A stretch of 64,000 bases of DNA, taken from Streptomyces sp. NBC_01353. GTDB lineage: Bacteria; Actinomycetota; Actinomycetes; Streptomycetales; Streptomycetaceae. Below are positions 1 to 64,000 of the stretch, piece by piece (position 1 is the stretch's first letter; each line of letters opens with the position of its first letter). The position numbers and the translations under genes are program-made. The stretch lies in contig NZ_CP108352.1 of NCBI RefSeq assembly GCF_036237275.1, positions 8,395,501-8,459,500 of the forward strand, read 5' to 3'. The notes below the pieces were generated by a model, which was not told the origin of the DNA, did not search any database, and saw only the letters and a program-made list of their open reading frames with translations.

Positions 1-281
1 GGCTCGATGGCGAGGAGGGGCCGCAGCCGCTTGATGACCCGGCGCACCGTCGCGGGCGAGACGCCGAACAGCGGCGCGAGCTGCCTCATGGTGAGGTTCG
101 TGCGGTAGTAGACAGCGACCAGCAGCACCCGGTCAGCCAGCGGCAGACACCACGGACGGCCGCCACCGGGCCCATTCCTGCTCCGCTCGCGCAGCACCTT
201 CAACAACCGATCGAACTGCCGCATCCGCAACCCCGTGAACGTCTCCACCCACAACGACTCAGCCCTCAACACCCCACGCAT
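1..281 (-). CDS. IS5-type transposase, N-terminal part (runs off window)
   Basis: Reading leftward from an ATG at 281, the frame stays open to the window edge. It encodes about 93 residues beginning MRGVLRAESLWVETF. A helix-turn-helix stretch (TMRQLAPLFGVSPATVRRV) lies near the end of what is visible, as in the N-terminus of DDE transposases of the IS5 superfamily. The catalytic domain lies outside the window, so whether the gene is intact cannot be said. Its upstream end (292-324) abuts the IS630 copy A insertion point, so the promoter side has been split off. Confidence 0.75.
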   Translation of the reverse strand, partial: MRGVLRAESLWVETFTGLRMRQFDRLLKVLRERSRNGPGGGRPWCLPLADRVLLVAVYYRTNLTMRQLAPLFGVSPATVRRVIKRLRPLLAIE

Positions 282-291
282 ACAAGGGAAA

Positions 292-324
292 TGCCCAGAT
301 CACAGCCTTCTGCAACACGCTTTA
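292..324. repeat. 33-bp repeat ending in the IS630 target TA (copy 1)
   Basis: A 33-bp stretch ending GCAACACGCTTTA recurs at 48160-48192 with a single difference (C versus A after GCCTT). At both places it ends in the TA that borders an IS630 copy. Here it is the upstream end of the transposase on 1-281, so it probably belongs to the end of that older element. Confidence 0.8.
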
Positions 325-1465
325 TTGATCTTTTCGTTTGTTCGGTGGGTGTGGCGGAGTTGTTGGTGGGATCCTGGTGCGGTGTCTTTCAAGCCTTCGT
401 CTGTTGTTCCTCCTTTGACGCGGCCGCAGTTGTCCGAGGCCCGGCGTGTGCGGGCGGCCGAGTTGTTCGATCAGGGATGCTCGGGTGCTGAGATCGCACG
501 GATGCTGGGGGTCAGTGACGAGAGTGTGCGGCGGTGGAAGCGGGTCTGGGAGAAGGCCGGCGCCGATGCTCTGCGCCGGCGCCCGGCCACCGGTCGCCCG
601 CCCAAACTGGACGATGCCCAGGTTGAGCAGGTGCGGGCTGCGCTGGAGCAAGGAGCCCAGGCCCATGGCTTCGAGGCCGACCTGTGGACTCTGGAACGAG
701 TCGGCCTGGTGGTCGACCGGGTGACAGGGGTAACGCTGTCGAAGGCCTCGGTGTGGCGGCTGCTGACCGGCCGGCTCGGATGGAGTCTGCAGCGGCCCGA
801 ACGTCGGGCGGTCGAGCGCGACGAGTCCGAGATCGCCCGTTGGGTCGCGCACGAGTGGCCGCGGATCAAAAGGGGCGGTGAACACACGTGCCTGGATCGT
901 CTTCCTCGACGAATCGGGAGTCTCGCTGCTGCCGCAGGTCCGCCGCACTTACGCACCCCGCGGCCGCACCCCGCTTCTGCGGCACCGGCTGAACTGGAAG
1001 CGCGCGTCGATGGCCGGGGCCCTGGGATTCCACGCCGCCGACCCCGATCGCGGGCCTCGCCTGTGCTTCCACCTCAAGCCCGGCAGCTACGACACCGCCG
1101 GACTCATCGAGGTCTTGGAGCAGATGAAGACGTTCTACCGCGGCGAGCGGGTGGTCCTGGTCTGGGACGGGCTGTCGGCTCACTGGAGCTGGGCGATGCG
1201 GGCCTGGGTCGCCGAGCAGGACTGGCTCACCCTGGAGCGATTACCGGCTTACGCTCCTGAGCTCAACCCGGTGGAACTGCTGTGGTCCTCGCTCAAGAAA
1301 CGCGAGCTCGCCAACCTCGCCGGCGACCACCTCGCCGATGTCGCCGACGCCACCGAACAAGGCATCCACCGCATCAACGACAACCCCCAACTGCCCTGGT
1401 CCTTCCTCGCCCACACCGGCCTCACCCTCCATACACCAACCCCACTGAACTAACGAAAAGATCAG
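325..1465 (+). mobile_element. IS630-family insertion sequence, copy A (1141 bp)
   Basis: The ends are imperfect inverted repeats: TTGATCTTTTCGTTTGTTC on the left and, reverse-complemented, CTGATCTTTTCGTTAGTTC on the right. Each end is flanked by TA (323-324 and 1466-1467), the target duplication expected of the IS630/Tc1-mariner group. One transposase gene fills the element. An inverted copy at 48193-49333 has the same length and differs at one base that I could find (T at 1190). Confidence 0.93.
382..1453 (+). CDS. IS630-family transposase, two frames joined by a shift near 870
   Basis: The N-terminal frame starts at a GTG (382). It carries two helix-turn-helix regions, one around GCSGAEIARMLGVSDESVRR and one further on around TLSKASVWRLL. 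The DDE domain lies in the next frame from about 872 to 1453: first Asp in VFLDESG, second in LVWDGLSAHW, and the acidic end in PELNPVELLW. The two frames overlap at an A4-G4 run (868-875), where a +1 (or -2) shift would give a continuous protein of about 357 residues. Copy B has the same arrangement. The shift is therefore either programmed, as described for several IS elements, or a lesion that predates the duplication. The left-over C-terminal frame also has its own GTG at 878. Confidence 0.85.
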
Positions 1466-1467
1466 TA

Positions 1468-1675
1468 GGGGTGTTCTGAAAGTCCCGCACAGCACCCACG
1501 GGCGTTAGCGGCCGCCCACCCAAAGAACACGGCCCGGGACCGGCCAGCGACGACCGCGCACCCCTCGTCGCTCACCGAAGCCGACCGTCACGAGTTCTGC
1601 GTTTGACGACAGCCCGGCACGGGGCTGCACTGGATTCATGGACGCTGCGGCGACTCCGTCCTAGGGAGAGCAGCG
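1468..1675. other. Spacer between IS630 copy A and the MBL gene
   Basis: About 200 bp with no convincing gene. The first bases after the IS (GGGGTGTTCTGAAAGTCC) look like the edge of another element, but no partner end was found. Confidence 0.4.
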
Positions 1676-2527
1676 ATGACAACCATGGAATCGTTCAACC
1701 TTCTACAGCCGTACAAGATCGCCGAGGAGACGTTCGTCATCCCGTGGGCCCTCGAGGCCCCGCCGGTCGGCCACTTCCCGATGAACTCGATGGTGATCCG
1801 AGGAACCGAACCGATCCTCGTGGACACCGGGGCGCCCGCAGTGCGCTCCCAGTGGCTGGAGGCAGCCTGGTCCGTCGTGGATCCCCTGGACGTACGGTGG
1901 ATCTTCCTCACCCACGACGACCGCGACCACGCCGGCAACCTCCTGGCGGTCCTCGCGGAATGCCCGAACGCGACCCTGCTGACGACATGGTTCTCCATCG
2001 GCCGCATGGCCGAGGAGTGGGAGACTCCCATCAACCGGTGCCGCTTCATGACCGACGGCGACACGATCGACGCGGGCGATCGCACCCTGGTCGCCAAGCG
2101 ACCGCCCCTGTACGACAACCCCACAACCCGTGCCCTCTTCGACTCGAAGGCCAACGTCCTGTGGGCCGTAGACACCTTCGCCACGAACGTGCCGACCCCC
2201 ATGCCCGAAATGGCGGCGCTGTCGCCAGACGAATTCCGCGACGGCCAGTTCTTCGGCGGAAGCCTGGTCTCTCCCTGGGTCGCCCTGCTGGACGCCCAAA
2301 AGTTCGGGACGGTCGTCAGCGACTTCCAACACCTGAACGCCGAGGTCATCGCCGGCTGCCACTGCCCGGTCCTCCGCGGAGCCCAGATCCCCGAGGCTTA
2401 CGACCTCCTCCGCCAGCTCCCCGGAATCCCACCGTGGGCAGAGTTCACCCAGACCGACCTGGACCAGTGGATGGCGGTTGCCGAGAGCTCGGTTCCGCCG
2501 GAGCAGCCGCGGCCGTCGGGGACGTGA
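1676..2527 (+). CDS. MBL-fold metallo-hydrolase (flavodiiron-type domain)
   Basis: A 283-residue cytoplasmic protein with the metallo-beta-lactamase fold. The metal-binding signature reads THDDRDHAGN around residues 80-89, the H-x-x-x-D-H pattern of this superfamily. A DTGAP turn after the first strands (about residue 43) and a later CHCPVLRG segment are also typical. The spacing resembles the lactamase-like half of flavodiiron proteins, but no flavodoxin domain follows, so substrate and redox role are open. The start is the ATG after GGGAGAGCAGCG. The gene stands alone between IS debris on both sides. Confidence 0.85.
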   Translation: MTTMESFNLLQPYKIAEETFVIPWALEAPPVGHFPMNSMVIRGTEPILVDTGAPAVRSQWLEAAWSVVDPLDVRWIFLTHDDRDHAGNLLAVLAECPNATLLTTWFSIGRMAEEWETPINRCRFMTDGDTIDAGDRTLVAKRPPLYDNPTTRALFDSKANVLWAVDTFATNVPTPMPEMAALSPDEFRDGQFFGGSLVSPWVALLDAQKFGTVVSDFQHLNAEVIAGCHCPVLRGAQIPEAYDLLRQLPGIPPWAEFTQTDLDQWMAVAESSVPPEQPRPSGT

Positions 2528-3154
2528 GCGGCGCTGCCGCGCGGCGTTGGGATCTGCTGCACTCCGGCGCCTACGACCAGAAGCCTGCTGCTCGGCTAGG
2601 CCGTGCTTAGAACTGGGGTCCGTGTCTCGCCTTGTGCCGTGATGATCTCGGTGTGGGGCGAGGGGATCTTTCAGATGACCAGTGGGCGGTGCTGGGCCCC
2701 TAGTCGACAAGGAACGGCTCGGGCACCGACGGCAGGGCGTCTGGACCCGGCGCCAAGCAGGCGTCTGCGGAGCACGATGCGCCAAAGTGAGCAGGCAAAC
2801 TGCACTCAGACGCGCCCTGCTCATGCCGATGCGGAGACCTTGCAGTCGGAGGGTCTGAGTACCCCGGGAAGAGAGCCCATTGTGCGAGCGGCCTCCCGCC
2901 CCGGCGAACCGTCCACCGGACTCCCTCCTTCCGCGGGCGGGCGCAGCCATCTACAGGCGTGCGTTCGCCGCCCCAGCTGAAGCGGACCCCGGAGTGCGGG
3001 CAGTCCGCCACAGCCTCAAAGGAGCCCGCCGCTGCGGCACCTTCGACTCGGGGCAGCAGAGCGTGGTGGCAGCCGTCGGGCATGCGTGTGGGGACGGGAG
3101 AACGGGGAACGGGCCCTGTGTTGCAACCGTGAGGCCACGACGGGAGGAGCGATC
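2528..3154. other. Gene-free region with possible transposase remnant
   Basis: No convincing gene in 627 bp. Around 2668-2700 the + strand reads LSDDQWAVLGP followed by a stop, the opening phrase of many IS5-type transposases; the reading frame then decays. The rest shows only short open frames without coding character. Confidence 0.35.
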
Positions 3155-3598
3155 ATGGCACAGAACAAGCCGCTCAAGGCCCGCGACATCATGACGGCGG
3201 GCACCCAGTGCGTCGGTGAGCACGAGTCCTTGCGGGATGCGGCGAGGATGATGCGCGAGATGCAGGTGGGTGCGCTGCCCATCTGCGGTGATGACGACAA
3301 GCTGCAGGGCATGGTCACCGACCGGGACATCGTCATTCAGTGTGTGGCCGGCGGAGAGGACCCGGCCCAGGTCGAGTGTGGTTCCCTCGGCGGTGAGCTG
3401 CACTGGATCGACGCGGAGGCTTCGGCGACGGACGCCCTGCACGTCATGGAGGAGCACCAGGTGAAGCGCCTGCCGGTGATCGACGTGCGAAACGGCCACC
3501 GTCTCTGCGGGATGATCTCGGAGGCGAACCTCGCACAGAACCTCACCGACAAGCAGATCGCCGAGTTCGCGAGCCGCGTGTACGCGGGCGCCCACTGA
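3155..3598 (+). CDS. CBS-domain pair protein
   Basis: A 147-residue soluble protein made of two CBS motifs. The first runs from KARDIMTAGTQCV to GMVTDRDIV (residues 4-68) and the second from the region of WIDAEASATDAL to LPVIDVRNGHRLCGMIS (about 85-130). Stand-alone CBS pairs usually bind adenine nucleotides and act as energy or stress sensors for unknown partners. The ATG at 3155 follows a good GGGAGGAG site by 7 bases; an in-frame upstream extension has no such site. It may be co-expressed with the CsbD-like gene 97 bp downstream, since both belong to families often linked to general stress. Confidence 0.9.
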   Translation: MAQNKPLKARDIMTAGTQCVGEHESLRDAARMMREMQVGALPICGDDDKLQGMVTDRDIVIQCVAGGEDPAQVECGSLGGELHWIDAEASATDALHVMEEHQVKRLPVIDVRNGHRLCGMISEANLAQNLTDKQIAEFASRVYAGAH

Positions 3599-3695
3599 AA
3601 GTAGCGGCGGGACCGAGGCTGAAGCTACGGTCAACGGCCGGGCGCGGGCATCCGTGGCTTGGCGTCCTGCCCCTGGGGAGCAGGAGATCAAACTG

Positions 3696-3869
3696 ATGGG
3701 AATCGTGAAAGCCACTCTCACGCGAGTACGCGGGCTCATGAAGGAATCCGACGGGAAAGCGCTGCAGAATCCGGAGCTGCGGGCGGAAGGCCGCGGGCTC
3801 CAGGAGGAAGGCCGGGCCGAGAGTACGACCGCGCAGGAACAACGAGGGCAAAGGCGAGGTGCGCGGTAG
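3696..3869 (+). CDS. Small CsbD-like stress protein
   Basis: A 57-residue hydrophilic protein starting MGIVKATLTRVRGLMKESD. It is preceded by GGGGAGCAGGAG. The segment with RGLMKESDGKALQNPELRAEG and EEGRAE resembles the charged G-K/E-A pattern of CsbD-family proteins, small stress-induced proteins of unknown activity. The match is loose, since the usual repeated GKAK motif is absent. Its position behind a CBS gene fits a stress role. It could equally be an unrelated small hydrophilic protein. Confidence 0.5.
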   Translation: MGIVKATLTRVRGLMKESDGKALQNPELRAEGRGLQEEGRAESTTAQEQRGQRRGAR

Positions 3870-4307
3870 GGATCCCCTGCTGCGGGCCTTGGGGCACCGG
3901 CCCTGCAAGCTGACGGATTCTGGAAATCGGCCCACGAGTAGGAGCTGCGGCCGGGGCCGGGCGCCGGTGATTGCGCCGATGATTGCTTCGGCGGACAGCC
4001 CTTCCAGCATGAGCCCACCGCCGCCCTGCTGCGGAACCTCCGGAAGCCGAGCGCGGATATCGTCCCGCGCAGGCTGGTCCGGTCCTGCCGCACCTCCTCT
4101 GCCAGGTCTCCAGCGAGGGCTGAGGCGACGGGCGCGACTCGCCCGCGCCTTCTGACACGTTCGAAGGTGGGCAGCGACACCAGGGGCAAGAGGTCGCCGG
4201 CCAGGTTGAACAGTCCCAGGTTGAACAGTCCTTGTGCGCGGGCCACCGCGATGGGCGCGGCATATATCCGCTCGTGCCCTGGGGCGGGTGGGTCGGGCTG
4301 GATCCCC
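3870..4307. other. Gene-free region with a decayed minus-strand ORF start
   Basis: On the minus strand from 4246 the translation opens MARAQGLFNLGLFNLAGD, then LLPLVSLPTFERV, which resembles the start of a small Streptomyces membrane protein. The homology-like text ends after about 30 residues and the rest has no coding character. I read it as a remnant. Confidence 0.35.
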
Positions 4308-5804
4308 TCACGGACCGCCTGAGTTCCGGAAGGCGTCCTTCGCGCGGTCCATCAGGGCGGCGAAGGGTCCGATCGCCCACTGTGCCGCGGTCGAACCGGC
4401 AGTGGTGGGGTGGGGGTGCGTGGGGGCCATGCGTTCGACCATGCGCAGGCGACGTCCCATGGTCCGGCGGTCCTCGATGTCGCATCGGGCGCGGATAGCA
4501 GGGAACTCTTCGTGTTCCTCCCGCTGTGTATGGTCCTCGACCGCCTGCTGAAAGGCGATGAGGCGGGCATTGAACTCGTTGCTGTGCACGTCGAGTCCCT
4601 CCAGCTCGGCGAGCACCTCGATGGCCCGGGACTCCTCCTCGTTACGGGCGTCCGCCTCGTCCTTGCCGGCGACACGCTTGGCCGCGGGCCGCAGGATCAT
4701 CTCCTCGGCGGCCTCATGGACGGCGAGCAGGCCGCGCAGTTCGTCGAAGCACTCCTGCTTCGCCCCGCCGTCCGCGTCGAGAGTCTCGGCGAGGAGCTGC
4801 CGAATCCGGTCGTGCTGCTGGAGCAGCTGCGCCAGGATGTCGTCCTCGGACTCCATCGTGCTCGGCGCGCCGTTTGTTCGGATACGGGTGCGGAGACGCG
4901 CTTCGAGGCGACCCTCGACGACGCGGGCTTCGAACGCGGGCTGCGGCGCGGTGGCGGGACCGGTCACGTTCCAGCCGTCGGAAAGACGGAAGGTACTGCC
5001 GTGCCAGGGGCAGCGGACGCAGCCGTCGACGATCGCGCCCTCGTCGAGCGGTCCGCCCATGTGGCTGCACCGCGCGGCCAGGACGTGGACGTCCCCGCCC
5101 GTCTCGCGGACGATCACGACGGGAACCTCACCGATGTGACCCTGCCGGGGCTGGCCCGCGGGCAGAGCCGCGAACTCACCGAGGTCGTGCCAGCCCGGTT
5201 CGACCAGGGCGGTGACCTCCTCGGCGTGGTTCGCTCCCGCAGCCTGCCGGTACGCCAGGTGCCCACCGATCGCCCCACCGGTGCCGACAGCGGCGAGGCC
5301 GCAGAACGCCCACGCCCTCCCGCGCATGTGCCGGCCGCGGCATCGGGCGACGAAGGAGGCCGCGTAGAAGGCAACGCCGGTGACGTTGGCAGCCGCGTGG
5401 ACGAGCCCCACGCGCATCTGCGGACGGCGCAACTCGGCCCAGTCGGTCCAGCCCGCCACCGCGGACGGCACCGCCCCGACCAGGCCGGCACCGACGAGGA
5501 TGCGCGCAGCGCGGCGTTCGCCGGGTAGCAGGTCCAGTACGGCGGCCGACAGCCAGGCACCGATGGGAAACTGCACCAGGAGTGGGTGGACCGGATGCCC
5601 GAGCCACCTCCCGTGGAGCGCGTCCCGAGCGCTGCCGAGCGGGAGGCCCCGCACGGCCCGCTGCAGGGCGTCGACGGCCCGGTCGGCCCGGGGGGAGTTT
5701 TCGACGCGCTCCATCGCCGACAAGACGCGGCCGGGCCCCCTGTTCGAAGGTAGCGCCGCGCGGGCGAGCGCGAGAGTGTGGCGGCGTGTTTCGTGTGTGG
5801 CCAT
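4308..5804 (-). CDS. DUF2231-Rieske-hemerythrin fusion protein
   Basis: A 498-residue protein in one unbroken frame. Residues 60-190 hold hydrophobic segments in a DUF2231-like membrane region (HPVHPLLVQFPIGAW). Residues 205-300 form a Rieske [2Fe-2S] domain with CSHMGG (C246, H248) and CPWHGS (C265, H268). From M317 follows a hemerythrin HHE domain with HDRIRQLL, VHEAAEEM and HTQREEHEEFP, able to bind a di-iron centre. To my knowledge the Rieske and hemerythrin parts are usually separate genes in relatives; here no stop intervenes at 4854-4862 and the internal ATG has no clear ribosome site. A redox or oxygen/NO-sensing role at the membrane is inferred. The frame stays open upstream of 5804, but the MATHETRRH start is the most protein-like. 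Confidence 0.8.
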   Translation of the reverse strand: MATHETRRHTLALARAALPSNRGPGRVLSAMERVENSPRADRAVDALQRAVRGLPLGSARDALHGRWLGHPVHPLLVQFPIGAWLSAAVLDLLPGERRAARILVGAGLVGAVPSAVAGWTDWAELRRPQMRVGLVHAAANVTGVAFYAASFVARCRGRHMRGRAWAFCGLAAVGTGGAIGGHLAYRQAAGANHAEEVTALVEPGWHDLGEFAALPAGQPRQGHIGEVPVVIVRETGGDVHVLAARCSHMGGPLDEGAIVDGCVRCPWHGSTFRLSDGWNVTGPATAPQPAFEARVVEGRLEARLRTRIRTNGAPSTMESEDDILAQLLQQHDRIRQLLAETLDADGGAKQECFDELRGLLAVHEAAEEMILRPAAKRVAGKDEADARNEEESRAIEVLAELEGLDVHSNEFNARLIAFQQAVEDHTQREEHEEFPAIRARCDIEDRRTMGRRLRMVERMAPTHPHPTTAGSTAAQWAIGPFAALMDRAKDAFRNSGGP

Positions 5805-6956
5805 GACTGGCGTGTAACCCGTGGTGCCCACAGGAAACTGCCCTTCGCCGAGCGGATCGGTCCGGCCGGGGGGAATGTTCTCGATCAGGTAGTGCTCGCC
5901 GCTGTCCGGCCCCGCAGGGCGGTGCTCGCTGCGGCGGGCCGCCCCCACACAACTGCCCATGAGACACACCGCCCTCTGCCGTGCGATCGAGACCCTCCTC
6001 CTCGCGTACCGCCCGCGTCGGTCAGGATGCAGCTGCCCACGGCCGACCCGTCCCCGGCCTCGTTCAGCGGGCTCGCCTGGGTCCTCCCCGGGGAGCCAGG
6101 AACGGCAGGGCGCTGCCGTACGCCGAGAGCGGGCCAGAAGGGGCGCGCGCGGGCAGCGGCTAGGTGTTTTGTGCCTACAGAGGTTGGGAACGGTGAGCGA
6201 CGGCTCTGAGGCCGTTTGCTGGGGTTGACGGTGTGGGTGCTGGGCCGGATTGTGTGCGTCCGAGCCAAAGGCCGTGCCGCCGTGCTGCTGGGAGACGCGG
6301 CGGCACGGCGGGGTCTCAGGAGAGGGCGACGGCGAGGTGAAGGACGCGGTGAATCCGCGTTCCAGCCGGTCGGCATTCACAGGGCTCATGTCCAGGAGTC
6401 GGTGCTAGCCCCCGGCGGTTTGGTGGACGAGGTCGTCCATGTTGGGGAGCCGAGATCTCGATCCGGTAGCCGCATGTGGGGTGGGAGGTGGGGGCCACAG
6501 GGCACGCGTTGATCCGCAGTTCGCCGAGGTTCAGATCGCCCATGCGGGCGACACACCACGCTCCGCCGCCACGCAGCGCATGGCCGAGCGGAGTGCGGCC
6601 TGCTCGTCGGTGACCAGCCAGCCAGGCCAGCCGTCCAGGCGTTGCGGTGGAACCGCCCCTGGCCCGGCGTCGAAGGCGTGGAGCGGCGTCGGTGGCGGAC
6701 CAGAACCGGGCCGTGCGAAGCGTGGCGAATTCATCGCCCATGCCCAGCAGGGTCATGCGCAGATGTCATGTCATGGGCGGCACCTCCCGACCGACAAGCC
6801 GTCTGCCCTGCACCTCCCCAGTCGGCGGAAATGTGTGTGAGCGCGGGCGGGACGAACCGTTCCTTGTCCGTGCGTCTGTGTCAGCAGGCAGCGCCCGGGT
6901 AGCCGCCTGGCGAGAGCCCGCGCTTCACGGCGGGCCCGATCGGGAGGGAGAAAGCC
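5805..6956. other. Long gene-poor stretch with a likely decayed gene
   Basis: 1.15 kb without an intact gene. On the minus strand, 6755 to about 6430 reads as protein only if frames are switched: MTLLGMGDEFATLRTARFW, then LDGWPGWLVTDEQAALRSA, then short hydrophobic text. That is what a frameshifted gene looks like; I do not recognise the family. The part from 5805 to 6300 shows nothing. Confidence 0.35.
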
Positions 6957-7232
6957 ATGGGTACTCCTCCGAACGATCCGGTACCCCCGAGTCCTACCCC
7001 GGCACCCGGCCCGGGGCCTGGTCCGGAGCCGGGGCCGTTGCCAGGTCCGGTCCCCTCGCCGGGCGGGCCCGACCCGACCCCGCCGGCACCACCGCAACCT
7101 GAACCCGATCCCCAGCCACCACCCGCCCCACGACCCGAGCCGCACCCGCAGCCCGGCCCTCTGCCCGGCCCCGTACCGGCGCCGGAGCCCGTCATCCGAG
7201 CGGGGTCGTCGCCCCAGCGGAGGCGGCACTGA
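6957..7232 (+). CDS. Small proline-rich protein
   Basis: A 91-residue protein that is nearly half proline, built from P-G-P, P-E-P and P-x-P units (for example PGPGPGPEPGPLPGPVP, and again PGPLPGPVPAPEP). It has no signal peptide or membrane segment and ends in a short basic tail (SPQRRRH). The ATG follows a near-perfect site (GGGAGGGAGAAAGCC), which argues that it is translated despite its low complexity. Short proline-rich ORFs of this kind occur in other Streptomyces with no known function; it may be unstructured, or wall- or partner-binding. Confidence 0.7.
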   Translation: MGTPPNDPVPPSPTPAPGPGPGPEPGPLPGPVPSPGGPDPTPPAPPQPEPDPQPPPAPRPEPHPQPGPLPGPVPAPEPVIRAGSSPQRRRH

Positions 7233-7416
7233 GCAAGGCGGGCGTAGCCATGACCATCCGGACGATCCGAATCCACACGTCGCCGAGGGCGTCGACGGCT
7301 CACCTGCCTCACAAGAGGCACTGCGGTGGGCGGTGCGGCAGGCGCGGCTGATCGGGGCGATTGTGTGACGCGGTGGCCGTCTACGACGTGCTCGGAGCCG
7401 TGGCCTAACCCAACAG

Positions 7417-7456
7417 CCGGCCCTGCCATCCCCTTCACGGTGGACGGCAGGGCCGG
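7417..7456. terminator. Hairpin with 11-bp perfect stem
   Basis: CCGGCCCTGCC at 7417-7427 pairs with GGCAGGGCCGG at 7446-7456. There is no T-tract, as is common for actinobacterial terminators. It may end transcription from 6957, or belong to the IS tail just after it. Confidence 0.6.
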
Positions 7457-7481
7457 CCGACAGCCCTGAAACTGCGTATCC

Positions 7482-7530
7482 GTGGCGACTTGGTACGACA
7501 AGCTCGCGGTCCGCTACGAGGCGACCGTCC
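7482..7530 (+). mobile_element. C-terminal scrap of an IS5-type transposase
   Basis: The frame TWYDKLAVRYEATVHI matches the usual last residues of IS5-superfamily transposases. It is cut after about 16 codons and runs directly into a methyltransferase remnant. Only the tail remains, so the element is dead. Confidence 0.55.
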
Positions 7531-7532
7531 AC

Positions 7533-7877
7533 ATCGGGCCATCACCTTCGTCCTCGAATCTGACGATCCGGCTCTCACCCGAACCATCGTGCACGCCCGC
7601 GCGGACCTGACCGTCGGCCCGCGTGCTGCTCGCCGGTACCGCAACCTGCTGCCGGACGCCTCCTTCGGCGACGTGACGGTCGCGGCGCATACGGGCGTGT
7701 TCACCGGGTCGGCAATGTTGCCCGTGCTCACCGGACTGGCGGAAGGAGCCTGCTCCACGGCGCTGCACGCGCGAGCAGACGGACAGCTGGATCGCTGAGC
7801 AGCGTGCGCGGGCCGACGCCGACCGCCTCTTCCTGGCGCTGCCGATGTTCATGGCAGCGGCGACCGCACCTGGGTGA
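7533..7877 (+). pseudogene. SAM-dependent methyltransferase, C-terminal remnant
   Basis: After the transposase tail, the + strand reads AITFVLESDDPALTRTIVHARADL, then GPRAARRYRNLLPDASFGDVTV, text typical of the C-terminal third of class I methyltransferases. The frame breaks near 7770. A second frame then continues QTDSWIAEQRARADADRLF and ends ALPMFMAAAT. The SAM-binding glycine-rich N-terminus is absent. Loss of the 5' part by an IS event followed by a frameshift is the simplest reading. Confidence 0.6.
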
Positions 7878-8034
7878 GGCGGGTGGCGATCAGTCGCGAG
7901 CCGGAGCCCCGCGTCCTGTCCTCGCCACATGGCCGGTTGACCTCATCCTTCGATACACGCCCTACGGGCCGTACCCAAAGTGGGAGGCTGCCGCTTTCAC
8001 TCGCACGGGGCGTGATTCGGCGGGCTCGGTCTGA

Positions 8035-8706
8035 TCAGGCGGCCGGCTGCAGTCGGACGCAGCATCGTCCGGGGCTGGGCGCCAGGCATGCCTCGAGTCC
8101 TGCCTCGTCCAGGCCGCTGAGGACGCCGCGCAGCAGGTGGAGGTTCATGCCGCACACCGTCTGGGCGTGCTCCTGGGCCAGCGTGTGGAAGGGGCAGTTG
8201 GCCAGAACGATGGAATCGTCCTCGCGGCGTGGCTCGTAGCCGTACCGCTCCAGGAGGTCGAAGACGTTCGTCGTGTTCTGCTCGCCCAGTTGCGTGCCGA
8301 GTTCTTCGGCCTTGCGGTGCAGCGCCATGCGTACCGGCTCGCCGGTTGCGTCGGATTCCTCCACGGCTTGGGCGAGCAGCCGTCCGGCCAGCTCGTAGCG
8401 GCGGTCCGGCAGATTGACCGCGACCTGTTTCGCCGAGCGTCGGTAGAGCTTGGCCGGCCTTCCCGCGCCCGGTCCGGAGCGTCCACTGCGGCGCTCGTAG
8501 ATGGCGTCGAGCAGTGATTCGTCGGCGAGCCGGTCCAGGTGGAACGCGGCGGTCTTCCGGGCCAGCCCGAGAGCGGCGGCCGCCTCGTCCCGGCTGACGG
8601 GGCTCGGCTGGCGTACCACGTGGTCGTAGAGCCTCCTGCGGGTCGGCTCGTCGAGGGCGGCGATGGCGGAGACGTCGGGGTCGCGTACGTCCTTCGGGGT
8701 GTCCAC
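8035..8706 (-). CDS. Winged-helix regulator with Cys-rich C-terminus (COG2345 type)
   Basis: About 223 residues. The N-terminus is a winged helix (PTRRRLYDHVVRQPSPVSRDEAA, then TAAFHLDRLADESLL). The C-terminus has Cys residues in ANCPFH, TVCGMN, LEAC and GRCC, a layout seen in COG2345 regulators, some of which (SufR) hold an Fe-S cluster; cluster binding here is inferred. The GTG at 8706 was chosen because the upstream extension crosses the divergent promoter. It is divergent from the doxX-like gene, 88 bp apart, with a palindrome (8738-8760) between them, so it probably controls that gene and itself. Confidence 0.8.
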   Translation of the reverse strand: MDTPKDVRDPDVSAIAALDEPTRRRLYDHVVRQPSPVSRDEAAAALGLARKTAAFHLDRLADESLLDAIYERRSGRSGPGAGRPAKLYRRSAKQVAVNLPDRRYELAGRLLAQAVEESDATGEPVRMALHRKAEELGTQLGEQNTTNVFDLLERYGYEPRREDDSIVLANCPFHTLAQEHAQTVCGMNLHLLRGVLSGLDEAGLEACLAPSPGRCCVRLQPAA

Positions 8707-8737
8707 AACACCAGTGTAAAACCCACAGCCATTGACT

Positions 8738-8760
8738 ATAGAGCGAAGCGGGGCTTCTAT
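8738..8760. promoter_or_regulatory. Palindromic operator between regulator and doxX-like gene
   Basis: The 23-bp stretch has matching outer arms ATAGA...TCTAT and inner arms GAAGC...GCTTC around GGG. TTGACTA at its left edge can serve as a -35 box for the doxX-like gene, which starts 35 bp further on. The arrangement suggests repression by the adjacent winged-helix protein. Confidence 0.6.
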
Positions 8761-8794
8761 TGTTAATGAACCTTGCCGATAGAAGGAGAGGGTC

Positions 8795-9229
8795 ATGTCC
8801 TCCGCAACCACAAGCAGCACCTCCGCTGCCCCGCAGCGGGCGATGCTCACCGACCCCGGCTACCAGGCGTTCGTGATCCTGCGTGTCGGCTTCACGGTGG
8901 CGCCGATCCTGTTCGGGCTGGACAAGTTCACCAACCTCCTCGCGGACTGGCCCACCTACCTCGCGCCGTGGATCGACGACATCGTTCCCGGCAGTGCCCA
9001 GGCAGCCATGTATGCCGTGGGGGCGATCGAGATCGTGGCCGGACTCTGCGTCGCGCTCGCTCCTCGCTTCGGGGGCTGGCTGGTGGCCGGCTGGCTGGCC
9101 GGCATCATCATCAACCTGCTGACCATCCCGGGCCACTACGACATCGCCCTGCGCGACTTCGGACTCCTCCTCGGCGCCGTCGCCCTCGCCCGGCTCGCCC
9201 AGCGCTACCACACCAAGCGGCAGCGATGA
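8795..9229 (+). CDS. DoxX-family membrane protein
   Basis: A 144-residue protein with four hydrophobic segments, at about residues 26-45, 70-90, 93-112 and 120-137. The family phrase ILRVGFTVAPILFGLDKF opens the first and a GLCVALAPRFGGWLVAGWL segment lies in the middle. DoxX proteins are small integral membrane proteins connected with quinone or thiosulfate redox and, in actinobacteria, with thiol stress. The substrate is not known here. AGAAGGAGAGGGTC precedes the ATG. Expression is likely set by the divergent Cys-rich regulator. Confidence 0.85.
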   Translation: MSSATTSSTSAAPQRAMLTDPGYQAFVILRVGFTVAPILFGLDKFTNLLADWPTYLAPWIDDIVPGSAQAAMYAVGAIEIVAGLCVALAPRFGGWLVAGWLAGIIINLLTIPGHYDIALRDFGLLLGAVALARLAQRYHTKRQR

Positions 9230-9371
9230 ACAGGCGCGGAGCACACTGAGTCCCATCCGGTGGGTACCCCGCGGCGCCACCCACCCCTGCCCCGCTTCCC
9301 TGGGATCGCCTGGGCACTGTGATCAGCCGCATGCAGGAGCGGTGGAGCGGACCCGATGAGATGGTGAAGTC

Positions 9372-9932
9372 ATGGGAGCCGTCCATCGCCGGCGGCCGAG
9401 CACGGTCTTGCGGACCGGTGGCTGCGTTCGCCTGCGCGATTACGCGGTGATCAGCGATGGCCGGTCAACCGCACTGGTCGTCTGCGACGGGTCGGGGGAC
9501 TGGCTTGGGCTGCTGGATCTTGACTCGCCCGCGGGGTTCGGCACTGTCCTCTATGCCGACCGCGGCGGCCGGTTCCTCATGGAACCGTCTGTGCCGTACC
9601 GCAGCGAACGCCGCTGTCTGCACGGCACGAACGTCCTGGAGACCACGTTCGTCACCGCGCTGACCCCGCACGACGAGGTCATGCTCGCCCCGATGCGCGA
9701 ACTGCAGCGGCACATCGACTGCGTATTCGGGACCCTGCCGAGGCAGTGGAGCCTGCAGCCCCGATTCGGCTGCGGCAACCGCACCACGCGGTCGGTCCGG
9801 CGCGCGGGAATCCCGGTGGCGACAGCCAGTGCAGACGCGCAGATCGATGCTGCCCTGGCCATCAGTGCAGAGGCTGCCCGCAGCCGCTTCGGGCGTACGC
9901 GGCCCTCGCCAACCGCTGCCGAAGGGCGCTGA
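9372..9932 (+). CDS. Truncated GH15-like N-terminal domain protein
   Basis: 186 residues. The text LRDYAVISDGRSTALVV, then GSGDWLGLLDLDSPAGFGTVL, matches the opening of GH15 glucoamylase/trehalase-type proteins (IEDYALI...DGSIDWLCLPRFDSP in relatives). RELQRHIDCVFGTLPRQWS continues the N-terminal beta-sandwich. Such enzymes are normally about 600 residues; here the catalytic (alpha/alpha)6 barrel is missing and the tail after residue 150 does not look like the family. Four bases separate its stop from the phosphatase ATG, so the two are probably one transcript. It may be a pseudogene, or a retained sugar-sensing or leader domain. Confidence 0.65.
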   Translation: MGAVHRRRPSTVLRTGGCVRLRDYAVISDGRSTALVVCDGSGDWLGLLDLDSPAGFGTVLYADRGGRFLMEPSVPYRSERRCLHGTNVLETTFVTALTPHDEVMLAPMRELQRHIDCVFGTLPRQWSLQPRFGCGNRTTRSVRRAGIPVATASADAQIDAALAISAEAARSRFGRTRPSPTAAEGR

Positions 9933-9936
9933 GGGC

Positions 9937-12066
9937 ATGCAGTCGCCGGCCGCCTCCGCCGCAGGACCCACCCTGGAGCAGCTCGATGCCGCCGTAGCCG
10001 ACGTGGTCCGGACCACCGGGGCTTCCATCGCGCTCGTCTATCTGCTTCCGCCGGATGAGCGCGTCCTGCACCTGGCCGTGGTGTCAGGAGCCCCCGCGCA
10101 GATCACCGCTCCGTGGGCGCGGATCGACCTCAGCACACCGATCCCGGTCGCGGACGCCATACGGGAGGAGCGCCTGGTGTGGCTGGTCGGCCGGGAAGAG
10201 GTCGCGCAACGCTATCCCCGGCTCGGGCTCGTATTGCCCTATGACTTCATGCTTGCCGCCGCCCCGATCACGAACGGAACCACCACGTCGGGCGGCCTCG
10301 TGCTGCTCTGGCCCATCTTTCGCCCACCTGAACTGAGCACGGTCGAACGCGAAGCGATCGACACCTTCTGCCGCACGACGGGGGTACTGCTTCAGCAGGC
10401 CGTCGACAGCGGGCAACTGGCGCTTCTGCCGGGGGACAAGCCCCGGGTGCTGCCCCCGCCCAACTTCCGCGCCCCCGAACGCGTCGAGGCGCTGGCCGCG
10501 GTCAACTTCGCCGAGCGCCTGCCCATCGGCTGCTGCGCCATGGACTTGGACGGCCGCATCACGTACATCAACTCCGCCGGGACCGACCTCGTCGGCGTCG
10601 GCGCTGCGGTCCTTCGAGGTGCCCCGCCCTGGGAGGTGCTGCCTTGGATGCGCGAGCCTGTTTTCGAAGACCACTATCGGGAAGCGGTGGTCAGCCGCCA
10701 GCCCACGTCCTTCACCGCTCTGCGCCCACCTGACAAGTGGCTGTCGTTTCAGCTCTACCCCGACCCTTCCGGTATCAGCGTCCACATCAGCCCTGTCACA
10801 GCTCCTGAGACGCCGGAGGGACACCGGCATGCGTCACCCTCTGCTGAGCCGCCCGGCGCGACGTCGCTTTACCACTTGATGTACCTGGCCGCCGCACTCA
10901 CGGAGGCCGTCGGGCTGAGCGAGGTCGTCGATCTCGTCACGGACCAGATCGTGCCTGCCTTCGGCCCACAGGCCCTGGCCCTGCTGACAGCAGAAGAAGG
11001 CCGACTCCGCATCATCGGCTACCGCGGATACACCGCCGAGCTCATGGACCGCTTCGACGCCCAGCCGCTGACCTCCCCCACGCCGACGGCACAGGGCCTG
11101 ATCACCGGTATCCCCAGCTTCTTCACGAGCTTCACGGAACTGAAGCGCGAGTACCCGGCAGCCATCCATCAGGACAACATGGCCTCCTGGGCCTTTCTGC
11201 CTCTCATCGCCTCCGACCGCGTCGTCGGCTCCCTCGTCCTCGCCTACGACCAGCCCCACCCCTTCACCCCGGCAGAACGCGCCGTGCTCACCTCACTGGC
11301 GGGCCTCATCGCCCAGGCCATGGACCGCGCCCGCCTCTACGACACCAAGCACGAACTCGCCCACACCCTCCAATCAGCCCTGCCCCCGCACACCCTTCCC
11401 AGCGCCCGGGGCCTCGACGTAGCCGCCCGCTACCTCCCCGCAGGCCACGGCATGGACATCGGCGGAGACTTCTACGACCTCATCCGCCACGACAACACCA
11501 CCGTCACCGTCGCGATCGGCGACGTCCAAGGCCACAACATCACCGCCGCCGCCCTCATGGGACAGGTCCGCACCGCCGTCCACGCCCACGCAACCGCCGG
11601 CACACCCCCCGGCGAGGTCCTCACCCGCACCAACCGCCTTCTGCTCGACCTCGACCCGGGGCTGTTCACCAGCTGCCTCATCGCCCGCATCGACCTCGCA
11701 CAGCACCGCGCGCAACTCGCCACCGCCGGACACCCTCCACCGATCCTGCGCCACCCGGACGGCAGCACCGAAGTGCTCCACGTAAGCCCTGGTCTGCTGC
11801 TGGGCATTGACGCCGACGCCAGCTATCCGACCACCGAGATCCCCCTGTCTCCCGGCACGGTGCTCGCCCTGTACACCGACGGACTCATCGAAATCCCCGG
11901 CCTCGACATGGACGACACGACAGCCGACCTCGCCCGCCAGATCGCACAGCTCAAAGGCCGCACGATGGACGACGTCGCTGACGCGCTCGTCGAATTCGCC
12001 ACAACATCAGCGCCCCGCCACGACGACATTGCTCTCCTCCTCATCCAGGCAACTCCCGGACAGTGA
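9937..12066 (+). CDS. GAF-PAS-GAF-PP2C (SpoIIE-type) serine phosphatase
   Basis: 709 residues from the ATG at 9937. A GAF domain (about 10-160) is followed by a PAS domain around the region of PIGCCAMDLDGRITYIN (about 185-290), a second GAF (about 330-480), then a SpoIIE/RsbU phosphatase domain. The metal sites are visible: DIGGDFYD, IGDVQGH, YTDGLIE and PRHDDIALLL. Such proteins dephosphorylate anti-anti-sigma factors and so release alternative sigma factors. No kinase or anti-sigma gene is adjacent, so the target is unknown. The frame is open upstream to 9829, but that part overlaps the GH15-like gene in another frame. Confidence 0.9.
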   Translation: MQSPAASAAGPTLEQLDAAVADVVRTTGASIALVYLLPPDERVLHLAVVSGAPAQITAPWARIDLSTPIPVADAIREERLVWLVGREEVAQRYPRLGLVLPYDFMLAAAPITNGTTTSGGLVLLWPIFRPPELSTVEREAIDTFCRTTGVLLQQAVDSGQLALLPGDKPRVLPPPNFRAPERVEALAAVNFAERLPIGCCAMDLDGRITYINSAGTDLVGVGAAVLRGAPPWEVLPWMREPVFEDHYREAVVSRQPTSFTALRPPDKWLSFQLYPDPSGISVHISPVTAPETPEGHRHASPSAEPPGATSLYHLMYLAAALTEAVGLSEVVDLVTDQIVPAFGPQALALLTAEEGRLRIIGYRGYTAELMDRFDAQPLTSPTPTAQGLITGIPSFFTSFTELKREYPAAIHQDNMASWAFLPLIASDRVVGSLVLAYDQPHPFTPAERAVLTSLAGLIAQAMDRARLYDTKHELAHTLQSALPPHTLPSARGLDVAARYLPAGHGMDIGGDFYDLIRHDNTTVTVAIGDVQGHNITAAALMGQVRTAVHAHATAGTPPGEVLTRTNRLLLDLDPGLFTSCLIARIDLAQHRAQLATAGHPPPILRHPDGSTEVLHVSPGLLLGIDADASYPTTEIPLSPGTVLALYTDGLIEIPGLDMDDTTADLARQIAQLKGRTMDDVADALVEFATTSAPRHDDIALLLIQATPGQ

Positions 12067-12191
12067 GGCCGCACCAGCGGCCTACTCCCGCCTGGCGACC
12101 GACGGGTCATCCCGCGACCTTGGCTGCCGCCCCCTGGCTCACCGCTTCGGCGCCCCAACGGAGCCGTTGCGCTCAGCACACGGTTGAAGAA

Positions 12192-12974
12192 CTACCGCAC
12201 GCGCCGCCGACCGCTGTCCGTCGGCGCCCCGGCATGCGCCGCTGAACAGGCGAGCACATCGTCGGTGAGGCCGAGCCGTGTGCGCAGCGCGGTATGGCCC
12301 GCATCGGTCACTGTGACCATCCGGGTCGTGCTCCGGTGCACCAGCCAGGATGAGTCCAGCGCGTGTCGGAAGAGCGCCGCGCCCACTGCGCCGGCCAGGT
12401 GCGGGCGCTGTTCCGTCCAGTCCAGGCATGTACGGACATGGGGTCGCCAGGAGGCGTTCGGGCGTTCATCGGCGATGCCGAGCTCGCGCAGCCAGTCCCG
12501 GCCCGTCGCGGTGAGGGCCGGTCCGTAGTCCCAGGCCAGCAGCCCGAGTTCGGTCATCGCGTCGGTGATCGCCACGGCCAGCGCGCCCGCGAGATGGTCG
12601 TAACAGATACGGGCGTGCGCCAGGGCGCGGCGGCGGTTGGAGTCAGTCAGCGAGCGGACCGGGGCTGGTCGGGACGGGGCCCGGGCGGCCAGGTTCTCGA
12701 TCATTTCGGCGGTGTCCGCGGTCGCCAGTCGCAGCAGCCGATTCCGCCCCTGCCGCTCCTCGGCCAGGATGCCGCCCCGCACCAGCCGGTCGAGGTGCGC
12801 GCTGGCGGTGGACTGGGCGACGCCCGCGGTGCGTGCCAGCTCCGACGCGGTCCAGGCACGGCCGTCAAGCAACGCCAGACAGAACGCCGCCCGAGTACGG
12901 TCCGCCAATAGCCCCGCGAACTCGGCGAGGTCGGGGCCGTCTGCGTAGGTTCCGTCGAAACTGGTCACCCCCAC
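12192..12974 (-). CDS. ArsR-type winged-helix regulator
   Basis: 260 residues. The first 90 form a winged helix (RAAFCLALLDGRAWTASEL, then AQSTASAHLDRLVRGGIL). The remainder is a helical effector domain with HARICYDHLAGALAVAI, a phrase common in this ArsR-like subgroup. No obvious metal-binding Cys cluster is present, so it likely senses something other than metal. It starts 61 bp from, and divergent to, the flavin reductase-like gene, its probable target. GTG codons at 12974 and 12968 are both usable starts. Confidence 0.85.
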   Translation of the reverse strand: MGVTSFDGTYADGPDLAEFAGLLADRTRAAFCLALLDGRAWTASELARTAGVAQSTASAHLDRLVRGGILAEERQGRNRLLRLATADTAEMIENLAARAPSRPAPVRSLTDSNRRRALAHARICYDHLAGALAVAITDAMTELGLLAWDYGPALTATGRDWLRELGIADERPNASWRPHVRTCLDWTEQRPHLAGAVGAALFRHALDSSWLVHRSTTRMVTVTDAGHTALRTRLGLTDDVLACSAAHAGAPTDSGRRRVR

Positions 12975-13034
12975 AGTCTCGCCCGGCGACAGTTCGGCCG
13001 CCGACGAAGGGTCCGGACCCTAGGGTTCCAGTCC

Positions 13035-13667
13035 ATGACGACTGCGACACACGCGCCCTCGCACATCGCGATAACCCCGAGCATCCTCTATTTCGGTACC
13101 CCCGTCGCCCTGCTGACCACCGAGAACGAGGACGGCTCGGCCAACCTGACCCCGGTCTCCTCTGCCTGGGCGCTCGGCCAGACCGTGGTGCTCGGCCTCG
13201 GCGCTGACAGCCAGACCGCAGCCAACCTGGCCACCCGGCCGGACCTCGTGATCAACCTTCCGTCGCCCGGCCTCTGGGGCGCGGTGGAGCGGCTCGCCCC
13301 GCTCACCGGAGCATTTCCCGTGCCCGCCGCCAAGCGGGCACGGGGCTACCGCTACGAGCCCGACAAGTTCGCCGCGGCCGGCCTCACACCTGTGCCGTCC
13401 GAGACGGTACGCGCTCCGCGCGTCGCCGAGTGCCCGCTCCAGCTCGAGGCCCAGGTCCGGCGCAGCTCACCGGACGCGGAGGGCCACTTCCTGATCGTGG
13501 AGTGCGCGGTCGCACGCGTCCACGCCGACCGGCGCATCGTCGTGCCCGGCACCCAGCACATCAACCCCACCCTCTGGAGCCCGCTCATCTTCAACTTCCG
13601 TCACTACCAGGGCCTCGCCCCCGAACTCGGCCACTGCTTCACCTCGGAGACACCCACTGAGCGATGA
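13035..13667 (+). CDS. Flavin reductase-like (FMN-binding split barrel) protein
   Basis: 210 residues. The N-terminal half has the split-barrel signature FGTPVALLTTENEDGSANL, then TPVSSAWALGQTVVLGLG, which binds FMN in flavin reductase-like proteins; PRVAECPLQLEAQV follows at about residue 135. It could reduce flavin for a partner oxygenase or be a flavin-dependent oxidoreductase of its own. The gene is divergent from the ArsR-type regulator, a pairing that suggests inducible control by a small molecule. It is an isolated gene, not part of an oxygenase operon. Confidence 0.85.
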   Translation: MTTATHAPSHIAITPSILYFGTPVALLTTENEDGSANLTPVSSAWALGQTVVLGLGADSQTAANLATRPDLVINLPSPGLWGAVERLAPLTGAFPVPAAKRARGYRYEPDKFAAAGLTPVPSETVRAPRVAECPLQLEAQVRRSSPDAEGHFLIVECAVARVHADRRIVVPGTQHINPTLWSPLIFNFRHYQGLAPELGHCFTSETPTER

Positions 13668-13799
13668 CGGGCGGGTACAGGCCGTGGACACAGCTGCAAT
13701 GGCTTGCAAGATTGGGGACGCAGCGTGTTTGGCAGGCGGTTCGGCGGTGAGGCGAGAGGCACGGTTCTTGGACGTGTACGACTGATCGACTGGGGAGCC

Positions 13800-14906
13800 A
13801 TGGAGAGCCTTCTTCGACTGGCGCTCGTGCTGGGCGGCTCGGCGCTCGTGACCTTCGCCGCCGGCCGCGTGGCGGACGTGTTTCTGCGGCATGCGGACGC
13901 CCGCCATCCCGAGACCCCGCTCTGGGGCCTGCTGCGCCGGTGCCGCACACCGCTGTACGTCGTCCTGTTCACCGCGCTGCTGAGGTGGACCCACCGCGCC
14001 TCGGACTGGGCGCCGTTGCGGGAACACCGGGCGGCGGTCCTCCACGTCCTGCTGCTGTGCCTGATCGGCGGCGGCGCCTGGCTGGCCGTGCGTGTGGCCT
14101 CGGCCACCGTCGAGTCGTCGTACGCGCGCTACGCCGGCCGGTCCCGCGACCCGGCCCGGGTGCGCCGGGTTCGTACTCAAGTCACGCTCATCATGCGTGT
14201 GGTGGCCGTCGCCGTCGGCGTGATCGCCACGGCCGTTGCCCTGGTGACCTTCCCGTCCTTCCGCGCCCTCGGCACGTCCCTGCTCGCCTCGGCCGGAATC
14301 ATCGGCATCGTGGCCGGTGTTGCGGCGCAGTCGACGCTCGGAAACCTCTTCGCCGGGTTCCAGATCGCGTTCGGCGACATGGTGCGCATCGGCGATACGG
14401 TCGTGGTCGACGGCGAATGGGGGGTCGTCGAGGAGGTGACGCTGACCTTCCTCACCGTACGGACCTGGGACGAGCGTCGGGTCACGCTGCCCGTCTCGTA
14501 CTTCACCTCCCGTCCGTTCGAGAACTGGTCGCGCGGCGGCTCGGAGATGACCGGCACGGTCCTCGTCCACTGCGACCATTCCACGCCCGTCGCGCTGATG
14601 CGCGCACACCTCCGGGATTTCCTGGAGACCTGCCCCACATGGGACCGCCGGGGCTGGGACCTGGCCGTCACGGACACTTCCCCGACCGGGATAACGGTCC
14701 GCGCGCTGGTGACGGCAAAGGACGCCGACGACGTGTGGACCACGCGCTGCGCCGTACGTGAGGAACTCGTCGCCTGGCTCACCCGCGAGCACCCTGACGC
14801 GCTCCCGCGCATCGCCACCGCACAGGCGCCCGGCACCTCGCCGGCGGGTGGAGGGCGACCGCCGACCACTGGTCCACATCGTGACGTTCCGGGCGACTCC
14901 CACTGA
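13800..14906 (+). CDS. MscS-family mechanosensitive channel
   Basis: 368 residues. Membrane segments lie at about 5-22, 45-65, 83-103 and 140-160. The pore-lining helix is GIIGIVAGVAAQSTLGNLF, followed by GDTVVVDGEWGVVEEV and VTLPVSYF, the standard MscS beta domain. The C-terminal tail (from about residue 330) is short, Pro/Gly-rich and disordered. The protein would gate solute efflux on hypo-osmotic shock. The ATG at 13800 after GGGGAGCC is preferred over upstream in-frame codons. It is not obviously in an operon. Confidence 0.9.
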   Translation: MESLLRLALVLGGSALVTFAAGRVADVFLRHADARHPETPLWGLLRRCRTPLYVVLFTALLRWTHRASDWAPLREHRAAVLHVLLLCLIGGGAWLAVRVASATVESSYARYAGRSRDPARVRRVRTQVTLIMRVVAVAVGVIATAVALVTFPSFRALGTSLLASAGIIGIVAGVAAQSTLGNLFAGFQIAFGDMVRIGDTVVVDGEWGVVEEVTLTFLTVRTWDERRVTLPVSYFTSRPFENWSRGGSEMTGTVLVHCDHSTPVALMRAHLRDFLETCPTWDRRGWDLAVTDTSPTGITVRALVTAKDADDVWTTRCAVREELVAWLTREHPDALPRIATAQAPGTSPAGGGRPPTTGPHRDVPGDSH

Positions 14907-15181
14907 GAGCAGGAAGCGGGTGGAACGACACTTCCAGGCGCATCTGGACGCTGCCTGCAAGGCCCCGTCCGTGGAGCGTGCCTGCGCAGCCGCACAGCAT
15001 CGGCGTCGCGGATCCGGACAGTCCGGAAGCCGTCGAGCTTGAGTGCGAACCATCAGCCCTCGCCGTCGGGGAGCCGGGGAACGGCCTGGGCGAGCACGAC
15101 CGGCATGGGGGCCTCCACCCGCCCAGCGTCCGCCCTGGCGAGTGCCGGGGGCGGTCGGCTGCTCCACCTGACGACGGCGCT

Positions 15182-15559
15182 CTACGAGGTGCGCCAGGAC
15201 CTCAGGCGATCGGCGATGTCGTAGGAGTCCAGGCGCAGCGACCGGATCTCGTGGATCAGGTCGCGCCACGGCTCGTACGAGGTGTCCACGCGGTGGCCGG
15301 AAGCCTCCAGATAGGAGATGGCGATGCCGTAACCGTAGAGCTCGTTTCGGGCGGGAAGCGGGCGCAGCAGGACGCATTCCTCCAGGAACACCGCGGCGCG
15401 CCAGAAGGCGTCGGGGTCTGCCTGATCGAGGCGGGGGGTGGTCACCCGATGGCGGGTGGCCATGCCGACCAGCACCGAGAGGTCGTTGACCGTGAGGTCT
15501 TTACGAAGGATGTCTTCCTGGCGCTCCAGGAGCCATCGGTGGTCGATGTGCAGATCCAC
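15182..15559 (-). CDS. Fic/Doc-like toxin component
   Basis: 125 residues starting MDLHIDHRWLLERQEDIL, with the phrases RHRVTTPRLDQADPDAFWRA and RPLPARNELYGYGIAISYL. This is the compact Streptomyces protein usually annotated as the toxin of a Fic-family system. The classical HPFx(D/E)GNGR AMPylation motif is not visible: PARNELYG sits where it would fall, so activity may differ or be lost. The gene lies 4 bp after the antitoxin gene, as expected for a toxin-antitoxin operon. Confidence 0.7.
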   Translation of the reverse strand: MDLHIDHRWLLERQEDILRKDLTVNDLSVLVGMATRHRVTTPRLDQADPDAFWRAAVFLEECVLLRPLPARNELYGYGIAISYLEASGHRVDTSYEPWRDLIHEIRSLRLDSYDIADRLRSWRTS

Positions 15560-15563
15560 AGGG

Positions 15564-15815
15564 TCAGGCCGCCCGTGGAGTCTCGTGCTTTGTCACCGAC
15601 GGGAGCCCGCCGAAGTCGGCGTCGAATCGGTCCATGATCCCTGGTGCGCTGATCGCGCGGCGGAACGCCGCTGTCGCGGTGTCCTGGAGGCGCTCCTGTT
15701 CCTTCTCGGCGGCCACCTTCGCGAGATAGTCCTTCATGGACATGCCCGCGTCGTCTGCCAGGGCCTTGAGCCGGTCTCGAGTCGTGTCGTCGATCTTGAC
15801 GGTCGTGTCTGCCAT
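15564..15815 (-). CDS. Antitoxin of the Fic-type module
   Basis: 83 residues beginning MADTTVKIDDTTRDRLKALAD, a ribbon-helix-helix-like start, then a helical stretch (MSMKDYLAKVAAEKEQERL) and a charged tail. It precedes the toxin by 4 bp. A palindrome just upstream of its start (15823-15840) fits self-repression by the antitoxin or by the complex. Confidence 0.75.
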   Translation of the reverse strand: MADTTVKIDDTTRDRLKALADDAGMSMKDYLAKVAAEKEQERLQDTATAAFRRAISAPGIMDRFDADFGGLPSVTKHETPRAA

Positions 15816-15822
15816 GCATCGA

Positions 15823-15840
15823 GTATGCCGCGCGGTATAC
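15823..15840. promoter_or_regulatory. Palindromic operator of the toxin-antitoxin operon
   Basis: GTATGCCGCGCGGTATAC is an 18-bp palindrome with one mismatched pair (G/T) in each arm. It lies 8 bp upstream of the antitoxin start codon, a usual position for autoregulation of toxin-antitoxin operons. Confidence 0.65.
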
Positions 15841-16034
15841 GGCGGCGGCTACCCCTTCGGGAGGAGGCGTGGATCAGCAGGATCGGTGAACCGGCCGAAG
15901 GCTGTTACAGCAGGCCCTGACGGAGTGCGCGCCTGGGGAGATGTCTCCGCGTAGCAGGAGCGCCGGCCGAGCATGGGTAACCGCCGCACCCCTGGTCCAC
16001 GCACCATCGCCACTGACGAAGGACAGAATGCGCC

Positions 16035-16742
16035 GTGAGCACCGAGACACCGTTTCACCGCATCAAGATCCGCACTGCCGCTGTCGTCTTCAACGGCGAC
16101 GACATCGCGCTCATCAGGCGCGTGAAGGACGGCGTCGAGCAGTACACCCTGCCGGGAGGCAACGTGGAGCCGGGCGAACCACTCCCTGACGCTCTCGCCC
16201 GGGAACTCCAGGAGGAACTGGGACTCGACGTCGCCCGGGCCGACACCCCGCCCCGATTCACATGGCTGATGGACGCCATGGTCAGCCGGCCGGGAAGCAC
16301 CCCGCCGCGCAAACTGCACATGGTCTTCCGTCTCCACATCAACGACCGAGTGCGCGAGAGCCTTCACCAGGTGGAGCACGACGACACCGCCGGCGCCGGC
16401 GACCTGGTCTGGGTTCGCTACCAGGACACCAAAGACATGGCCCTCTTCCCACCTGTGCCCGTGGCCGGCCTTGCAGCTGACCAGCATGCCGACGCCGCAC
16501 TGCTCCCCGGGCTCGACGATTCCAACTCTGACCTGCTGGTTCCCCGTGTGTGCCGGCCCGACGCGCCAAGCGTCGGGTGGTCGCCACAGAAGTTGAGCCA
16601 GAGCCCGTTCCCACGTGCAAAGCCAACCTGCATAGATGCGCCCGCAGGCTGGCTCTACGACGGCGTCCTGCGCTCTCGCTTCAGGACGCCGTTGCTCGGG
16701 GCCAACCATGATGGAACAGGAGCCCGTGCCATCGGAGTCTGA
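16035..16742 (+). CDS. NUDIX hydrolase with an atypical C-terminal extension
   Basis: A 235-residue frame from the GTG at 16035. The NUDIX box is complete: GNVEPGEPLPDALA then RELQEELGL fits Gx5Ex7REUxEExGU. The fold ends near residue 150 (VWVRYQDTKDMALFPP). The last 80 residues have no family character, and a hairpin with an 11-bp stem (16660-16692) lies inside the coding frame. The natural stop has therefore probably been lost, giving read-through. The substrate could be a nucleotide diphosphate derivative. Confidence 0.8.
   Translation: MSTETPFHRIKIRTAAVVFNGDDIALIRRVKDGVEQYTLPGGNVEPGEPLPDALARELQEELGLDVARADTPPRFTWLMDAMVSRPGSTPPRKLHMVFRLHINDRVRESLHQVEHDDTAGAGDLVWVRYQDTKDMALFPPVPVAGLAADQHADAALLPGLDDSNSDLLVPRVCRPDAPSVGWSPQKLSQSPFPRAKPTCIDAPAGWLYDGVLRSRFRTPLLGANHDGTGARAIGV
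16660..16692. terminator. Hairpin inside the 3' end of the NUDIX frame
   Basis: ACGGCGTCCTG (16660-16670) pairs perfectly with CAGGACGCCGT (16682-16692) around an 11-base loop. It looks like the original terminator of the NUDIX gene or of the facing small membrane gene. Confidence 0.6.
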
Positions 16743-16767
16743 GCAGAGCAGAGACCGGGACCGCGGG

Positions 16768-16920
16768 TCACCGACCCCTCATCATGAGGTGTAGCAGCGT
16801 CACCACGCCGACACCGACCAAGAGAGCGGTGCCAAACGACGGGTGCTCGAAGGCCGTATAGACTGCGCCGCCGCCGACGAGCAAGAGCAGCACCGTCCGC
16901 TGATCCAACTGACCGTCCAT
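16768..16920 (-). CDS. Small membrane protein (50 aa)
   Basis: The minus strand from the ATG at 16920 encodes 50 residues: MDGQLDQRTVLLLLVGGGA, a second hydrophobic stretch through TALLVGVGVVTLLHLMM, and a basic end (RGR). Two membrane-spanning helices are predicted by eye. The reading frame is too short for ordinary cut-offs but has clean coding character. Its function is unknown; similar tiny two-helix proteins are frequent in Streptomyces. It faces the NUDIX gene and probably shares the hairpin at 16660-16692. Confidence 0.65.
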   Translation of the reverse strand: MDGQLDQRTVLLLLVGGGAVYTAFEHPSFGTALLVGVGVVTLLHLMMRGR

Positions 16921-16984
16921 GAGTAAGGGCCCCTTTCTGCGTCTGCCTCGCCATGGGCGTTCCTCGGCGGTCCTCTTCGAGGAA

Positions 16985-17302
16985 TCAGCCCTCGCTGAGG
17001 TCTGTGGTCAACCGCTTCAGACGCCCCGTCATATCGGCGAGATCGTGCTTGGCCACGGCTGTGATGACCAGCAGCTTCCGGGACAGCACCATCCGTACGC
17101 CCTCCGGGACTTGCAGTGCGCGCACCCCTGTGTGCGCCTTCAGGAGGACTCTCGATGAAGGGGCAAGTCTCTTTCGGGCCGTCCCGCGGAGTGAAGTCGT
17201 TACCCGGAAGGGGAGACTCCGCAGCTCACCGATTCGGTGTGAACGCCACGGGGAATGCGCCGTGACCATCCGCACGTACGCATGTCGGCCCGGCGCAGGC
17301 AA
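16985..17302 (-). CDS. Hypothetical basic protein (uncertain)
   Basis: A 105-residue open frame, rich in Arg, Lys and Leu (for example RKLLVITAVAKHDLADMTGRL near the end). No family recognised, no signal peptide. It is the longest plausible frame in a 1.1-kb gene-poor stretch, but it lacks a clear ribosome site and the opposite strand is also open, so it may be chance. Confidence 0.3.
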   Translation of the reverse strand: MPAPGRHAYVRMVTAHSPWRSHRIGELRSLPFRVTTSLRGTARKRLAPSSRVLLKAHTGVRALQVPEGVRMVLSRKLLVITAVAKHDLADMTGRLKRLTTDLSEG

Positions 17303-17993
17303 GCGCGCGTCGCGGACCGGATGCTAGAGCTCCGGAGGCTTCAGAATTCATGGGTCTTGCGTCGTGGTGTCGGCCTGGTTCCTCAGGGCTAATACCGCAA
17401 CCGGTCACGACAAAGACCGTTGCAGTACTAGCCTGTGGGCGCCTCAACTGCGGTCTACCGACGTGGATCTATCAGCTGAAGGTCAGGGGTCGTGACCACC
17501 ATGGCACTGCCAATGGCCATCCATCTCTGCCTGGTCCATCGCAATTGAACTTGTGTCTCACGGGGCAAGACGCAAGTATCGTTGCATGGACAGCTCTAGC
17601 GGCGTCGGCGTTTGGATCAAGGTGCACTTGGCCATGTGAGCCTGGGAGGGCACGGTAGCGCCCGCCGGGGCAAAGGGCTGATTTCCGGCGGCCTCAGTTC
17701 GGTACCGCGGGGTTGCGGTGTGCTGGAGCCGTGGACGCCGGGGGCGATCACCGTGGGGTGCCGGTGAGTCGTCAAGTACACCCTGAGGACCCTGCTGACT
17801 GAGCATCTATTTCACGTTCGAACTGGACCCCAAGACGCCTGACGACGACTGTGCGGTTTCCCTTGGATCAGCCGGCAGGTCGTTGGTCCGGGGGTGCCGT
17901 GGACTGACGCACAGCGGGCGCGGAACGAGCCGTTGCCACCGTTCTCATGGTCCCGTGCCGACGCTGTAGAGGACTTGCCCTTGGGAGGGCGAA
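17303..17993. other. Gene-free region
   Basis: About 690 bp with only short open frames on both strands and GC below the surroundings in places (17450-17600). No RNA gene, repeat or IS end was recognised. Confidence 0.4.
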
Positions 17994-18031
17994 GGGGCTG
18001 CAGGGCCCGGCTCTGCGGGCCCTGCAGCCCC
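17994..18031. terminator. Strong terminator hairpin (15-bp perfect stem)
   Basis: GGGGCTGCAGGGCCC (17994-18008) pairs perfectly with GGGCCCTGCAGCCCC (18017-18031) around an 8-base loop. It follows the stop of the His-rich membrane protein on the minus strand by 6 bp and is its likely terminator. Confidence 0.85.
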
Positions 18032-18037
18032 TGGTCG

Positions 18038-18763
18038 TCAGTGGCTGTGACCGTCGTTGTGGGCCGGGGCCGCGGAAGCTGGCCTGGGCTCGGAGGAGGT
18101 GGCCGGAGCGGGAGTGGTTGCGGCGGAGGGGCTGGTGGCGGGGGAGTGGTCGTCCGGTGCCGTTTCGTCTGGGGTGCTGTGGCTGTGGCCGCCGCCGTCG
18201 GGCGCGGCATTCATGGAGGCCGCGACCTCGCGCAGGCCGAGGAGCGCAAGGGTCGCAACGACCAGGACAGCCAGGCCCAGCGGGCTGAAGATGCGCTGCC
18301 AAGGGGTGTCGGCGTCCTTGATCACGTAGGCGATGAAGGAGACGACGATTCCGGCGGGGACGAGGACAGCGCCGCGGGCGGGGAAGTCGTCGAAGTGCTG
18401 GAGGCCGCCGCTGAGCATGCCGATGCCGAAGGACAGCAGCAGGGCTGATCCGATGACCACCAGCATGCGGGGGAGCCCGGGCCGCTCGCGGGTGAGGAGG
18501 AACTCGTTGAGGACGGTGGCGACAAGGAAGACGAGGGCGCCGTAGCCGGCGATGCGGGTGTAGCGGTCGGGGTCCAGCGGGTGGTGGACGACGGCGCCAC
18601 TGATGAGGCCGGCGCCGACGAAGTAGCCGACGTAGCCGAGGTAGCGGGCGGCCAGCGAACGCCTCCGTGTCGAGTAGGCCTTGCGTCGGGCGGCCCGCCC
18701 CGTGGCAGGAGCGCCCGGCACGCCCTCTGGAGTCCAGGCGTCGTGAAGTTGAGTGGAGGTCAT
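18038..18763 (-). CDS. Membrane protein with His-rich tail
   Basis: 241 residues from the ATG at 18763. Five to six hydrophobic segments (about residues 40-60, 70-88, 100-118, 130-150 and 165-183) follow a basic N-terminus. The last 50 residues are rich in Thr, Pro, Ser and His (DGGGHSHSTPDE, and the end HNDGHSH), which could bind metal at the membrane surface. The frame is open upstream to 19249 but that part overlaps the DUF6153 gene. Downstream of DUF6153 by 113 bp on the same strand, so possibly co-transcribed. Copper or other metal handling is a guess. Confidence 0.7.
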   Translation of the reverse strand: MTSTQLHDAWTPEGVPGAPATGRAARRKAYSTRRRSLAARYLGYVGYFVGAGLISGAVVHHPLDPDRYTRIAGYGALVFLVATVLNEFLLTRERPGLPRMLVVIGSALLLSFGIGMLSGGLQHFDDFPARGAVLVPAGIVVSFIAYVIKDADTPWQRIFSPLGLAVLVVATLALLGLREVAASMNAAPDGGGHSHSTPDETAPDDHSPATSPSAATTPAPATSSEPRPASAAPAHNDGHSH

Positions 18764-18876
18764 GTTGCGAGTTCCTTGGGTGTAACGGGCGTGGATCGTC
18801 ACCCGGCGGGTGCCGCAGGAGAGCGGGCCAGGGGCGGTGACGAGATTCGGGGTAGATCGGGGCAAAGTGCCGCGAT

Positions 18877-19317
18877 CTACACCTGCTGCACCACTGAGCT
18901 GAGGGAACTTCGCAAGGGAGGAAGGCCGCAGGGGACGGTCCGGGTCCAGGGCTGCGGCGTCATCGCGTCGACGGCGGGAGTCCGCACGCCGAGGGGGACC
19001 AGGTGCGGTCCGGGTAGGGCGGTGACCTGCTGCGGGTAGCCAGAGGCGCATGCCTCGGCGGGGTGTGAGTGATCGCTGCCATTGTCGTCGTGGCGGTCGT
19101 GCCGCAGTTCGTCGCGGCGGTCTGAGCCCTCGGCGTCGGCGGGTGCCAGGTGGGGCACGGTGGCAGTGCCGCCGGTGACGTGTGCGGAGGCGCTGTCGGC
19201 TCCGGCGACATGGGTGTAGAGGAAGGCGAACAGCACGGCCGCCACCCACAGCAGCCGCAGCGGGCCCGCCGGTTGGCGGATCCGCGTCGTGCTGAATGCA
19301 GCCCGGGCCGTGCTCAC
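18877..19317 (-). CDS. DUF6153-family secreted/membrane protein
   Basis: 146 residues. One hydrophobic segment (LRLLWVAAVLFAFLYTHVAG, about residues 21-40) is followed by a hydrophilic part with Asp/His-rich text (RHDRHDDNGSDHSHP) and a Cys (EACASG). This is the DUF6153 layout, whose genes in Streptomyces often sit next to copper or DUF305 proteins. The acidic-His stretch suggests metal contact outside the membrane. Here the neighbour is another His-tailed membrane protein. Confidence 0.7.
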   Translation of the reverse strand: MSTARAAFSTTRIRQPAGPLRLLWVAAVLFAFLYTHVAGADSASAHVTGGTATVPHLAPADAEGSDRRDELRHDRHDDNGSDHSHPAEACASGYPQQVTALPGPHLVPLGVRTPAVDAMTPQPWTRTVPCGLPPLRSSLSSVVQQV

Positions 19318-19407
19318 GCCGCGACCCTATCCGGCGGCCGGAAGGCGTTGGCCAGCGGTCTCATCGTTGATCACGGTTGATCACATGAAGTGACGACCTT
19401 GACGGGT

Positions 19408-19686
19408 TCAGGAATCCGGACGCAGACCGTCGAGAGTATCGGCGACCAGGCGGCCGACCGCGGCCTGCGAGGTCAGGGCGGCCGCCGCGGCCAGGGCGCG
19501 GGGGCGGCCCGGCCCGGATGCGGGCGCGTTCTTTGCGTTGGCCACCTCGACTGCCTCCTGCACGGGGACTGGAAGGGGTACGCCGACGTCGCGGTGGCTG
19601 CGGACGTGCTCGAGCCGCAGCGGGTTCCAGAAAAGTCTGCAGTTGGTCAGCATGAGGGAAGTGGCGTCCTCCGAGGCCCGCTTCAC
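19408..19686 (-). CDS. Hypothetical protein (uncertain)
   Basis: A 92-residue frame starting MKRASEDATSLMLTNCRLF, with an Ala-rich helix near the C-terminus (RALAAAAALTSQAAVGRL). No recognised family. It lies between DUF6153 and an IS remnant, and could be a real small gene or a leftover. Confidence 0.3.
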   Translation of the reverse strand: MKRASEDATSLMLTNCRLFWNPLRLEHVRSHRDVGVPLPVPVQEAVEVANAKNAPASGPGRPRALAAAAALTSQAAVGRLVADTLDGLRPDS

Positions 19687-19710
19687 ACGAGCTGAACCCC
19701 AACGCGCCTA

Positions 19711-19827
19711 GGGCGCGTATCGAGTCGTGATCATCGGGTGGTCCTGGTGAGGTCTTTGATCCAGATCATCGAGGCGTGCAGGTGGAGACTGGCGAGGTAG
19801 CTGTCGGGAGTCTTGTCGTATCGGGTG
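19711..19827. mobile_element. 117-bp end fragment of the IS5-type element found at 24264
   Basis: From GGGCGCGTATCGAGTCGTGA, preceded by CTA, the sequence follows the left end of the element at 24264-25359 with few differences up to TATCGGGTG, then stops abruptly. It contains the end of the transposase gene (the segment matching GGTGGTCCTGGTGAGG). It is a solo remnant of a second copy. Confidence 0.8.
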
Positions 19828-19957
19828 TCTCACCGTCCCAGTTCCGGCCTCCTGGTACGTCACGCTCTGGGGCGGGTGAGGCACGTGGAGCCGACGTGAG
19901 CCGACCGGTGCACTGATGTCCGGGCGGGGACTCATGGGACATGGCCCGGCACCCGGC

Positions 19958-20620
19958 TCAGGTTCCGGGGAGGATACGGCGCGTTTCGTAGGCCCACATC
20001 GCGATCTCGACCCGGTTGCGGGCGCCGAGTTTGGCCATCAGGCTGGCCAGATGCGTCTTCACCGTGCTGAGGCTGATGTGCAGTGCATCGGCGATCTCGG
20101 TGTTGGTCAGCCCGCGAGCGACGGCGAGGAGCACCTGCTCCTCGCGGGCGGTGACGGGGGAGACCGGCTGGGCCACGGGCCGGCCGGCGGGCAGGTCCGC
20201 GAATGCCTGGAGCAGACGGACGGTGACGCTGGGCGCGATGAGCGCCTCACCGTCGGACGCCGACCGTACGGCCTGCGCCAGAAGGTCCGGTCCCGTGTCC
20301 TTGAGGAGGAATCCGCGGGCGCCTGCACGCAGTGAGCCGTAGACGTACTCGTCGAGGTCGAACGTGGTGATGACGACCACGGCCAGTGGGTCGGCGACGC
20401 CCGGGCCGGCGACCAGCCGGGTGGCCTCGAGCCCGTCGAGTACGGGCATGCGGATGTCGAACAGGCAGACGTCGGGGCGTAGTTCGCGGGCCAGACGTAC
20501 CGCTTCCCGCCCGTCGGCGGCCTCGCCGACCACCTCGATGCCGGGCTGGGCGTTCAGCATGATCCGCAACCCGGTGCGGATGATCGTCTGGTCGTCAGCG
20601 ACGAGGACGCGAATGGACAC
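19958..20620 (-). CDS. NarL/LuxR-type response regulator
   Basis: 220 residues from the GTG at 20620. Receiver domain at 3-118 with the acidic pair (ADD, residues 8-10), phospho-acceptor D55 (CLFDIRMP) and K107 (FLLKD). A LuxR-type helix-turn-helix fills the C-terminus (TAREEQVLLAVARGLTNTEI, then STVKTHLASL). The start overlaps the end of the sensor-kinase gene by 26 bp, so the two are translated together. The divergent MMPL transporter is the natural candidate target. Confidence 0.92.
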   Translation of the reverse strand: MSIRVLVADDQTIIRTGLRIMLNAQPGIEVVGEAADGREAVRLARELRPDVCLFDIRMPVLDGLEATRLVAGPGVADPLAVVVITTFDLDEYVYGSLRAGARGFLLKDTGPDLLAQAVRSASDGEALIAPSVTVRLLQAFADLPAGRPVAQPVSPVTAREEQVLLAVARGLTNTEIADALHISLSTVKTHLASLMAKLGARNRVEIAMWAYETRRILPGT

Positions 20621-21767
20621 CGCTCTCGCTCCTCGCTCTCGGCAGTTCGGCTTCGACATGCCAGCCCCGGTCGGTACCCGGGCCGGCTCGTAGTGTGCCG
20701 CCGAGCAGGGTCGCGCGCTCGCGCAATCCGGTAAGTCCGTATCCGTCGCGACCCCGGCCGGTGCGCCGGCCGTCGTCGCGCACGCTCACCCGTACCGTGT
20801 GCCGTTCCGCGGCGACCCGAACCACGAGCTCGGTCGCGTCGACCGCATGGCGCAGCGCGTTGGTCACCGACTCCTGCACGATCCGGTAGACCGCCGCGTC
20901 CACGGCCGGGGGCAGCGCGTCCAGCTCGCCGTCGAGCCCCAGGTCGACCCTGAGGCGACCCCCCGGGGTGCGCACCAGGCGCTCCAGATCCGCGACTCCG
21001 GCAGGGGGCGCCAGCTCGGCGCCGACCCCGCGGTCGCGCAGCGCGGCGACCATGGCGCGCATTTCCTCCAGCGTGCGCGCCCCTTCCTCCTCGACCCCCT
21101 CCAGCGCCTCGACGGCGGCGGACGGGTCGGTGCCCGCGAGCACCCGGCCCGCCTGGGCGATGATCACCATGGCCGACACGTGGTGGGCCACCGTGTCGTG
21201 CAGTTCCCGGGCGAGCTGCTCGCGCTCGCGGGAGCGCACCTGCTCCAACTGCCGCTCGCGAGCGGTCACCCGGAACCGCACGGCAGCCCCGACCACGCCG
21301 GGCAGCAGGAGGACGACGAAGCCCGCGACCTTTTCGACGACCGAGGTCCCGTCCGTGACGACACACAGCGCGCCGACCGCGAGGATCACCGCGCCGCCCA
21401 GCACGATCTCGCGTCCCGATCCCCACCGGGGCAGCGCGTACACCAGCACGAGCACGACCGTGCCGGTGTACAGGCCGACGGGCTCGCGCGGTACGGCGAC
21501 GAGCGAGGCCACCGGAAGCAGGATCACCGAGCCGAACGCCAGCGTCACCATCGCCAGCGGGCGGGTCCGGCGCCACAGGGGCAGCAGGCACAGCCATACG
21601 GTGAACACCACCGCCACCGGCCGCCACACGACGTTCTCGCGCAGGGTGGCCTCCAGCGCCACACCGGCAAGGCCCGCGGCGAGAAGCGCCCAGTCCCGCC
21701 GCACCCGGGCGGGCGCGTCGGGCGGCCGGGGTTCGGTCCACAGGGTTCGCAGGTCGTCTCGGAGCAC
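20595..21767 (-). CDS. NarL-family sensor histidine kinase
   Basis: 390 residues. The N-terminal membrane part has about five hydrophobic segments (roughly 28-45, 52-65, 72-92, 100-112 and 122-160). HisKA_3 follows, with phospho-acceptor H190 in ARELHDTVAHHVSAM. The ATPase domain has an N box (VQESVTNALRHA) and a G box (GRDGYGLTGLRER). No extracellular sensor domain is present, as in intramembrane-sensing kinases. Gene order kinase-regulator, divergent to a transporter, is a common drug- or envelope-stress module. Confidence 0.92.
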   Translation of the reverse strand: MLRDDLRTLWTEPRPPDAPARVRRDWALLAAGLAGVALEATLRENVVWRPVAVVFTVWLCLLPLWRRTRPLAMVTLAFGSVILLPVASLVAVPREPVGLYTGTVVLVLVYALPRWGSGREIVLGGAVILAVGALCVVTDGTSVVEKVAGFVVLLLPGVVGAAVRFRVTARERQLEQVRSREREQLARELHDTVAHHVSAMVIIAQAGRVLAGTDPSAAVEALEGVEEEGARTLEEMRAMVAALRDRGVGAELAPPAGVADLERLVRTPGGRLRVDLGLDGELDALPPAVDAAVYRIVQESVTNALRHAVDATELVVRVAAERHTVRVSVRDDGRRTGRGRDGYGLTGLRERATLLGGTLRAGPGTDRGWHVEAELPRARSESGVHSRPRR

Positions 21768-21942
21768 GGTTCTCAGCCTAGGGACCGCGGCGTGCCGCGC
21801 ATCGGCCGAAAGGACGGGTCGTCACTCCGCCCCGGGGCCGACGGATCCGCGGCCCGCGGGCCGATGCCGCGGAGCGCCGTGGCGACGAGTCTCGGCAGCG
21901 GCGGCCGTACAAGGACGGCCGACGAGGTGGTTGGAGGACCCG

Positions 21943-24213
21943 ATGCTCTCGAAAGCCCTGTTGCGCCTGGGCGCAAGCGCCGCCCGCCATCCCTGGCGGG
22001 TGATCGCGGCATGGCTGATCGCCGCTACGCTCGCCGTCCTCGCCGCCGTCGCCTTCGGCGGGCGGACCGCGGACTCGTTGACCGCTCCGGGACTGGACTC
22101 CCAACGGGCCGCGGAACTGATCGAGCGGGCCGGCACCGGCCAGGAGGGGATGACCGCCCAAGTGGTCGTCACCCCCCTCGACGGCGGTGCGACGTTCTTC
22201 GACGACGACAGCGCGCGCACCGCTCTCACGCGGCTGCAGACCGAGGTGAAGCGGCTGCCGCACGTGCTCGGCACGAGCGACCCGGCGGGGGCGCTCGACA
22301 CGGGCGGGGACACCTCCGTGCGCGGCGGCCTCGTTTCGGCCGACGGGCGGATCGCGGTCGTCCGGGTGCAGTACCCCGACCAGAGCCGGCTGTCGGCCGA
22401 AGACCTCGACGCCCTCGTCGATCTCGGCGACCGGCTGCGCGCCGAGCTGCCGCTGCGCATCGAGATGGGCGGGAACCTCTTCTACGCCTTCTCCGACCCC
22501 GACGGCGGCGCGAGCGAGCTGATCGGCCTCCTCGCCGCCGCCGCGATCCTGTTTCTGGCGTTCGGTTCGCTCGTCGCCGCCGCGCTGCCGATCGGTATGG
22601 CGGTCTTCGGGCTGACCGTCGGGGTCGCCACGATGACGGTACTGGCGGGGGTGACAGAGGTCCCCACCTTCGCACCGGTCCTGGGCAGCATGGTCGGGCT
22701 CGGAGTGGGCATCGACTACGCCCTGTTCGTGCTCGCCAGGCACCGGGAGTACCTCGCGCGCGGGCTCGATCCGCAGGCGGCGGCCGGACGAGCGGTGGCA
22801 ACGGCGGGGCGGGCGGTGGTCTTCGCCGGCGGCACCGTCGTCGTGTCGATCCTCGGCCTGGCGGTCGCGAACGTGCCGTTCATGACGGTGGGTGGGCTCG
22901 CCGTCTCGATCATCGTCCTGACGATGGTGCTCGCGTCGGTGACGCTGCTGCCGGCCTTCCTCGGCGCGGCGGGCCCGCGCCTGGCCCGGGCCGGCCGGAT
23001 CGGCCGGGCTCTGCAGACCAGGAAGCTGGGCCGACTCGCACGGCGGCGGGACCCGGCGGCAGGCGCCGCCCACGCCGCCGGGTGGCGTCGCTGGATCGGG
23101 CACGTCAGTCGGCACCCGGTGCCGTACGCGGTCGGCGCGGCGGGGCTGCTGCTGACCGCGACGCTGCCCGTGCTCGGCCTGCGCGTCGGCCTGCCCGACG
23201 ACGGCTCACTGCCCCACAGCCGTACCGAGCGCCGGGCCTACGACCTCGTCGCCGAGGGGTTCGGCCCGGGCACCAACGGTCCCCTCGTCATCGCCGCGGA
23301 CCCCACCGGTGATCCGGGAGTGCTGGACCGACTCGTCGCAACGGTCGCGGCGGATCCGGGCATCGCATCCGTCGCGCCGACGCACATCGATGGGGCCACC
23401 GGCATCGCGACCCTCGTGGTGTTCCCGACCACCAGCCCTCAGGACAAGGCCACGGCCGACACCATCGCCCGGCTGCGCACCGACGTGCTGCCCACGGCGA
23501 TCGGGCACGGCCCGGCCAGGGCCCACGTCGGCGGCGCCGCCGCGAGCCTGTCCGATGTGGGCCAACGCACCAGCCAACGCCTGCCGGTGTTCGTCGCCGC
23601 CGTGCTGGCGATGTCGTTCCTGCTGCTGATGCTGGTCTTCCGCTCGATACTCGTACCGCTCAAGGCGGTACTGCTGAATCTGCTGAGCATCGGCGCGGCC
23701 TACGGCATCATGGTCGCGGTCTTCCAGTGGGGCTGGGGAGGCGCACTCATCGGGCTGGAAGCGACGGTTCCGATCGTGTCGTTCATCCCGATGTTCCTCT
23801 TCGCCATCCTGTTCGGCCTGTCGATGGACTACGAGGTGTTCCTCCTCTCCCGCGTACGCGAGGAGTACCTGCGCACCGGCGACAACGCCACGGCGATCGT
23901 TGAGGGCGTCTCGGGCACCGCCCGGATCATCACCTCGGCCGCCCTCATCATGGTGGCGGTCTTCCTGTCCTTCGCCGTCGCCGAGGACCCCTCCACCAAA
24001 ATGTTCGGGCTCGGCCTGGCCACCGCGATCTTCATCGACGCCACGGTCGTACGCATGGTGCTGGTACCGGCGACCATGACACTCCTCGGCCGGATCAACT
24101 GGTGGCTGCCGAAGTGGCTGGACTGGATGCTTCCCCGCGGCCCGGTCGGCACCGACGACACCGACGCGGAATCCACGGGTGAGGCCCCGCGTCCACGGCT
24201 GGTTGACCGTTGA
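21943..24213 (+). CDS. MMPL-family RND transporter
   Basis: 756 residues from the ATG at 21943, preceded by GGAGG at good distance. Two tandem RND halves: an N-terminal helix (about 15-35), an outer loop, six helices (about 180-340), then the same plan again (about 390 and 545-720). The conserved Asp-Tyr pairs of the proton path are in VGLGVGIDYALFVLARHRE and FGLSMDYEVFLLSRVREE. MMPL proteins export lipids, siderophores or toxic compounds; the substrate is unknown. An ORF extends upstream to 20968 only because of high GC. It is divergent from the two-component genes, with 175 bp between. Confidence 0.92.
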   Translation: MLSKALLRLGASAARHPWRVIAAWLIAATLAVLAAVAFGGRTADSLTAPGLDSQRAAELIERAGTGQEGMTAQVVVTPLDGGATFFDDDSARTALTRLQTEVKRLPHVLGTSDPAGALDTGGDTSVRGGLVSADGRIAVVRVQYPDQSRLSAEDLDALVDLGDRLRAELPLRIEMGGNLFYAFSDPDGGASELIGLLAAAAILFLAFGSLVAAALPIGMAVFGLTVGVATMTVLAGVTEVPTFAPVLGSMVGLGVGIDYALFVLARHREYLARGLDPQAAAGRAVATAGRAVVFAGGTVVVSILGLAVANVPFMTVGGLAVSIIVLTMVLASVTLLPAFLGAAGPRLARAGRIGRALQTRKLGRLARRRDPAAGAAHAAGWRRWIGHVSRHPVPYAVGAAGLLLTATLPVLGLRVGLPDDGSLPHSRTERRAYDLVAEGFGPGTNGPLVIAADPTGDPGVLDRLVATVAADPGIASVAPTHIDGATGIATLVVFPTTSPQDKATADTIARLRTDVLPTAIGHGPARAHVGGAAASLSDVGQRTSQRLPVFVAAVLAMSFLLLMLVFRSILVPLKAVLLNLLSIGAAYGIMVAVFQWGWGGALIGLEATVPIVSFIPMFLFAILFGLSMDYEVFLLSRVREEYLRTGDNATAIVEGVSGTARIITSAALIMVAVFLSFAVAEDPSTKMFGLGLATAIFIDATVVRMVLVPATMTLLGRINWWLPKWLDWMLPRGPVGTDDTDAESTGEAPRPRLVDR

Positions 24214-24263
24214 CTCAACTCCTGCCCGCCCTTGGCGTCCGGCACCTCAGCGCGTCACCCAGG

Positions 24264-25359
24264 GGCATATCGAGTCGTGATCACCGGGTGGTCCTGGTGA
24301 GGTCCTTGATCCAGATCGTCGAGGCGCGCAGGTGGAGACCGGCGAGGTAGCTGTCGGGAGTCTTGTCGTATCGGGTGGCGATGCCTCGCGATGCTCTGAG
24401 CTTGTTGATCAGGCGTTCGACGGTGTTCCGCTCCTTGTAGAGATCGGCGTCGTGGCTGACGGGTCGGCTACCTCTGGAGCCCTTCTTCTTCCGGTTGGCG
24501 GGCCTGGTCCCTCTTCTCCGGGATGACCGCCTTGATACGGCGTTTGCGCAGGTGGGCGCGGTTTCCGCGGGACGAGTACGCCTTGTCCCCGGCGACCGCG
24601 TCCGGCCGGATGCGGGGTCGGCCGACGGGCCCGCGTACCCGTACCTTCTTCAGGACGGGGATGAACTGCGGGCTGTCCGCTGCCTGGCCTGTGGTCAGGA
24701 TGAACGCCAGCGGGCGGCACTTGCGGTCGGCGGCGAGGTGGACCTTGCTGGTCTGCCCGCCTCTGGAACGTCCGAGGAGGGCGGCCTTCAGCCGGAGTTT
24801 CCGCCGACGCCGGATGCGTCGTCGTTCTTCCAGCGCGGGATCACTTTCGGTCTCTTGCCCGTTTTGCTCTTCGAGGCCGCCCCCTTTGACCTGGCCTTCT
24901 CCTCCTCGGCCGCGGCTTTCTCCAGGGCGGTGACGACGTCCTCGTCGAGGTGCATCCCGGCCGCGTTGTGGTGGGCTAGGGCGGTGGTGGAGTCGATGCT
25001 GACCATGGACAGGTCCACCTCACCCCGCTTCGCGGCTTCCGTGATCAGGCCCTCCAGCAGGGCCTCGAAGACGCCGGCGTCACGCCACTGCCGGAAGCGG
25101 TTGTGGACGGTCGACCAGGCGCCGAACTCCGTCGGCATCTCCCGCCACTGCCCGCCCGTCTTGAACCGCCAGATCACGCCCTCGAACTGCTGCCGCAGTC
25201 GCTCGGGGTACGGGCCGTGCTCGCCGATCGGCAGGTACGGCTCGATGAACTCCCAATCCGGATCGGTCAGTTGCACTCGCGTCACGTAAGACCGTCTATC
25301 GGACCGGACCGTGCCACGAAGGCACATCCCGCAAATTGATCACGACTCGATACGCGCCC
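24264..25359 (-). mobile_element. IS5-family element, degenerate
   Basis: The right end, read inward, is GGGCGCGTATCGAGTCGTGA next to TA (25360-25361). The left end is the related GGGGCATATCGAGTCGTGA. Between them lies one decayed transposase gene on the minus strand. The left tip differs by several bases from the right tip and from the fragment at 19711, so this copy is probably not mobile. Confidence 0.85.
24281..25285 (-). pseudogene. IS5-family transposase with two frame breaks
   Basis: From a GTG at 25285 the first frame reads VQLTDPDWEFIEPYLPIGE through MVSIDSTTALAHHNAAG (first catalytic Asp) and ends after DDASGVGGNSG. A second frame continues LGRSRGGQTSKVHLAAD and AGDKAYSSRGNRAHLRKRR (second Asp). 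A third, after a further shift near 24495, gives LYKERNTVERLINKL (catalytic Glu) and the end WIKDLTRTTR. The first junction may be the programmed shift of this IS group; the second looks like a true lesion. Confidence 0.85.
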
Positions 25360-25927
25360 TAGCCGCCCGGGGCAGCGCTGGAGGTGCCCCGCAGGGGAGC
25401 GCCGGGCGGGCTCGCTGCTGCGCTGTTGGGCGACGCCCACGCCGATCGCCGGCCGGTCGAGCCGTGGGCCGGCGGGACGTGACTGCGCGCAGGACACCGA
25501 TCATGATTCGGGGCGCCCCACGGGTGATGCGCGGTGCGCCGAGGCGGGGCCGACGACCGGGCGACCCGGGCGGCACCAGAGGCGCTCTCCCACCTCCGCA
25601 GTGTGCTGGCCCAGGCCCGCTTCGTCGCGCGACGCGCCGGCCTGGACACATGTCCCCCACCGCGCCGACCACGTCGCCCTGCTCCTCGCCCGCGCACAGG
25701 TCCTCGACCCCGATCACGTCGTCTCCTGGGGCCTACCCACCGACCGCGCCATCGTCTCGAGGTGCGCTGGAGGGCCTGCGAACGGCTCGCCGCATGAAGC
25801 GCTTTCCCAGCCTCGCATCGGGCAATTGTGAACGCTGCACGTCACGCGTATGTCACGGGACTCAATATGCGAGACGCAGCCGGAAGAGACATTGACGTGT
25901 CCGTTTTTCGCTGCAAGCCTCTTGGCC
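25360..25927. other. Gene-poor stretch before the first leader peptide
   Basis: Short protein-like phrases appear in switching frames (for instance LSHLRSVLAQARFVARRAG near 25590 and VALLLARAQVLDPDHVVSW near 25680), suggesting a dead gene of unknown type. The last 100 bp (25820-25927) are lower in GC and probably hold the promoter for the sulfonate operon. Confidence 0.4.
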
Positions 25928-26011
25928 ATGAGCACGTCCGAGAACCTCGCCGCGCGGCTCCACGTCGACCTCCGACGCCAAGCCGGCGCCATCTGTTCCG
26001 TCGGTCGATAG
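25928..26011 (+). CDS. Sulfur-operon leader peptide 1 (27 aa)
   Basis: ATG at 25928, TAG at 26009. The peptide starts MSTSENLAARLHVDLRRQ and ends AGAICSVGR. The core RLHVDLRR...AIC is the pattern of the short actinobacterial peptides annotated as putative leader peptides ahead of sulfur assimilation and sulfonate transport genes. The Cys codon near the end suggests that ribosome stalling at low cysteinyl-tRNA controls the genes downstream. It lies 293 bp before ssuA. Small hairpins follow (26056-26115). The 33-aa peptide at 33730 shares the pattern. Confidence 0.8.
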   Translation: MSTSENLAARLHVDLRRQAGAICSVGR

Positions 26012-26055
26012 GCCGCCGAAGGCGCCTCTCTCCTGCTCTCTCCGCCGTGGATTGT

Positions 26056-26115
26056 CAGCTACCGCCGTGCCGCTGCGGTAACTGACCGGACTCCTCGCTG
26101 AATTACCAGGCGAGG
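26056..26115 (+). promoter_or_regulatory. Possible attenuator hairpins after leader 1
   Basis: CAGCTACCGC (26056-26065) can pair with GCGGTAACTG (26075-26084) with one mismatch. CCTCGC (26093-26098) pairs with GCGAGG (26110-26115). They lie between the leader stop and ssuA, as an attenuation model requires, but alternative foldings were not computed. Confidence 0.4.
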
Positions 26116-26304
26116 TTGTTCCTCTTCCGTCGTTCGGCGCCTGTCATGCTCTGCCCGAATCCTGGCGCACTGTCTCTGACCGGTCTTTCCCCATGCCGGA
26201 CAGCCCGCCTCTATGACAGTTCTCGCAACGTGCGCAGAAGAACTCGCAGAAGAACTCCGTAGAAACACACTCCAGCCGCTCCATCGAATGTGAACAGGAC
26301 TTCC

Positions 26305-27372
26305 ATGACTACGACGGCGTCGACGCGACGACAGTTCCTCACTCTGCTCGGTCTCTCCGCGGTCGCGGTTGGCTGCGGCACGACTGCAACGGGAGCCGCC
26401 GGCAAGGGCCAGACCCGGACGCTGCGGTATCAGGGCTGGGCAGGACAGGTCACCTTGCCGGAGCTGGCCGAGGACCTCGGCTATCTGGAGGATGTGAAGC
26501 TGGAGTGGGTCGGCAACACGATCAGCGGGCCGCAGGACATCCAGTCCGCGGCCACCGGGCAGACGGACTTCGGCGGTGCTTTCAACGGCGCGGTCGTCAA
26601 ACTGGCGGCGAACAAGACCCCCATCAAAGCTGTCATCAGCTACTACGGCTCCGACAAGCACGCCTACAACGGCTACTACGTTCTCAAGGACAGCCCGATC
26701 CGCTCCGCCCGCGATCTGACCGGCAAGAAGGTCGGGATGAACACCCTCGGAGCACACGCGGAGGCCATGCTCGACATCTATCTCCAGCGAGGCGGCCTGC
26801 CCCGGGCGGAGATCGACAAGGTCGAGCCTCTGGTGGTGCCTCCGGTGAACACAGAGCAGTCGCTGCGCCAGAGGCAGATCGACGTGGCCGTACTCGGCGG
26901 CATTCTGCGCGACAAGGCCCTGGCATCCGGGGGAATTCGGCCGCTCTTCACGGACTTCGACCTGCTCGGCGCCTTCAGCGCCGGCACCTACGTGATGACG
27001 GACCGCTTCCTCAAGCAGAACCCCGACACGGCCCGGACGTTCGTCACCGCGGTGGGGCGGGCCATCGAGTGGTCGCGCAGCACTCCGCATGCGGAGGTCA
27101 TCGCTCGGATGACGGAGATCGTGAAGAAGCGCGGACGCAACGAGGACACCACACCCTTGAAGTACTGGCGGTCCTACGGCGTCGCCGAGACGGCAGGCCG
27201 CATCACCGGCAAGGAACTCCAGCTCTGGATCGACTGGTTGGGCGAGCGCGGCGACATCCGGAAGGGCGAGGTCACATTGAGCGACCTCTACACCAATGAG
27301 TTCAACACCGCCGGTGGGGGCGGCACAGCACCCGCCTCACCGTCCTCCTCCGCTTCGACGAGCGGGAGCTGA
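26305..27372 (+). CDS. ssuA: Sulfonate-type ABC transporter substrate-binding lipoprotein
   Basis: 355 residues. The N-terminus has twin-Arg-like text (STRRQFLTLLGLSAV) and a lipobox AVGC, so it is a lipoprotein on the outer face of the membrane. The body is the SsuA/TauA/NMT1-like periplasmic-binding fold (LRYQGWAGQVTLPELAEDLGY, then ATGQTDFGGAFNGAVVKL and the region around KVGMNTLGAHAEAML). The last 20 residues are a Gly/Ser/Thr tail. The ATG at 26305 was chosen over the GTG at 26290 for its signal sequence. It is the first structural gene after leader 1 and lies 4 bp before ssuB. Ligand identity within the sulfonate class is not proven. Confidence 0.88.
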   Translation: MTTTASTRRQFLTLLGLSAVAVGCGTTATGAAGKGQTRTLRYQGWAGQVTLPELAEDLGYLEDVKLEWVGNTISGPQDIQSAATGQTDFGGAFNGAVVKLAANKTPIKAVISYYGSDKHAYNGYYVLKDSPIRSARDLTGKKVGMNTLGAHAEAMLDIYLQRGGLPRAEIDKVEPLVVPPVNTEQSLRQRQIDVAVLGGILRDKALASGGIRPLFTDFDLLGAFSAGTYVMTDRFLKQNPDTARTFVTAVGRAIEWSRSTPHAEVIARMTEIVKKRGRNEDTTPLKYWRSYGVAETAGRITGKELQLWIDWLGERGDIRKGEVTLSDLYTNEFNTAGGGGTAPASPSSSASTSGS

Positions 27373-27376
27373 TCCC

Positions 27377-28228
27377 ATGCCGGCATCCACCACACTCAAG
27401 ATCGTGTTCGAGGGCGTACGGAAGGTCTTCAAGGTCAAGGACTCGACAGCGAAGGGAGGTTCGGGCACAGGAAAGGCCACGGAGTTCACGGCCGTCGACG
27501 GCATCGACCTGGAGATAGCGGCGGGCGAGTTCGTCGTCCTGGTCGGCCCCAGCGGCTGCGGCAAGTCGACACTGCTGGATCTCCTCGGCGGCCTTGCCCG
27601 GCCCACCGGTGGACAAATCCTGCTGGACGGCGAACCCGTCACCGGTCCCGGCCTGAACCGCGGCATCGTCTTCCAGCAGTACGCCCTGCTGCCCTGGCGC
27701 ACAGCGCAGGGAAATGTCGAGTTCGGCCTGGAGGCCATCGGCGTACCACGCCGCGAACGGGTCGCACGGGCCCGGGAGTTCCTGGACCTTGTCGGCCTGT
27801 CCGGGTTCGAGAGCCGGCATCCGCATGAGCTGTCGGGCGGAATGCGGCAGCGGGTGGCGATCGCCCGCAGCCTCGCCTACGACCCGGACGTGCTGCTCAT
27901 GGACGAGCCATTCGCCGCGCTGGACGCCCAGACTCGTGAGTCGTTGCAGGACGAACTGCTCCGCATCTGGCAGCGCACCGGAAAGACCGTCGTCTTCATC
28001 ACGCACAGCATCGACGAAGCCGTCTACCTGGGACAGCGCGTCGCCGTCATGACGTCCAGGCCGGGCCGAATCAAGCAGATCGTGCCCGTCGCCCTCGACT
28101 CCCGCACCAGCACCGACGACATCCGTTCCAGCTCCGAGTTCGCACACCACCGGCACGAGATCTGGTCGCTGCTCCACGAAGAAGTGGCCAGAGCCCAGCA
28201 GTTGGAGAAGGAGGAGGCTTCCGTATGA
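27377..28228 (+). CDS. ssuB: Sulfonate-type ABC transporter ATP-binding protein
   Basis: 283 residues. Walker A is GPSGCGKST (57-65), the Q-loop is FQQYALLPW, the signature is LSGGMRQR (152-159), Walker B is VLLMDEP (172-178), and the switch His is in FITHSIDEA. It belongs to the nitrate/sulfonate/taurine subfamily. The N-terminus has an insert (KDSTAKGGSGTGKATE) before the first strand, longer than usual. It couples ATP hydrolysis to the permease SsuC, whose ATG overlaps its stop (ATGA). Confidence 0.92.
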   Translation: MPASTTLKIVFEGVRKVFKVKDSTAKGGSGTGKATEFTAVDGIDLEIAAGEFVVLVGPSGCGKSTLLDLLGGLARPTGGQILLDGEPVTGPGLNRGIVFQQYALLPWRTAQGNVEFGLEAIGVPRRERVARAREFLDLVGLSGFESRHPHELSGGMRQRVAIARSLAYDPDVLLMDEPFAALDAQTRESLQDELLRIWQRTGKTVVFITHSIDEAVYLGQRVAVMTSRPGRIKQIVPVALDSRTSTDDIRSSSEFAHHRHEIWSLLHEEVARAQQLEKEEASV

Positions 28229-29166
28229 GCCTCACGACCGGCACGTCCACCGAAGAGACTCACTCACCGGGACCGGCGAGCCTCGCCGAAGGCATCCACA
28301 CCCCCTCCCTCTCCTCGGCGGTGCCACCTTCGGTACCCTCTCCGCAGCCGCGCCGAGCCCCCGATCGAAAGGCCCGTGTCCACCGGGCGGCCCACCGACT
28401 GCTGTCCCTCCTGGCGGCCGGGGCCACCAATTCCGCGGCGATCGTGGCTCTGCTGCTGCTGTGGGAGACCGCGCCACGGCTCGGACTGGTCGACCGGACC
28501 TTCCTGCCGCCGTTCAGTGAGGTCGCTGCCGCCTGGTGGGCGCTGGCGGCCGACGGTCAACTCGCCGACAACACCTACGCCAGCCTGGTGCGCTCTTTCA
28601 GCGGATTCGGTCTGGCCCTGGCCGTCGCCGTACCCCTCGGTCTGCTGATCGGCTGGTACCGGCCTGTCGCCGCTCTGCTCGGTCCGCTGCTGGAGGTGTT
28701 CCGCAGTACCGCCGCGCTGGCCCTGCTCCCGGTCTTCGTCCTGCTGTTGGGCATCGGGGAGACCTCGAAGATCTCCATAGTGGTGTACGCGTGCACCTGG
28801 CCGATCCTGCTCAACACGATCAGCGCCGTACGCCATGTCGACCCCACGCTGCTGAAGCTCGCGAAGTCGATGGACCTGTCCACGCCCCGTCTGTTCCAGA
28901 AGGTGATCCTGCCGTCCGCCGTGCCGGTGATGTTCACCGGCGTCCGGCTGGCCGGGGCTGTGTCGATCCTGGTGCTGGTCGCCGCCGAGATGATCGGGGC
29001 GAAGGCGGGGCTCGGCTATCTGATCAACGCCTCGCAGTACAACTTCGCGATCCCGCAGATGTACGCGGGCATCATCACGATCTCCGCCATCGGCGTGACC
29101 TTCAACCAGCTCCTGGTGGCCGTGGAACGCCGGCTCAGTTCCTGGCGCGTGTCCGCCGACGACTGA
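28225..29166 (+). CDS. ssuC: Sulfonate-type ABC transporter permease
   Basis: 313 residues. A hydrophilic Pro/Ser-rich N-terminus of about 65 residues is followed by six membrane helices and the BPD-type loop that meets the ATPase (the EAA-like region around LKLAKSMDLSTPRLFQKVIL, then SILVLVAAEMIGAKAGLG). The start ATG overlaps the stop of ssuB by 4 bp, so translation is coupled. With SsuA and SsuB it makes a full importer. Confidence 0.92.
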   Translation: MSLTTGTSTEETHSPGPASLAEGIHTPSLSSAVPPSVPSPQPRRAPDRKARVHRAAHRLLSLLAAGATNSAAIVALLLLWETAPRLGLVDRTFLPPFSEVAAAWWALAADGQLADNTYASLVRSFSGFGLALAVAVPLGLLIGWYRPVAALLGPLLEVFRSTAALALLPVFVLLLGIGETSKISIVVYACTWPILLNTISAVRHVDPTLLKLAKSMDLSTPRLFQKVILPSAVPVMFTGVRLAGAVSILVLVAAEMIGAKAGLGYLINASQYNFAIPQMYAGIITISAIGVTFNQLLVAVERRLSSWRVSADD

Positions 29167-29226
29167 TCCCGTCGCCCCCAGCCTCGCTGCCCCGACGTCT
29201 CACCGCCCCCAGATCCGAGGAAGCTC

Positions 29227-30582
29227 ATGACCGCGACCAGCCCACGCCGACTGCATCTCAACGCCTTTCTGATGAACGCCGGCCATCATGACGCCGCCTG
29301 GCGCCACCCCCGTACCCAGCCCGAGCGGGTCACCGATCTGCGCTACTTCCAGCAGCTCGCCCAGACCGCCGAACGCGGTCTGCTCGACTCGGTGTTCCTC
29401 GCCGATGGTCTCGCCCTATGGGGTAACGCCCGGTACAACGCGCTCGGCGGCTTCGAGCCGCTCACCCTGCTTTCCGCGCTGGCGGCGGTCACCGAGCACG
29501 TCGGACTGATCGCCACCGTGTCCACCACCTTCAACGAGCCCTTCCATACGGCCCGCAAGTTCGCCTCTCTGGACCACATCAGCGGCGGCCGGGCCGGCTG
29601 GAACATCGTCACCTCCGGCACCGTGAACGAGGCCCGCAACTTCGGCCAGGACGAGCACCTGGAGCACCGGTTGCGCTACGAGCGGGCTCGGGAGTTCGTC
29701 GAAGTCGCCACCAAACTGTGGGACAGCTGGGAGGACGACGCGATCCTGCTCGACCGGGAGCGCGGTGTCTACGCGGACACCGACCGGGTGCGGGAGATCA
29801 ATCACCGCGGGGAGTCATTCGGGGTGCAGGGTCCGCTGAACGTTCCGCGCAGTCCGCAGGGCTACCCGCTGCTGGTCCAGGCCGGTTCGTCGGAGGACGG
29901 CAAGGAGTTCGCCGCCCAGTACGCCGAGGCCGTGTTCACCGCCCAGCAGTGCCTGGCCGACGGCCAGGCCTTCTACAAGGACCTCAAGTCCCGGCTTGCG
30001 CGTCACGGCCGCGCCGAGGACCAGCTGCTCGTACTTCCCGGTATCGCCCCCGTCATCGGCTCGACCGAGGCCGAGGCACGCGAGCTGGAGCGGGAGCTCA
30101 CGGAGCTGCAGATCCCCGAGTACGGGCTCGCCCAGCTGTCCGGGATGCTCGGCACCGACCTGACAGGGCTACCGCTGGACGGGCCACTGCCCGAGCTGCC
30201 AGAGGAGCGGGACATCAACGGCAACAAGAGCCGCTTCACGCTTGTCGCCGAACTGGGCCGCCGCGACGGCCTCACCTTGCGCGAGCTCATCGCCCGCCTC
30301 GGTGCCGGCCGCGGCCACCAGGTGCTCGCCGGTACCCCCGAGCAGATTGCCGACCAGATCCAGGAGTGGTTCACCCACGGCGCCGCCGACGGCTTCAACA
30401 TCATGCCGCCCCATCTGCCGGGCGGCCTGGAGGACTTCGTCGACCACGTCGTACCGATCCTGCAGCGCCGCGGCCTGTTCCGCACCGAATACACAGGCCG
30501 CACCCTGCGCGAACACTACGGCCTGACGCGCCCCGCCAACCGGCTGGCCGCGGCGGCCGCGGCAGAGGGACGGCACGCATGA
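29227..30582 (+). CDS. LLM-class flavin-dependent monooxygenase (NtaA/DmoA type)
   Basis: 451 residues, the length of the NtaA/SnaA/DszA/DmoA group. Diagnostic phrases are LHLNAFLMNAGHHDAAWRHP, then RGLLDSVFLADG, ATVSTTFNEPFHTARKF and SGGRAGWNIVTS. These enzymes use reduced FMN from a separate reductase to oxidise substrates including sulfides and sulfones. In this operon it probably cleaves a C-S bond of an imported organosulfur compound. No flavin reductase lies in the operon; the flavoprotein-ferredoxin pair downstream or the distant flavin reductase-like gene (13035) might serve. The stop overlaps the next ATG (ATGA). Confidence 0.88.
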   Translation: MTATSPRRLHLNAFLMNAGHHDAAWRHPRTQPERVTDLRYFQQLAQTAERGLLDSVFLADGLALWGNARYNALGGFEPLTLLSALAAVTEHVGLIATVSTTFNEPFHTARKFASLDHISGGRAGWNIVTSGTVNEARNFGQDEHLEHRLRYERAREFVEVATKLWDSWEDDAILLDRERGVYADTDRVREINHRGESFGVQGPLNVPRSPQGYPLLVQAGSSEDGKEFAAQYAEAVFTAQQCLADGQAFYKDLKSRLARHGRAEDQLLVLPGIAPVIGSTEAEARELERELTELQIPEYGLAQLSGMLGTDLTGLPLDGPLPELPEERDINGNKSRFTLVAELGRRDGLTLRELIARLGAGRGHQVLAGTPEQIADQIQEWFTHGAADGFNIMPPHLPGGLEDFVDHVVPILQRRGLFRTEYTGRTLREHYGLTRPANRLAAAAAAEGRHA

Positions 30583-32183
30583 CCGGGCTCGAAGTCACCA
30601 CGGACGTCCTGGTGGTCGGCGGCGGGCCCGCGGCGACGTGGGCCGCGCTCAAGGCGGCCCAGGCCGGGGCGGACGTGGTCCTCGCCGACAAGGGCTATTG
30701 CGGCACGAGCGGTGCGACCGCATCGAGTGGCACCGGAGTCTGGTACGTCCCGCCGGAGCCCGCCGCGCGCGAGGCCGCCATGGCGAGCCGGGAGGCACTG
30801 GGCGGGTTTCTCGCCGACCGGCGCTGGATGGCGCGGGTGCTGGACCAGACGTACGCGGGCATGAACGAGCTGGCGGCGGCCGGGCGCTATCCCTTCCCGG
30901 CAGGGCCGGACGGAAAGCAGCTCAGGAACGGCTTGCAGGGGCCGGAGTACATGCGCAGGATGCGGATCCGCGTCCAGCGGGCCGGGGCGTGCATCCTCGA
31001 CCACAGCCCGGTCACCGAGCTGCTCACCGATTCCTCCGGGGCCGTCGCCGGAGCCAGGGGACACCAGCGCCAGGCCGGGCAGCCGTACCGGGTGCGCGCC
31101 GGAGCGGTCGTTCTGGCCACTGGCGGCTGCGCGTTCCTCAGCGGTGCGCTGGGCTGCAACGTCAACACCGGCGACGGCGCGCTGTTCGCCGCCGAAGCGG
31201 GCGCGGAACTGTCTGGCATGGAGTTCTCCAACGCCTACGGCATCGCGCCCGAGGGCACCTCCGTCACCAAGACGGCGTTCTACTCCTTTGCGACCTTCTA
31301 CCGCGAGGACGACACGGTCCTGGAAGGCGCGGCCAGCCAGGGCGGCCGGTCCGTGATCGCGAGGACGCTGCTCAGCGAGAAGGTGTACTGCCGCCTGGAC
31401 CGGGCGGACTCGGCCGCCCGGCAGGCGATGCGGCTGGCGCAGCCGAACTTCTTCCTCACCTTCGACCGGCTCGGCATCGACCCCTTCACGCAGCGCTTCG
31501 CCGTCACACTGCTCGCTGAGGGCACCGTGCGCGGCACCGGCGGCATCCGCATCGCCGGCGACGACTGCTCCACCACCGTCCCGGGGCTGTACGCGGCCGG
31601 GGACGCCGCCACCCGTGAGCTGATCTGTGGTGGCTTCACCGGTGGTGGCAGCCACAACGCCGCGTGGGCCATCTCCTCCGGCACGTGGGCAGGTCAAGGC
31701 GCGGCCCGCCACGCCCTCGCGCTCGGCGTCCGTGCCGGTACGAGGCGCCTCGCGGCCGCGGGCGGAGCCGGGCTCCGGCCGACCGGCACTCCCGGCCCCG
31801 CCGACGGATTCCAGGACGTCGTCACCGCGGTCCAGGCCGAAGTGCTGCCGTACGAGAAGAACTATCTGCGCCACGGCGAGCAGCTCACCGCCTCACTGCG
31901 GGTGCTCGACAGCGTCTGGCAGGACCTGCGCGCCACGCTGCACGCCGAGGGCGGGGATGTGCTGCGGGCCCGGCAGGCGTCGGCGATGGCGGCGCACGCC
32001 CGCTGGATGTACGCCGCGGCGCTCGCCCGCACCGAGACCCGCGGCATGGCCAAGCGACTCGACTTCCCGACGCAGGATCCCCGGCAGCACCACCGCATCG
32101 TCACAGGCGGCCTCGACCGGGTGTGGACCCGGCCCGAGCCCCTGACAACCACACCGGACGTACCAATGGAGGTGGCTTCGTGA
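30579..32183 (+). CDS. FAD-dependent oxidoreductase, fumarate-reductase/AprA-like
   Basis: 534 residues. The FAD-binding Rossmann motif is LVVGGGPAATWAALKAAQAG (residues 11-30), followed by the GTSGATASSGTG loop. The second FAD contact is LYAAGDAATREL with CGGFTGGGSHNAAWA. The plan is that of the succinate dehydrogenase/fumarate reductase/APS reductase flavoprotein family, with a helical C-terminal domain (from about 400). It is translationally coupled to the LLM gene before it and to a 2x[4Fe-4S] protein after it, the arrangement of AprA-AprB. A role in electron supply or in oxidising or reducing the sulfur product is inferred from context; key AprA active-site residues were not checked. Confidence 0.82.
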   Translation: MTGLEVTTDVLVVGGGPAATWAALKAAQAGADVVLADKGYCGTSGATASSGTGVWYVPPEPAAREAAMASREALGGFLADRRWMARVLDQTYAGMNELAAAGRYPFPAGPDGKQLRNGLQGPEYMRRMRIRVQRAGACILDHSPVTELLTDSSGAVAGARGHQRQAGQPYRVRAGAVVLATGGCAFLSGALGCNVNTGDGALFAAEAGAELSGMEFSNAYGIAPEGTSVTKTAFYSFATFYREDDTVLEGAASQGGRSVIARTLLSEKVYCRLDRADSAARQAMRLAQPNFFLTFDRLGIDPFTQRFAVTLLAEGTVRGTGGIRIAGDDCSTTVPGLYAAGDAATRELICGGFTGGGSHNAAWAISSGTWAGQGAARHALALGVRAGTRRLAAAGGAGLRPTGTPGPADGFQDVVTAVQAEVLPYEKNYLRHGEQLTASLRVLDSVWQDLRATLHAEGGDVLRARQASAMAAHARWMYAAALARTETRGMAKRLDFPTQDPRQHHRIVTGGLDRVWTRPEPLTTTPDVPMEVAS

Positions 32184-32548
32184 TCGAACTGGTCTCGGCG
32201 GAACGCTGTATCACCTGCGACAAGTGCATCAGGGTCTGCCCCACCGACGTCTTCGACCGGGGTGCGGACGGCATCCCGGTGCTCGCCCGCCGCGACGACT
32301 GCCAGACCTGCTTCCAGTGCGAGGCGAACTGCCCGGCCGACGCGTTGTACGTCGCGCCCCAGACCCGCCCGCTGCCCGACGACCCCACCGCCCGCGACGA
32401 GGAGCACCTGGCCCGTACCGGCCTGCTCGGCAGCTATCGCCGCCACATCGGCTGGGGACACGGCCGCACACCCGGCGCGCTGCGAGCCGTCGGGCCTTCC
32501 CTCGGCCCACCAGGGGCCAAGGGCGCCTCACTGCCCATCACCTCCTGA
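32180..32548 (+). CDS. Dicluster [4Fe-4S] ferredoxin, AprB-like partner
   Basis: 122 residues from a GTG that overlaps the stop of the flavoprotein gene (GTGA). Two cluster-binding motifs are complete: CITCDKCIRVCP (about residues 10-21) and CQTCFQCEANCP (about 40-51). About 70 residues follow, including RRHIGWGHGRTPGALRAV, a tail that could wrap the flavoprotein as in AprB. It most likely takes or gives electrons to the FAD protein encoded next to it. Confidence 0.85.
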   Translation: MIELVSAERCITCDKCIRVCPTDVFDRGADGIPVLARRDDCQTCFQCEANCPADALYVAPQTRPLPDDPTARDEEHLARTGLLGSYRRHIGWGHGRTPGALRAVGPSLGPPGAKGASLPITS

Positions 32549-32572
32549 CCACCTCCCGAAGGGACCCCGCAC

Positions 32573-33472
32573 ATGACCACCAGCACCGGCTTCGACATCC
32601 GCAGGATCGGCGGCCGTATCGGCGCAGAGATCCTCGGCGTGGACCTCGGCGCCGAACTCGACCCCGCCGTCGTCACCGAGATCAACTCCGCGCTCCTGGA
32701 ACACAAGGCGCTCGTCTTCCGCGACCAGCAGCTCGACGACGCGGGCCAGCTCCGCTTCGCCTCCCTCTTCGGCGAGCTCACCACCGCGCACCCCACCGTG
32801 CCGTCCGTCGACGGCCAGCCCCAGATCCTGCCCGTCGACGGCGACGAGGGCATCCGCGCCAACCACTGGCACACGGATGTCACCTTCGTCCGTACGCCGC
32901 CGAAGGCATCCACACTGCGCAGCATCGTTGTCCCGCCCTACGGCGGCAACACCCTCATCGCCAACGCGGGCGCCGCGTACCGGGATCTGCCCGAGCCGCT
33001 GCGCGGGCTGGCCGACAAGCTATGGGCGGTACACACCAACGCCTACGACTACGCGGCCCCGAGGAGCGAGAAGGCTGCCGAGCACCGTAAGCGGTTCGTC
33101 TCCCGGAAGTACCGCACCGCCCACCCGGTCGTCCGGGTCCACCCCGAGACCGGGGAGCGCGGGCTGTTCGTCGGAGGCTTCGCCCAGAGCATCATCGGCC
33201 TCGACCCCTCCGACTCCCGCGACCTGCTGCGCATCTTCCAGTCGCACGTCACCCGCCCCGAGAACATCGTGCGCGTGGCGTGGAGGCCGGGCGACCTCGT
33301 CCTGTTCGACAACCGCATCACCCAGCACTACGCCCCCGACGACTACGGCGACCTGCCGCGCCTCCTGCACCGGGTGACCGTCGCGGGGGATGTCCCGGCC
33401 GGTGTCGACGGCATACTCAGCTACGTCATCGAGGGCGACGACGCCGCCCACTACACGCCGGCGGCGGGCTGA
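32573..33472 (+). CDS. TauD/TfdA-type Fe(II)/2-oxoglutarate dioxygenase
   Basis: 299 residues. The facial triad is H100-x-D102 (NHWHTDVTF) and H252 (NRITQHYA). The 2-oxoglutarate-binding Arg is in LLHRVTV (about 267). The N-terminus (IRRIGGRIGAEILGVDL) is typical of TauD. Members hydroxylate the carbon next to a sulfonate, sulfate ester or ether so that it breaks down; releasing sulfite or sulfate fits this operon. It is the last gene, 24 bp after the ferredoxin, and a strong hairpin follows at once. Confidence 0.9.
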   Translation: MTTSTGFDIRRIGGRIGAEILGVDLGAELDPAVVTEINSALLEHKALVFRDQQLDDAGQLRFASLFGELTTAHPTVPSVDGQPQILPVDGDEGIRANHWHTDVTFVRTPPKASTLRSIVVPPYGGNTLIANAGAAYRDLPEPLRGLADKLWAVHTNAYDYAAPRSEKAAEHRKRFVSRKYRTAHPVVRVHPETGERGLFVGGFAQSIIGLDPSDSRDLLRIFQSHVTRPENIVRVAWRPGDLVLFDNRITQHYAPDDYGDLPRLLHRVTVAGDVPAGVDGILSYVIEGDDAAHYTPAAG

Positions 33473-33478
33473 ACTCCG

Positions 33479-33520
33479 CCCTCGGCCGCCGGGCAGGTGT
33501 CCCTGCCCGGCGGCCGAGGG
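33479..33520. terminator. Terminator of the sulfur operon (19-bp perfect stem)
   Basis: The arm at 33479-33497 (starting CCCTCGGCCGCC) pairs base for base with 33502-33520 around the loop TGTC. It starts 6 bp after the dioxygenase stop. Confidence 0.9.
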
Positions 33521-33637
33521 CCACCCGCGACAGACACCGGCCGACGCCGTACCGCACCTCGCCGCGTCGCGGGGCGGATGGCCACGGGTTTCGAGCCCCC
33601 GCCACCAGCGGATTCTTACAAAGCGAGACACAACTGT

Positions 33638-33703
33638 CCATAATATGGGCATCCTCTTGAGGTAACGGCCGCCCTCGGTCACCATGCCTACCAACCCGGT
33701 GGG
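33638..33703 (+). promoter_or_regulatory. Promoter/operator candidates upstream of leader 2
   Basis: CCATAATATGG (33638-33648) is an inverted repeat with one central base. CCTACCAACCCGGTGGG (33687-33703) has matching half-sites (CC-ACC and GGT-GG) followed by AAAACTAGGG, 27 bp before the leader ATG. The second looks like an operator overlapping the promoter of the second sulfur locus. I saw no clear equivalent before leader 1. Confidence 0.4.
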
Positions 33704-33729
33704 AAAACTAGGGATAGGGAGAGGTGGCC

Positions 33730-33831
33730 ATGCGAACGCTGAACCACGCAGGTCGTCCGCTTCCCCTTCTAACCTCTCGCCGCCATATCGACCTCGGCCG
33801 TACGTCCAGCGCCATCTGTCAGCCTGTCTGA
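33730..33831 (+). CDS. Sulfur-operon leader peptide 2 (33 aa)
   Basis: ATG at 33730 after GGGAGAGGTGGCC, a strong ribosome site; TGA at 33829. The peptide opens MRTLNHAGRPLPLLTS and continues RRHIDLGRTSSAICQPV. The second half repeats the pattern of leader 1: basic residues, H-x-D-L, Arg, then A-I-C near the end. It lies 286 bp before the lone binding-protein gene. As in leader 1, the Cys codon a few codons before the stop is where shortage of charged tRNA-Cys would stall the ribosome. Confidence 0.8.
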   Translation: MRTLNHAGRPLPLLTSRRHIDLGRTSSAICQPV

Positions 33832-34117
33832 CCCTGGCCACAGAGCCGGCTCCACGGAGCGCACCCCTGCACTGACTGCCGCCCCGCCCTCCGTCGACCG
33901 GGAGCCCCGCATCTCCACGACCGCATGTCTTCGGGCGCGGCGTGGCATCGACCACGGCTCGACATGCACCTCCGCGGCATCCGACGCACACCAGCCTCTC
34001 AGCCGGCGACGGCGATCCCATCGCCGACGGCAGTGGGCGAATGCAGTGCATGCCGACGGCTTTGCGTCGCGCAAGTCCGTACCTCCCTGAACACCCATCC
34101 CGTGAAAGGGCACCTCC

Positions 34118-35221
34118 GTGTCTGCCGCAAGACCGCTCACCACCCTGCGCGCCATCGCCGTCACAGCGGCGCTTCCCCTCCTGCTCACCGCCTGCGGTTA
34201 CGGCTCCCAGGCCGACGACAGCAAGAAGACCGAGGTGGCCGCCGAGGGCGACAAGCTTTCCGCCGACACCGTCCGCATCGGCTACTTCCCGAACCTCACG
34301 CACGCCACGGCCCTCGTCGGCATCCAGGAAGGCCTGATCCAGAAGGAGCTCGGCGGCACCACGATCAAGCCGCAGACCTTCAACGCCGGCCCGTCCGAGA
34401 TCGAGGCGCTCAACGGCGGCTCACTCGACATCGGCTTCATCGGCCCCTCCCCGTCCATCAACGGCTACGTCAAGTCCAAGGGCAAGAACCTGCGGATCGT
34501 CTCCGGCTCCGCATCCGGTGGCGTGAAGCTCGTCGTCAACCCGGACAAGATCAAGACCCTCGATGACCTCAAGGGCAAGAAGATCGCCACTCCGCAGAAG
34601 GGCAACACCCAGGACGTCGCGTTCCTCAACTGGATCTCGGAGAAGGGCTGGAAGGTCGACTCCGAGAGCGGCAAGGGCGATGTCTCCGTGGTCCGCAGCG
34701 ACAACAAGGTGACCCCCAACGCGTACAAGTCCGGGTCGATCGACGGCGCCTGGGTACCGGAGCCGACCGCGTCCAAGCTGGTCAGCGAGGGCGGGAAGGT
34801 CCTCCTCGACGAGTCCACGCTGTGGCGCGACAAGAAGTTTGTGATCACGAACATCATCGTGTCGCAGACCTTCCTGAAGGAACACCCGGACGTGGTCGAA
34901 GCCGTGCTGCGCGGCACGGTGAAGACCAACGCGTGGATCAACTCCAACCCGGACAAGGCCAAGGCGTCGGCCAACGCCGCCCTGAAGGCCGAGACCGGCA
35001 AGGAGCTCGCCGCCGAGGTCATCGCCCCGGCTTGGCCGAGCATCCAGATCACCGACGACCCGCTGGCCGCCACCCTGAAGACGCAGGCCGACCACGCGGT
35101 CAAGACCGGTCTACTCAAGGAGCCCGACCTCAACGGCATCTACGACCTGACGCTTCTCAACAAGGTGCTGACGGCCGCCGGCAAGCCCGAGGTCTCCGAC
35201 GCCGGTCTCGGCGCCAAGTAA
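34118..35221 (+). CDS. Orphan sulfonate/taurine-type ABC substrate-binding lipoprotein
   Basis: 367 residues from a GTG. The signal sequence ends in the lipobox LTAC (ALPLLLTACGYGSQ). The body is the SsuA/TauA type (VRIGYFPNLTHATALVGIQ, then FNAGPSEIEALNGGSLDIGF and VVNPDKIKTLDDLKGKKIA). Such genes normally head an operon with ATPase and permease genes; here a terminator lies 80 bp after the stop and no transporter genes follow. It may use the SsuBC proteins encoded 6 kb upstream, or have lost its partners when the region to the right was rearranged. Leader 2 controls it. Confidence 0.88.
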   Translation: MSAARPLTTLRAIAVTAALPLLLTACGYGSQADDSKKTEVAAEGDKLSADTVRIGYFPNLTHATALVGIQEGLIQKELGGTTIKPQTFNAGPSEIEALNGGSLDIGFIGPSPSINGYVKSKGKNLRIVSGSASGGVKLVVNPDKIKTLDDLKGKKIATPQKGNTQDVAFLNWISEKGWKVDSESGKGDVSVVRSDNKVTPNAYKSGSIDGAWVPEPTASKLVSEGGKVLLDESTLWRDKKFVITNIIVSQTFLKEHPDVVEAVLRGTVKTNAWINSNPDKAKASANAALKAETGKELAAEVIAPAWPSIQITDDPLAATLKTQADHAVKTGLLKEPDLNGIYDLTLLNKVLTAAGKPEVSDAGLGAK

Positions 35222-35301
35222 GCGCGCACGTACCACAGTTCGGCCTCGAGGGGCCCTGGCCCACTTCTTCACAGTGGGCCAACCTCCCGCGCCGACATGA
35301 G

Positions 35302-35335
35302 AGAGGCCGTTGCGGAACACTCCGCAACGGCCTCT
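35302..35335. terminator. Terminator after the orphan binding protein (15-bp stem)
   Basis: AGAGGCCGTTGCGGA (35302-35316) pairs perfectly with TCCGCAACGGCCTCT (35321-35335) around the loop ACAC. It serves the binding-protein gene and perhaps the facing remnant. Confidence 0.9.
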
Positions 35336-35355
35336 TCCCATGAGGGCGGACGGCG

Positions 35356-35562
35356 CTACGCGGAGTCGGCGGCCACTCGGAACCCGATGTTGCCGGTCGA
35401 GCTGTCGGGTGTGTTGGAGCTGCGGGCGCCCACCCGGTAGCGGTTGCAATAGGAGTCGTGGCACAGGTACGAGCCGCCGCGCATCGCCCGAGAGGTCTCC
35501 TCGCCGGCGGCAAACCAGTCCGCGCAAAACTGATCCCAGCTCGTCCGGCACATGGCCGACAT
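35356..35562 (-). pseudogene. Formylglycine-generating enzyme, C-terminal remnant
   Basis: The minus strand encodes [19 protein letters not shown], then [18 protein letters not shown], the highly conserved C-terminus of the sulfatase-modifying factor (FGE) family, including both active-site Cys positions (LCHDSYC). The 68-residue frame begins inside the domain (WDQFCADWF); a stretch between ADWF and MRGGS is missing and the N-terminal 200 residues are gone. FGE converts a Cys of sulfatases to formylglycine, so a sulfatase gene may once have stood here. Confidence 0.8.
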
Positions 35563-36391
35563 CCCTGCGCGTTCGACGGCTCGGGAGGTCCGTGCGGTCT
35601 GGGCAAGTCTTCCGGCGAGCCTTCGAAGAGGGTTGCACTCACGGTTGTCTCCACAGTTGTCCGCACAGGCGGACCCAAAGTTGTGCCGGAGGTACTACCG
35701 GAGGTGTGCCCCCCTTTCGTGATCTTGAGCGTCTACCTGGGTCAGGATCCCAGCCTCGACCCGATCCACGAGACGTGGAAGGGGCGCGAACTCACACTGC
35801 GGTTCCTCGTCGTCGACATCGTGTGCATCGGCGCGATCAAGAAACGCAAGGAGCTCGCCGCCCGCTCCAAGCAGGTCGCCGCCAACGTCCGCGCCAAGAT
35901 GACAGTGTGCCCGCATCGGCGGCACCCACGGATCCGTCCTGACTACACCGGTGACCGCCACCGTCCCGAAGAACCAGCCCATCGGCCGCAAGCTCGCCCG
36001 CGGCGCCGTCCGGACCGCACTGGTCGGAGTCACCCTCGCCCAGGGCAACCCACTGGGAGCCCTCGCCTACTCGATGCCGCAGACCGTAGGCGCCACCGTG
36101 CTCGCATCCCGCCTCAACGCCGGCCGGCGCAGCCGCCCGCCGAGCAAGGCCCGCCGGCCACCCAGGGCCCCGCCCCGGTAACCCCGGAGCTCCGGGCACT
36201 CCGCGTCCGAACCCACCGGTGACGCAACCGCCCCACGATGGCCAGGCGCAGGCGCAGCCGCAGCCGCCGGCCCGATCGCGCCCGCCCGGCGCTCCCGCCC
36301 GACGGGCTCGCGCCCCGGTCCCGCCGCGCGGACGCCCCGCCCGCGCACCCCGGTCGCAGCGTCACCGGGCGCGCACCCGGCAGGCGAAAGC
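35563..36391. other. Decayed conjugative-transfer region
   Basis: Protein-like text appears in more than one frame: ELTLRFLVVDIVCIGAIKKR (about 35790-35850) and KLARGAVRTALVGVTLAQGN, then PLGALAYSMPQTVGATVLA (35984-36100). The second resembles the end of large VirB6/TrbL-like membrane proteins of Streptomyces integrative elements; a Pro/Gln-rich tail (QPPHDGQAQAQPQPP, near 36225) follows in another frame. I read it as frameshifted remains of one or two transfer genes. Confidence 0.4.
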
Positions 36392-36586
36392 ATGTCCCCG
36401 GCCGGGCAGGGCAGCGGTCCCCGCCGTCACGTGCAGGCACACCGAGCTGTCCAGCGCCGCACCCAGCGCGCGGCCACGCCGCCGGGCCGGTCGTCGAGCG
36501 GCGCCGACGGGTTCGACGCCTGGCTCGCCGACCGCGAGGAAGAGGAACTGGCCCGTCGGCGCAGGCCCCCGCGGCGTTCCTCGTGA
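36392..36586 (+). CDS. Small hydrophilic protein ahead of the NlpC/P60 gene
   Basis: A 64-residue frame starting MSPAGQGSGPRRHVQAHR and ending with an acidic-basic segment (GADGFDAWLADREEEEL then ARRRR). Its stop overlaps the GTG of the next gene (GTGA), which argues that it is or was translated. The N-terminal part may be shortened. Similar small charged proteins sit before the peptidoglycan hydrolase in transfer clusters; its role is unknown. Confidence 0.5.
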   Translation: MSPAGQGSGPRRHVQAHRAVQRRTQRAATPPGRSSSGADGFDAWLADREEEELARRRRPPRRSS

Positions 36587-37716
36587 CCAAGAAGCGCAAG
36601 CGGTGGCTGGCTGGCGGCGTGAGCCTGATCGTGCTGGCAATCGTCCTGATGGGAGCTGTTGCCGTACACGTCACCGGCCTCGGGAGCGAAGCCGAAGCGG
36701 CAGCCGCCCAGCACCAGTGCACCACCGGCAACGCCGACACGACGCAGATTTCCCAGCAGGTGCAGGCCGTACTGGCCGGAAGCACCGGCGATGTGAAGGT
36801 CTCCGGCCTGTCAGCGCCCAAGGAGCAGGTCGCCAACGCCAAAGTTATCGTCGCCACCGGCATCCAGATGCAGATCTCCGCCCGAGGGCAGGTCATCGCT
36901 CTCGCCACCGCACTGCAGGAGTCCACACTGCGCAACATCTCCTACGGTGACCGCGACTCCCTCGGACTGTTCCAGCAGCGCCCCTCCCAGGGCTGGGGAA
37001 CCAGGGAGCAGATCCTGGAGCCCGTCTACGCGTCTCAGAGGTTCTACAGCGCGCTGAAGTCTGTCAACGGCTGGGAGCAGATGCCGCTCACCGTCGCCGC
37101 CCAGAAAGTCCAGAAGTCCGGCTTCCCCGACGCCTACGCCCAGCACGAATCACTCGCCACCGCCCTGCAGCAGGCCATTGCCCCCACCCTCGGCGCCGCC
37201 GGAGGGCTGGCCCAGGCCGGGACCCTCCATCGGGCCGGCTGCACCGGCACCGGGCCCGCGACGGTCGACTACGGCACGATCCCTCCCGGCACCCTGCCCG
37301 CCGGCTACCAGATCCCCCTCGACGCGCCGCCCGCCGTCCGCACCGCAATCCGCTGGGCTCTCGGCCAACTCGGCACCCCGTACCAGTGGGGAGGCACCTG
37401 CACCAACCCCCACGGCCCGCTCGCCCGCAACCGCTGCGACTGCTCCTCACTGATACAGCGCGCCTACGGCGTCGCCGGCATCGAACTCACCCGCACCACC
37501 TACAGGCAGATCCACGACGGATACACCGTCCCAAGCACTGCCGTACGGCCGGGCGACCTCGTCTTCACAGTCGGCACAGCCACCCGGCCCGAACACGTCG
37601 CCATGGCCATCGGCAACGGACTCGTCGTCCACGCACCCCTACCAGGAAGAGTCGTCGAAGTCGCCGAACTCGCCACCCACGGAACGATCCTGCTCGTCCG
37701 CCGGATGGTGCAGTAG
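36583..37716 (+). CDS. Bifunctional lysozyme-like/NlpC-P60 peptidoglycan hydrolase of a conjugative element
   Basis: 377 residues from a GTG. A basic start and one membrane anchor (WLAGGVSLIVLAIVLMGAVAV, residues 9-29). A lytic-transglycosylase-like domain follows (about 85-210; QVIALATALQESTLRNISYG, then DSLGLFQQRPSQGWGT). The C-terminal NlpC/P60 endopeptidase has the catalytic Cys in CDCSSLIQRAYG (C287) and His in RPEHVAMAIG. Proteins with this pair of domains open the cell wall for type IV secretion in Gram-positive conjugation. No other intact transfer gene is present, so it is likely a leftover of an integrative element. Confidence 0.85.
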   Translation: MTKKRKRWLAGGVSLIVLAIVLMGAVAVHVTGLGSEAEAAAAQHQCTTGNADTTQISQQVQAVLAGSTGDVKVSGLSAPKEQVANAKVIVATGIQMQISARGQVIALATALQESTLRNISYGDRDSLGLFQQRPSQGWGTREQILEPVYASQRFYSALKSVNGWEQMPLTVAAQKVQKSGFPDAYAQHESLATALQQAIAPTLGAAGGLAQAGTLHRAGCTGTGPATVDYGTIPPGTLPAGYQIPLDAPPAVRTAIRWALGQLGTPYQWGGTCTNPHGPLARNRCDCSSLIQRAYGVAGIELTRTTYRQIHDGYTVPSTAVRPGDLVFTVGTATRPEHVAMAIGNGLVVHAPLPGRVVEVAELATHGTILLVRRMVQ

Positions 37717-37817
37717 GCCCGTGGGCCGGTTTCGAAAGAGATGAAGGTGTCCGTCGCGCCGAAGGAGGTCTTCAATCGAGCTCGACGCCAACGGTGAGCC
37801 GGGCTGGTACATCGCCC

Positions 37818-37854
37818 AGCAGAGCCCCCGCCCGACCTGGGCGGGGGCTCTGCT
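37818..37854. terminator. Terminator hairpin (16-bp perfect stem)
   Basis: AGCAGAGCCCCCGCCC (37818-37833) pairs perfectly with GGGCGGGGGCTCTGCT (37839-37854) around GACCT. It separates the transfer remnant from the secreted-protein gene. Confidence 0.9.
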
Positions 37855-37927
37855 GGCCTGCGCCCGCAGCGCTGCCGACGCATACTGAAAGCATCCGCCT
37901 CGGGGGTGACGAGGTAGGGAGCCGATC

Positions 37928-38770
37928 ATGGCTGTCGCTGCCAGAGGATGGATCGCGGGCGCTGCTGCCGCAGCTCTGGCGGTGAGCCTTTCGGGTTTCG
38001 CTCCAACGCCCGCCAGGGGCGCGGTGCCTGCGCTGACGTGGGAGCAAGAGTGTCCGCTTGCACGAGAGAGGGTGTCGGAGCCGCTGGGCTACGAAGCGGT
38101 GTACGACCAATTCACCGACGAAGCCCGCACCTGCTCAGTCATCCACAACACCTCACCCGGCGTCCTCTGGATCAGCGTCGACCCGCCGAACACGACTGTC
38201 TTCCTGAATGGTTCCACCACGTCTCTCGAACCAAAGGGCTGGTTCGCGGAGGCCGGTGCGCTGGCCGTCGGGGGCGCGAGTGACACGCGGGTACCCATTC
38301 TCAGCGATGGTCACGCGGTGATCCAGCAAAGAGCGCCCACTGACTTCACCTTCTGGATGGCAGATCCCCGGAGCCAGTGGAAAGCCGAGTTCGCTGTCCA
38401 GGTCAGCGAGTTCACCTTCAACAAGATCCCGTATGCGACCTGGCTCAGTGCACGTTTCAACCTTCAGCGCAACGTTCAACAGTGCGCTTCCGCCGCGACC
38501 GCGCTCTGGGAGCGTCTCAGCACCACTGATCGACCGGCGCCCATGCAAGACGTCATTGATCAACTCGCCACCGCCGCCGAGACCGTGGAGACATGCAAGC
38601 CGATCCACGAGGCATTCGATCCACCACCCGCGCACCGCACCCCCAGGGCTGCCAACGCCTGGGACGACTTGCTGAACAGGGTCAAGGCCAAGGGGACTGC
38701 CTGGGCGGAGAATGTGTTCGAGTTCGCCGTACGCCACCCTGAAGCGATCACTCGTCTTCCAAGGGTGTGA
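37928..38770 (+). CDS. Secreted protein of unknown function
   Basis: 280 residues with a clear signal peptide (MAVAARGWIAGAAAAALAV, cleavage near PARGA at about 33). The mature part has Cys at TCSVIH and VETCKP and a beta-rich middle (SPGVLWISVDPPNTTVFLNG, then SQWKAEFAVQVSEFTF). The helical C-terminus starts near WLSARFNLQRNVQQC. No recognised domain. It stands alone between two strong hairpins, so it is probably its own transcription unit. The family and target are unknown. Confidence 0.8.
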   Translation: MAVAARGWIAGAAAAALAVSLSGFAPTPARGAVPALTWEQECPLARERVSEPLGYEAVYDQFTDEARTCSVIHNTSPGVLWISVDPPNTTVFLNGSTTSLEPKGWFAEAGALAVGGASDTRVPILSDGHAVIQQRAPTDFTFWMADPRSQWKAEFAVQVSEFTFNKIPYATWLSARFNLQRNVQQCASAATALWERLSTTDRPAPMQDVIDQLATAAETVETCKPIHEAFDPPPAHRTPRAANAWDDLLNRVKAKGTAWAENVFEFAVRHPEAITRLPRV

Positions 38771-38817
38771 GGTGCGCGCCGAGGCGCAGTGCCGTCCTCG
38801 CAGCTGTGCTGTCAGGT

Positions 38818-38845
38818 GTGCCGGGGTGTGTGCACACCCCGGCAC
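38818..38845. terminator. Terminator hairpin (13-bp perfect stem)
   Basis: GTGCCGGGGTGTG (38818-38830) pairs with CACACCCCGGCAC (38833-38845) with only two bases between, so the real loop takes in stem-tip bases. It lies between the convergent secreted-protein gene and the HNH remnant and can serve both. Confidence 0.8.
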
Positions 38846-38882
38846 GAGACCGGCGGTCTGCCAGGAGCCCTCGACGGGGCTG

Positions 38883-39185
38883 CTACGGCGCGGGGGTGTA
38901 GTGGACGACGGTGGTCTCGCACGCCTCGGCGTAGACCTTGAGCGCGTCGGCCTCGGCCTGGTCGGCGGTGCGGCCCCAGCGGAGCTCGGTGGCGGTCCAC
39001 TCGCCGACGTAGCAGCAGTGCGCGTCGGGCAGCGGCGGCATCCACCCGCCGGATCCTGGTCGCTCTTGGAACGGTTGGACCGGGCGGTCACCGCGACCAG
39101 GCTCGTGGCGGCGTCCTGGTCGTTCGCGTACGCCTCCCGTCGCTTCGCATCCCAGCCCGAGGCCCCAGCTGGCAGGGAGCGGTAC
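38883..39185 (-). pseudogene. HNH/DUF1524-type nuclease, C-terminal remnant with frameshift
   Basis: From 39172 the minus strand reads GWDAKRREAYANDQDAATSL, then VAVTARSNRSKSDQDPA. It continues one frame over as GWMPPLPDAHCCYVGEWTA, then LRWGRTADQAEADALKVYA to the end VVHYTPAP. Together this is the usual C-terminus of actinobacterial secreted HNH nucleases. A single missing base near 39045 breaks the frame, and the upstream part with the DHMVPLAEAW-type HNH core is absent. Confidence 0.7.
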
Positions 39186-39650
39186 CTGAACCGTGAGGTA
39201 TTCCTGCGTACGAGTGTCGCGAGCGGTCACGTCCGCTGGCGTGGTTCCAGCTGGTCCGGCGAGGTAGCTGCCGGAGCGGACTGGACGTTCCCCGAGCGTG
39301 GGGCCGATGTTCGGAGCTGGAGGTGATGTCAGGGGGAGTAGCTACGGTACGCGCTGTGGACGCTGCTGATCTTGACGATCGGGCCCGGACGCAGTCTGGT
39401 TGCATTCCGCCGCATCTGGCTTCTCGACTTCTCGAACTCGGCCATGCCGAGACGGTGGAGTTCTGGGCCGGCCACGGGGAGTGGTTCTGCGCGGGAGTGG
39501 GCACGGCTGCTCGGCTAACAGGGCCGACAGGCAGAGGCACTGGAGATACTCGCCCCGTACCTCGCTACCCCGTACTTTACGGACACAGAATGCAGTGCCC
39601 TCAGTCGAGGAGCACGACGAGCAGTACAAAAGCACGTTGTCCCAAAGGAA
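39186..39650. other. Gene-free region
   Basis: Short open frames only. The last 60 bp before 39651 are AT-richer and probably carry the promoter of the SRPBCC gene. Confidence 0.4.
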
Positions 39651-40154
39651 ATGATGCGCACCATGAAATACACCGTCTCCATCGAGATCGCCCTGCCGCG
39701 GGAGAAGGTGGTCCAGCTGCTCGCCGACCCGGCACACCTGCCGAAATGGCTGCGGGGCCTGGTGCTGCACGAGCCGCTGAGTGGGGAGCACGGGCAGCTC
39801 GGCACCAAGTCGCGGGTCGTGATGCAGATGGGCCAGCGGAAGATCGAGTGCACCGAGACCATCACACGCCGGGAACCGGCAGACCTTCGCGAGATCCCGA
39901 AAACGAGCGTCGTTCACTTCGACCGAGAGATCGTCGGCGAGGGCATGTGGAGCGCCGTGCGCGACCGGCTGACCGAAGCCAGCCCGGAAACGACGCTCTG
40001 GGAGAGCGAGAACGAATACCGGTTTAGCGGCTTTCTAATGAAGCTGGTGGGACTTCTGATGCCCGGCGCCTTCCGTAAGCAGTCGCAACAGCACATGCAG
40101 GACTTCAAGGCGTTCGCCGAGCAGGGAAAGGACGTCCGCGAGGCGACGGACTGA
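39651..40154 (+). CDS. SRPBCC-family (START-like) protein
   Basis: 167 residues. The START-like fold is suggested by the opening YTVSIEIALPREKVVQLLADP, a beta-strand-rich middle (GTKSRVVMQMGQRKIECTETI), and a long C-terminal helix (FRKQSQQHMQDFKAFAEQG). Such proteins bind lipids or polyketides, or are small enzymes; the ligand is not known. The ATG follows CCCAAAGGAA closely; M at 39663 is an alternative start. It is a single gene with no operon partner. Confidence 0.8.
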   Translation: MMRTMKYTVSIEIALPREKVVQLLADPAHLPKWLRGLVLHEPLSGEHGQLGTKSRVVMQMGQRKIECTETITRREPADLREIPKTSVVHFDREIVGEGMWSAVRDRLTEASPETTLWESENEYRFSGFLMKLVGLLMPGAFRKQSQQHMQDFKAFAEQGKDVREATD

Positions 40155-40168
40155 TCTGCCGTAACTGG

Positions 40169-40582
40169 TCAGGCGTCTGACGGCGTGGCGTGTTGATCTT
40201 CCCTTCGTTCGTAGATGACCGATGGGGCAAGTTCCACCGGCGCTGTCTGGAGATGACCGTTGCCGAAGGCGGCGAGGCTGGCGCTGCGGCGCGCGACACG
40301 CTCCGCAGCCATCCAGGCATCCGTCCGGAGCGGCTGGCGATCCGCTGCCGCGAGTTCGTCGGCCGGCTTGCGCTCCGCGTTGCGTTCGGCCTCCATCTGG
40401 TTGAGCTGCTGCTGCAGGTCGGCGATGTGCTGCTTGCGGCCCAGCAGCGCCTCGCCCAGCACATCGCCGCGGCACCAATCGCAGTCGTGGGCGCACCCTT
40501 GACCACGTTGGGCGAGGATGCGCCCCTTCAGCGTCTCCTCCTGCCCTGTCTCCACACGAGATCGCGGGCGGGAACGGTCCAC
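40169..40582 (-). CDS. Hypothetical protein with Cys/His cluster and coiled coil
   Basis: 137 residues. A short Cys-rich stretch (GCAHDCDWCRGD, about 28-40) is followed by a probable coiled coil (HIADLQQQLNQMEAERNAER). The Cys/His spacing could bind zinc. I recognise no family, and the frame is convergent with the SRPBCC gene, 14 bp apart. Residues rich in Ala and Arg and the lack of a clear ribosome site leave some doubt that it is real. Confidence 0.45.
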   Translation of the reverse strand: MDRSRPRSRVETGQEETLKGRILAQRGQGCAHDCDWCRGDVLGEALLGRKQHIADLQQQLNQMEAERNAERKPADELAAADRQPLRTDAWMAAERVARRSASLAAFGNGHLQTAPVELAPSVIYERREDQHATPSDA

Positions 40583-40830
40583 CGGATCGGAGCAGAATGG
40601 CCGCGCGGTGGCGGCGAGCGCCCTCGTCGCCCTGCCTGCGGCTCTACCAGGTTCCGGGCAGGAAGGCGGGGAGACCTCGTGCCGGGACCTTCCTGGTGCT
40701 ACGTGTCGTCCGGGGTGTCCTCAGCCAAGAGCTGCGCGCCGATGTCGATGGCCCAGGCAAGGGCCCAAGCCCGCAAGTCGGTGATCTGGCTGGAGGTGAG
40801 GTGGTGTCGTTCGTCTCCCCATGGATCGCC
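40583..40830. other. Gene-poor stretch
   Basis: On the minus strand 40790-40700 reads LTSSQITDLRAWALAWAID, then GAQLLAEDTPDD and a stop, a helical phrase that may be the end of a small gene whose start is not visible. Nothing else stands out. Confidence 0.3.
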
Positions 40831-40896
40831 TTGTGTCGAGCGTTTGACACAAGATCCCGACCAGGGCATCTTGTACCCACTGCTTGATACAAGATG
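40831..40896. promoter_or_regulatory. Two tandem inverted repeats upstream of the GntR operon
   Basis: TTGTGTC (40831-40837) pairs with GACACAA (40846-40852). CATCTTGTA (40867-40875) pairs with TACAAGATG (40888-40896). They sit directly before the membrane gene at 40915 and are likely operators for the GntR protein encoded by the same operon. Confidence 0.6.
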
Positions 40897-40914
40897 ATCT
40901 GGGGGGATCTTCAA

Positions 40915-41701
40915 ATGCTCGACACCGCCCCGCTCCGGTCCCGGCTCCTCGACCACGCCGACCACTACGCCCGCTGGTCCGGCCTGGCCATCGGTATCGT
41001 GGCCGCACAGCAGTTGGTCACGATGGACAGCGGCGACATCACGATGCCCCCTCGTGTTCGCCATCACCGCCTTCGGCCTGTGCGCGGTGGGCGGTGTCCT
41101 GCTCGGCGACGCCCTGACCCTGCGCCCCCAGGAAGCGGTACGCACCGCGAGTCTCGCCCCGCGCCTGATGCAAGACCAAGTGCCGCCCCGCATGGCGCCC
41201 CTGCTTCTTCTGCAGGCGGCGTCCCTCGTCACTCTGCTGGCGATCGGTGCGGTCACAGCCTCCTCCGACCCCGACCGGGCGGGGCGTGCCATCACCGTCA
41301 CCTGCGACGGGATGCGTGCATCGCTCGGTCCCTGGCCCGGCCTGTACTACAGCGGCCCGATGTTCGCCGCCCTCGCGGTCGGAACCCCCGTCTGCGTCTG
41401 GGCCCTGCGCCGTATCTCCCACGGCCCGGGCGACGACCAGCAGCGCCGCGACCGCGCGTGGGCGATCACCGGAGCCTGGGGGCTGCTGGTGTCGAGCCAG
41501 GTGCTGCTCGTCGTGCTCATGATTCTCGTCGCGCTCACGGAGACGGCCTGCGCCGGCCCGCTGGGCGCCGCCACCATCGTGGTGATCTGCCCGCTGGGCC
41601 TGCTGAGCCTGTTCACCTTCGGATGGTCCCTGGTTACCGTGGTGGTACCCCGGGCGGTTGACGACGAGGCAGCCGACGATGGGACTTTCGACGATGAGTG
41701 A
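40915..41701 (+). pseudogene. Membrane protein gene with a frameshift near 41045
   Basis: From the ATG at 40915 the first frame gives LLDHADHYARWSGLAIGIV through MDSGDITMP. After one extra base in the C-run near 41045-41049, the second frame continues VFAITAFGLCAVGGVLLGDAL to the stop at 41701. Together they make a protein of about 260 residues with six membrane helices, of the type often encoded before YtrA-type GntR regulators in Streptomyces. Either the gene is broken here, or the long second frame is expressed from an internal start (41054). Confidence 0.7.
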
Positions 41702-42185
41702 CCCCGCCGTCCGCGTCGACATCACCAGCCAGGTACCGCCGTACGAGCAGATCCGCGCCCAGCTGGCCGCGCTGATCCGCACCAGCCGGCTGGCCGAGGG
41801 CGAGCGCCTGCCTACCGTGCGCCAGCTCGCCGCCGACCTCGGCCTGGCGCCGGGCACTGTGGCCCGCGCCTACCGCGAGCTGGAGGCTGCCGAGCTGATC
41901 CGCACCCGCCGTGGCGCGGGCACCCGGGTTGCGGCGCTCCCGTCCGAGCCGCACAGGCACGATGTCGACCAACTCACCACTCTGGCCCGGGACTTCACCT
42001 CCGCTGCCCGAGCGCTCGGCGCCGACACGGAGGACATTCTGACCGCCGTCCGCGACGCCTTGGATCCAGGACCCGCCTCCCCTTCGGCCACCGCCGACAG
42101 CGGAGAGGGTGGGCCCAAGACGGCCAGCGTCGGCGCAAGTCACGGAGGTGAGGAAACAGGCTTGAGTGGCAGGCGTGCGAAGTAG
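41694..42185 (+). CDS. YtrA-type GntR regulator
   Basis: 163 residues. The winged helix is at residues 12-75 (VPPYEQIRAQLAALIRTSRL, then RLPTVRQLAADLGLAPGTV). There is no large effector domain; only a short helical part and a disordered tail follow, as in the YtrA subgroup that controls membrane or ABC genes. Its ATG overlaps the end of the membrane gene by 8 bp, so the pair is translationally coupled. The tandem palindromes at 40831-40896 are likely binding sites. Confidence 0.87.
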   Translation: MSDPAVRVDITSQVPPYEQIRAQLAALIRTSRLAEGERLPTVRQLAADLGLAPGTVARAYRELEAAELIRTRRGAGTRVAALPSEPHRHDVDQLTTLARDFTSAARALGADTEDILTAVRDALDPGPASPSATADSGEGGPKTASVGASHGGEETGLSGRRAK

Positions 42186-42715
42186 CCACAGGTAGCAGTG
42201 GTGATGAGCCTCTGTTTTGCGTGGCGCGGCCATTGAAACGTTTCGTTCCTAGGGTCCTGGCGTAGCCGGAGAATGTCCACTCCGGATCGGCCAGAGGAAC
42301 AGGACCGGCATCTGGACTTCCAGTCGTGGCGGACGACCCAGGTGTGGTAACAGTTCGAAACAGCAAAGCCGGACCAGATCGACCGAGACGACATCCGGCG
42401 TCCACCTGCCCAGGACCACATCACCCGAGATTTCCAGCACCCGAACGGGACGAGGCGCTGGCCGACAGGGACGCCGCGCTGGGCGTCACTGCGTTGCCCA
42501 CCAGCCTCAGCAGAGGCTCGCCCCTCCCGGCGGGCGGACCCGCCGCCCCCTGCCGCCGCGGGGACGGCGGTGACCAGCCGCCGGGGCGGCTGGACCCCCG
42601 AATGGGTGGGGTTGGCGGTTCACATGGCGAGCCGTGAGGCGACTTTCCTAGGCTGCGGCGGCATGAAGGGGCGGCGGCCAGTGCTCGCCTCGCGGTGATG
42701 GGCGCTGGAGCACGG
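42186..42715. other. Gene-free region with an orphan LacI-like palindrome
   Basis: Apart from the palindrome at 42235-42244 there is nothing recognisable. Short GC-driven frames occur on both strands. Confidence 0.4.
42235..42244. promoter_or_regulatory. LacI-type palindrome GAAACGTTTC
   Basis: A perfect 10-bp palindrome in the context TTGAAACGTTTCGT, the shape of operators bound by LacI-family sugar regulators of actinobacteria. No sugar gene or LacI gene is nearby, so its original gene has probably been lost. Confidence 0.45.
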
Positions 42716-43042
42716 GTGGATACCTACAGCAGGCAGGGCAAGTTGGTGCGGGACCGGATTCCGCAGATCATCCGCGAGAACGGGGCCGAGCCGGTCATCT
42801 ACATCGCGGGCCGGGATGAATACCGCAGCCGGCTGCGAGACAAGCTCGGCGAGGAGGTCGCCGAGTTCCTCGAGGCGGATGAGGATTCGGCGCCGGAGGA
42901 ACTCGCGGATGTGCTGGAAGTCGTTCGCGCGCTCGCGGTGGACCTGGGGGTCGACGCGGATCACCTGGAGAAGATCCGTGACGGCAAGGCCGGCGAGAGG
43001 GGAGGCTTCGCCGACCGGATCGTCTGGACCGGCAACCGCTGA
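42716..43042 (+). CDS. MazG-like nucleotide pyrophosphohydrolase
   Basis: 108 residues. The opening YSRQGKLVRDRIPQIIREN is typical of the small phosphoribosyl-ATP/MazG-like group. The metal-binding acidic residues lie in LGEEVAEFLEADED and PEELADVLEVVRAL (E-E-x-x-E and E-x-x-D). It probably cleaves a (d)NTP or related nucleotide to the monophosphate, a house-cleaning role. The GTG at 42716 follows GGAG; an ATG at 42698 in the same frame is possible. Confidence 0.82.
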   Translation: MDTYSRQGKLVRDRIPQIIRENGAEPVIYIAGRDEYRSRLRDKLGEEVAEFLEADEDSAPEELADVLEVVRALAVDLGVDADHLEKIRDGKAGERGGFADRIVWTGNR

Positions 43043-43227
43043 GATCAGCCGGTACAGGACTTCGTGCACAACTGCGTACGCGAGTGAGGACCGGCCTTGG
43101 TCCGCGGCATCGTGCAGCCGCAGGCGGCTGGGGACGTTCGCGGGTACGTCCCTCACCGCGCGGGCCTGGCGAGCCCGACGTCGGTCGGGCGGCACTCACG
43201 CGCGACCAGTGATAGACAACGACAAAG

Positions 43228-43256
43228 AGCCGGACCCAGTGGGACTGGGCCCGGCT
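43228..43256 (-). terminator. Terminator after the tRNA-Arg fragment
   Basis: AGCCGGACCCAGT (43228-43240) pairs with ACTGGGCCCGGCT (43244-43256), one mismatch, loop GGG. Read on the minus strand it is followed by CTTTGTCGTTGTC, so it fits as the native terminator of a tRNA transcribed leftward. Confidence 0.8.
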
Positions 43257-43312
43257 TTCAACGTCTCGCACTTCCGCAGGTCAGCGGGTTGATCACGCTG
43301 GTTCGGCTTCTG

Positions 43313-43356
43313 TGCCCACGGCAGGATTCGAACCTGCGCACACCACTCCGGAGGCC
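43313..43356 (-). tRNA. 3' half of tRNA-Arg(CCG), truncated (attachment-site relic)
   Basis: The minus strand reads GGCCTCCGGAG (anticodon loop CTCCGGA, anticodon CCG), then a T-arm GCAGGTTCGAATCCTGC and the acceptor strand GTGGGCA. No matching 5' half exists to the right within 100 bp, so it is not a working tRNA. The 3' half plus terminator is what an integrase leaves at the distal end of an element inserted in a tRNA gene. Confidence 0.7.
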
Positions 43357-43615
43357 CTGTGAGTCTCAGCCGTTTACGCAGTTCAGAGGCCTAGTGGCGG
43401 CCTGTAGCAGCCGATGAGTCCACGCATAGGCCACGGCCACCCTGCCACGCTGGAAGGCATCCACTGAACGGGGGAGCCTGCGACTGTCCTGCCAGGGTCG
43501 GCCGCGTGAGCGGAACCTCCTCGACTCGAGAGGCTCAGCTGCAGAAAATCAGAGTTTGTCCTACACGGATCGGCCGGAGACACCACGATGTACCAACGAC
43601 CGTGAGAGGCCACAC

Positions 43616-44872
43616 ATGACTACCACTCTTGCCAAGGGCGGCAACGCCGTCTTGTCTGCGGCGGTTTGCCGCGTCACCCTCACCTCGCTGACTACGGGCA
43701 TCGATGTCTCTGCTGTTCTGCTCGGGCAAGACGGCAAGGTGCGGAGCGATGACGATCTGGTCTTCTACAACCACTCGTCGCAGGACGGGATCGAGCTGAA
43801 TGGGCAGACAATCGTCGCGGATCTGACCGTGGTCCCTACGACAGTCGACCGCATTGCCGTTGTCGCCAGCATCGACCCCGAGCTGCAAGCTACTCACTTC
43901 GACGCGAGCAATACCCCCCGAGCGGTCATCGAGTGCGGGAACGCACGCGTCACATTTGCGCCGCCGCCGCTCGTAGAGAGGGAGACGGTGGCCGTCCTTA
44001 TCGAGCTCTACCGACGAGCAGGCAGTTGGAAGGCGAGAGCGGTCGGCCAGGGATGGGATACAGGGCTGGCGGGTCTGGCCTCGGACTTCGGCATCGTTGT
44101 GGATGACCCAGGACCGTCCGCGGTACAGACCTCGGCGCCCACGGAGACTCGACACATGCCCACTGCGCCACCGCCCCCCACCTACGCACCGCGGGTCTCA
44201 CCGGCGGTTGCACCGGTCCTGCCGGCGACGCCGGTTCGCCCTCTCGTCCCGCTGGGCAAAGTCGCCCTCACCAAGGCCGGGCAGGCGACCATCGACATGC
44301 GCAAGGACGACCCGAGCCTCATCGTGACGGCCACACTCGAGTGGAACGGCGGAAGCGCGTCCCGAAGGCGGGCCGGCGCCGACCTCGATCTGTACGCCCT
44401 CTATGTCCCTGGAAGGCTAGTCACGCCACCTGGAAAGCGTCCGAACAAATCAGATCAGGTCGTCTACTACCGACAGCTCGGATCGCCCGTCGCGCCGCCC
44501 TACATCGCTCTGGATGGCGACTCCCGGGTGCCGGGCCGCGAGACGATCACGATCCGTCGTCCAGACCTCCAGGGCTACGTCCTTCTGTGTGCCTATAGCG
44601 CGGTGGAGAACGGGACCGGTTCGTTCAAGTCCTACGGTGCCCGGGCGGTCGTCACCGACGGGCGGGGATCCACCGTTACCGTGCCACTTTTCAACAATCG
44701 CAGCTTGTCCTACTGGGTCGCCGTGGCCTTGATTGACTTCACCGTCCCCGACGGTGCCCAGATCCGGCATGTGGAGAAGTACAGCGGCAACCATGTCGAG
44801 GCCCGCCCAACGCTGTACTCGAATGGAAACTTCCGCATGAGTACCGGCAAGGTCGAGTTCAAAACAAGGTAG
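43616..44872 (+). CDS. Tandem TerD-domain protein
   Basis: 418 residues. The first TerD domain covers about 1-165: KGGNAVLSAAVCRVTL, then DDDLVFYNHSSQDGIEL and DRIAVVASIDPELQATHF with acidic residues suited to calcium, ending GWDTGLAGLASDFGIVVDD. A Pro-rich linker (TAPPPPTYAPRVSPAVAPV) leads to a second, divergent TerD-like domain (about 225-418; RAGADLDLYALYV, GYVLLCAYSAVENGTGSF, SYWVAVALIDFTV). TerD proteins act in tellurite, phage or stress responses with ter/ABC partners. No other ter gene is adjacent. It lies next to the tRNA-Arg fragment, inside the likely element. Confidence 0.85.
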   Translation: MTTTLAKGGNAVLSAAVCRVTLTSLTTGIDVSAVLLGQDGKVRSDDDLVFYNHSSQDGIELNGQTIVADLTVVPTTVDRIAVVASIDPELQATHFDASNTPRAVIECGNARVTFAPPPLVERETVAVLIELYRRAGSWKARAVGQGWDTGLAGLASDFGIVVDDPGPSAVQTSAPTETRHMPTAPPPPTYAPRVSPAVAPVLPATPVRPLVPLGKVALTKAGQATIDMRKDDPSLIVTATLEWNGGSASRRRAGADLDLYALYVPGRLVTPPGKRPNKSDQVVYYRQLGSPVAPPYIALDGDSRVPGRETITIRRPDLQGYVLLCAYSAVENGTGSFKSYGARAVVTDGRGSTVTVPLFNNRSLSYWVAVALIDFTVPDGAQIRHVEKYSGNHVEARPTLYSNGNFRMSTGKVEFKTR

Positions 44873-45505
44873 CTAACAGCAGGCGCCTTACTCCTGCATC
44901 CGGAAGCTCTGAGCTTGGGAATCACCGATCTTCGAGCCCATCTAGGCAGTCTGACCAGCGGAAACGGGTGTCATGGTGAACCCTCGGGCTCCGCGTGGAA
45001 CCCGCCATTTACCGCTGTTCCCCGCCCTACCTGGCACGCTGCTGGCACGGTCGCCCTCTGATCCGTAGCTCTAGCCGGATCGGTCATCGACGGCCATTCC
45101 GGCCGCTCCGGGGCCCGGGAGGGACGCTACGGGACCGGGGCGGTTGCTGAGGTTGCGGTACAGCGCTGCTGTACGAGGTGCGGTAGTTACCTTGCTCGTT
45201 CAAGGGTCAAGTCGCTTCGAGTGGGTCCGGCTCGCCACGCAGCGGCCGGATGAGGGTAGGACTCGATGAGGCGACGCTCTCTCCGAGCGCGACAGCTCTT
45301 GACGCGCCTATCTCGTCGTGGTCGAACCCGGTGTTCTGAGGTCCGATGCACCACGTCGGGCCGTGTAGCTGATGACGTCATCGACGAGGCGAGCGCGGCG
45401 GCCTCCGCCTCGCGAACATCACCCCGCTCAGGCGTGATCCTCGACTAGGCCTGGGGAACTACGCGATCGTCCACACCCCGGACGACACGACGGCGCCTAC
45501 CTGCA
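44873..45505. other. Gene-free region
   Basis: 633 bp with no coding frame of note. GC is a little below the neighbours and there are no clear hairpins or repeats. Confidence 0.45.
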
Positions 45506-46138
45506 TCAAGTCTGTCCCAAACTGCCATCGAGGACACGCTTCACGGCCTCACTCAGTTTGGCTCGCAGAGGTGTGATCGATCCCCGCCACCACGTCTCGC
45601 GCTCTGAGTGCGTGTCACTCACGTGGAAGGCTGAGAAGGCCCTGAACGCGCCGTGGATGTGGGTTGCGACGCGGTACACCTCATCCGTCCCCAGTTGCTG
45701 GATCGAGTAACAAATCTGGTGGAGCTCGTGGTCAATGTCACTCAGCGCGTTGCGGTCAACTTCATTAGCTAGAGCAAGACGCCGGAACTGTGTCAACGTG
45801 TTCTCGAGCAGCCTGTACTCAGCAGTGCGTGCTTCGGCTATCCAGCGAAGATGCTCGGCCTCTGCCTGCCTGCGTGCCACTTCCAGAGCACTGCGGTGGC
45901 CCGCTGCCGCGAGCTCCAAGGCTTTCTGGTGGTTCGCCTCGGCGGTTTCCAAGGCGTGCTGATGACTGGCGTCCGCGACCTCCAACGCGGCCCGATGGTT
46001 GGCTTCCGCAACCTCCAAAGCTGCCCGGTAGTTCGCCTCTGACTGCACCAGCGTGGTGCGCATCTGCCAACGAGAGACCAGCACGGTCACGGGGATGCTG
46101 AGAAGTGCGAGAACTGCGGCCACACCGGAAAGGTCCAT
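45506..46138 (-). CDS. Membrane-anchored protein with hendecad coiled-coil repeats
   Basis: 210 residues. One N-terminal membrane helix (GVAAVLALLSIPVTVLVSRW, 5-24) is followed by five tandem 11-residue repeats (37-91) of the form H-R-A-A-L-E-V-A-E-A-N, a spacing that makes a nearly straight, right-handed coiled coil. The C-terminal domain (about 95-210) is helical (LLENTLTQFRRLALANEVDR, then ATHIHGAFRAFSAFHV) and ends in a basic stretch. No known family. The shape suggests a membrane-attached spacer carrying a cytoplasmic helical domain, such as a scaffold or a sensor. Confidence 0.78.
   Translation of the reverse strand: MDLSGVAAVLALLSIPVTVLVSRWQMRTTLVQSEANYRAALEVAEANHRAALEVADASHQHALETAEANHQKALELAAAGHRSALEVARRQAEAEHLRWIAEARTAEYRLLENTLTQFRRLALANEVDRNALSDIDHELHQICYSIQQLGTDEVYRVATHIHGAFRAFSAFHVSDTHSERETWWRGSITPLRAKLSEAVKRVLDGSLGQT
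45866..46030 (-). repeat. Five tandem 33-bp repeats encoding the 11-residue units
   Basis: The units run YRAALEVAEAN, HRAALEVADAS, HQHALETAEAN, HQKALELAAAG and HRSALEVARRQ. The DNA copies have drifted, so the array is not a recent expansion, but the period of exactly 33 bp is kept. Confidence 0.85.
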
Positions 46139-46470
46139 GACAGACCATGATTGCGGGCGGCTGACTCAACCCGCATGGAAATGGTAGGAGTTCCCCGCCT
46201 GTCTGGCTGGCCGACTTCATCACCCTCCCGGGAGTGACTGCACGCCGTGAGGCCCACGTCCGCTGCCCCCGCTGCCTGGAACGCCTACCTCGCCGAGCAA
46301 CCGGACTCGGGCCCGCAGGCGCATGGCCGCGGACGTGCTGATCCGAGACAGCGCCGGAAGAGTGCCGGGGTCGTCAGGTCTTGTCCGCTGGAGCGACGCA
46401 CGCGGACGGCGCTCTCGTTGTTCTCAGTTGGAGATGTGGGGCGCTACCTCGCTATCGGCTGATGGGAACT
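46139..46470. other. Gene-free region
   Basis: No supported gene; short frames on both strands without ribosome sites. Confidence 0.4.
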
Positions 46471-46701
46471 TCATAGGCGATCTCGCACAAGGCTGCGGGC
46501 ACGACGATGCGCGGGCAGCTCGTGGCCGGCATTGCGGTACCAGCCGTCAGCGTCATCGATCCATGCCGCCAGGGCCTCCAGGAACGCAGCAAGGTCCGCG
46601 TTTTCCCATGCCTCACCGCCCTCGGCATAGCTGCGGTGCAGGGAACGGACGAAGGACGCCAGGTCTTCTCTGCCGTCGACGTGATCAGGAGAGTTGGTCA
46701 T
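46471..46701 (-). CDS. DUF7660-like small protein
   Basis: 76 residues from the ATG at 46701. The core FVRSLHRSYAEGGEAWENAD, then LAAFLEALAAWIDDADGWYRN matches the small acidic DUF7660 proteins (F-x-x-x-L ... W-E-N-x-x-L ... A-A-W-x-x-D-x-x-G-x-Y). Members are of unknown function and often lie near mobile or toxin-immunity genes. The ORF could extend upstream to 46773, but MTNSPDHV is the natural start. Confidence 0.7.
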   Translation of the reverse strand: MTNSPDHVDGREDLASFVRSLHRSYAEGGEAWENADLAAFLEALAAWIDDADGWYRNAGHELPAHRRARSLVRDRL

Positions 46702-47121
46702 GCACGGCACCTCACTTGGCACGCCACAGGCTGACAACGCGGCAAGAAACACCCCATCTTGCCTGACCGCCACCCTCAGGCGGAAACCAGTAGGTGGGCG
46801 TCTCCCTGACCTGCAGGTTCCTGGATCACCTTGGTAGCCGACCTGTCACTGGTTGTCGCTGTTGGTCGCTGCCGAGCGGCCTCGCACGGCCCAGGGACGG
46901 GCCAGCCCGGGCAGCTGACACCGCAACCTCAGCGACCGAGTCACACCCGTCGGAACAGGTACATGCCGACGATCTCGCCCTTGATCGCGACCTGCGACAC
47001 GGACGGAGGACGAGATGTTGCTGCCCTGATCACTCGAGGAGAGGCTGAGCGGGACGTCACCGGGTCTCAGCGAGCGCGGACGGGACCGCGCCGGTCGTGG
47101 TGGACGGAAGGAGCGCGTGCG
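46702..47121. other. Gene-free region
   Basis: About 420 bp with no supported gene. TGGACGGAAGGAGCG at its end is the ribosome site of the next gene. Confidence 0.4.
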
Positions 47122-47418
47122 ATGAGGGTCATGCTGAGAGCGCATCTGGACACCCAGATCTCGAATGAGGCACTCAAGAACGGCACACTGCCGAAAATCA
47201 TGCAGTCGATGACGGAACGGCTCAAGCCCGAGGCAGCCTACTTCGGCCCCAGCGAGGGCGGGCGGTCCTGCACCTTCGTCTTCGACATGCAGGACAGTTC
47301 ACTGCTGCCCACGATCGCGGAGCCGCTCTTCGAGGGACTCGGCGCGAAGATCGAGATCCAGCCGGTGATGAACAGCGAAGACCTGCAGAAGGGTCTTGCC
47401 GCGCTGCAGCAGGGCTGA
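47122..47418 (+). CDS. Conserved small protein (DUF3303-like fold possible)
   Basis: 98 residues starting MRVMLRAHLDTQISNEALK, with KPEAAYFGPSEGGRSCTFVF in the middle and FEGLGAKIEIQPVMNSEDL near the end. This reads as a ferredoxin-like alpha/beta sandwich and is a common stand-alone Streptomyces protein of unknown function. GGAAGGAG precedes the ATG by 10 bases. It lies next to the tRNA-Ser fragment. Confidence 0.7.
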   Translation: MRVMLRAHLDTQISNEALKNGTLPKIMQSMTERLKPEAAYFGPSEGGRSCTFVFDMQDSSLLPTIAEPLFEGLGAKIEIQPVMNSEDLQKGLAALQQG

Positions 47419-47485
47419 CCTCTTCGGCCGCCCGCAACGCTCGGTCCGCTGATCCGAGTCGCGATGCGAGTCGAGCCTGTCGACG

Positions 47486-47541
47486 ATCTTGAAAACCGTC
47501 GTGGCGCGAGTCACCGTGGGTTCAAATCCCACACCCACCGC
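47486..47541 (+). tRNA. 3' half of tRNA-Ser(UGA), truncated (attachment-site relic)
   Basis: From the anticodon loop CTTGAAA (anticodon UGA) the sequence continues through the serine-type long variable arm (GTGGCGCGAGTCAC), the T-arm GTGGGTTCAAATCCCAC and the acceptor strand ACCCACCGC. The expected 5' half, opening with GGTGGGT, is not found upstream. A terminator hairpin follows at once (47550-47582). It is therefore a truncated tRNA gene, as left at one end of an integrated element. Confidence 0.82.
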
Positions 47542-47549
47542 AGGTGAAC

Positions 47550-47582
47550 GACCCCTGACCAGCAAGAACGGTCAGGGGTCGT
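47550..47582 (+). terminator. Terminator after the tRNA-Ser fragment
   Basis: CGACCCCTGACC pairs with GGTCAGGGGTCG around AGCAAGAAC, followed by TTCG. A 12-bp stem directly behind the tRNA 3' end suggests that the native tRNA downstream flank has been kept. Confidence 0.85.
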
Positions 47583-47684
47583 TCGTATGAGTGTTGCCCG
47601 CCAGTGATCGCTGTTCCCTGCTGGTTCCCAACCGAACGGGCACGGGAAGGGCACGGGCCACGCCAGACGTCCCGGCCGGCGTGT

Positions 47685-47909
47685 TCAGAAGGCGCTCTGC
47701 CACCAACGATGCGGTGGGTTTCCGTACGGGAATGCGTCGGGGCGTTCGAGGATGCGCAGATCGAGTGGCTGGACGATGCTGCGCAGCTCTCGGGAGCTCT
47801 TTTTGGGAAGGGCGCAGATCGCCAGCTCCAGTAGATCTCGCTCATCCGCTGGCTCTGGGCAACAGTCGAATGGCGCACGGGTCTGACAATGAGCGGTTTC
47901 CAACCTGGT
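47685..47909 (-). pseudogene. Remnant of a small actinobacterial mobile-element protein
   Basis: The minus strand reads DERDLLELAICALPKKSSRE, then LRSIVQPLDLRILERPDAF and ends NPPHRWWQSAF. This resembles the C-terminus of short hypothetical proteins common in Streptomyces integrative elements (D-L-L-E-L ... A-L-P ... E-L-R ... P-W-W). No start codon with a ribosome site is visible, so it is probably truncated. Confidence 0.4.
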
Positions 47910-47944
47910 GTGGGGGCTGGGTAGTTGGCCTGACAGAAACGGGA

Positions 47945-48159
47945 TCGCCGCCGCGCTCTCGGCACCCGATGGCGCCGCCTGACCGCCGGCCGCCAGGCCC
48001 TGCTCGCCCTCGCCCACCTCCGCAACGGCCACACCTACGCCCGCTCGCAGCAGGATTCAGCGTCGGGACCACCACCGTCTACCGCTACATCACCGAGGCC
48101 GTCGACCTACTCGCCGGCCTCGCCCCAACACTCTCCCAGACCGCGCGGACCGCCTCGAC
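47945..48159 (+). pseudogene. IS5-type transposase, N-terminal scrap
   Basis: The + strand encodes RLTAGRQALLALAHLRNGHT, then FSVGTTTVYRYITEAVDLLA up to TLSQTARTAS, the N-terminal helix-turn-helix part of an IS5-superfamily transposase different from the one at 1-281. The expected catalytic text (FVILDGTLLP in relatives) is replaced at 48160 by the 33-bp repeat. Confidence 0.7.
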
Positions 48160-48192
48160 TGCCCAGATCACAGCCTTATGCAACACGCTTTA
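48160..48192. repeat. 33-bp repeat ending in the IS630 target TA (copy 2)
   Basis: Same as 292-324 with one base changed. It joins a transposase scrap on the left to IS630 copy B on the right and has the same orientation as copy 1, although the two IS630 copies are inverted. Confidence 0.8.
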
Positions 48193-49333
48193 CTGATCTT
48201 TTCGTTAGTTCAGTGGGGTTGGTGTATGGAGGGTGAGGCCGGTGTGGGCGAGGAAGGACCAGGGCAGTTGGGGGTTGTCGTTGATGCGGTGGATGCCTTG
48301 TTCGGTGGCGTCGGCGACATCGGCGAGGTGGTCGCCGGCGAGGTTGGCGAGCTCGCGTTTCTTGAGCGAGGACCACAGCAGTTCCACCGGGTTGAGCTCA
48401 GGAGCGTAAGCCGGTAATCGCTCCAGGGTGAGCCAGTCCTGCTCGGCGACCCAGGCCCGCATCGCCCGGCTCCAGTGAGCCGACAGCCCGTCCCAGACCA
48501 GGACCACCCGCTCGCCGCGGTAGAACGTCTTCATCTGCTCCAAGACCTCGATGAGTCCGGCGGTGTCGTAGCTGCCGGGCTTGAGGTGGAAGCACAGGCG
48601 AGGCCCGCGATCGGGGTCGGCGGCGTGGAATCCCAGGGCCCCGGCCATCGACGCGCGCTTCCAGTTCAGCCGGTGCCGCAGAAGCGGGGTGCGGCCGCGG
48701 GGTGCGTAAGTGCGGCGGACCTGCGGCAGCAGCGAGACTCCCGATTCGTCGAGGAAGACGATCCAGGCACGTGTGTTCACCGCCCCTTTTGATCCGCGGC
48801 CACTCGTGCGCGACCCAACGGGCGATCTCGGACTCGTCGCGCTCGACCGCCCGACGTTCGGGCCGCTGCAGACTCCATCCGAGCCGGCCGGTCAGCAGCC
48901 GCCACACCGAGGCCTTCGACAGCGTTACCCCTGTCACCCGGTCGACCACCAGGCCGACTCGTTCCAGAGTCCACAGGTCGGCCTCGAAGCCATGGGCCTG
49001 GGCTCCTTGCTCCAGCGCAGCCCGCACCTGCTCAACCTGGGCATCGTCCAGTTTGGGCGGGCGACCGGTGGCCGGGCGCCGGCGCAGAGCATCGGCGCCG
49101 GCCTTCTCCCAGACCCGCTTCCACCGCCGCACACTCTCGTCACTGACCCCCAGCATCCGTGCGATCTCAGCACCCGAGCATCCCTGATCGAACAACTCGG
49201 CCGCCCGCACACGCCGGGCCTCGGACAACTGCGGCCGCGTCAAAGGAGGAACAACAGACGAAGGCTTGAAAGACACCGCACCAGGATCCCACCAACAACT
49301 CCGCCACACCCACCGAACAAACGAAAAGATCAA
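48193..49333 (-). mobile_element. IS630-family insertion sequence, copy B (1141 bp, inverted)
   Basis: TA at 48191-48192 and 49334-49335, with the same imperfect terminal repeats as copy A. One base difference was found (C on the minus strand near 48468 where copy A has T). The distal end lies in the 3' end of the amidohydrolase gene. Confidence 0.93.
48205..49276 (-). CDS. IS630-family transposase (copy B), two frames
   Basis: Same two-frame layout as copy A: the helix-turn-helix half from the GTG at 49276, a shift at the A4-G4 run near 48790, and a DDE half to 48205. The only amino-acid change seen is Arg for Trp in the phrase SAHWSxAMRAW. Identical frame structure in two copies supports a functional frameshift. 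Confidence 0.85.
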
Positions 49334-50433
49334 TAGGCGCGCCTCAGTGCGGGCAGCAGGCGGAGCGCGTTGTCGCGGTTGATGCCGCGTCGTTGGCGGT
49401 CGGTGAAGACGGGGTCGGTCTCGATGGCCGGCACCGTGAAGTCGGTGATGATGTCTGCGGAGGCGGCCGGCCAGTCGGTGCCGAAGAGGATCCGGTCGGC
49501 GCCGGCGGTGGCCACCACAGTGCCCGAGGGGGCTGACGGGCCCGCCGTGTCGTAGTAGAAGCGGTGGAGATAGTCCCGTACACGGGCAGCATCGAGGGGT
49601 GGAGTGCAGAAGCCGCCGAAGGCCTCCATGCGGGTGGCGATCTGAGGGAGGAATCCTCCGGCGTGCGGCAGGATGACTGACAGGTGCGGGTAGCGGTCGA
49701 GTGTCCTGGTACGGATCAGGTTCACAGCAGCACGCGTGGTGTCCAGCAGGAAATCGCACATGAAGTTCGGAATTCCGGGGACGGTGGGCACGCCGGGTGT
49801 TCCGCCCGGGAGGTCGAGCGGATGCGTGAAGAGGACCGCGGCGCGCTCGTCGAGCTCGGCGAGGAAGCGGTCGTACGAGGGATCACCGAGGTAGACACCG
49901 TTGTAGTTGGCTTTCACGCTGGCTCCGACGGCACCGAGCTCGTCGAAGGCGCGGCGGAGAGCCCACGTGGTCACTTCGGGATGGTCCAGGACAGCAGGAG
50001 CGAGGACGGCGAAACGGCCCGGGTGTAGGGCCACCAGGTCGGCCATCGCCTCGAAGACGACGGTGAGACCTTCCCTGGCCTGCGCCGCGGTGCGGTACCG
50101 GTCCTGCATGGTCGGGTTGAGGACCGCGGTCGCGATTCCTACCCGGTCCATCAGCGCCAGAGTGGAGTCCAGATCCCAACGCGCCCACCACAGCAGCTCC
50201 TGCCGCCGCACCAGGCCTTCACGCTCCGCCCAGTCCACCCATGCCGGAGCGGTGAAATGGTGGTGGACGTCGATCCTTGCCCGGCCGGCGTCATCGCCGC
50301 TCCCCGAGCCCCGCGGCACCGCTTCCCCCCTGGCCAGAGCGCTGGACTCGCCCGTGGCAGCGACGGTGGTCGCCAACGCCCCGCCGGCGATGAGCAGACT
50401 GCGCCGGCTCATGGCCCGGGTCGATTCGGACAT
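49330..50433 (-). CDS. Amidohydrolase-2 family protein with Tat signal, 3' end altered by IS630
   Basis: 367 residues from the ATG at 50433. A twin-Arg signal (MSRRSLLIAGGALATT) predicts export. The TIM-barrel metal sites are IDVHHHF (metal-binding H-x-H), LFTHPLDLP, ILPHAGGFLP and FGTDWP. The family includes decarboxylases and hydrolases acting on aromatic acids. The frame ends LRRAY with its stop inside the terminal repeat of IS630 copy B, so the last few residues are not native; the catalytic core is complete. Activity may be kept. Confidence 0.85.
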   Translation of the reverse strand: MSESTRAMSRRSLLIAGGALATTVAATGESSALARGEAVPRGSGSGDDAGRARIDVHHHFTAPAWVDWAEREGLVRRQELLWWARWDLDSTLALMDRVGIATAVLNPTMQDRYRTAAQAREGLTVVFEAMADLVALHPGRFAVLAPAVLDHPEVTTWALRRAFDELGAVGASVKANYNGVYLGDPSYDRFLAELDERAAVLFTHPLDLPGGTPGVPTVPGIPNFMCDFLLDTTRAAVNLIRTRTLDRYPHLSVILPHAGGFLPQIATRMEAFGGFCTPPLDAARVRDYLHRFYYDTAGPSAPSGTVVATAGADRILFGTDWPAASADIITDFTVPAIETDPVFTDRQRRGINRDNALRLLPALRRAY

Positions 50434-51164
50434 CCGCGTTCCCCATCCGTAGCGCCATCGGTTTGCCGTACCACGATGGCCCGTCGGCGGGCCCACGATC
50501 ACCACGGCGTGCCCTGTTCGAGGTCGGTTCCCTCGGACGGACGCGGTCCAGCCCATCGTCTGCCGCGAAATCCCAGGCCAGGATCCCTTCACGGCCGGCT
50601 CACGTACGAAGTCGGGGGCCGTCGCGTCCGACGGCCCCCGTTCCGGGTGATCTGCAGCAGGTGGCGGTCGCGGTGTCGTTGCCGCGTGCGTTGCTGCCGG
50701 CCCGGCGATTCAGATGATGCCGGTCCCGGACGACGGGACCGCGCTGCTAGCCGATCACCCCACCCATGCCCAGTCAACGCCGCAGCAGCCACACCAGTTA
50801 CGGGACAACCTTTAGCCTCCGGTCACTTCCCGCTTTCCCCTTCGAGCCTGCCGTCCTGCATGAGGTGCGTAGGCGGGGTAGGCGCGCCGGACACCGGGGT
50901 GCGGCCTGGTCACCAGAGGCCGCGACGGGTGGTTCCACGGCCAGCTGCGCCGGCTGGGAACGCGGCGACGGGTGTCACGGGCTGCTTGGGATGCTCCCAC
51001 CTCCCTCGCTTTCCGGTGCTCGGCGAGGGCTGTGTCGCGTCGGCCGGTGGGGCTGCCGTGTGGGTGAGGTCCCTGTGTGGCAGCTGCCGAACAGGGCGGC
51101 CGAACGGAATAGTTCTCCGCGAACGCAGGATCGGATTCAGGGTGCAGACCTGGAAGGATGTGTC
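50434..51164. other. Gene-free region with one strong hairpin
   Basis: 730 bp without a supported gene. A perfect 12-bp hairpin lies at 50613-50640 (CGGGGGCCGTCG with CGACGGCCCCCG, loop CGTC), so something to one side of it is or was transcribed toward it; no partner gene is evident. Confidence 0.5.
50613..50640. terminator. Hairpin (12-bp perfect stem)
   Basis: CGGGGGCCGTCG and CGACGGCCCCCG with a four-base loop. It lies 180 bp upstream of the amidohydrolase start and 525 bp before the next + gene, so the gene it ended may be lost. Confidence 0.7.
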
Positions 51165-51689
51165 GTGGACAGTTCTTTGCTGGCCCAGATCGAAGTAGCC
51201 GTTGGCAAGGGGAAGGTTGTCGTCTCGGCGGACGACGACGCGGTCGTGGCCCTCGTGCAGGAGACCATCAAGAGCGGTAGAACCGCTTCCTTCTACCTGT
51301 CGCGTGAGCAGGCCCGCACCCTCCGGGACCTGCACTGGACGCCTGAGCTCGTCAAGGCCTCCCGGCTCGAACCGGTGTCGGCCGAGGAGAAGGCGCGGAT
51401 CGAGTCCGAGCTGGGGATCGCGGACATCGGTGCCTTCCGGTTCGGCCGCTTCACGTGCAAGCAGGGCCACGAGTTCGGCGCCTTCGACTTCCTGCAGCTC
51501 GGAATCCGGGAACACGGGCCGGACGCGGTGAAGGCGATCTTCGAGCTGAAGAACGCGGCCTTCCTCCGCGTCAACCCGTACTTCGCCGTCAACTGCGCCA
51601 CCTGCGACCAGCCGATGGAAGGGGGCATCACGTACGAGGGCGACACCTACGCCGGCTGCTCCTACCCGGACCCACCGGTCTGCGTGTAG
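51165..51689 (+). CDS. Conserved Cys-rich hypothetical protein
   Basis: 174 residues from a GTG after GGAAGGATGTGTC. The N-terminal 100 residues are helical and acidic (VVVSADDDAVVALVQETIK, then LSREQARTLRDLHWTPELV). The C-terminus has Cys in RFTCKQGHEFG, VNCATCDQP, TYAGCSYP and PPVCV, arranged like a zinc ribbon or a mono-nuclear metal site. No family recognised. It is flanked by IS debris on the right. Confidence 0.75.
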   Translation: MDSSLLAQIEVAVGKGKVVVSADDDAVVALVQETIKSGRTASFYLSREQARTLRDLHWTPELVKASRLEPVSAEEKARIESELGIADIGAFRFGRFTCKQGHEFGAFDFLQLGIREHGPDAVKAIFELKNAAFLRVNPYFAVNCATCDQPMEGGITYEGDTYAGCSYPDPPVCV

Positions 51690-52150
51690 CCGCCTCTGCC
51701 GTGGTGGCCGCGGTCGACATGGCGGGCAGCCTGGCGGACATGCTCGCCATCCTCGGCGAGGACGACCGCCGGAGCGACGTCCCCGCCTGGAGTCCGACCT
51801 CCGCGGCCTCCGGGTCACCTTCCCTTCCAGCGCCCGGTCCAGCTGGCATGCGAAAGACGATCACCACAGTCGCTTTGAGGCCCCGTGGCCGAGGGGGCGT
51901 CATGTGCATCCTCAGCGAAGCCCCATGGCTGAGCACGCACTTGGCCAATCGGGCCAACTGCAGCGCTCAGTCACAGACGTCGAAACCCCTTGGCGCCCCG
52001 AGTGCTGGCTATATCGAGCAGTAGCGACGTCACTTGTCGATGAGTTTGGGAGGCGCCCAGAACCACGGTCGGGTGATGTTGATGAGCTTGGGAGGCATGG
52101 CGGCTCTTGCCAGGGCAGCATCGGGATGCTCTTGGTGAAAGGTGCTGGTC
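51690..52150. other. Gene-free region
   Basis: No supported gene. Near 52050-52110 the sequence resembles the upstream part of the IS21 remnant that follows. Confidence 0.4.
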
Positions 52151-52307
52151 ATGCCGCAGATGTCGAAGGTCGAGCTGTACGCGGCGATCCGGCGTGAGCA
52201 TCGTCGACCGCCTCACCTTCAACGGCACCATCATCGAGACCGGCACAGACTCCTACCGCATCGCCAGCACCCGCGCACGAGCCGAGGAGCCCGCCAAGGC
52301 CGGCTGA
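52151..52307 (+). mobile_element. IS21-type remnant: istA start joined to istB end
   Basis: The first codons read MPQMSKVELYAAIRREH, the start of an IstA transposase. In another frame, immediately after, comes SIVDRLTFNGTIIETGTDSY, then RIASTRARAEEPAKAG and a stop, the end of the IstB ATPase. About 2 kb between them is missing, so this is an internal deletion derivative. Confidence 0.7.
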
Positions 52308-52365
52308 CCCCTACGTTCCTCGACGGCCAGCCGTCCTGGCGTTTGCGGTGTCCTTGGAAGAGGTC

Positions 52366-52776
52366 TCAAGAATCGAGTACGGCGGCGACGGCCTCGATCT
52401 CGACCAGTTGGTCCTTATAGCCGAGCACGGTGACGCCCATCAAGGTGCTGGGAACGTCATGGTCGGCGAACGAGTCCCGGACTACCTGCCAGGCGGCCAC
52501 CAGGTCCTCCCGCCGGGCCGTAGCGACGAGAACCCGTGTGCTGATGACGTCCTGGAGTGACGCACCTGAGGCAGTAAGAGCGGCCTCCATGTTCTCGATG
52601 GCTTTCGCTGCCTGGCCCGCGTAGTCCCCGATCGCTGCTGTGGAGCCGTCATCGTTCAGCGGACACGCCCCAGCGAGGAAGATCAGGCGTGACTCGGCGG
52701 GCGCCGTGGCCGCGTAGGCGTACTCGGCGACGTCGGACAGGGAGGCGGAGCGGATCAAAGTGATGGCACGAGCCAC
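52366..52776 (-). CDS. RidA/YjgF-family protein
   Basis: 136 residues from the GTG at 52776, which follows GGAAAGGA at 10 bases. It opens MARAITLIRSASLSDVAEY and contains LIFLAGACPLNDDGSTAAI and STLMGVTVLGYKDQLVEIEA, the RidA trimer fold. The conserved Arg that binds substrate carboxylate lies in STRVLVATAR. RidA proteins deaminate reactive enamine/imine intermediates; other members have different small-molecule roles. An ATG at 52797 is an alternative start. Confidence 0.87.
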   Translation of the reverse strand: MARAITLIRSASLSDVAEYAYAATAPAESRLIFLAGACPLNDDGSTAAIGDYAGQAAKAIENMEAALTASGASLQDVISTRVLVATARREDLVAAWQVVRDSFADHDVPSTLMGVTVLGYKDQLVEIEAVAAVLDS

Positions 52777-52797
52777 GGTCGTGGGGTCCTTTCCCAT

Positions 52798-53375
52798 CGG
52801 ATGTTGAGCGCGGACATCCTGCCAACGGCCGGTTGGCTTCCGCCTTCCCTTTTCTCGCCGCGCCACGGGAACGCCGTCATTTCTGCTCGACATTCACGAA
52901 CCGCATGATCACCAACTGACTCCGGAACCAGTCGACAAACGCTGTTGCTAGACATCAACGAAGCCAAGCGGGCAGACTCCACTTCCGAGTCCGGGTCGTC
53001 ACGGTCATTGCGTCCTGACCTCAGGTCGCGGCGGGCTAACGAATCGGTGACGTCCGTGGCGCGGCCAGACGCGGACTCAAGCCGTCGTCGTTGTCCGACA
53101 CGTGACCACTCCCCACAGCGAATCCGCTGCCTCCTTCGCCGGGCTCACGGGAGCCTACTGGCTCCAACGGCCTGACCATCGGGACGCCGAATGCGCGAGC
53201 TGCAGTCGCCTGATGCGCCCTGACACCCGGCAGCCTCCGCAAGCTGCGGCCGTGACGCGGCTGGCGATGCATCGGTGCCGCACTGCTCAACGTCGTGCGC
53301 GGCTGAGCCTGACGAGCTCGTGCCTGGTTGGCAGTTGCGCGTCGAGTAGCGCGATTCAGCAGGTCTTCACATTCG
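52798..53375. other. Gene-free region
   Basis: Lower-GC promoter-like sequence next to the RidA gene (52870-52980), then nothing recognisable. Confidence 0.4.
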
Positions 53376-54200
53376 CTGCTCGGCCATCAGGGTGGTGGTC
53401 TGCTGGTGGGACAGCAGACCGGCGATGGCCTGGATGGTGTCGGTCATGTGCTCGCGGCGGCCGTGGCGACGGGCGAGGGCTCGCCAGTTCTTCAGATGGG
53501 CGATGCCGTGCTCGACCCGGATGCGGCGGGATGAGTGGGCTTTTGCGCCGGCGTTCATCCACCTCCTCGTACCAGTCCGGGGCATTCTTCTTGAACTTGC
53601 GGTGTGGCGGCGTCATCACTCGCCCCCCGGTCCGGGCGCCGAGCCCCTGATAGCCGGCATCAGCGAGGATTTCGACGTCGGGTCCGTCTGCCAGCAGCTT
53701 GACCAGCCCTAACTCGCGGGCATGCGTGATGTCCGCGCAGCTGGCCGGCTGGGCGGGGCTGCAGAACAGCAGCCTTCCGTCGGCGTCACTGACGACCATC
53801 GACTTCACCGCGTACTGCTTGTTCGTGCCGGAGATGAACTTCTCCCGGTCCTTCCGACCCGCGGCAGGTCTGAGGACCCCGACCTCTGTGCCGTCAATGA
53901 TCCCGGTCTGCCCGCTCGCGCCGAGAAAGTCGACGACCTCAGCAAGGGAACGCAGGCGGATTCCGGTTGCGACAGGCAACCGCGCGAGGCGAGCAGTGGC
54001 CGCACCTCACCGATTGCGCGCGTGATCGTGGAACGGTCGACACCGAATCAACAGGCCAGCACGTCATGGGTGACACCGTGGCAAAGGTGGACGAGCGTGG
54101 CCAGCAGTCGATCGACGAAGACCAACTTGTGTTTGCACCGGCGCCCACGGCCCGGCGTCGTGGGCGTGACGTGAGAACAGCCTGGTGCCGTTCATGCCAC
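53376..54200 (-). pseudogene. IS5-type transposase with several frame breaks
   Basis: The minus strand reads, in switching frames, VFVDRLLATLVHLCHGVTHDV, FGVDRSTITRAIGEVRPLL, then VVDFLGASGQTGIIDGTEVG with KQYAVKSMVVSDADGRLL (catalytic Asp region) and LADAGYQGLGARTGG. The end is RVEHGIAHLKNWRALARR and HMTDTIQAIAGLLSHQQ. At least three shifts are needed, so the gene is dead. Clear terminal repeats were not found. Confidence 0.75.
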
Positions 54201-54343
54201 AACGGACCAATCTCCGACCTCGGGCGTCAGCCCCGTGATCCGTTGGATCCCAATAATCGCTGCACGGGCCCGAGTCCCCACCACACCGGCCGTGATCAAC
54301 GATCACGGGGCAGGCACACCACTGCCAACCATGCACGAGCTCG

Positions 54344-55048
54344 CTAGGCGCTCGCGGGGATCTTTGTGTTGTCCTCGTCCGCCGTTGCGGCCGGAACAGG
54401 CGTGGTGTCTGCCTGGGTGGGTGCGGGCTTGGTGTACATCACGGAGCCCTGCTGGGTTCCCTTCTCGATGACGCCCTTCCTGGTCAGGCTCTCCAGGTTG
54501 TTGCGCACGACCTGGATGGACGTCGCACGCTCGGGGTACGCCTGGGTGAGTTCGGTGCGGATCTCGCTGACCATGCGGGGCTCACCGGCACGCTTGGTCA
54601 GGATGCCCTCGATGAGTTCGCGCAGCGGGGGCTCCGCCGTCTTCTTCGTCGCGGGTGTCTCGAACCCTGTGGCCTTCTTCGTCGTGGCCTTCTTCGCGGC
54701 AGTCTTCTTGGCGATGGTCTTCTTCGACGCGGTCTTCCGGGCGGGCTTGTTGGCGGCCTGCCTCGGCTGCGGAACGGCAGCCTCGTCCGGTTCAGCAGGC
54801 GCCGGGGTGGTGCTCTGAGGCTCAATCGGTGCGGGTACGGGTGTCGCCTCGGTTGCCGTGGGTGTCGCATCCGGGGCCGGCGGCATCGTTCCCAGCATTT
54901 CGGCCAGCCACTTCTCGTCCGTCTTCAGCCGCTCCAACCGTGCCTGGAGCCCAGCGAACTGCCGGGCGATGTCCTCCTGCTCCGACCGGTTCTCCTCGAG
55001 GTCCTTCGCGAACCGCTCCGCATACACGAACTGAATGTTCTCGGCCAT
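54344..55048 (-). CDS. Coiled-coil, Lys/Ala-rich, winged-helix protein
   Basis: 234 residues. The N-terminus is a likely coiled coil (FAKDLEENRSEQEDIARQFA, then GLQARLERLKTDEKWLAEML, about 12-52). A Pro/Thr/Ala linker leads to a histone-H1-like tail with KKTIAKKTAAKKATTKKAT (about 108-127). A winged-helix-like C-terminus follows (PPLRELIEGILTKRAGEPR, then VVRNNLESLTRKGVIEKGT, about 140-205). This layout suggests DNA or RNA binding with a basic tail as in HupS-type or Rho-like actinobacterial proteins, but it matches no family I know. It is divergent from the WhiB gene by about 350 bp. Confidence 0.78.
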   Translation of the reverse strand: MAENIQFVYAERFAKDLEENRSEQEDIARQFAGLQARLERLKTDEKWLAEMLGTMPPAPDATPTATEATPVPAPIEPQSTTPAPAEPDEAAVPQPRQAANKPARKTASKKTIAKKTAAKKATTKKATGFETPATKKTAEPPLRELIEGILTKRAGEPRMVSEIRTELTQAYPERATSIQVVRNNLESLTRKGVIEKGTQQGSVMYTKPAPTQADTTPVPAATADEDNTKIPASA

Positions 55049-55401
55049 GGCAGCTCAATCTCCTTCGCCTGGTGTGTTACTGCCGGATGCTACGCACCAC
55101 AGACACCATGTAGGTGGGTTCCTACGGGGTCACCCTTACGAGAGGTGGCCACAGACGACATCCCGGCACTGAAGAGCGCGGTATCGCGCCTCCACCACCG
55201 GACGTACTAGACGGAGCCTGAATGCCGGGCAGGGGCTGCGGACAGTCACCCGGCACGGGGTAGCCCGCAAGCCGAAGAGTGCCCCGTCATGCAACGCGCA
55301 ACCTGAATCAGCCAAGTCCTGCGCTACGGGTGAAACCACAGGCCGTCCGTGACCACGGGCCGCATAGGCTCGCTGCTGATGTCGATGGGGGAGGGGACGA
55401 C
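55049..55401. other. Intergenic region between divergent genes
   Basis: Holds the promoters of the winged-helix protein (minus) and WhiB (plus). No other gene or clear operator found. Confidence 0.5.
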
Positions 55402-55692
55402 GTGACCAGCGTGGAGGTCCAGTGGCGCGAGGAAGCAGCGTGCCGGTCCGCGGACCCGGAGGAGCTGTTCGCCGAGGCCGCGCGGCAGAACCGCGCCAAG
55501 TCGGTATGTGCGGGCTGCCCGGTACGTACAGAGTGCCTGGCCGAGGCCCTCGACAACCGGATCGAGTTCGGCGTGTGGGGCGGCATGACCGAACGCGAGC
55601 GTCGCGCCCTGCTGCGCCGCCGACCCAATGTCGCATCCTGGCGCAACGCACTGGAATCCGCCCGGGACACTGCGATGCCCAGGGCAAGCTGA
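55402..55692 (+). CDS. WhiB-family transcription factor
   Basis: 96 residues from a GTG after GGGGGAGGGGAC. The four cluster-binding Cys are in EAACRSADPE and KSVCAGCPVRTECLAEAL (C...CxxCxxxxxC). The G-V-W-G-G turn that follows (EFGVWGGMTERERR) and the basic C-terminus (RALLRRRPN) are diagnostic. WhiB-like proteins hold a [4Fe-4S] cluster and work with the principal sigma factor in development, redox or antibiotic response. Which paralogue it is cannot be told. Confidence 0.92.
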   Translation: MTSVEVQWREEAACRSADPEELFAEAARQNRAKSVCAGCPVRTECLAEALDNRIEFGVWGGMTERERRALLRRRPNVASWRNALESARDTAMPRAS

Positions 55693-56140
55693 GCGACGCC
55701 GGGGGCGTTGGCCGGGGGCTCAAGAGGCTCGTTCCATCGTCTGCCTGTCGGCAGTAGGACGGATGCGATGTGGTTGCGCTCCCACTGTCGGCAGCAGGCC
55801 CGGGTGCGACTAACGCCAGCCATTCCGTTGCCGTGTTGGGGGCTGGTTGATCACAGTTCTCCCTATTCGTCGTATGCCCCGCCGTACGCGGAGCCTCGGG
55901 GAGAGGCGGTTTTCCCACGCGCCCCGGCGACCGCCCCGGGCTCCGGCTCACCGGCCATGCCCGCGCGGTCGCCGCCGATGTCCGGCGCAGCGCGAACCAG
56001 CTGCCGAAGAACAGCGGGCCCAGGCACTCGCCGGCGTCGAGGGCCCGGGTACTCGCCGACGCCGTCCTGCGCGAGGCAGAAGGCTGGTGTCCGCGACGTT
56101 GGAAGGAACCGTGCTGCGTCCAGAACCCGCGCCCGCCTAG
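55693..56140. other. Gene-free region
   Basis: The + strand around 55950-56090 reads LTGHARAVAADVRRSANQL, then ASRARVLADAVLREAEGW, a helical phrase that may be the end of a lost gene. Nothing complete. Confidence 0.35.
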
Positions 56141-57368
56141 GGCCTGTCTCTTTGACTTCACGGTGGTCGGGCCACGTGCGAGGGTGGTGGCCATGCCGCA
56201 GCTTGGTCACCGCCTCCGATCCTTCAAGTTCACGTTCGGGCTTGCCCCGACGGGCTTCGCTGCATGCCGGGAGACAGGTGCCCCGGCTTTGGAGCACGCC
56301 CTGGCGGATAGGGCGACGCTCTGTGGCATCCCTCGGCGCCAGGTGACGGTCTATCGGCATCTGTTCGTCGCGAAGAGGTTCAGAAGTTGCTCGGACTGCA
56401 GGGTGAAGGCAGTCGACGCCGCGTCCATGCCCTGAGTCAGGCATTCCCTGGCGAGCGGGCGTCCTCGGCTTTCCGTGGTCGCGTCCAGATCAGGATGGCT
56501 GCGAGGTGGAGTGCGCCCTCGTAGGCGATGGCGAGCTTGTCCGTTCGCATGGCGAGGCCGCGCCACTGCTTGATGCGGTTGATGCACCGCTCGACGGTGT
56601 TGCGTTGCTTGTATGCCTCCGCGTCGAAACTGGGCGGACGACCGCCGGCCCGGCCTCGCCGGAGACGGTGCCCGACCTGGTCAGAGGGCTGCGGAATGAC
56701 GGCCTGGATGCCTCGGCGGCGAAGATGCCGCGGATTGCCCGGGATGAGTAGGCCCGGTCTGCAAGGACGACATCGGGTCGCGTTCGTGGCCTGCCCAGGC
56801 CGGTGCGCGGGACCCTGATGCGGGGCCATGACCGTCTCGAAGGCCGGCGCGTCGCCAGCCTGGCCCGCGGTGACATGCAAGGCCAAGGGCCGTGCATGAC
56901 CGTCAGCGGCGAGGTGAACCTTCGTGCTCAGGCCGCCCCGTGAGCGTCCGAGTGCGTGATCGGCGGGTTCAGTCTCGTCGAGTGCCCCCTTTCCTGGCCC
57001 CGGCCGCGTGCTGGTGAGCCCGGCAGACAGTGGAGTCCACCGACACGGCCCATCCCACCTCGTCAGCAGCGTCCGCCTGGGCGAGGACGGCAGCGAAGAT
57101 CCGTCGCCAGGTGCCGTCGGCAGCCCACCTGATCAGGCGTTTGTGAGCGGTCTGGAACGCACCGAGCTCGTGGGGTAGGTCCCGCCAGGGTGAGCACGCG
57201 CGGTACTTCCACGCGATGGCCTCCAAGGTCCGGCGGTGGTCAGCCCACCGCCGTCCACGGACCGGATCGCCCGGCATCAGCGGCTCGATCCGGTCCCACA
57301 TCGCATCAGTGATCACTAACCGGACAGACACATCCGATCAACTGATCAACCCATCAAGGAGACACGCT
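56141..57368 (-). mobile_element. IS5-family (IS427-like) element with CTAG flanks
   Basis: The left end after CTAG (56137-56140) is GGCCTGTCTCTTTGA; the right end, reverse-complemented before CTAG (57369-57372), is AGCGTGTCTCCTTGA. The transposase lies on the minus strand. About 300 bp lie between the left end and the transposase stop, more than usual for this group. Confidence 0.8.
56437..57331 (-). pseudogene. IS5-family transposase, two or more frames
   Basis: The first frame from 57331 reads LVITDAMWDRIEPLMPGDP through VGWAVSVDSTVCRAHQHAAG (first Asp) to GGTRRD. The second part, in another frame, has LSTKVHLAADGHARPLALHV and, after a further irregularity, KQRNTVERCINRIKQWRGL (catalytic Glu) to the end. 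The first junction can be the normal frameshift of IS427-type elements; the segment around 56700 has lost the D-K-A-Y type phrase in frame, so the copy is probably inactive. Confidence 0.75.
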
Positions 57369-57684
57369 CTAGTCTCCGCCCCCTCTACGAACGGCTCGGT
57401 CGGCTGGAGGCCGCGCCCGCCCCGGAGAGGGGGCCTCGCCCGCACCTGGCACTGGACGAACCTGCTCGTCTTTGCCCTCGATCACGAAACCGGCGCCCAT
57501 CCGATGCGACCGCCTGCCCGAATCCCGAAACCCTTCACCAGCCACACCAAAAAAGGTTTCGTCGGCAAGCCGACGGACCCTCATGAACGATCGATGTTAG
57601 TCGACATCCCTTGGAAAAGCCCATGCCTCATGCGAGGATGTTGCGAGGTGGATGAACGCGATGTAGACGAACGCGAGGTGGGTT
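57369..57684. other. Gene-free region
   Basis: No supported gene; the base composition falls toward 57600-57684, where the promoter of the next gene is expected. Confidence 0.4.
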
Positions 57685-57945
57685 ATGGCAGACGATTCCG
57701 CACCCGATTCGCCGAAGAATATCTCGGATCGAGATCTTGCGCGCCTACTGAAACGCGGTACAGATGAACTTGCCGATGATCCAGCTGCGGCGGAAATCTA
57801 CGAGCGAATCCGAGACCGAGAGAACCTGGAAGAGGACCGAGATCACAGAGAGCGGTCTGATCGCTCCGCGGCCATCGGATTTCTGGTCGGGGCGCTCATT
57901 CTGGTCATTCTTGTCGTCGTTTCCATCGCAACCTTTGAGCCGTAA
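57685..57945 (+). CDS. Small C-tail membrane protein
   Basis: 86 residues. A charged N-terminal part (ISDRDLARLLKRGTDELAD, then IYERIRDRENLEEDRDHRE) is followed by one C-terminal membrane helix (AIGFLVGALILVILVVVSIA, about 63-82). A tail-anchored or regulatory small protein is likely; no family recognised. GC content is lower than average here. Its end overlaps the end of the facing glycosyltransferase-type gene by 41 bp. Confidence 0.7.
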   Translation: MADDSAPDSPKNISDRDLARLLKRGTDELADDPAAAEIYERIRDRENLEEDRDHRERSDRSAAIGFLVGALILVILVVVSIATFEP

Positions 57946-59047
57946 CGTAAGGCACAAGCAGGGGAATGAGTCCAGCTGCCGCGAACCCGGAGACTAGCGA
58001 TACTGTTGCATCTTCGAGATGTACCGAGTAGGCGACTGCTCCGAACGACAGCAAGGCAGACCAGAAATACATTACCAGCACCACCCTTGGATGGGTGTAT
58101 CCAATCCGCAAGAGGCGATGGTGGAAATGTTCCCTGTCCGCTACAAACGGTGACTGCCCGCGCAGGACGCGCCGCACCACCGCTATTACGAGGTCAGCGA
58201 GGGGGAGTGCGATGATCACTGATGGCAGGAGAAATGTCAGGTACACCGGGGTTGATGCATAGACAGTGTTGCGCTCGCCGCCCAGCTGCCTCGCAAGGGA
58301 ATCAGGATCCACCTGGCCCAGAAACGAGACGCAGGCACCTGCGAGGAGCAGCCCTAGGAGCATCGAACCGGAATCACCCATGAAGATGCGGGCCGGGTAG
58401 GCGTTGTGCATCAAGAAACCTACGCAAAGCCCGACTGTGACTACCGAAAGCATCGTCGCCGGAGCTGCTGCTTCTATGCCATAGCCGTACCAGAGTCGGT
58501 AGCAGTAAAGAAAGAGAGCGGCTCCAGCAATGGCAGCTACACCAGCTGCCAGCCCATCGAGGCCATCGATGAAGTTCACCGCATTGATCGATACCAGTAC
58601 CACTCCTACGGTGGCGATGAAATTAATGGGCGAGGGCAAAAGAACGTTCCCGATGCCGGGAATCGGAAGCCACAAGAGAGTTAGACCTTGCCATGACATC
58701 AGACCGGCCGCTAGAAGCTGTGCACCCAATTTTACAGGGGCAGTCAGCTCAATCCTGTCGTCAACCACCCCTGTAACCCATACCACCACGGCACCGGAGA
58801 AGACGGCTCGTACGTCGTTCAATACGTCGGAGTTATCGAAGGTGGGCAAGCGGGTGGCGATTAGCAAAGCGGCAGACAAGCCTGCGAACATGGCGATGCC
58901 GCCCATTCTCGGAATTGGAACCCTGTGCACGTCACGGGCTCGCACTCCGGGAACGCTTCCGGTCGCGACAGCCAGCCGACGGATGGGTTCCGACAGCAGT
59001 GTCGTTACGCCCGCTGCAATGCACAGCAGCAGGAGATAGTCCCGCAT
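57905..59047 (-). CDS. WecA/MraY-type polyprenyl-phosphate sugar-phosphate transferase
   Basis: 380 residues with about ten membrane helices. Diagnostic motifs: VHRVPIPRMGGIAMF, GVVDDRIEL (DDxxE-like), NAVNFIDGLDGLAAG (NxxNxxDGLDGL), FMGDSGSMLLG and DREHFHHRLL (HxHH). The enzyme joins a sugar-1-phosphate (probably GlcNAc-1-P) to undecaprenyl phosphate, starting a cell-wall polymer such as teichoic or arabinogalactan-like glycan. The gene has lower GC and unusual codon use for this window (for example many ATA, GTA and AGA codons), so it may be acquired. No other glycan gene is adjacent. Confidence 0.9.
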   Translation of the reverse strand: MRDYLLLLCIAAGVTTLLSEPIRRLAVATGSVPGVRARDVHRVPIPRMGGIAMFAGLSAALLIATRLPTFDNSDVLNDVRAVFSGAVVVWVTGVVDDRIELTAPVKLGAQLLAAGLMSWQGLTLLWLPIPGIGNVLLPSPINFIATVGVVLVSINAVNFIDGLDGLAAGVAAIAGAALFLYCYRLWYGYGIEAAAPATMLSVVTVGLCVGFLMHNAYPARIFMGDSGSMLLGLLLAGACVSFLGQVDPDSLARQLGGERNTVYASTPVYLTFLLPSVIIALPLADLVIAVVRRVLRGQSPFVADREHFHHRLLRIGYTHPRVVLVMYFWSALLSFGAVAYSVHLEDATVSLVSGFAAAGLIPLLVPYVTAQRLRWKRRQE

Positions 59048-59072
59048 GGAAATGACTCCTTGGGTCTACATG

Positions 59073-59109
59073 CCCGAGGGCAGCCGCACAGTACGCGGCT
59101 GCCCTCGGG
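59073..59109. terminator. Terminator hairpin (15-bp perfect stem)
   Basis: CCCGAGGGCAGCCGC (59073-59087) pairs with GCGGCTGCCCTCGGG (59095-59109). It lies between the secreted-protein gene (minus, ending 59119) and the transferase start, so it ends the former. Confidence 0.9.
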
Positions 59110-59118
59110 TCATTCAGA

Positions 59119-59541
59119 TCAGGCCCTGCCCCAGTCGACCACGCAGTCCTGGTCCCAGCCCGCCGAGACCCGGCACACCGTGATCTGAACGGTGGTGTTT
59201 TCCGGAATTTGACGCTCCGCGAGGAACTCTCCGCCGACGCAGAACGAGGTCGCGCCGTTGTTGTCCATGAGCGTGAGCTCGGGATGCGAGGAACCGCTCC
59301 ACGAGAAGTAGGCGCGGGCGGCCATGCCGTCCGCCTCCGTGTCGCAGACCTGGAACCTCTCCGGATCGGTCGACCCCGCGAAGACCGCCTTGCCGCCCTT
59401 CACGGAGCCGCCGTCGCCGGTGTATACGACCTTCGTCGTACCGGCAGCCTGAGCGGGGGTCGTGGCGAGCAGTAGAGCTGCGGGCACGGCAACGAGTGTC
59501 GCCGCCAAGCGCTTGGTGCGTATCATGCCAGTGGAGCGCAC
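59119..59541 (-). CDS. Secreted protein of unknown function
   Basis: 140 residues. A signal peptide (TKRLAATLVAVPAALLLATT, cleavage after PAQA near 32) is followed by a small beta-rich mature domain of about 108 residues with four Cys (FQVCDTEADG, TSFCVGGEF, ITVCRVS, DQDCVVDW) that can form two disulfides. No recognised family, but the layout is common in Streptomyces secretomes. M at residue 6 is an alternative start. A terminator follows 10 bp after the stop. Confidence 0.82.
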   Translation of the reverse strand: MRSTGMIRTKRLAATLVAVPAALLLATTPAQAAGTTKVVYTGDGGSVKGGKAVFAGSTDPERFQVCDTEADGMAARAYFSWSGSSHPELTLMDNNGATSFCVGGEFLAERQIPENTTVQITVCRVSAGWDQDCVVDWGRA

Positions 59542-60039
59542 TACATCCTCCAGATGTTGGGTTCCGATTCATGGGGACCCCTGGCCACTGCTTGCTGGCA
59601 CCCGGCCGGGGGTCTTTCCTTTTCTTTGCACGCCGAAAAAAGGCAGAGCTGGCGACCCTGCACGGCATACGGCGAGATGAACCACACTCGGCCATATCGG
59701 CCGGTGACGCATGCTCAGGAGATCTGCGCCCGCGCAGAATTAAGGCGCGGTCTGACACGCAAGAATGATTGCGGCACGCCAACGGGCCGCAGGCGCTACA
59801 CCCCCCAGAGCTTCGCCTAATCGTGCACGTGATCGAATAGAATGATCACGGCAGCGACGATACTTTAGGACCGTTACCGCCGCTACGGTAATTTTCGGTA
59901 CAACTTTGGCTCAATTTTTGGCAGTTCGGGATGGAAGGTAGGCGCCGCCGAACTACTGAGGTTGAACTCGTGGTGTCGTAGGGGCTGACGGCTGGCGGTC
60001 CGCTGCGGTATCACCGAGGGCGTGCGGCATCCACAAGGG
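59542..60039. other. Gene-free, AT-richer region
   Basis: No gene. GC drops between 59820 and 59940. It includes the promoter of the secreted-protein gene and probably the left end of the IS630 remnant that follows. Confidence 0.4.
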
Positions 60040-60940
60040 GGCAGGCTGACCGCCGAACGCCAGCAGTTCCGCGAGGGGTTACGGCTCCAGGCGGCGGAGC
60101 GGTTCGCCCAGGGTGAGGCGAGTGCGGTGCTCGCCAGGGATCTGCGGGTTGGTACCCGGTCGACCAGCGGTGGACGCTGGAGCGGGTCAAGACGGTGATC
60201 GGCCGCCGTTTCCACCTGACCTACACGATCCAGGGCGTACGGAAACTGCTGGTGCGCAACGGCTGGTCCTGCCAGGTCCCGGCCCGACGCGTGATCGAGC
60301 GTGACGACGATGCGGTGGCCGGGTGGGTCAAGGAGGTATGGCCCTGCGCGGAAGACTCGCGGCGGCCCGTGGAGCCTGGCTCGTCTTCGAGGACGAAGCC
60401 GGCTTCTCCATGACGCCGCCGCAGGCGAAGACCTGGTCACAGCGCGGCCGGACCCCGGTGGTGCGGGTCCGCGGCCGTTCCCGCAGACGGATGTCCATCG
60501 CCGCACTGACCTGCTACAAACCCGGCCAACGGTCGAGGCTGATCTACCGGCCAAGCCGGGACGACGGCAGACGCGACGGACGCAAGAGCTTCTCCTGGCG
60601 CGACTACCGGGACCTGCTGATCGCGGCCCACCAACAGCTGGGCGGCCCGATCGTGCTCGTCTGGGACAACCGCAACGTCCACAAAGCCGCCGGCCTGCGG
60701 GAGTTCGCCGAAGCCCGGGACTGGCTGACCATCTACTACCTGCCGCCCTACGCACCCGACCTCAACCCCGTCGAAGGGATCTGGTCCCTCCTGCGACGCG
60801 GCTGGCTCTCCAACGACGCCTTCAGCACGCCCGAACACGTCATCCAGCGCATCCGACGCTGCCTGCGACACATCCAGTACCGCAGCGACCTCATAGACGG
60901 CTGCCTCGCCGAGACCGGCCTGACCATCAGACCCAGATGA
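60040..60940 (+). pseudogene. Second IS630-type transposase, degenerate
   Basis: Different from copies A and B. Frames in order: RLTAERQQFREGLRLQAAERF, a gap near 60140, WTLERVKTVIGRRFHLTYT with VRKLLVRNGWSCQVPARRV, then after a shift near 60345 AAARGAWLVFEDEAGFSMT (first Asp), IVLVWDNRNVHKAAGL (second Asp), PPYAPDLNPVEGIWSLL (last acid) to TIRPR at 60940. At least one deletion and one frameshift are needed, so the gene is inactive. Confidence 0.8.
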
Positions 60941-61005
60941 GCAACGACACGACTGTCCTGTCTCACTGAAGGTTGACCAAGATTGGCCACTGCCCGCCAG
61001 TCTGA

Positions 61006-61512
61006 TCAGCGCAGGCGCGATAGTCGCAACAGGGCCTCGTTGCGGACCTCTGGGTCTGTATCCGACGTCAGCGTTGGGAGTTGCGTGATCAGCTCGACGT
61101 CGCCCTCTCCGGTCGCCCAGCGAGGGTCACAGTCAAGTTCCGCAGCGAGCTGATCAGCCGCCCCCTCGTCAGACGCCACTGCAAGGGCCGCGAGCACGGC
61201 ACGTAGGCTGGCCAGATCCCTCCGAGCCAACAGAGCCGCAGCAGTTTCGGAGGTCACTCCGGTGTCCTGAGCATCCAGGAGGAGACGGTGCAGGACACCG
61301 GCGACACTCTCGATCCGAGGCGCCGCCGCCAGCCGTCGCCCTGCAGCTGCCCTGACGCGCCAGGCCGGAGAGTCGGCTTCAGCGATCGAGTGGCGAAGTC
61401 CTTGGTCTATGAAGTCTTCCACGGCACCAGGCTCCCAGCCGGATATCTCGATCAAGCTTCGTTGGGACGACACCGCAGCAGTCAATCTTCGGTGAGAACG
61501 ATCCACCCTCAC
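61006..61512 (-). CDS. HEAT-repeat-like hypothetical protein
   Basis: 168 residues, mostly helical. It has repeated helix pairs rich in Ala and Leu (VRAAAGRRLAAAPRIESVAG, then TAAALLARRDLASLRAVLAA) and an end typical of HEAT repeats (DTDPEVRNEALLRLSRLR). Such proteins are adaptors or regulators. No partner gene is evident; it stands between the IS630 remnant and the SMI1-type gene. Confidence 0.65.
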   Translation of the reverse strand: MRVDRSHRRLTAAVSSQRSLIEISGWEPGAVEDFIDQGLRHSIAEADSPAWRVRAAAGRRLAAAPRIESVAGVLHRLLLDAQDTGVTSETAAALLARRDLASLRAVLAALAVASDEGAADQLAAELDCDPRWATGEGDVELITQLPTLTSDTDPEVRNEALLRLSRLR

Positions 61513-61615
61513 TGAGATCAGGACAACGACACCACGAGTTCAACCTCAGTAGGAGGCTGTGACCGCGCTTTCGTGATGGCTACGGCCCTTGGCGCTCGTG
61601 GGTGTGGACGCCGGG

Positions 61616-62140
61616 TCAGGCGGACTCGAAGCTAGGTGTCGCGGGTCCGATGTTGCCCGCTTCGTCCATGAACTGAAGATTCGTGATGAAGTTGAGGATG
61701 AAGGCGACGAACGGGCCGTCGAAGGTCATGCAGCCGGATTCATGCACCGCTGTGACGACCTTCCATTGGTTCGGATCGGGGCTGCACGGCAGGAAGAAGT
61801 GCTCATCCCCGCCGAAGTCGTACCCCCAGTGGATGAGACCGTTTTCCTCAGGGTGGAACGGATGAGGAAAGTCGTCCGGGCGCCGCTCGCGGGACTGGCT
61901 GGCACGCTCGTGGATCTCGCGCATGCGCGGCAGGAGCGGGGTAGATCCTTGGGGGTGGAAGACCATGAGCTCTTCGGAGATGATGCCGCTGCCGTAGGCG
62001 TCCATGAAGGCCTTGTAGTCGGTCGGCAACGGCGAGCCGAGGTAGTTTTCAACCTCAACCCAGTCGCTCGACGAGTGCGGTCTTGGCGCAGGCTCTCCCA
62101 ACAGTCGCCTCAACTCGTCAAGCCCTGACACGTACCCCAC
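61616..62140 (-). CDS. SMI1/KNR4-family protein
   Basis: 174 residues. The SMI1/KNR4 fold is indicated by WVEVENYLGSPLPTDYKAFM near the start, an acidic loop, and PEENGLIHWGYDFGGDEHFF with a hydrophobic end. In bacteria these are mostly immunity proteins against contact-dependent or polymorphic toxins. No toxin gene is next to it, so it could be an orphan immunity gene. GC is below the window average. Confidence 0.82.
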   Translation of the reverse strand: MGYVSGLDELRRLLGEPAPRPHSSSDWVEVENYLGSPLPTDYKAFMDAYGSGIISEELMVFHPQGSTPLLPRMREIHERASQSRERRPDDFPHPFHPEENGLIHWGYDFGGDEHFFLPCSPDPNQWKVVTAVHESGCMTFDGPFVAFILNFITNLQFMDEAGNIGPATPSFESA

Positions 62141-62610
62141 CTCGCTCGAACGCCGCGTTGACCAGTGACGACGAAGATAGCTGGGTCAGCCCGCCCACGG
62201 GCGGAGGGGGTAGTCGTCACCTCGAGCAGTGCCTCGGAAATGGCCGCTGCTCGGTTCTGCTGGTACGCCGTGCCCTAATGGCCCTCCTCGCGGCGACGGC
62301 CAAAGCGCGTCAGGCCACGCCCGGCGCGGGCGGGCGCATCCACCAGCCTGACCGGTCTCCGGGGCGCGGATCCTGTCACTCGAAGGTCCGGACCTGGCCG
62401 AGGCTGCTCCTCCTTCACCTGCGGCCCGGTACGCCGTCCACGGTGACGTACCGGGCGGCGTAGGTGTCCGGAGTGCGTCCGATTGCACCCTGCTGTGCGG
62501 CAAAAGGGCAGCTCAGAGGTGCAGGTTTCTGGTTGACCAGGATTCCGGTACGGGTGATAGTGACGCTCGCGGCCGTGTTCGTTCGGCCTGCTGTACCAGG
62601 GTGGGGACTC
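62141..62610. other. Gene-free region
   Basis: 470 bp with short frames only; the end contains the promoter and ribosome site (GTGGGGACTC) of the next gene. Confidence 0.4.
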
Positions 62611-64000
62611 TTGAACGACACCAGTGACAACGTGCGTGGCGACGTGCGAGGGCGGGTCGACGCGCTCGTCGCGGCCGGCCGGCCGGCCGCGGCGCGGGCC
62701 GCCGCGCGGAGTGCGCTCGACGCGGATGGGCCCGACGCCGACCTCCTCCTTGCGCTCGCCCGGGCCCACATGGCTGAGGACGACGACGACCACGACGACG
62801 CTGCCGAGCGGGTCTTCCGCGAGGGCCTGGAAGTCTTCCCGGACGACATAAGCCTGCTTGCCGGGTACGCGGAACTCTGTGCCCGCACCGACTCGGTGGA
62901 CCGACCCGGGCGGCACTCCCGGGGTGTCGTACTCCTGGCCCGTCTGCGAGAACTCGCTCCGGATTCCCTGGAGTTGCAGCGTGCTGAGGCTGCGGGGAGC
63001 TCCGTTTCCGCCAGCGCCAAGGATTCCGTCTCGGTGCGCCGGGTGCAGTCGTTCGACGCGGCCCGTGCCTTCGCCGACGCTCCGACGCCCGGTGCCGCCG
63101 CTGCCGAGGCCGCCCAGTGGGCCGCGGCTGCTCCGGGCGACCTGCGGCTCGCTGTTCTTGCCGAGACGACCGGCGCTCTCGCAGCCCCTGGCCGGACCTG
63201 GTCGCGCCTGCTGCTGCGCCGGGGTCTCGAATACCGTTTTGCCGTCGGTGTGACCGTCGCTGTGCTCGTCGTGCTGCGCATCACTGTCCTTCCGGCCGTG
63301 CCGTATGGCGTGGCGACGGGGGCGGGGCTGTTGATGGGGCTGCCCTTCCTCGGTCTCCGCAAGCAGTTGCGGGTGGCCCGTGAGCTGGCTGCCGAGCGGA
63401 TGGCTGCGGTCGTGGCCGAAGGCGTACGGGGCGACGAGGCGGGTGCCGGGGGCGAGGGGTTCGGGCCGCCGGAGCTGCCGCCCGTGCCGCGCGTCACCCC
63501 TCGCGAGTACGCCTTCGCCGGAGCCGGACTCGCCCTCCTGCTGGTCGTCGGCGCCACGGCGTACACCGCTTCCCTTGCGTATCCCCGTTACGACATCGTC
63601 GCCCACGACACCTTCCGGGGCCTGAAGGGCTTCGATCTCCGCGAGGGGTTCGATCCTTTCGCTGCCGTGCCCGACAGCGAGCGGGAGGAGTCGACGGCCC
63701 GGGTGTACGTCGCCGGGAACGCTGCCCCGGACGCCGCCGGGGAGTACCTGGTGGCCGTCACGACCGGGGACTTCCATGAGCTGCGCGAGTCGTACGTATT
63801 CGACGGAGACGGACTCGTGTCCATGAACACGGAAGGGGTAGGCATCGTCGACGACACCTGGCGAGCCGAGGCCGGCCCGTACGGGGGCTGGATGCGATGC
63901 CTGCGGTACACCGAGGTGGCCACCAGCACACTGCGGGCGATGTGCGTGTGGGCCGACAAGGGCAGCATCGGCATGGTCCTGTTCACGGCGGAAGACAAGA
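62611..64000 (+). CDS. TPR-like membrane protein (cut by window edge)
   Basis: At least 463 residues from a TTG at 62611 (GTG at 62632 is an alternative), open to the end of the window. The N-terminal 200 residues are helical with a tetratricopeptide-like pattern (DLLLALARAHMAEDDDDHDDA, then GLEVFPDDISLLAGYAELC). Two hydrophobic segments follow (AVGVTVAVLVVLRITVLPAV with the adjacent VATGAGLLMGLPFLGL, and YAFAGAGLALLLVVGATAYT). The C-terminal part (from about residue 330) is a predicted outer beta-rich domain. No family recognised; the C-terminus is not seen. Confidence 0.75.
   Translation, partial: MNDTSDNVRGDVRGRVDALVAAGRPAAARAAARSALDADGPDADLLLALARAHMAEDDDDHDDAAERVFREGLEVFPDDISLLAGYAELCARTDSVDRPGRHSRGVVLLARLRELAPDSLELQRAEAAGSSVSASAKDSVSVRRVQSFDAARAFADAPTPGAAAAEAAQWAAAAPGDLRLAVLAETTGALAAPGRTWSRLLLRRGLEYRFAVGVTVAVLVVLRITVLPAVPYGVATGAGLLMGLPFLGLRKQLRVARELAAERMAAVVAEGVRGDEAGAGGEGFGPPELPPVPRVTPREYAFAGAGLALLLVVGATAYTASLAYPRYDIVAHDTFRGLKGFDLREGFDPFAAVPDSEREESTARVYVAGNAAPDAAGEYLVAVTTGDFHELRESYVFDGDGLVSMNTEGVGIVDDTWRAEAGPYGGWMRCLRYTEVATSTLRAMCVWADKGSIGMVLFTAEDK

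Follow-up and report, generated by a model that had tools for sequence, protein, structure and literature searches.

The window, a stretch of 64,000 nt, carries two short open reading frames (ORFs) on its + strand. Leader ORF 1 (25928..26011) encodes 27 aa (MSTSENLAARLHVDLRRQAGAICSVGR) and leader ORF 2 (33730..33831) encodes 33 aa (MRTLNHAGRPLPLLTSRRHIDLGRTSSAICQPV), each followed by a stop codon. Both frames had been proposed in a first-pass annotation and were confirmed from the sequence and its translation. They share the motif RxHxDLxR and then AIC, as that annotation had noted, and the spacing from the first arginine (R0) to the cysteine (Cys13, at column 13) is equal. The candidate sensor codon for this cysteine, read from the sequence and weighed with codon counts in relatives, is TGT in both (+ strand, 25994..25996 in leader 1 and 33817..33819 in leader 2). 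Each leader contains this one Cys codon and no contiguous run. The distance from the leader stop to the gene start used was 293 nt for leader 1 (ATG, 26305) and 286 nt for leader 2 (GTG, 34118), in agreement with the "about 290 bp" given before.

The NCBIfam model NF042934 (cis_reg_atten, "putative leader peptide") matched leader 1 with 30.0 bits and leader 2 with 35.2 bits, and the E-values in a whole-genome search were 2.1e-5 and 2.9e-7, respectively. Because both scores exceed the curated cut-off of 27, the resemblance is more than chance. The matches cover model positions 3–19 and 1–19 of 19 and end on Cys. The scores against NF042933 and NF042936, models that go with the poly-cysteine short ORFs of mycobacteria, were far below their cut-offs, the Pfam search of the two peptides found no family, and Rfam (riboswitch, T-box) gave no match at gathering score in the whole 64-kb window. 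Both short ORFs are real members of the known leader-peptide family NF042934.

Seven genes on the + strand stand behind leader 1. The first encodes a substrate-binding protein (NMT1/SsuA-like, 26305..27372), followed by an ABC transporter ATPase (27377..28228) that is of taurine/nitrate type by its best matches, those listed all being below cut-off, and an ABC transporter permease with profile matches (28225..29166). An NtaA/DmoA-family FMN-dependent monooxygenase (29227..30582; TIGR03860, 595.7 bits, over cut-off), a FAD flavoprotein of the fumarate reductase/L-aspartate oxidase type (30588..32183; start uncertain, NCBIfam matches listed below cut-off), a 4Fe-4S ferredoxin-like gene (32180..32548; start uncertain, within frame 31664-32548) and a TauD-family dioxygenase (32573..33472; PF02668, 210.1 bits) complete the set. 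The unit of leader 2 is one gene on the + strand, encoding an SsuA-family aliphatic sulfonate binding protein (34118..35221; TIGR01728, 205.1 bits, cut-off 163.5). The two units had been described as sulfonate-uptake loci, and this description stood in part. Leader 2 does lie before an SsuA gene, but that gene is alone and is not a whole uptake locus. The first binding protein behind leader 1 matched the SsuA model weakly (61.3 bits, below the cut-off of 163.5), yet the predicted content of its operon fits organosulfur use.

About 15 units of the NF042934 type were found in this genome, the window pair included, so the pair is not the special two-unit arrangement that had been suggested. Five weak matches (L015, L017-L020) fall within different and mostly long frames and are not part of this count. 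At least seven of the 15 units have a clear sulfur gene behind them. These are a gene of the sulfatase family, cysteine dioxygenase, a ThiS/CysO-like gene with a cysteine-synthase-type gene, sulfite reductase, rhodanese and the genes of the two window loci. The genes behind the other eight have no clear tie to cysteine, and a ROK-family gene is also among the leader-preceded genes. The family is common in one class of actinobacteria, where it was present in 199 of 296 sampled genomes and in 79 of 114 genera. The leader sets analysed below consist of the listed, mostly best-scoring, matches and of loci reached via the binding proteins, and are no random sample. Two short regex matches without the remaining motif (L021, L114) were dropped. 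Four leaders missed by the motif expression (L111, L113, L163, L243) were added afterwards; the nonredundant counts, p-values and logos exclude them.

The upstream regions of homologous binding-protein genes were searched for the motif over up to 1.5 kb, less at contig ends (e.g., locus L050). With the window's own copy counted, a simple motif search found leader 1 upstream of 6/16 homologues of its gene and leader 2 upstream of 15/30 fetched homologues; none was found before the remaining 10 and 15 genes. The six motif-bearing homologues of the first gene all had at least 75% identity, and the ten motif-less ones had 73–74%. In the ORF core, differences from the window copy were mainly synonymous, with 24 synonymous and 8 nonsynonymous in five comparisons for leader 1 and 70 and 20 in 14 comparisons for leader 2. 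Over the whole ORF the synonymous excess was small for leader 1 (34/27) and absent for leader 2 (114/134). Identity falls past the stop codon, from 0.82 to 0.40 for leader 1 and from 0.76 to 0.33 for leader 2.

The Cys codon and the short ORF, whose lack of conservation in relatives would have counted as a refutation in the first-pass annotation, proved to be conserved. Among the matches listed, Cys13 was present in 223/226 leaders (219/222 before the four missed leaders were added), a share that the search inflates because the NF042934 model ends in Cys. TGT made up 220/223 of these Cys13 codons (218/219 before the addition), and codon choice is free of this inflation: the model holds residues only, and neither the UGU codon nor the pyrimidine after it can belong to it. 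In the nonredundant set of 78 leaders, the Cys13 codon was TGT in 74 and TGC in 1, whereas TGT accounts for 12.0% of ordinary Cys codons in this genome (45/375, 145 gene calls; p 5e-67 for the excess). The remaining Cys codons of the same 78 peptides, from the motif onward, were TGC 58 times and TGT 11 times. Leaders reached via the downstream gene, where no Cys was demanded, had TGT in 6/6 and 15/15 cases. Three leaders have TGC at column 13 (L237, L111, L113); L111 and L113 come from one genus, have extra Cys codons and both carry TGT at column 11. Cys13 is not indispensable everywhere, because three leaders lack it (two TGA, one AGT). This genome has Cys13-less leaders before CysO/CysM (L004) and before a GST-like gene (L009).

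Two tRNA-Cys genes were found, both with the anticodon GCA, and a pattern search of the genome found none with ACA. Since GCA is the sole tRNA-Cys anticodon found, UGU would be read by a wobble pair. The near-fixed codon raises the question of why one synonymous codon is kept. Three candidate general causes were tested and gained no support. Local folding around the codon was not above that of shuffled sequences (mean z -0.13, 129 leaders), and the hairpins noticed by eye did not exceed what shuffling produces. An ACA beside the downstream Shine-Dalgarno sequence, with which UGU could pair, was seen in 9/32 groups vs 17% of 135 controls (p 0.12). Shared complementary words downstream were mostly Shine-Dalgarno-like (AGGAGA, AGGACA), with others such as CGTACC. 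Among the papers listed in literature searches we recognised no report of UGU fixation or of these Streptomyces leaders, which Canestrari et al. 2020 may mention.

We consider it probable, at roughly four chances in five, that the two ORFs encode cis-acting leader peptides of the actinomycete cysteine-attenuator family (NF042934), in which ribosome stalling at UGU controls organosulfur genes. Cysteine supply would probably be read through the stalled ribosome; we infer translation, stalling, the response and its direction from conservation and from analogy with related systems. A ribosome on the leader would meet the single UGU at a fixed distance past RxHxDLxR. When Cys-tRNA is plentiful, the ribosome would pass, terminate and be released, and the organosulfur genes would stay low. 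When Cys-tRNA is scarce, it would stall at UGU and the organosulfur genes would be expressed. About 15 loci in one Streptomyces-like genome would thereby come under a shared sensor, with no regulator protein required.

Canestrari et al., in 2020, reportedly described cysteine-responsive attenuation by poly-cysteine leaderless short ORFs of mycobacteria. This work on poly-cysteine ORFs is cited in PMC9094748, PMC9031893 and PMC13236596. Poly-Cys leaders fetched from a single genus (LTKRRAVDLCRVAGCCCCCC...) align with the rhodanese leader LTKRRAVDLCRVAAMLC of this genome, and their RxHxDLxR block and its distance to UGU are identical to those of the family here. The protein start downstream of one of them (L098) resembles that of our rhodanese unit (L008). 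According to Shell 2015 (PMC4633059), Cys-rich leader ORFs precede cysA2/Msmeg_5788, Rv0485/Msmeg_0932 and nirA/Msmeg_4527, and ribosome occupancy was reported for the cysA2/Msmeg_5788 leader ORF in M. smegmatis. Corresponding genes have leaders here, namely the rhodanese, the ROK-family gene and sulfite reductase. The window leaders differ from the mycobacterial poly-Cys attenuators in having one Cys and not a run, in that leader 2 does not look leaderless, and in that masking of the ribosome binding site (RBS) is unsupported at the window loci. The earlier reading of control by cysteine supply was largely right, and of a kind already known, because the cysteine-run mycobacterial relatives are published cysteine-responsive attenuators; family membership and the near-fixed Cys codon favour it as well, but the two-unit arrangement in which it was framed did not stand.

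The untranslated spacers (26012..26304 and 33832..34117, + strand) are rich in C and poor in G: C 37% and G 25% over 26012-26290, and C 43% and G 28% over 33832-34100. The family mean of C minus G was +0.193 (30 groups), compared with +0.020 (sd 0.085) for 99 ordinary 5′ gaps; the window spacers, at +0.12 and +0.15, are moderately higher, 1.2–1.5 sd above this control. Base composition by itself is no demonstration of Rho action. A simple consensus scan, which is not exhaustive and overlooked an inverted repeat behind ssuA, picked up no terminator-like sequence across 25700-26400 or, for the + strand, across 33450-35400. That 15-bp inverted repeat lies 3′ of ssuA at 35302-35335 and was seen by eye. 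Folding of each leader region, much as the first-pass annotation had proposed, showed no excess structure (z -0.39 for 25928-26320 and +1.20 for 33692-34135), and Shine-Dalgarno sequestration was unconvincing at both loci. At both window loci, our preferred output step is control of transcription by a Rho-type mechanism, acting along the spacer with its high C and low G content. Seliverstov et al. (2005; PMC1262725) predicted terminator-less cysteine leader peptides in Actinobacteria and suggested Rho. As here, those leaders have Cys codons near the stop and no conserved terminator; the cases described in the available text are Cys codon runs in Mycobacterium, Propionibacterium and Bifidobacterium, as opposed to single-Cys leaders of Streptomyces.

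In some of the other units, masking of the gene's Shine-Dalgarno sequence by the leader may take its place. Translation attenuation as published for mycobacteria, in which leader bases around the Cys codon form pairs with the RBS of the following gene and a stalled ribosome frees it, is a possibility that we hold at somewhat less than even; it is a variant of the leader-attenuation reading at the output step, and the odds of the two overlap. Own leader/Shine-Dalgarno pairs had a lower pairing energy than swapped pairs (-15.0 vs -13.5 kcal/mol, permutation p 0.0015) overall, in a test that used 22 of 32 groups, namely eight groups and 14 hand-picked single loci, with ten single loci omitted. 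The gene-start predictor misplaced several genes; the CysO and first-binding-protein groups were corrected by rule and the others kept. The predicted starts of L118 and L156 look wrong and were left uncorrected in this test. Individual pairings are also suggestive, such as 9 bp of GUCCUUCCG/CGGAAGGAC in unit L012 and 8 bp of CCGUCCUG/CAGGACGG in 8/16 cysteine-dioxygenase loci. In the window, leader 1 can form UCUGUUC/GAACAGG (6 pairs and one G-U), and 4/5 of its orthologues can form UCUGU/ACAGG (4 and one G-U). GGAC was present at the downstream RBS in the majority of members in 11/32 groups, against 10% of 135 controls (p 0.0017). However, the longest complementary runs of own leader/RBS pairs were not enriched overall over the null, and the window groups were unremarkable (ranks 16 for leader 1 and 12 for leader 2 of 22). 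Moreover, the longest Watson-Crick run of leader 2 is four, and a spacer of some 290 nt is rather long if the leader is to mask the RBS directly.

The motif itself may contribute to stalling. In the aligned leaders, the R, D and R of the motif are kept in several synonymous codons, and selection therefore acts at the protein level. These residues could form a nascent-chain arrest peptide, with RxHxDLxR in the ribosome tunnel and with cysteine, redox state or termination as the signal in place of plain codon starvation. We regard this as less likely than not, and it can be combined with leader attenuation. Besides the synonymous codons, Leu at L-3 was found in 75/78 leaders at a position left free in the motif expression, and R occupied columns 0 and 7 in all 93 leaders although the second expression permitted K. 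The four leaders missed by the expression still carry R0, D4 and R7, and spacing to Cys13 was constant in 219/222; a pure codon counter requires none of these features. On the other hand, the first expression required R0, D4 and R7, and their presence also raises the NF042934 score, which makes their invariance partly one of construction, and a residue role alone would not fix UGU over UGC. The poly-Cys relatives also answer cysteine limitation, according to the published work as it is cited elsewhere. We tentatively propose a combined sensor, for which we would not claim even odds: RxHxDLxR, at its fixed distance, would prime stalling at one Cys codon, UGU followed by a pyrimidine would be the slowest reading by the GCA anticodon, and the codon, beyond the amino acid that it specifies, would be under near-absolute selection throughout the class. 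If so, one codon would stand in for the usual run of control codons.

Attenuation through alternative terminator and antiterminator hairpins is the usual mode for amino-acid operon leader peptides. At these loci it is very improbable, given the terminator scan of the + strand and the folding values above. PMC1262725 does predict trp, ilv and leuS cases in Streptomyces, but conserved terminator hairpins are likewise unseen behind the mycobacterial cys leaders treated there. The uORFC-8-2 leader of cysS in Rhodobacterales (PMC8632094) is likewise short with conserved Cys codons, and ribosome-mediated attenuation was proposed for it; it has two tandem Cys codons, mostly UGC, and an intrinsic terminator, whereas the leaders here have UGU and a terminator was not found. 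Eight leader peptides appear in the reannotation of S. lividans, with no assignment to cysteine among them in the available text (PMC8079986).

Upstream of leader 1, a putative promoter was read by eye at 25892..25920 (+), with TTGACG, 17 nt, AAGCCT and 7 nt to the start codon. TTGAC is present in 6/6 aligned loci and the start codon in aligned orthologues is ATG or GTG; a consensus promoter scan listed nothing promoter-like at this site. From this spacing, the mRNA of leader 1 looks leaderless. Leader 2 is preceded by the Shine-Dalgarno-like AGAGGTGG and does not look leaderless. Further upstream is an element (33657..33712, +) conserved in 15 aligned loci, which contains TTGAGG, 17 nt and CACCAT, and after these an inverted repeat CCTACC-aaccc-GGTGGG and AAAACTAGG. 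Our reading of TTGAGG/CACCAT is a putative promoter; the consensus scan lists another promoter-like site nearby (CTTACA/CATAAT, 33615-33644). The element may resemble Rrf2/CymR operators, and a genome search gave no second copy. That ordinary transcription-factor control acts here and the short ORFs are incidental is hardly credible, since the ORFs are conserved at codon and residue level in a family of such spread, although this single element with its inverted repeat speaks for such control, as does the regulator NdgR of S. coelicolor, which binds in front of cysA and cysM and of the cysI-cysN group (PMC4340878), and a factor may coexist with the leader layer. The different starts of the two leaders and the element before leader 2 are the only hint of the "two separately tuned units" proposed earlier, a claim that is unsupported in that form. 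Across the family, a TTGACA-like hexamer (at least 5 of 6 positions) occurred at the leaderless distance in 25/76 cases, compared with 6/76 at a control distance.

The short ORFs at 25928..26011 (leader 1, 27 aa) and 33730..33831 (leader 2, 33 aa) were confirmed exactly at the positions given by the first-pass annotation. Both peptides exceeded the cut-off of the NCBIfam family NF042934. A Pfam search gave no match for either peptide, and an Rfam search gave no match in the 64-kb window. Leader 1 is located upstream of a binding-protein gene, followed by an ABC ATPase and a permease. Its locus further contains an NtaA/DmoA-type FMN monooxygenase, an FAD protein of the fumarate reductase/L-aspartate oxidase type, a ferredoxin-like gene, and TauD. 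Leader 2 is followed by a single SsuA gene and then by a perfect 15-bp inverted repeat (35302-35335), which was spotted by eye. Another SsuA copy is located at C1:1948570 of the same genome, approximately 6 kb beyond a further NF042934-family leader (C1:1942732).

The genome contained 21 NF042934 matches at E up to 1, of which 8 were above the cut-off, and 15 were examined as leaders. Columns are counted from the first Arg of RxHxDLxR (R0), and 13 of the 15 had Cys at column 13. The first genes behind them are the binding-protein gene (leader 1), the SsuA gene (leader 2), and genes for a sulfatase family protein, cysteine dioxygenase, a ThiS/CysO-like protein with a PALP enzyme, sulfite reductase, an ABC permease, rhodanese, a GST-like protein, an SDF symporter, flavin reductase, a luciferase-like monooxygenase, a ROK protein, a 2OG-Fe oxygenase, and DUF1684. 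Matches were present in 61/61 genomes sampled from the genus, 199/296 genomes (79/114 genera) sampled from the class, 19/296 genomes of the phylum-wide sample, and 59/60 genomes of one genus having poly-Cys leaders.

The ROK-family gene of this genome is preceded by leader L013, and Rv0485 of mycobacteria is a ROK regulator. Cysteine-responsive control by the poly-Cys relatives is supported in excerpts of PMC9031893, PMC9094748, and PMC13236596, which cite Canestrari 2020. In the relevant passages of Shell 2015 (PMC4633059), Cys-rich leader ORFs of the poly-Cys type precede cysA2, Rv0485, and nirA in mycobacteria; leaders of this genome precede rhodanese, ROK, and sulfite reductase genes. Given these published relatives and matching downstream genes, leaders 1 and 2 are single-Cys members of a known leader kind.

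After removal of two spurious matches from the first set, 129 + 93 leaders, a non-random sample, were aligned without gaps on the motif. Cys occupied column 13 in 219/222, encoded by TGT in 218 and by TGC in L237 alone; at this column the three leaders without Cys had TGA (two) or AGT (one). A re-check for leaders missed by the motif expression added four, with TGT in L163 and L243 and TGC in L111 and L113 of one genus. The late Cys codon, whose conservation in relatives had been put forward as a check, is thus TGT in 220/223 Cys13 leaders. Among 78 nonredundant leaders (<80% core identity; the four late additions left out), column 13 was TGT in 74 and TGC in one. TGT makes up 12.0% (45/375) of the Cys codons in 145 gene calls of this genome, 12.8% with looser gene calls, and 5.3% (7/133) in genes downstream of leaders. 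The searches were run on protein and therefore introduced no codon bias. The remaining Cys codons from the motif onward in the nonredundant leaders were TGC (58) and TGT (11). In poly-Cys leaders of the second set (93), a Cys at column 12 was encoded by TGC except in L177, and column 13 was TGT. The base after the column-13 codon was C or T in 73/78 (first-codon-base background 39.5%, p 6e-24).

R0, D4, and R7 were found in 78/78 nonredundant leaders, although the first motif expression required them and NF042934 rewards them. A second expression would also have accepted K at column 0 or 7, yet all 93 of its leaders had R there. The four leaders missed by the expression also retain all three residues. 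L-3, a position not required, was Leu in 75/78. Several codons encode each of these kept residues. Taken together, the block therefore seems to be under selection at the protein level; a sensor that only counts codons would have no need of this. A pattern search found two tRNA-Cys genes, both with the anticodon GCA, and nothing with ACA; UGU is therefore a wobble codon. In general, UGU would be read slowly, and more so ahead of a pyrimidine. The boldest proposal is therefore a sensor that combines the nascent-peptide motif with the slow codon.

The simple motif was present upstream of 6/16 homologues of the gene of leader 1 and 15/30 of that of leader 2, window copies included. In the 6 and 15 aligned loci, core changes fell mainly on synonymous sites (synonymous/nonsynonymous 24/8 and 70/20), and identity collapsed past the leader stop codon. 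The leader 1 start is ATG or GTG at one fixed position, 7 nt downstream of a poor -10-like hexamer with TTGAC further upstream, a predicted layout as for a leaderless mRNA. Leader 2 is preceded by a Shine-Dalgarno-like stretch and a conserved element (33657-33712) with the inverted repeat CCTACC-N5-GGTGGG plus AAAACTAGG. This putative element looks like an operator, overlaps the inferred transcription start, and has no further copy in the genome. Of the nonredundant leaders, 76 could be evaluated: 25 had a good -35-like hexamer at the leaderless distance, versus 6 at a control distance, and 15 had a Shine-Dalgarno-like word ahead of the chosen start.

A scan for terminator-like sites found none at either window locus, and folding at the leaders showed no excess over expectation. 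Leaders paired better with their own downstream ribosome-binding site (RBS) than with swapped ones in a comparison covering 22 of the 32 groups (p 0.0015), which was not seen in the two window groups; the longest complementary runs were not enriched overall. Strong pairing occurred in other units (9 bp in L012; 8 bp in 8/16 cysteine dioxygenase loci). GGAC was enriched at the downstream RBS (11/32 groups vs 10% of 135 controls, p 0.0017), and ACA was not significantly so (9/32 vs 17%, p 0.12). The leader-to-gene spacer was C-rich and G-poor: C minus G averaged +0.193 in 30 groups, compared with a mean of +0.020 (sd 0.085) for 99 ordinary 5′ gaps. In 29/30 groups it exceeded the value upstream of the leader; the two window spacers were shifted only moderately. 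As far as composition goes, this would fit Rho loading. Rho was proposed for mycobacterial cys operons by Seliverstov et al. (excerpt of PMC1262725).

The S. lividans metL leader before metNIQ was read by its authors as methionine-dependent (PMC8079986, Table 4). In the same table, the terminal part of this leader (RCMCRRMC) holds three Cys, which makes cysteine a possible candidate signal there. Ser at column 10 was AGC/AGT in 50/59 nonredundant leaders, whereas in ordinary genes these two account for ~26% of the Ser codons, and Ser at column 9 was mostly TCC (25/31, first 129 leaders). The tRNA-Cys(GCA)-like gene at L270:1489-1561 (own-genome contig G000:C1, near 5404663) is divergent and does not encode its CCA end, and the other tRNA-Cys gene lies in L271. 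The CysO-CysM leader of this genome (L004, 1501-1557) has TGA for TGT at the sensor position, so its peptide stops at column 13; TGT is retained in the remaining sampled leaders of this group. L111 and L113 (genus g4; LMLTRRRTVDLCRLGGCCCLCR) have a shifted codon pattern, in which column 11 is TGT and the next two columns (12 and 13) are TGC. In L103, the leader end GCCATCTGTCGGTGACCCCGCTCCGCGTCAC recurs almost immediately after the leader (~1545-1615), so that the region around the UGU is duplicated in tandem.
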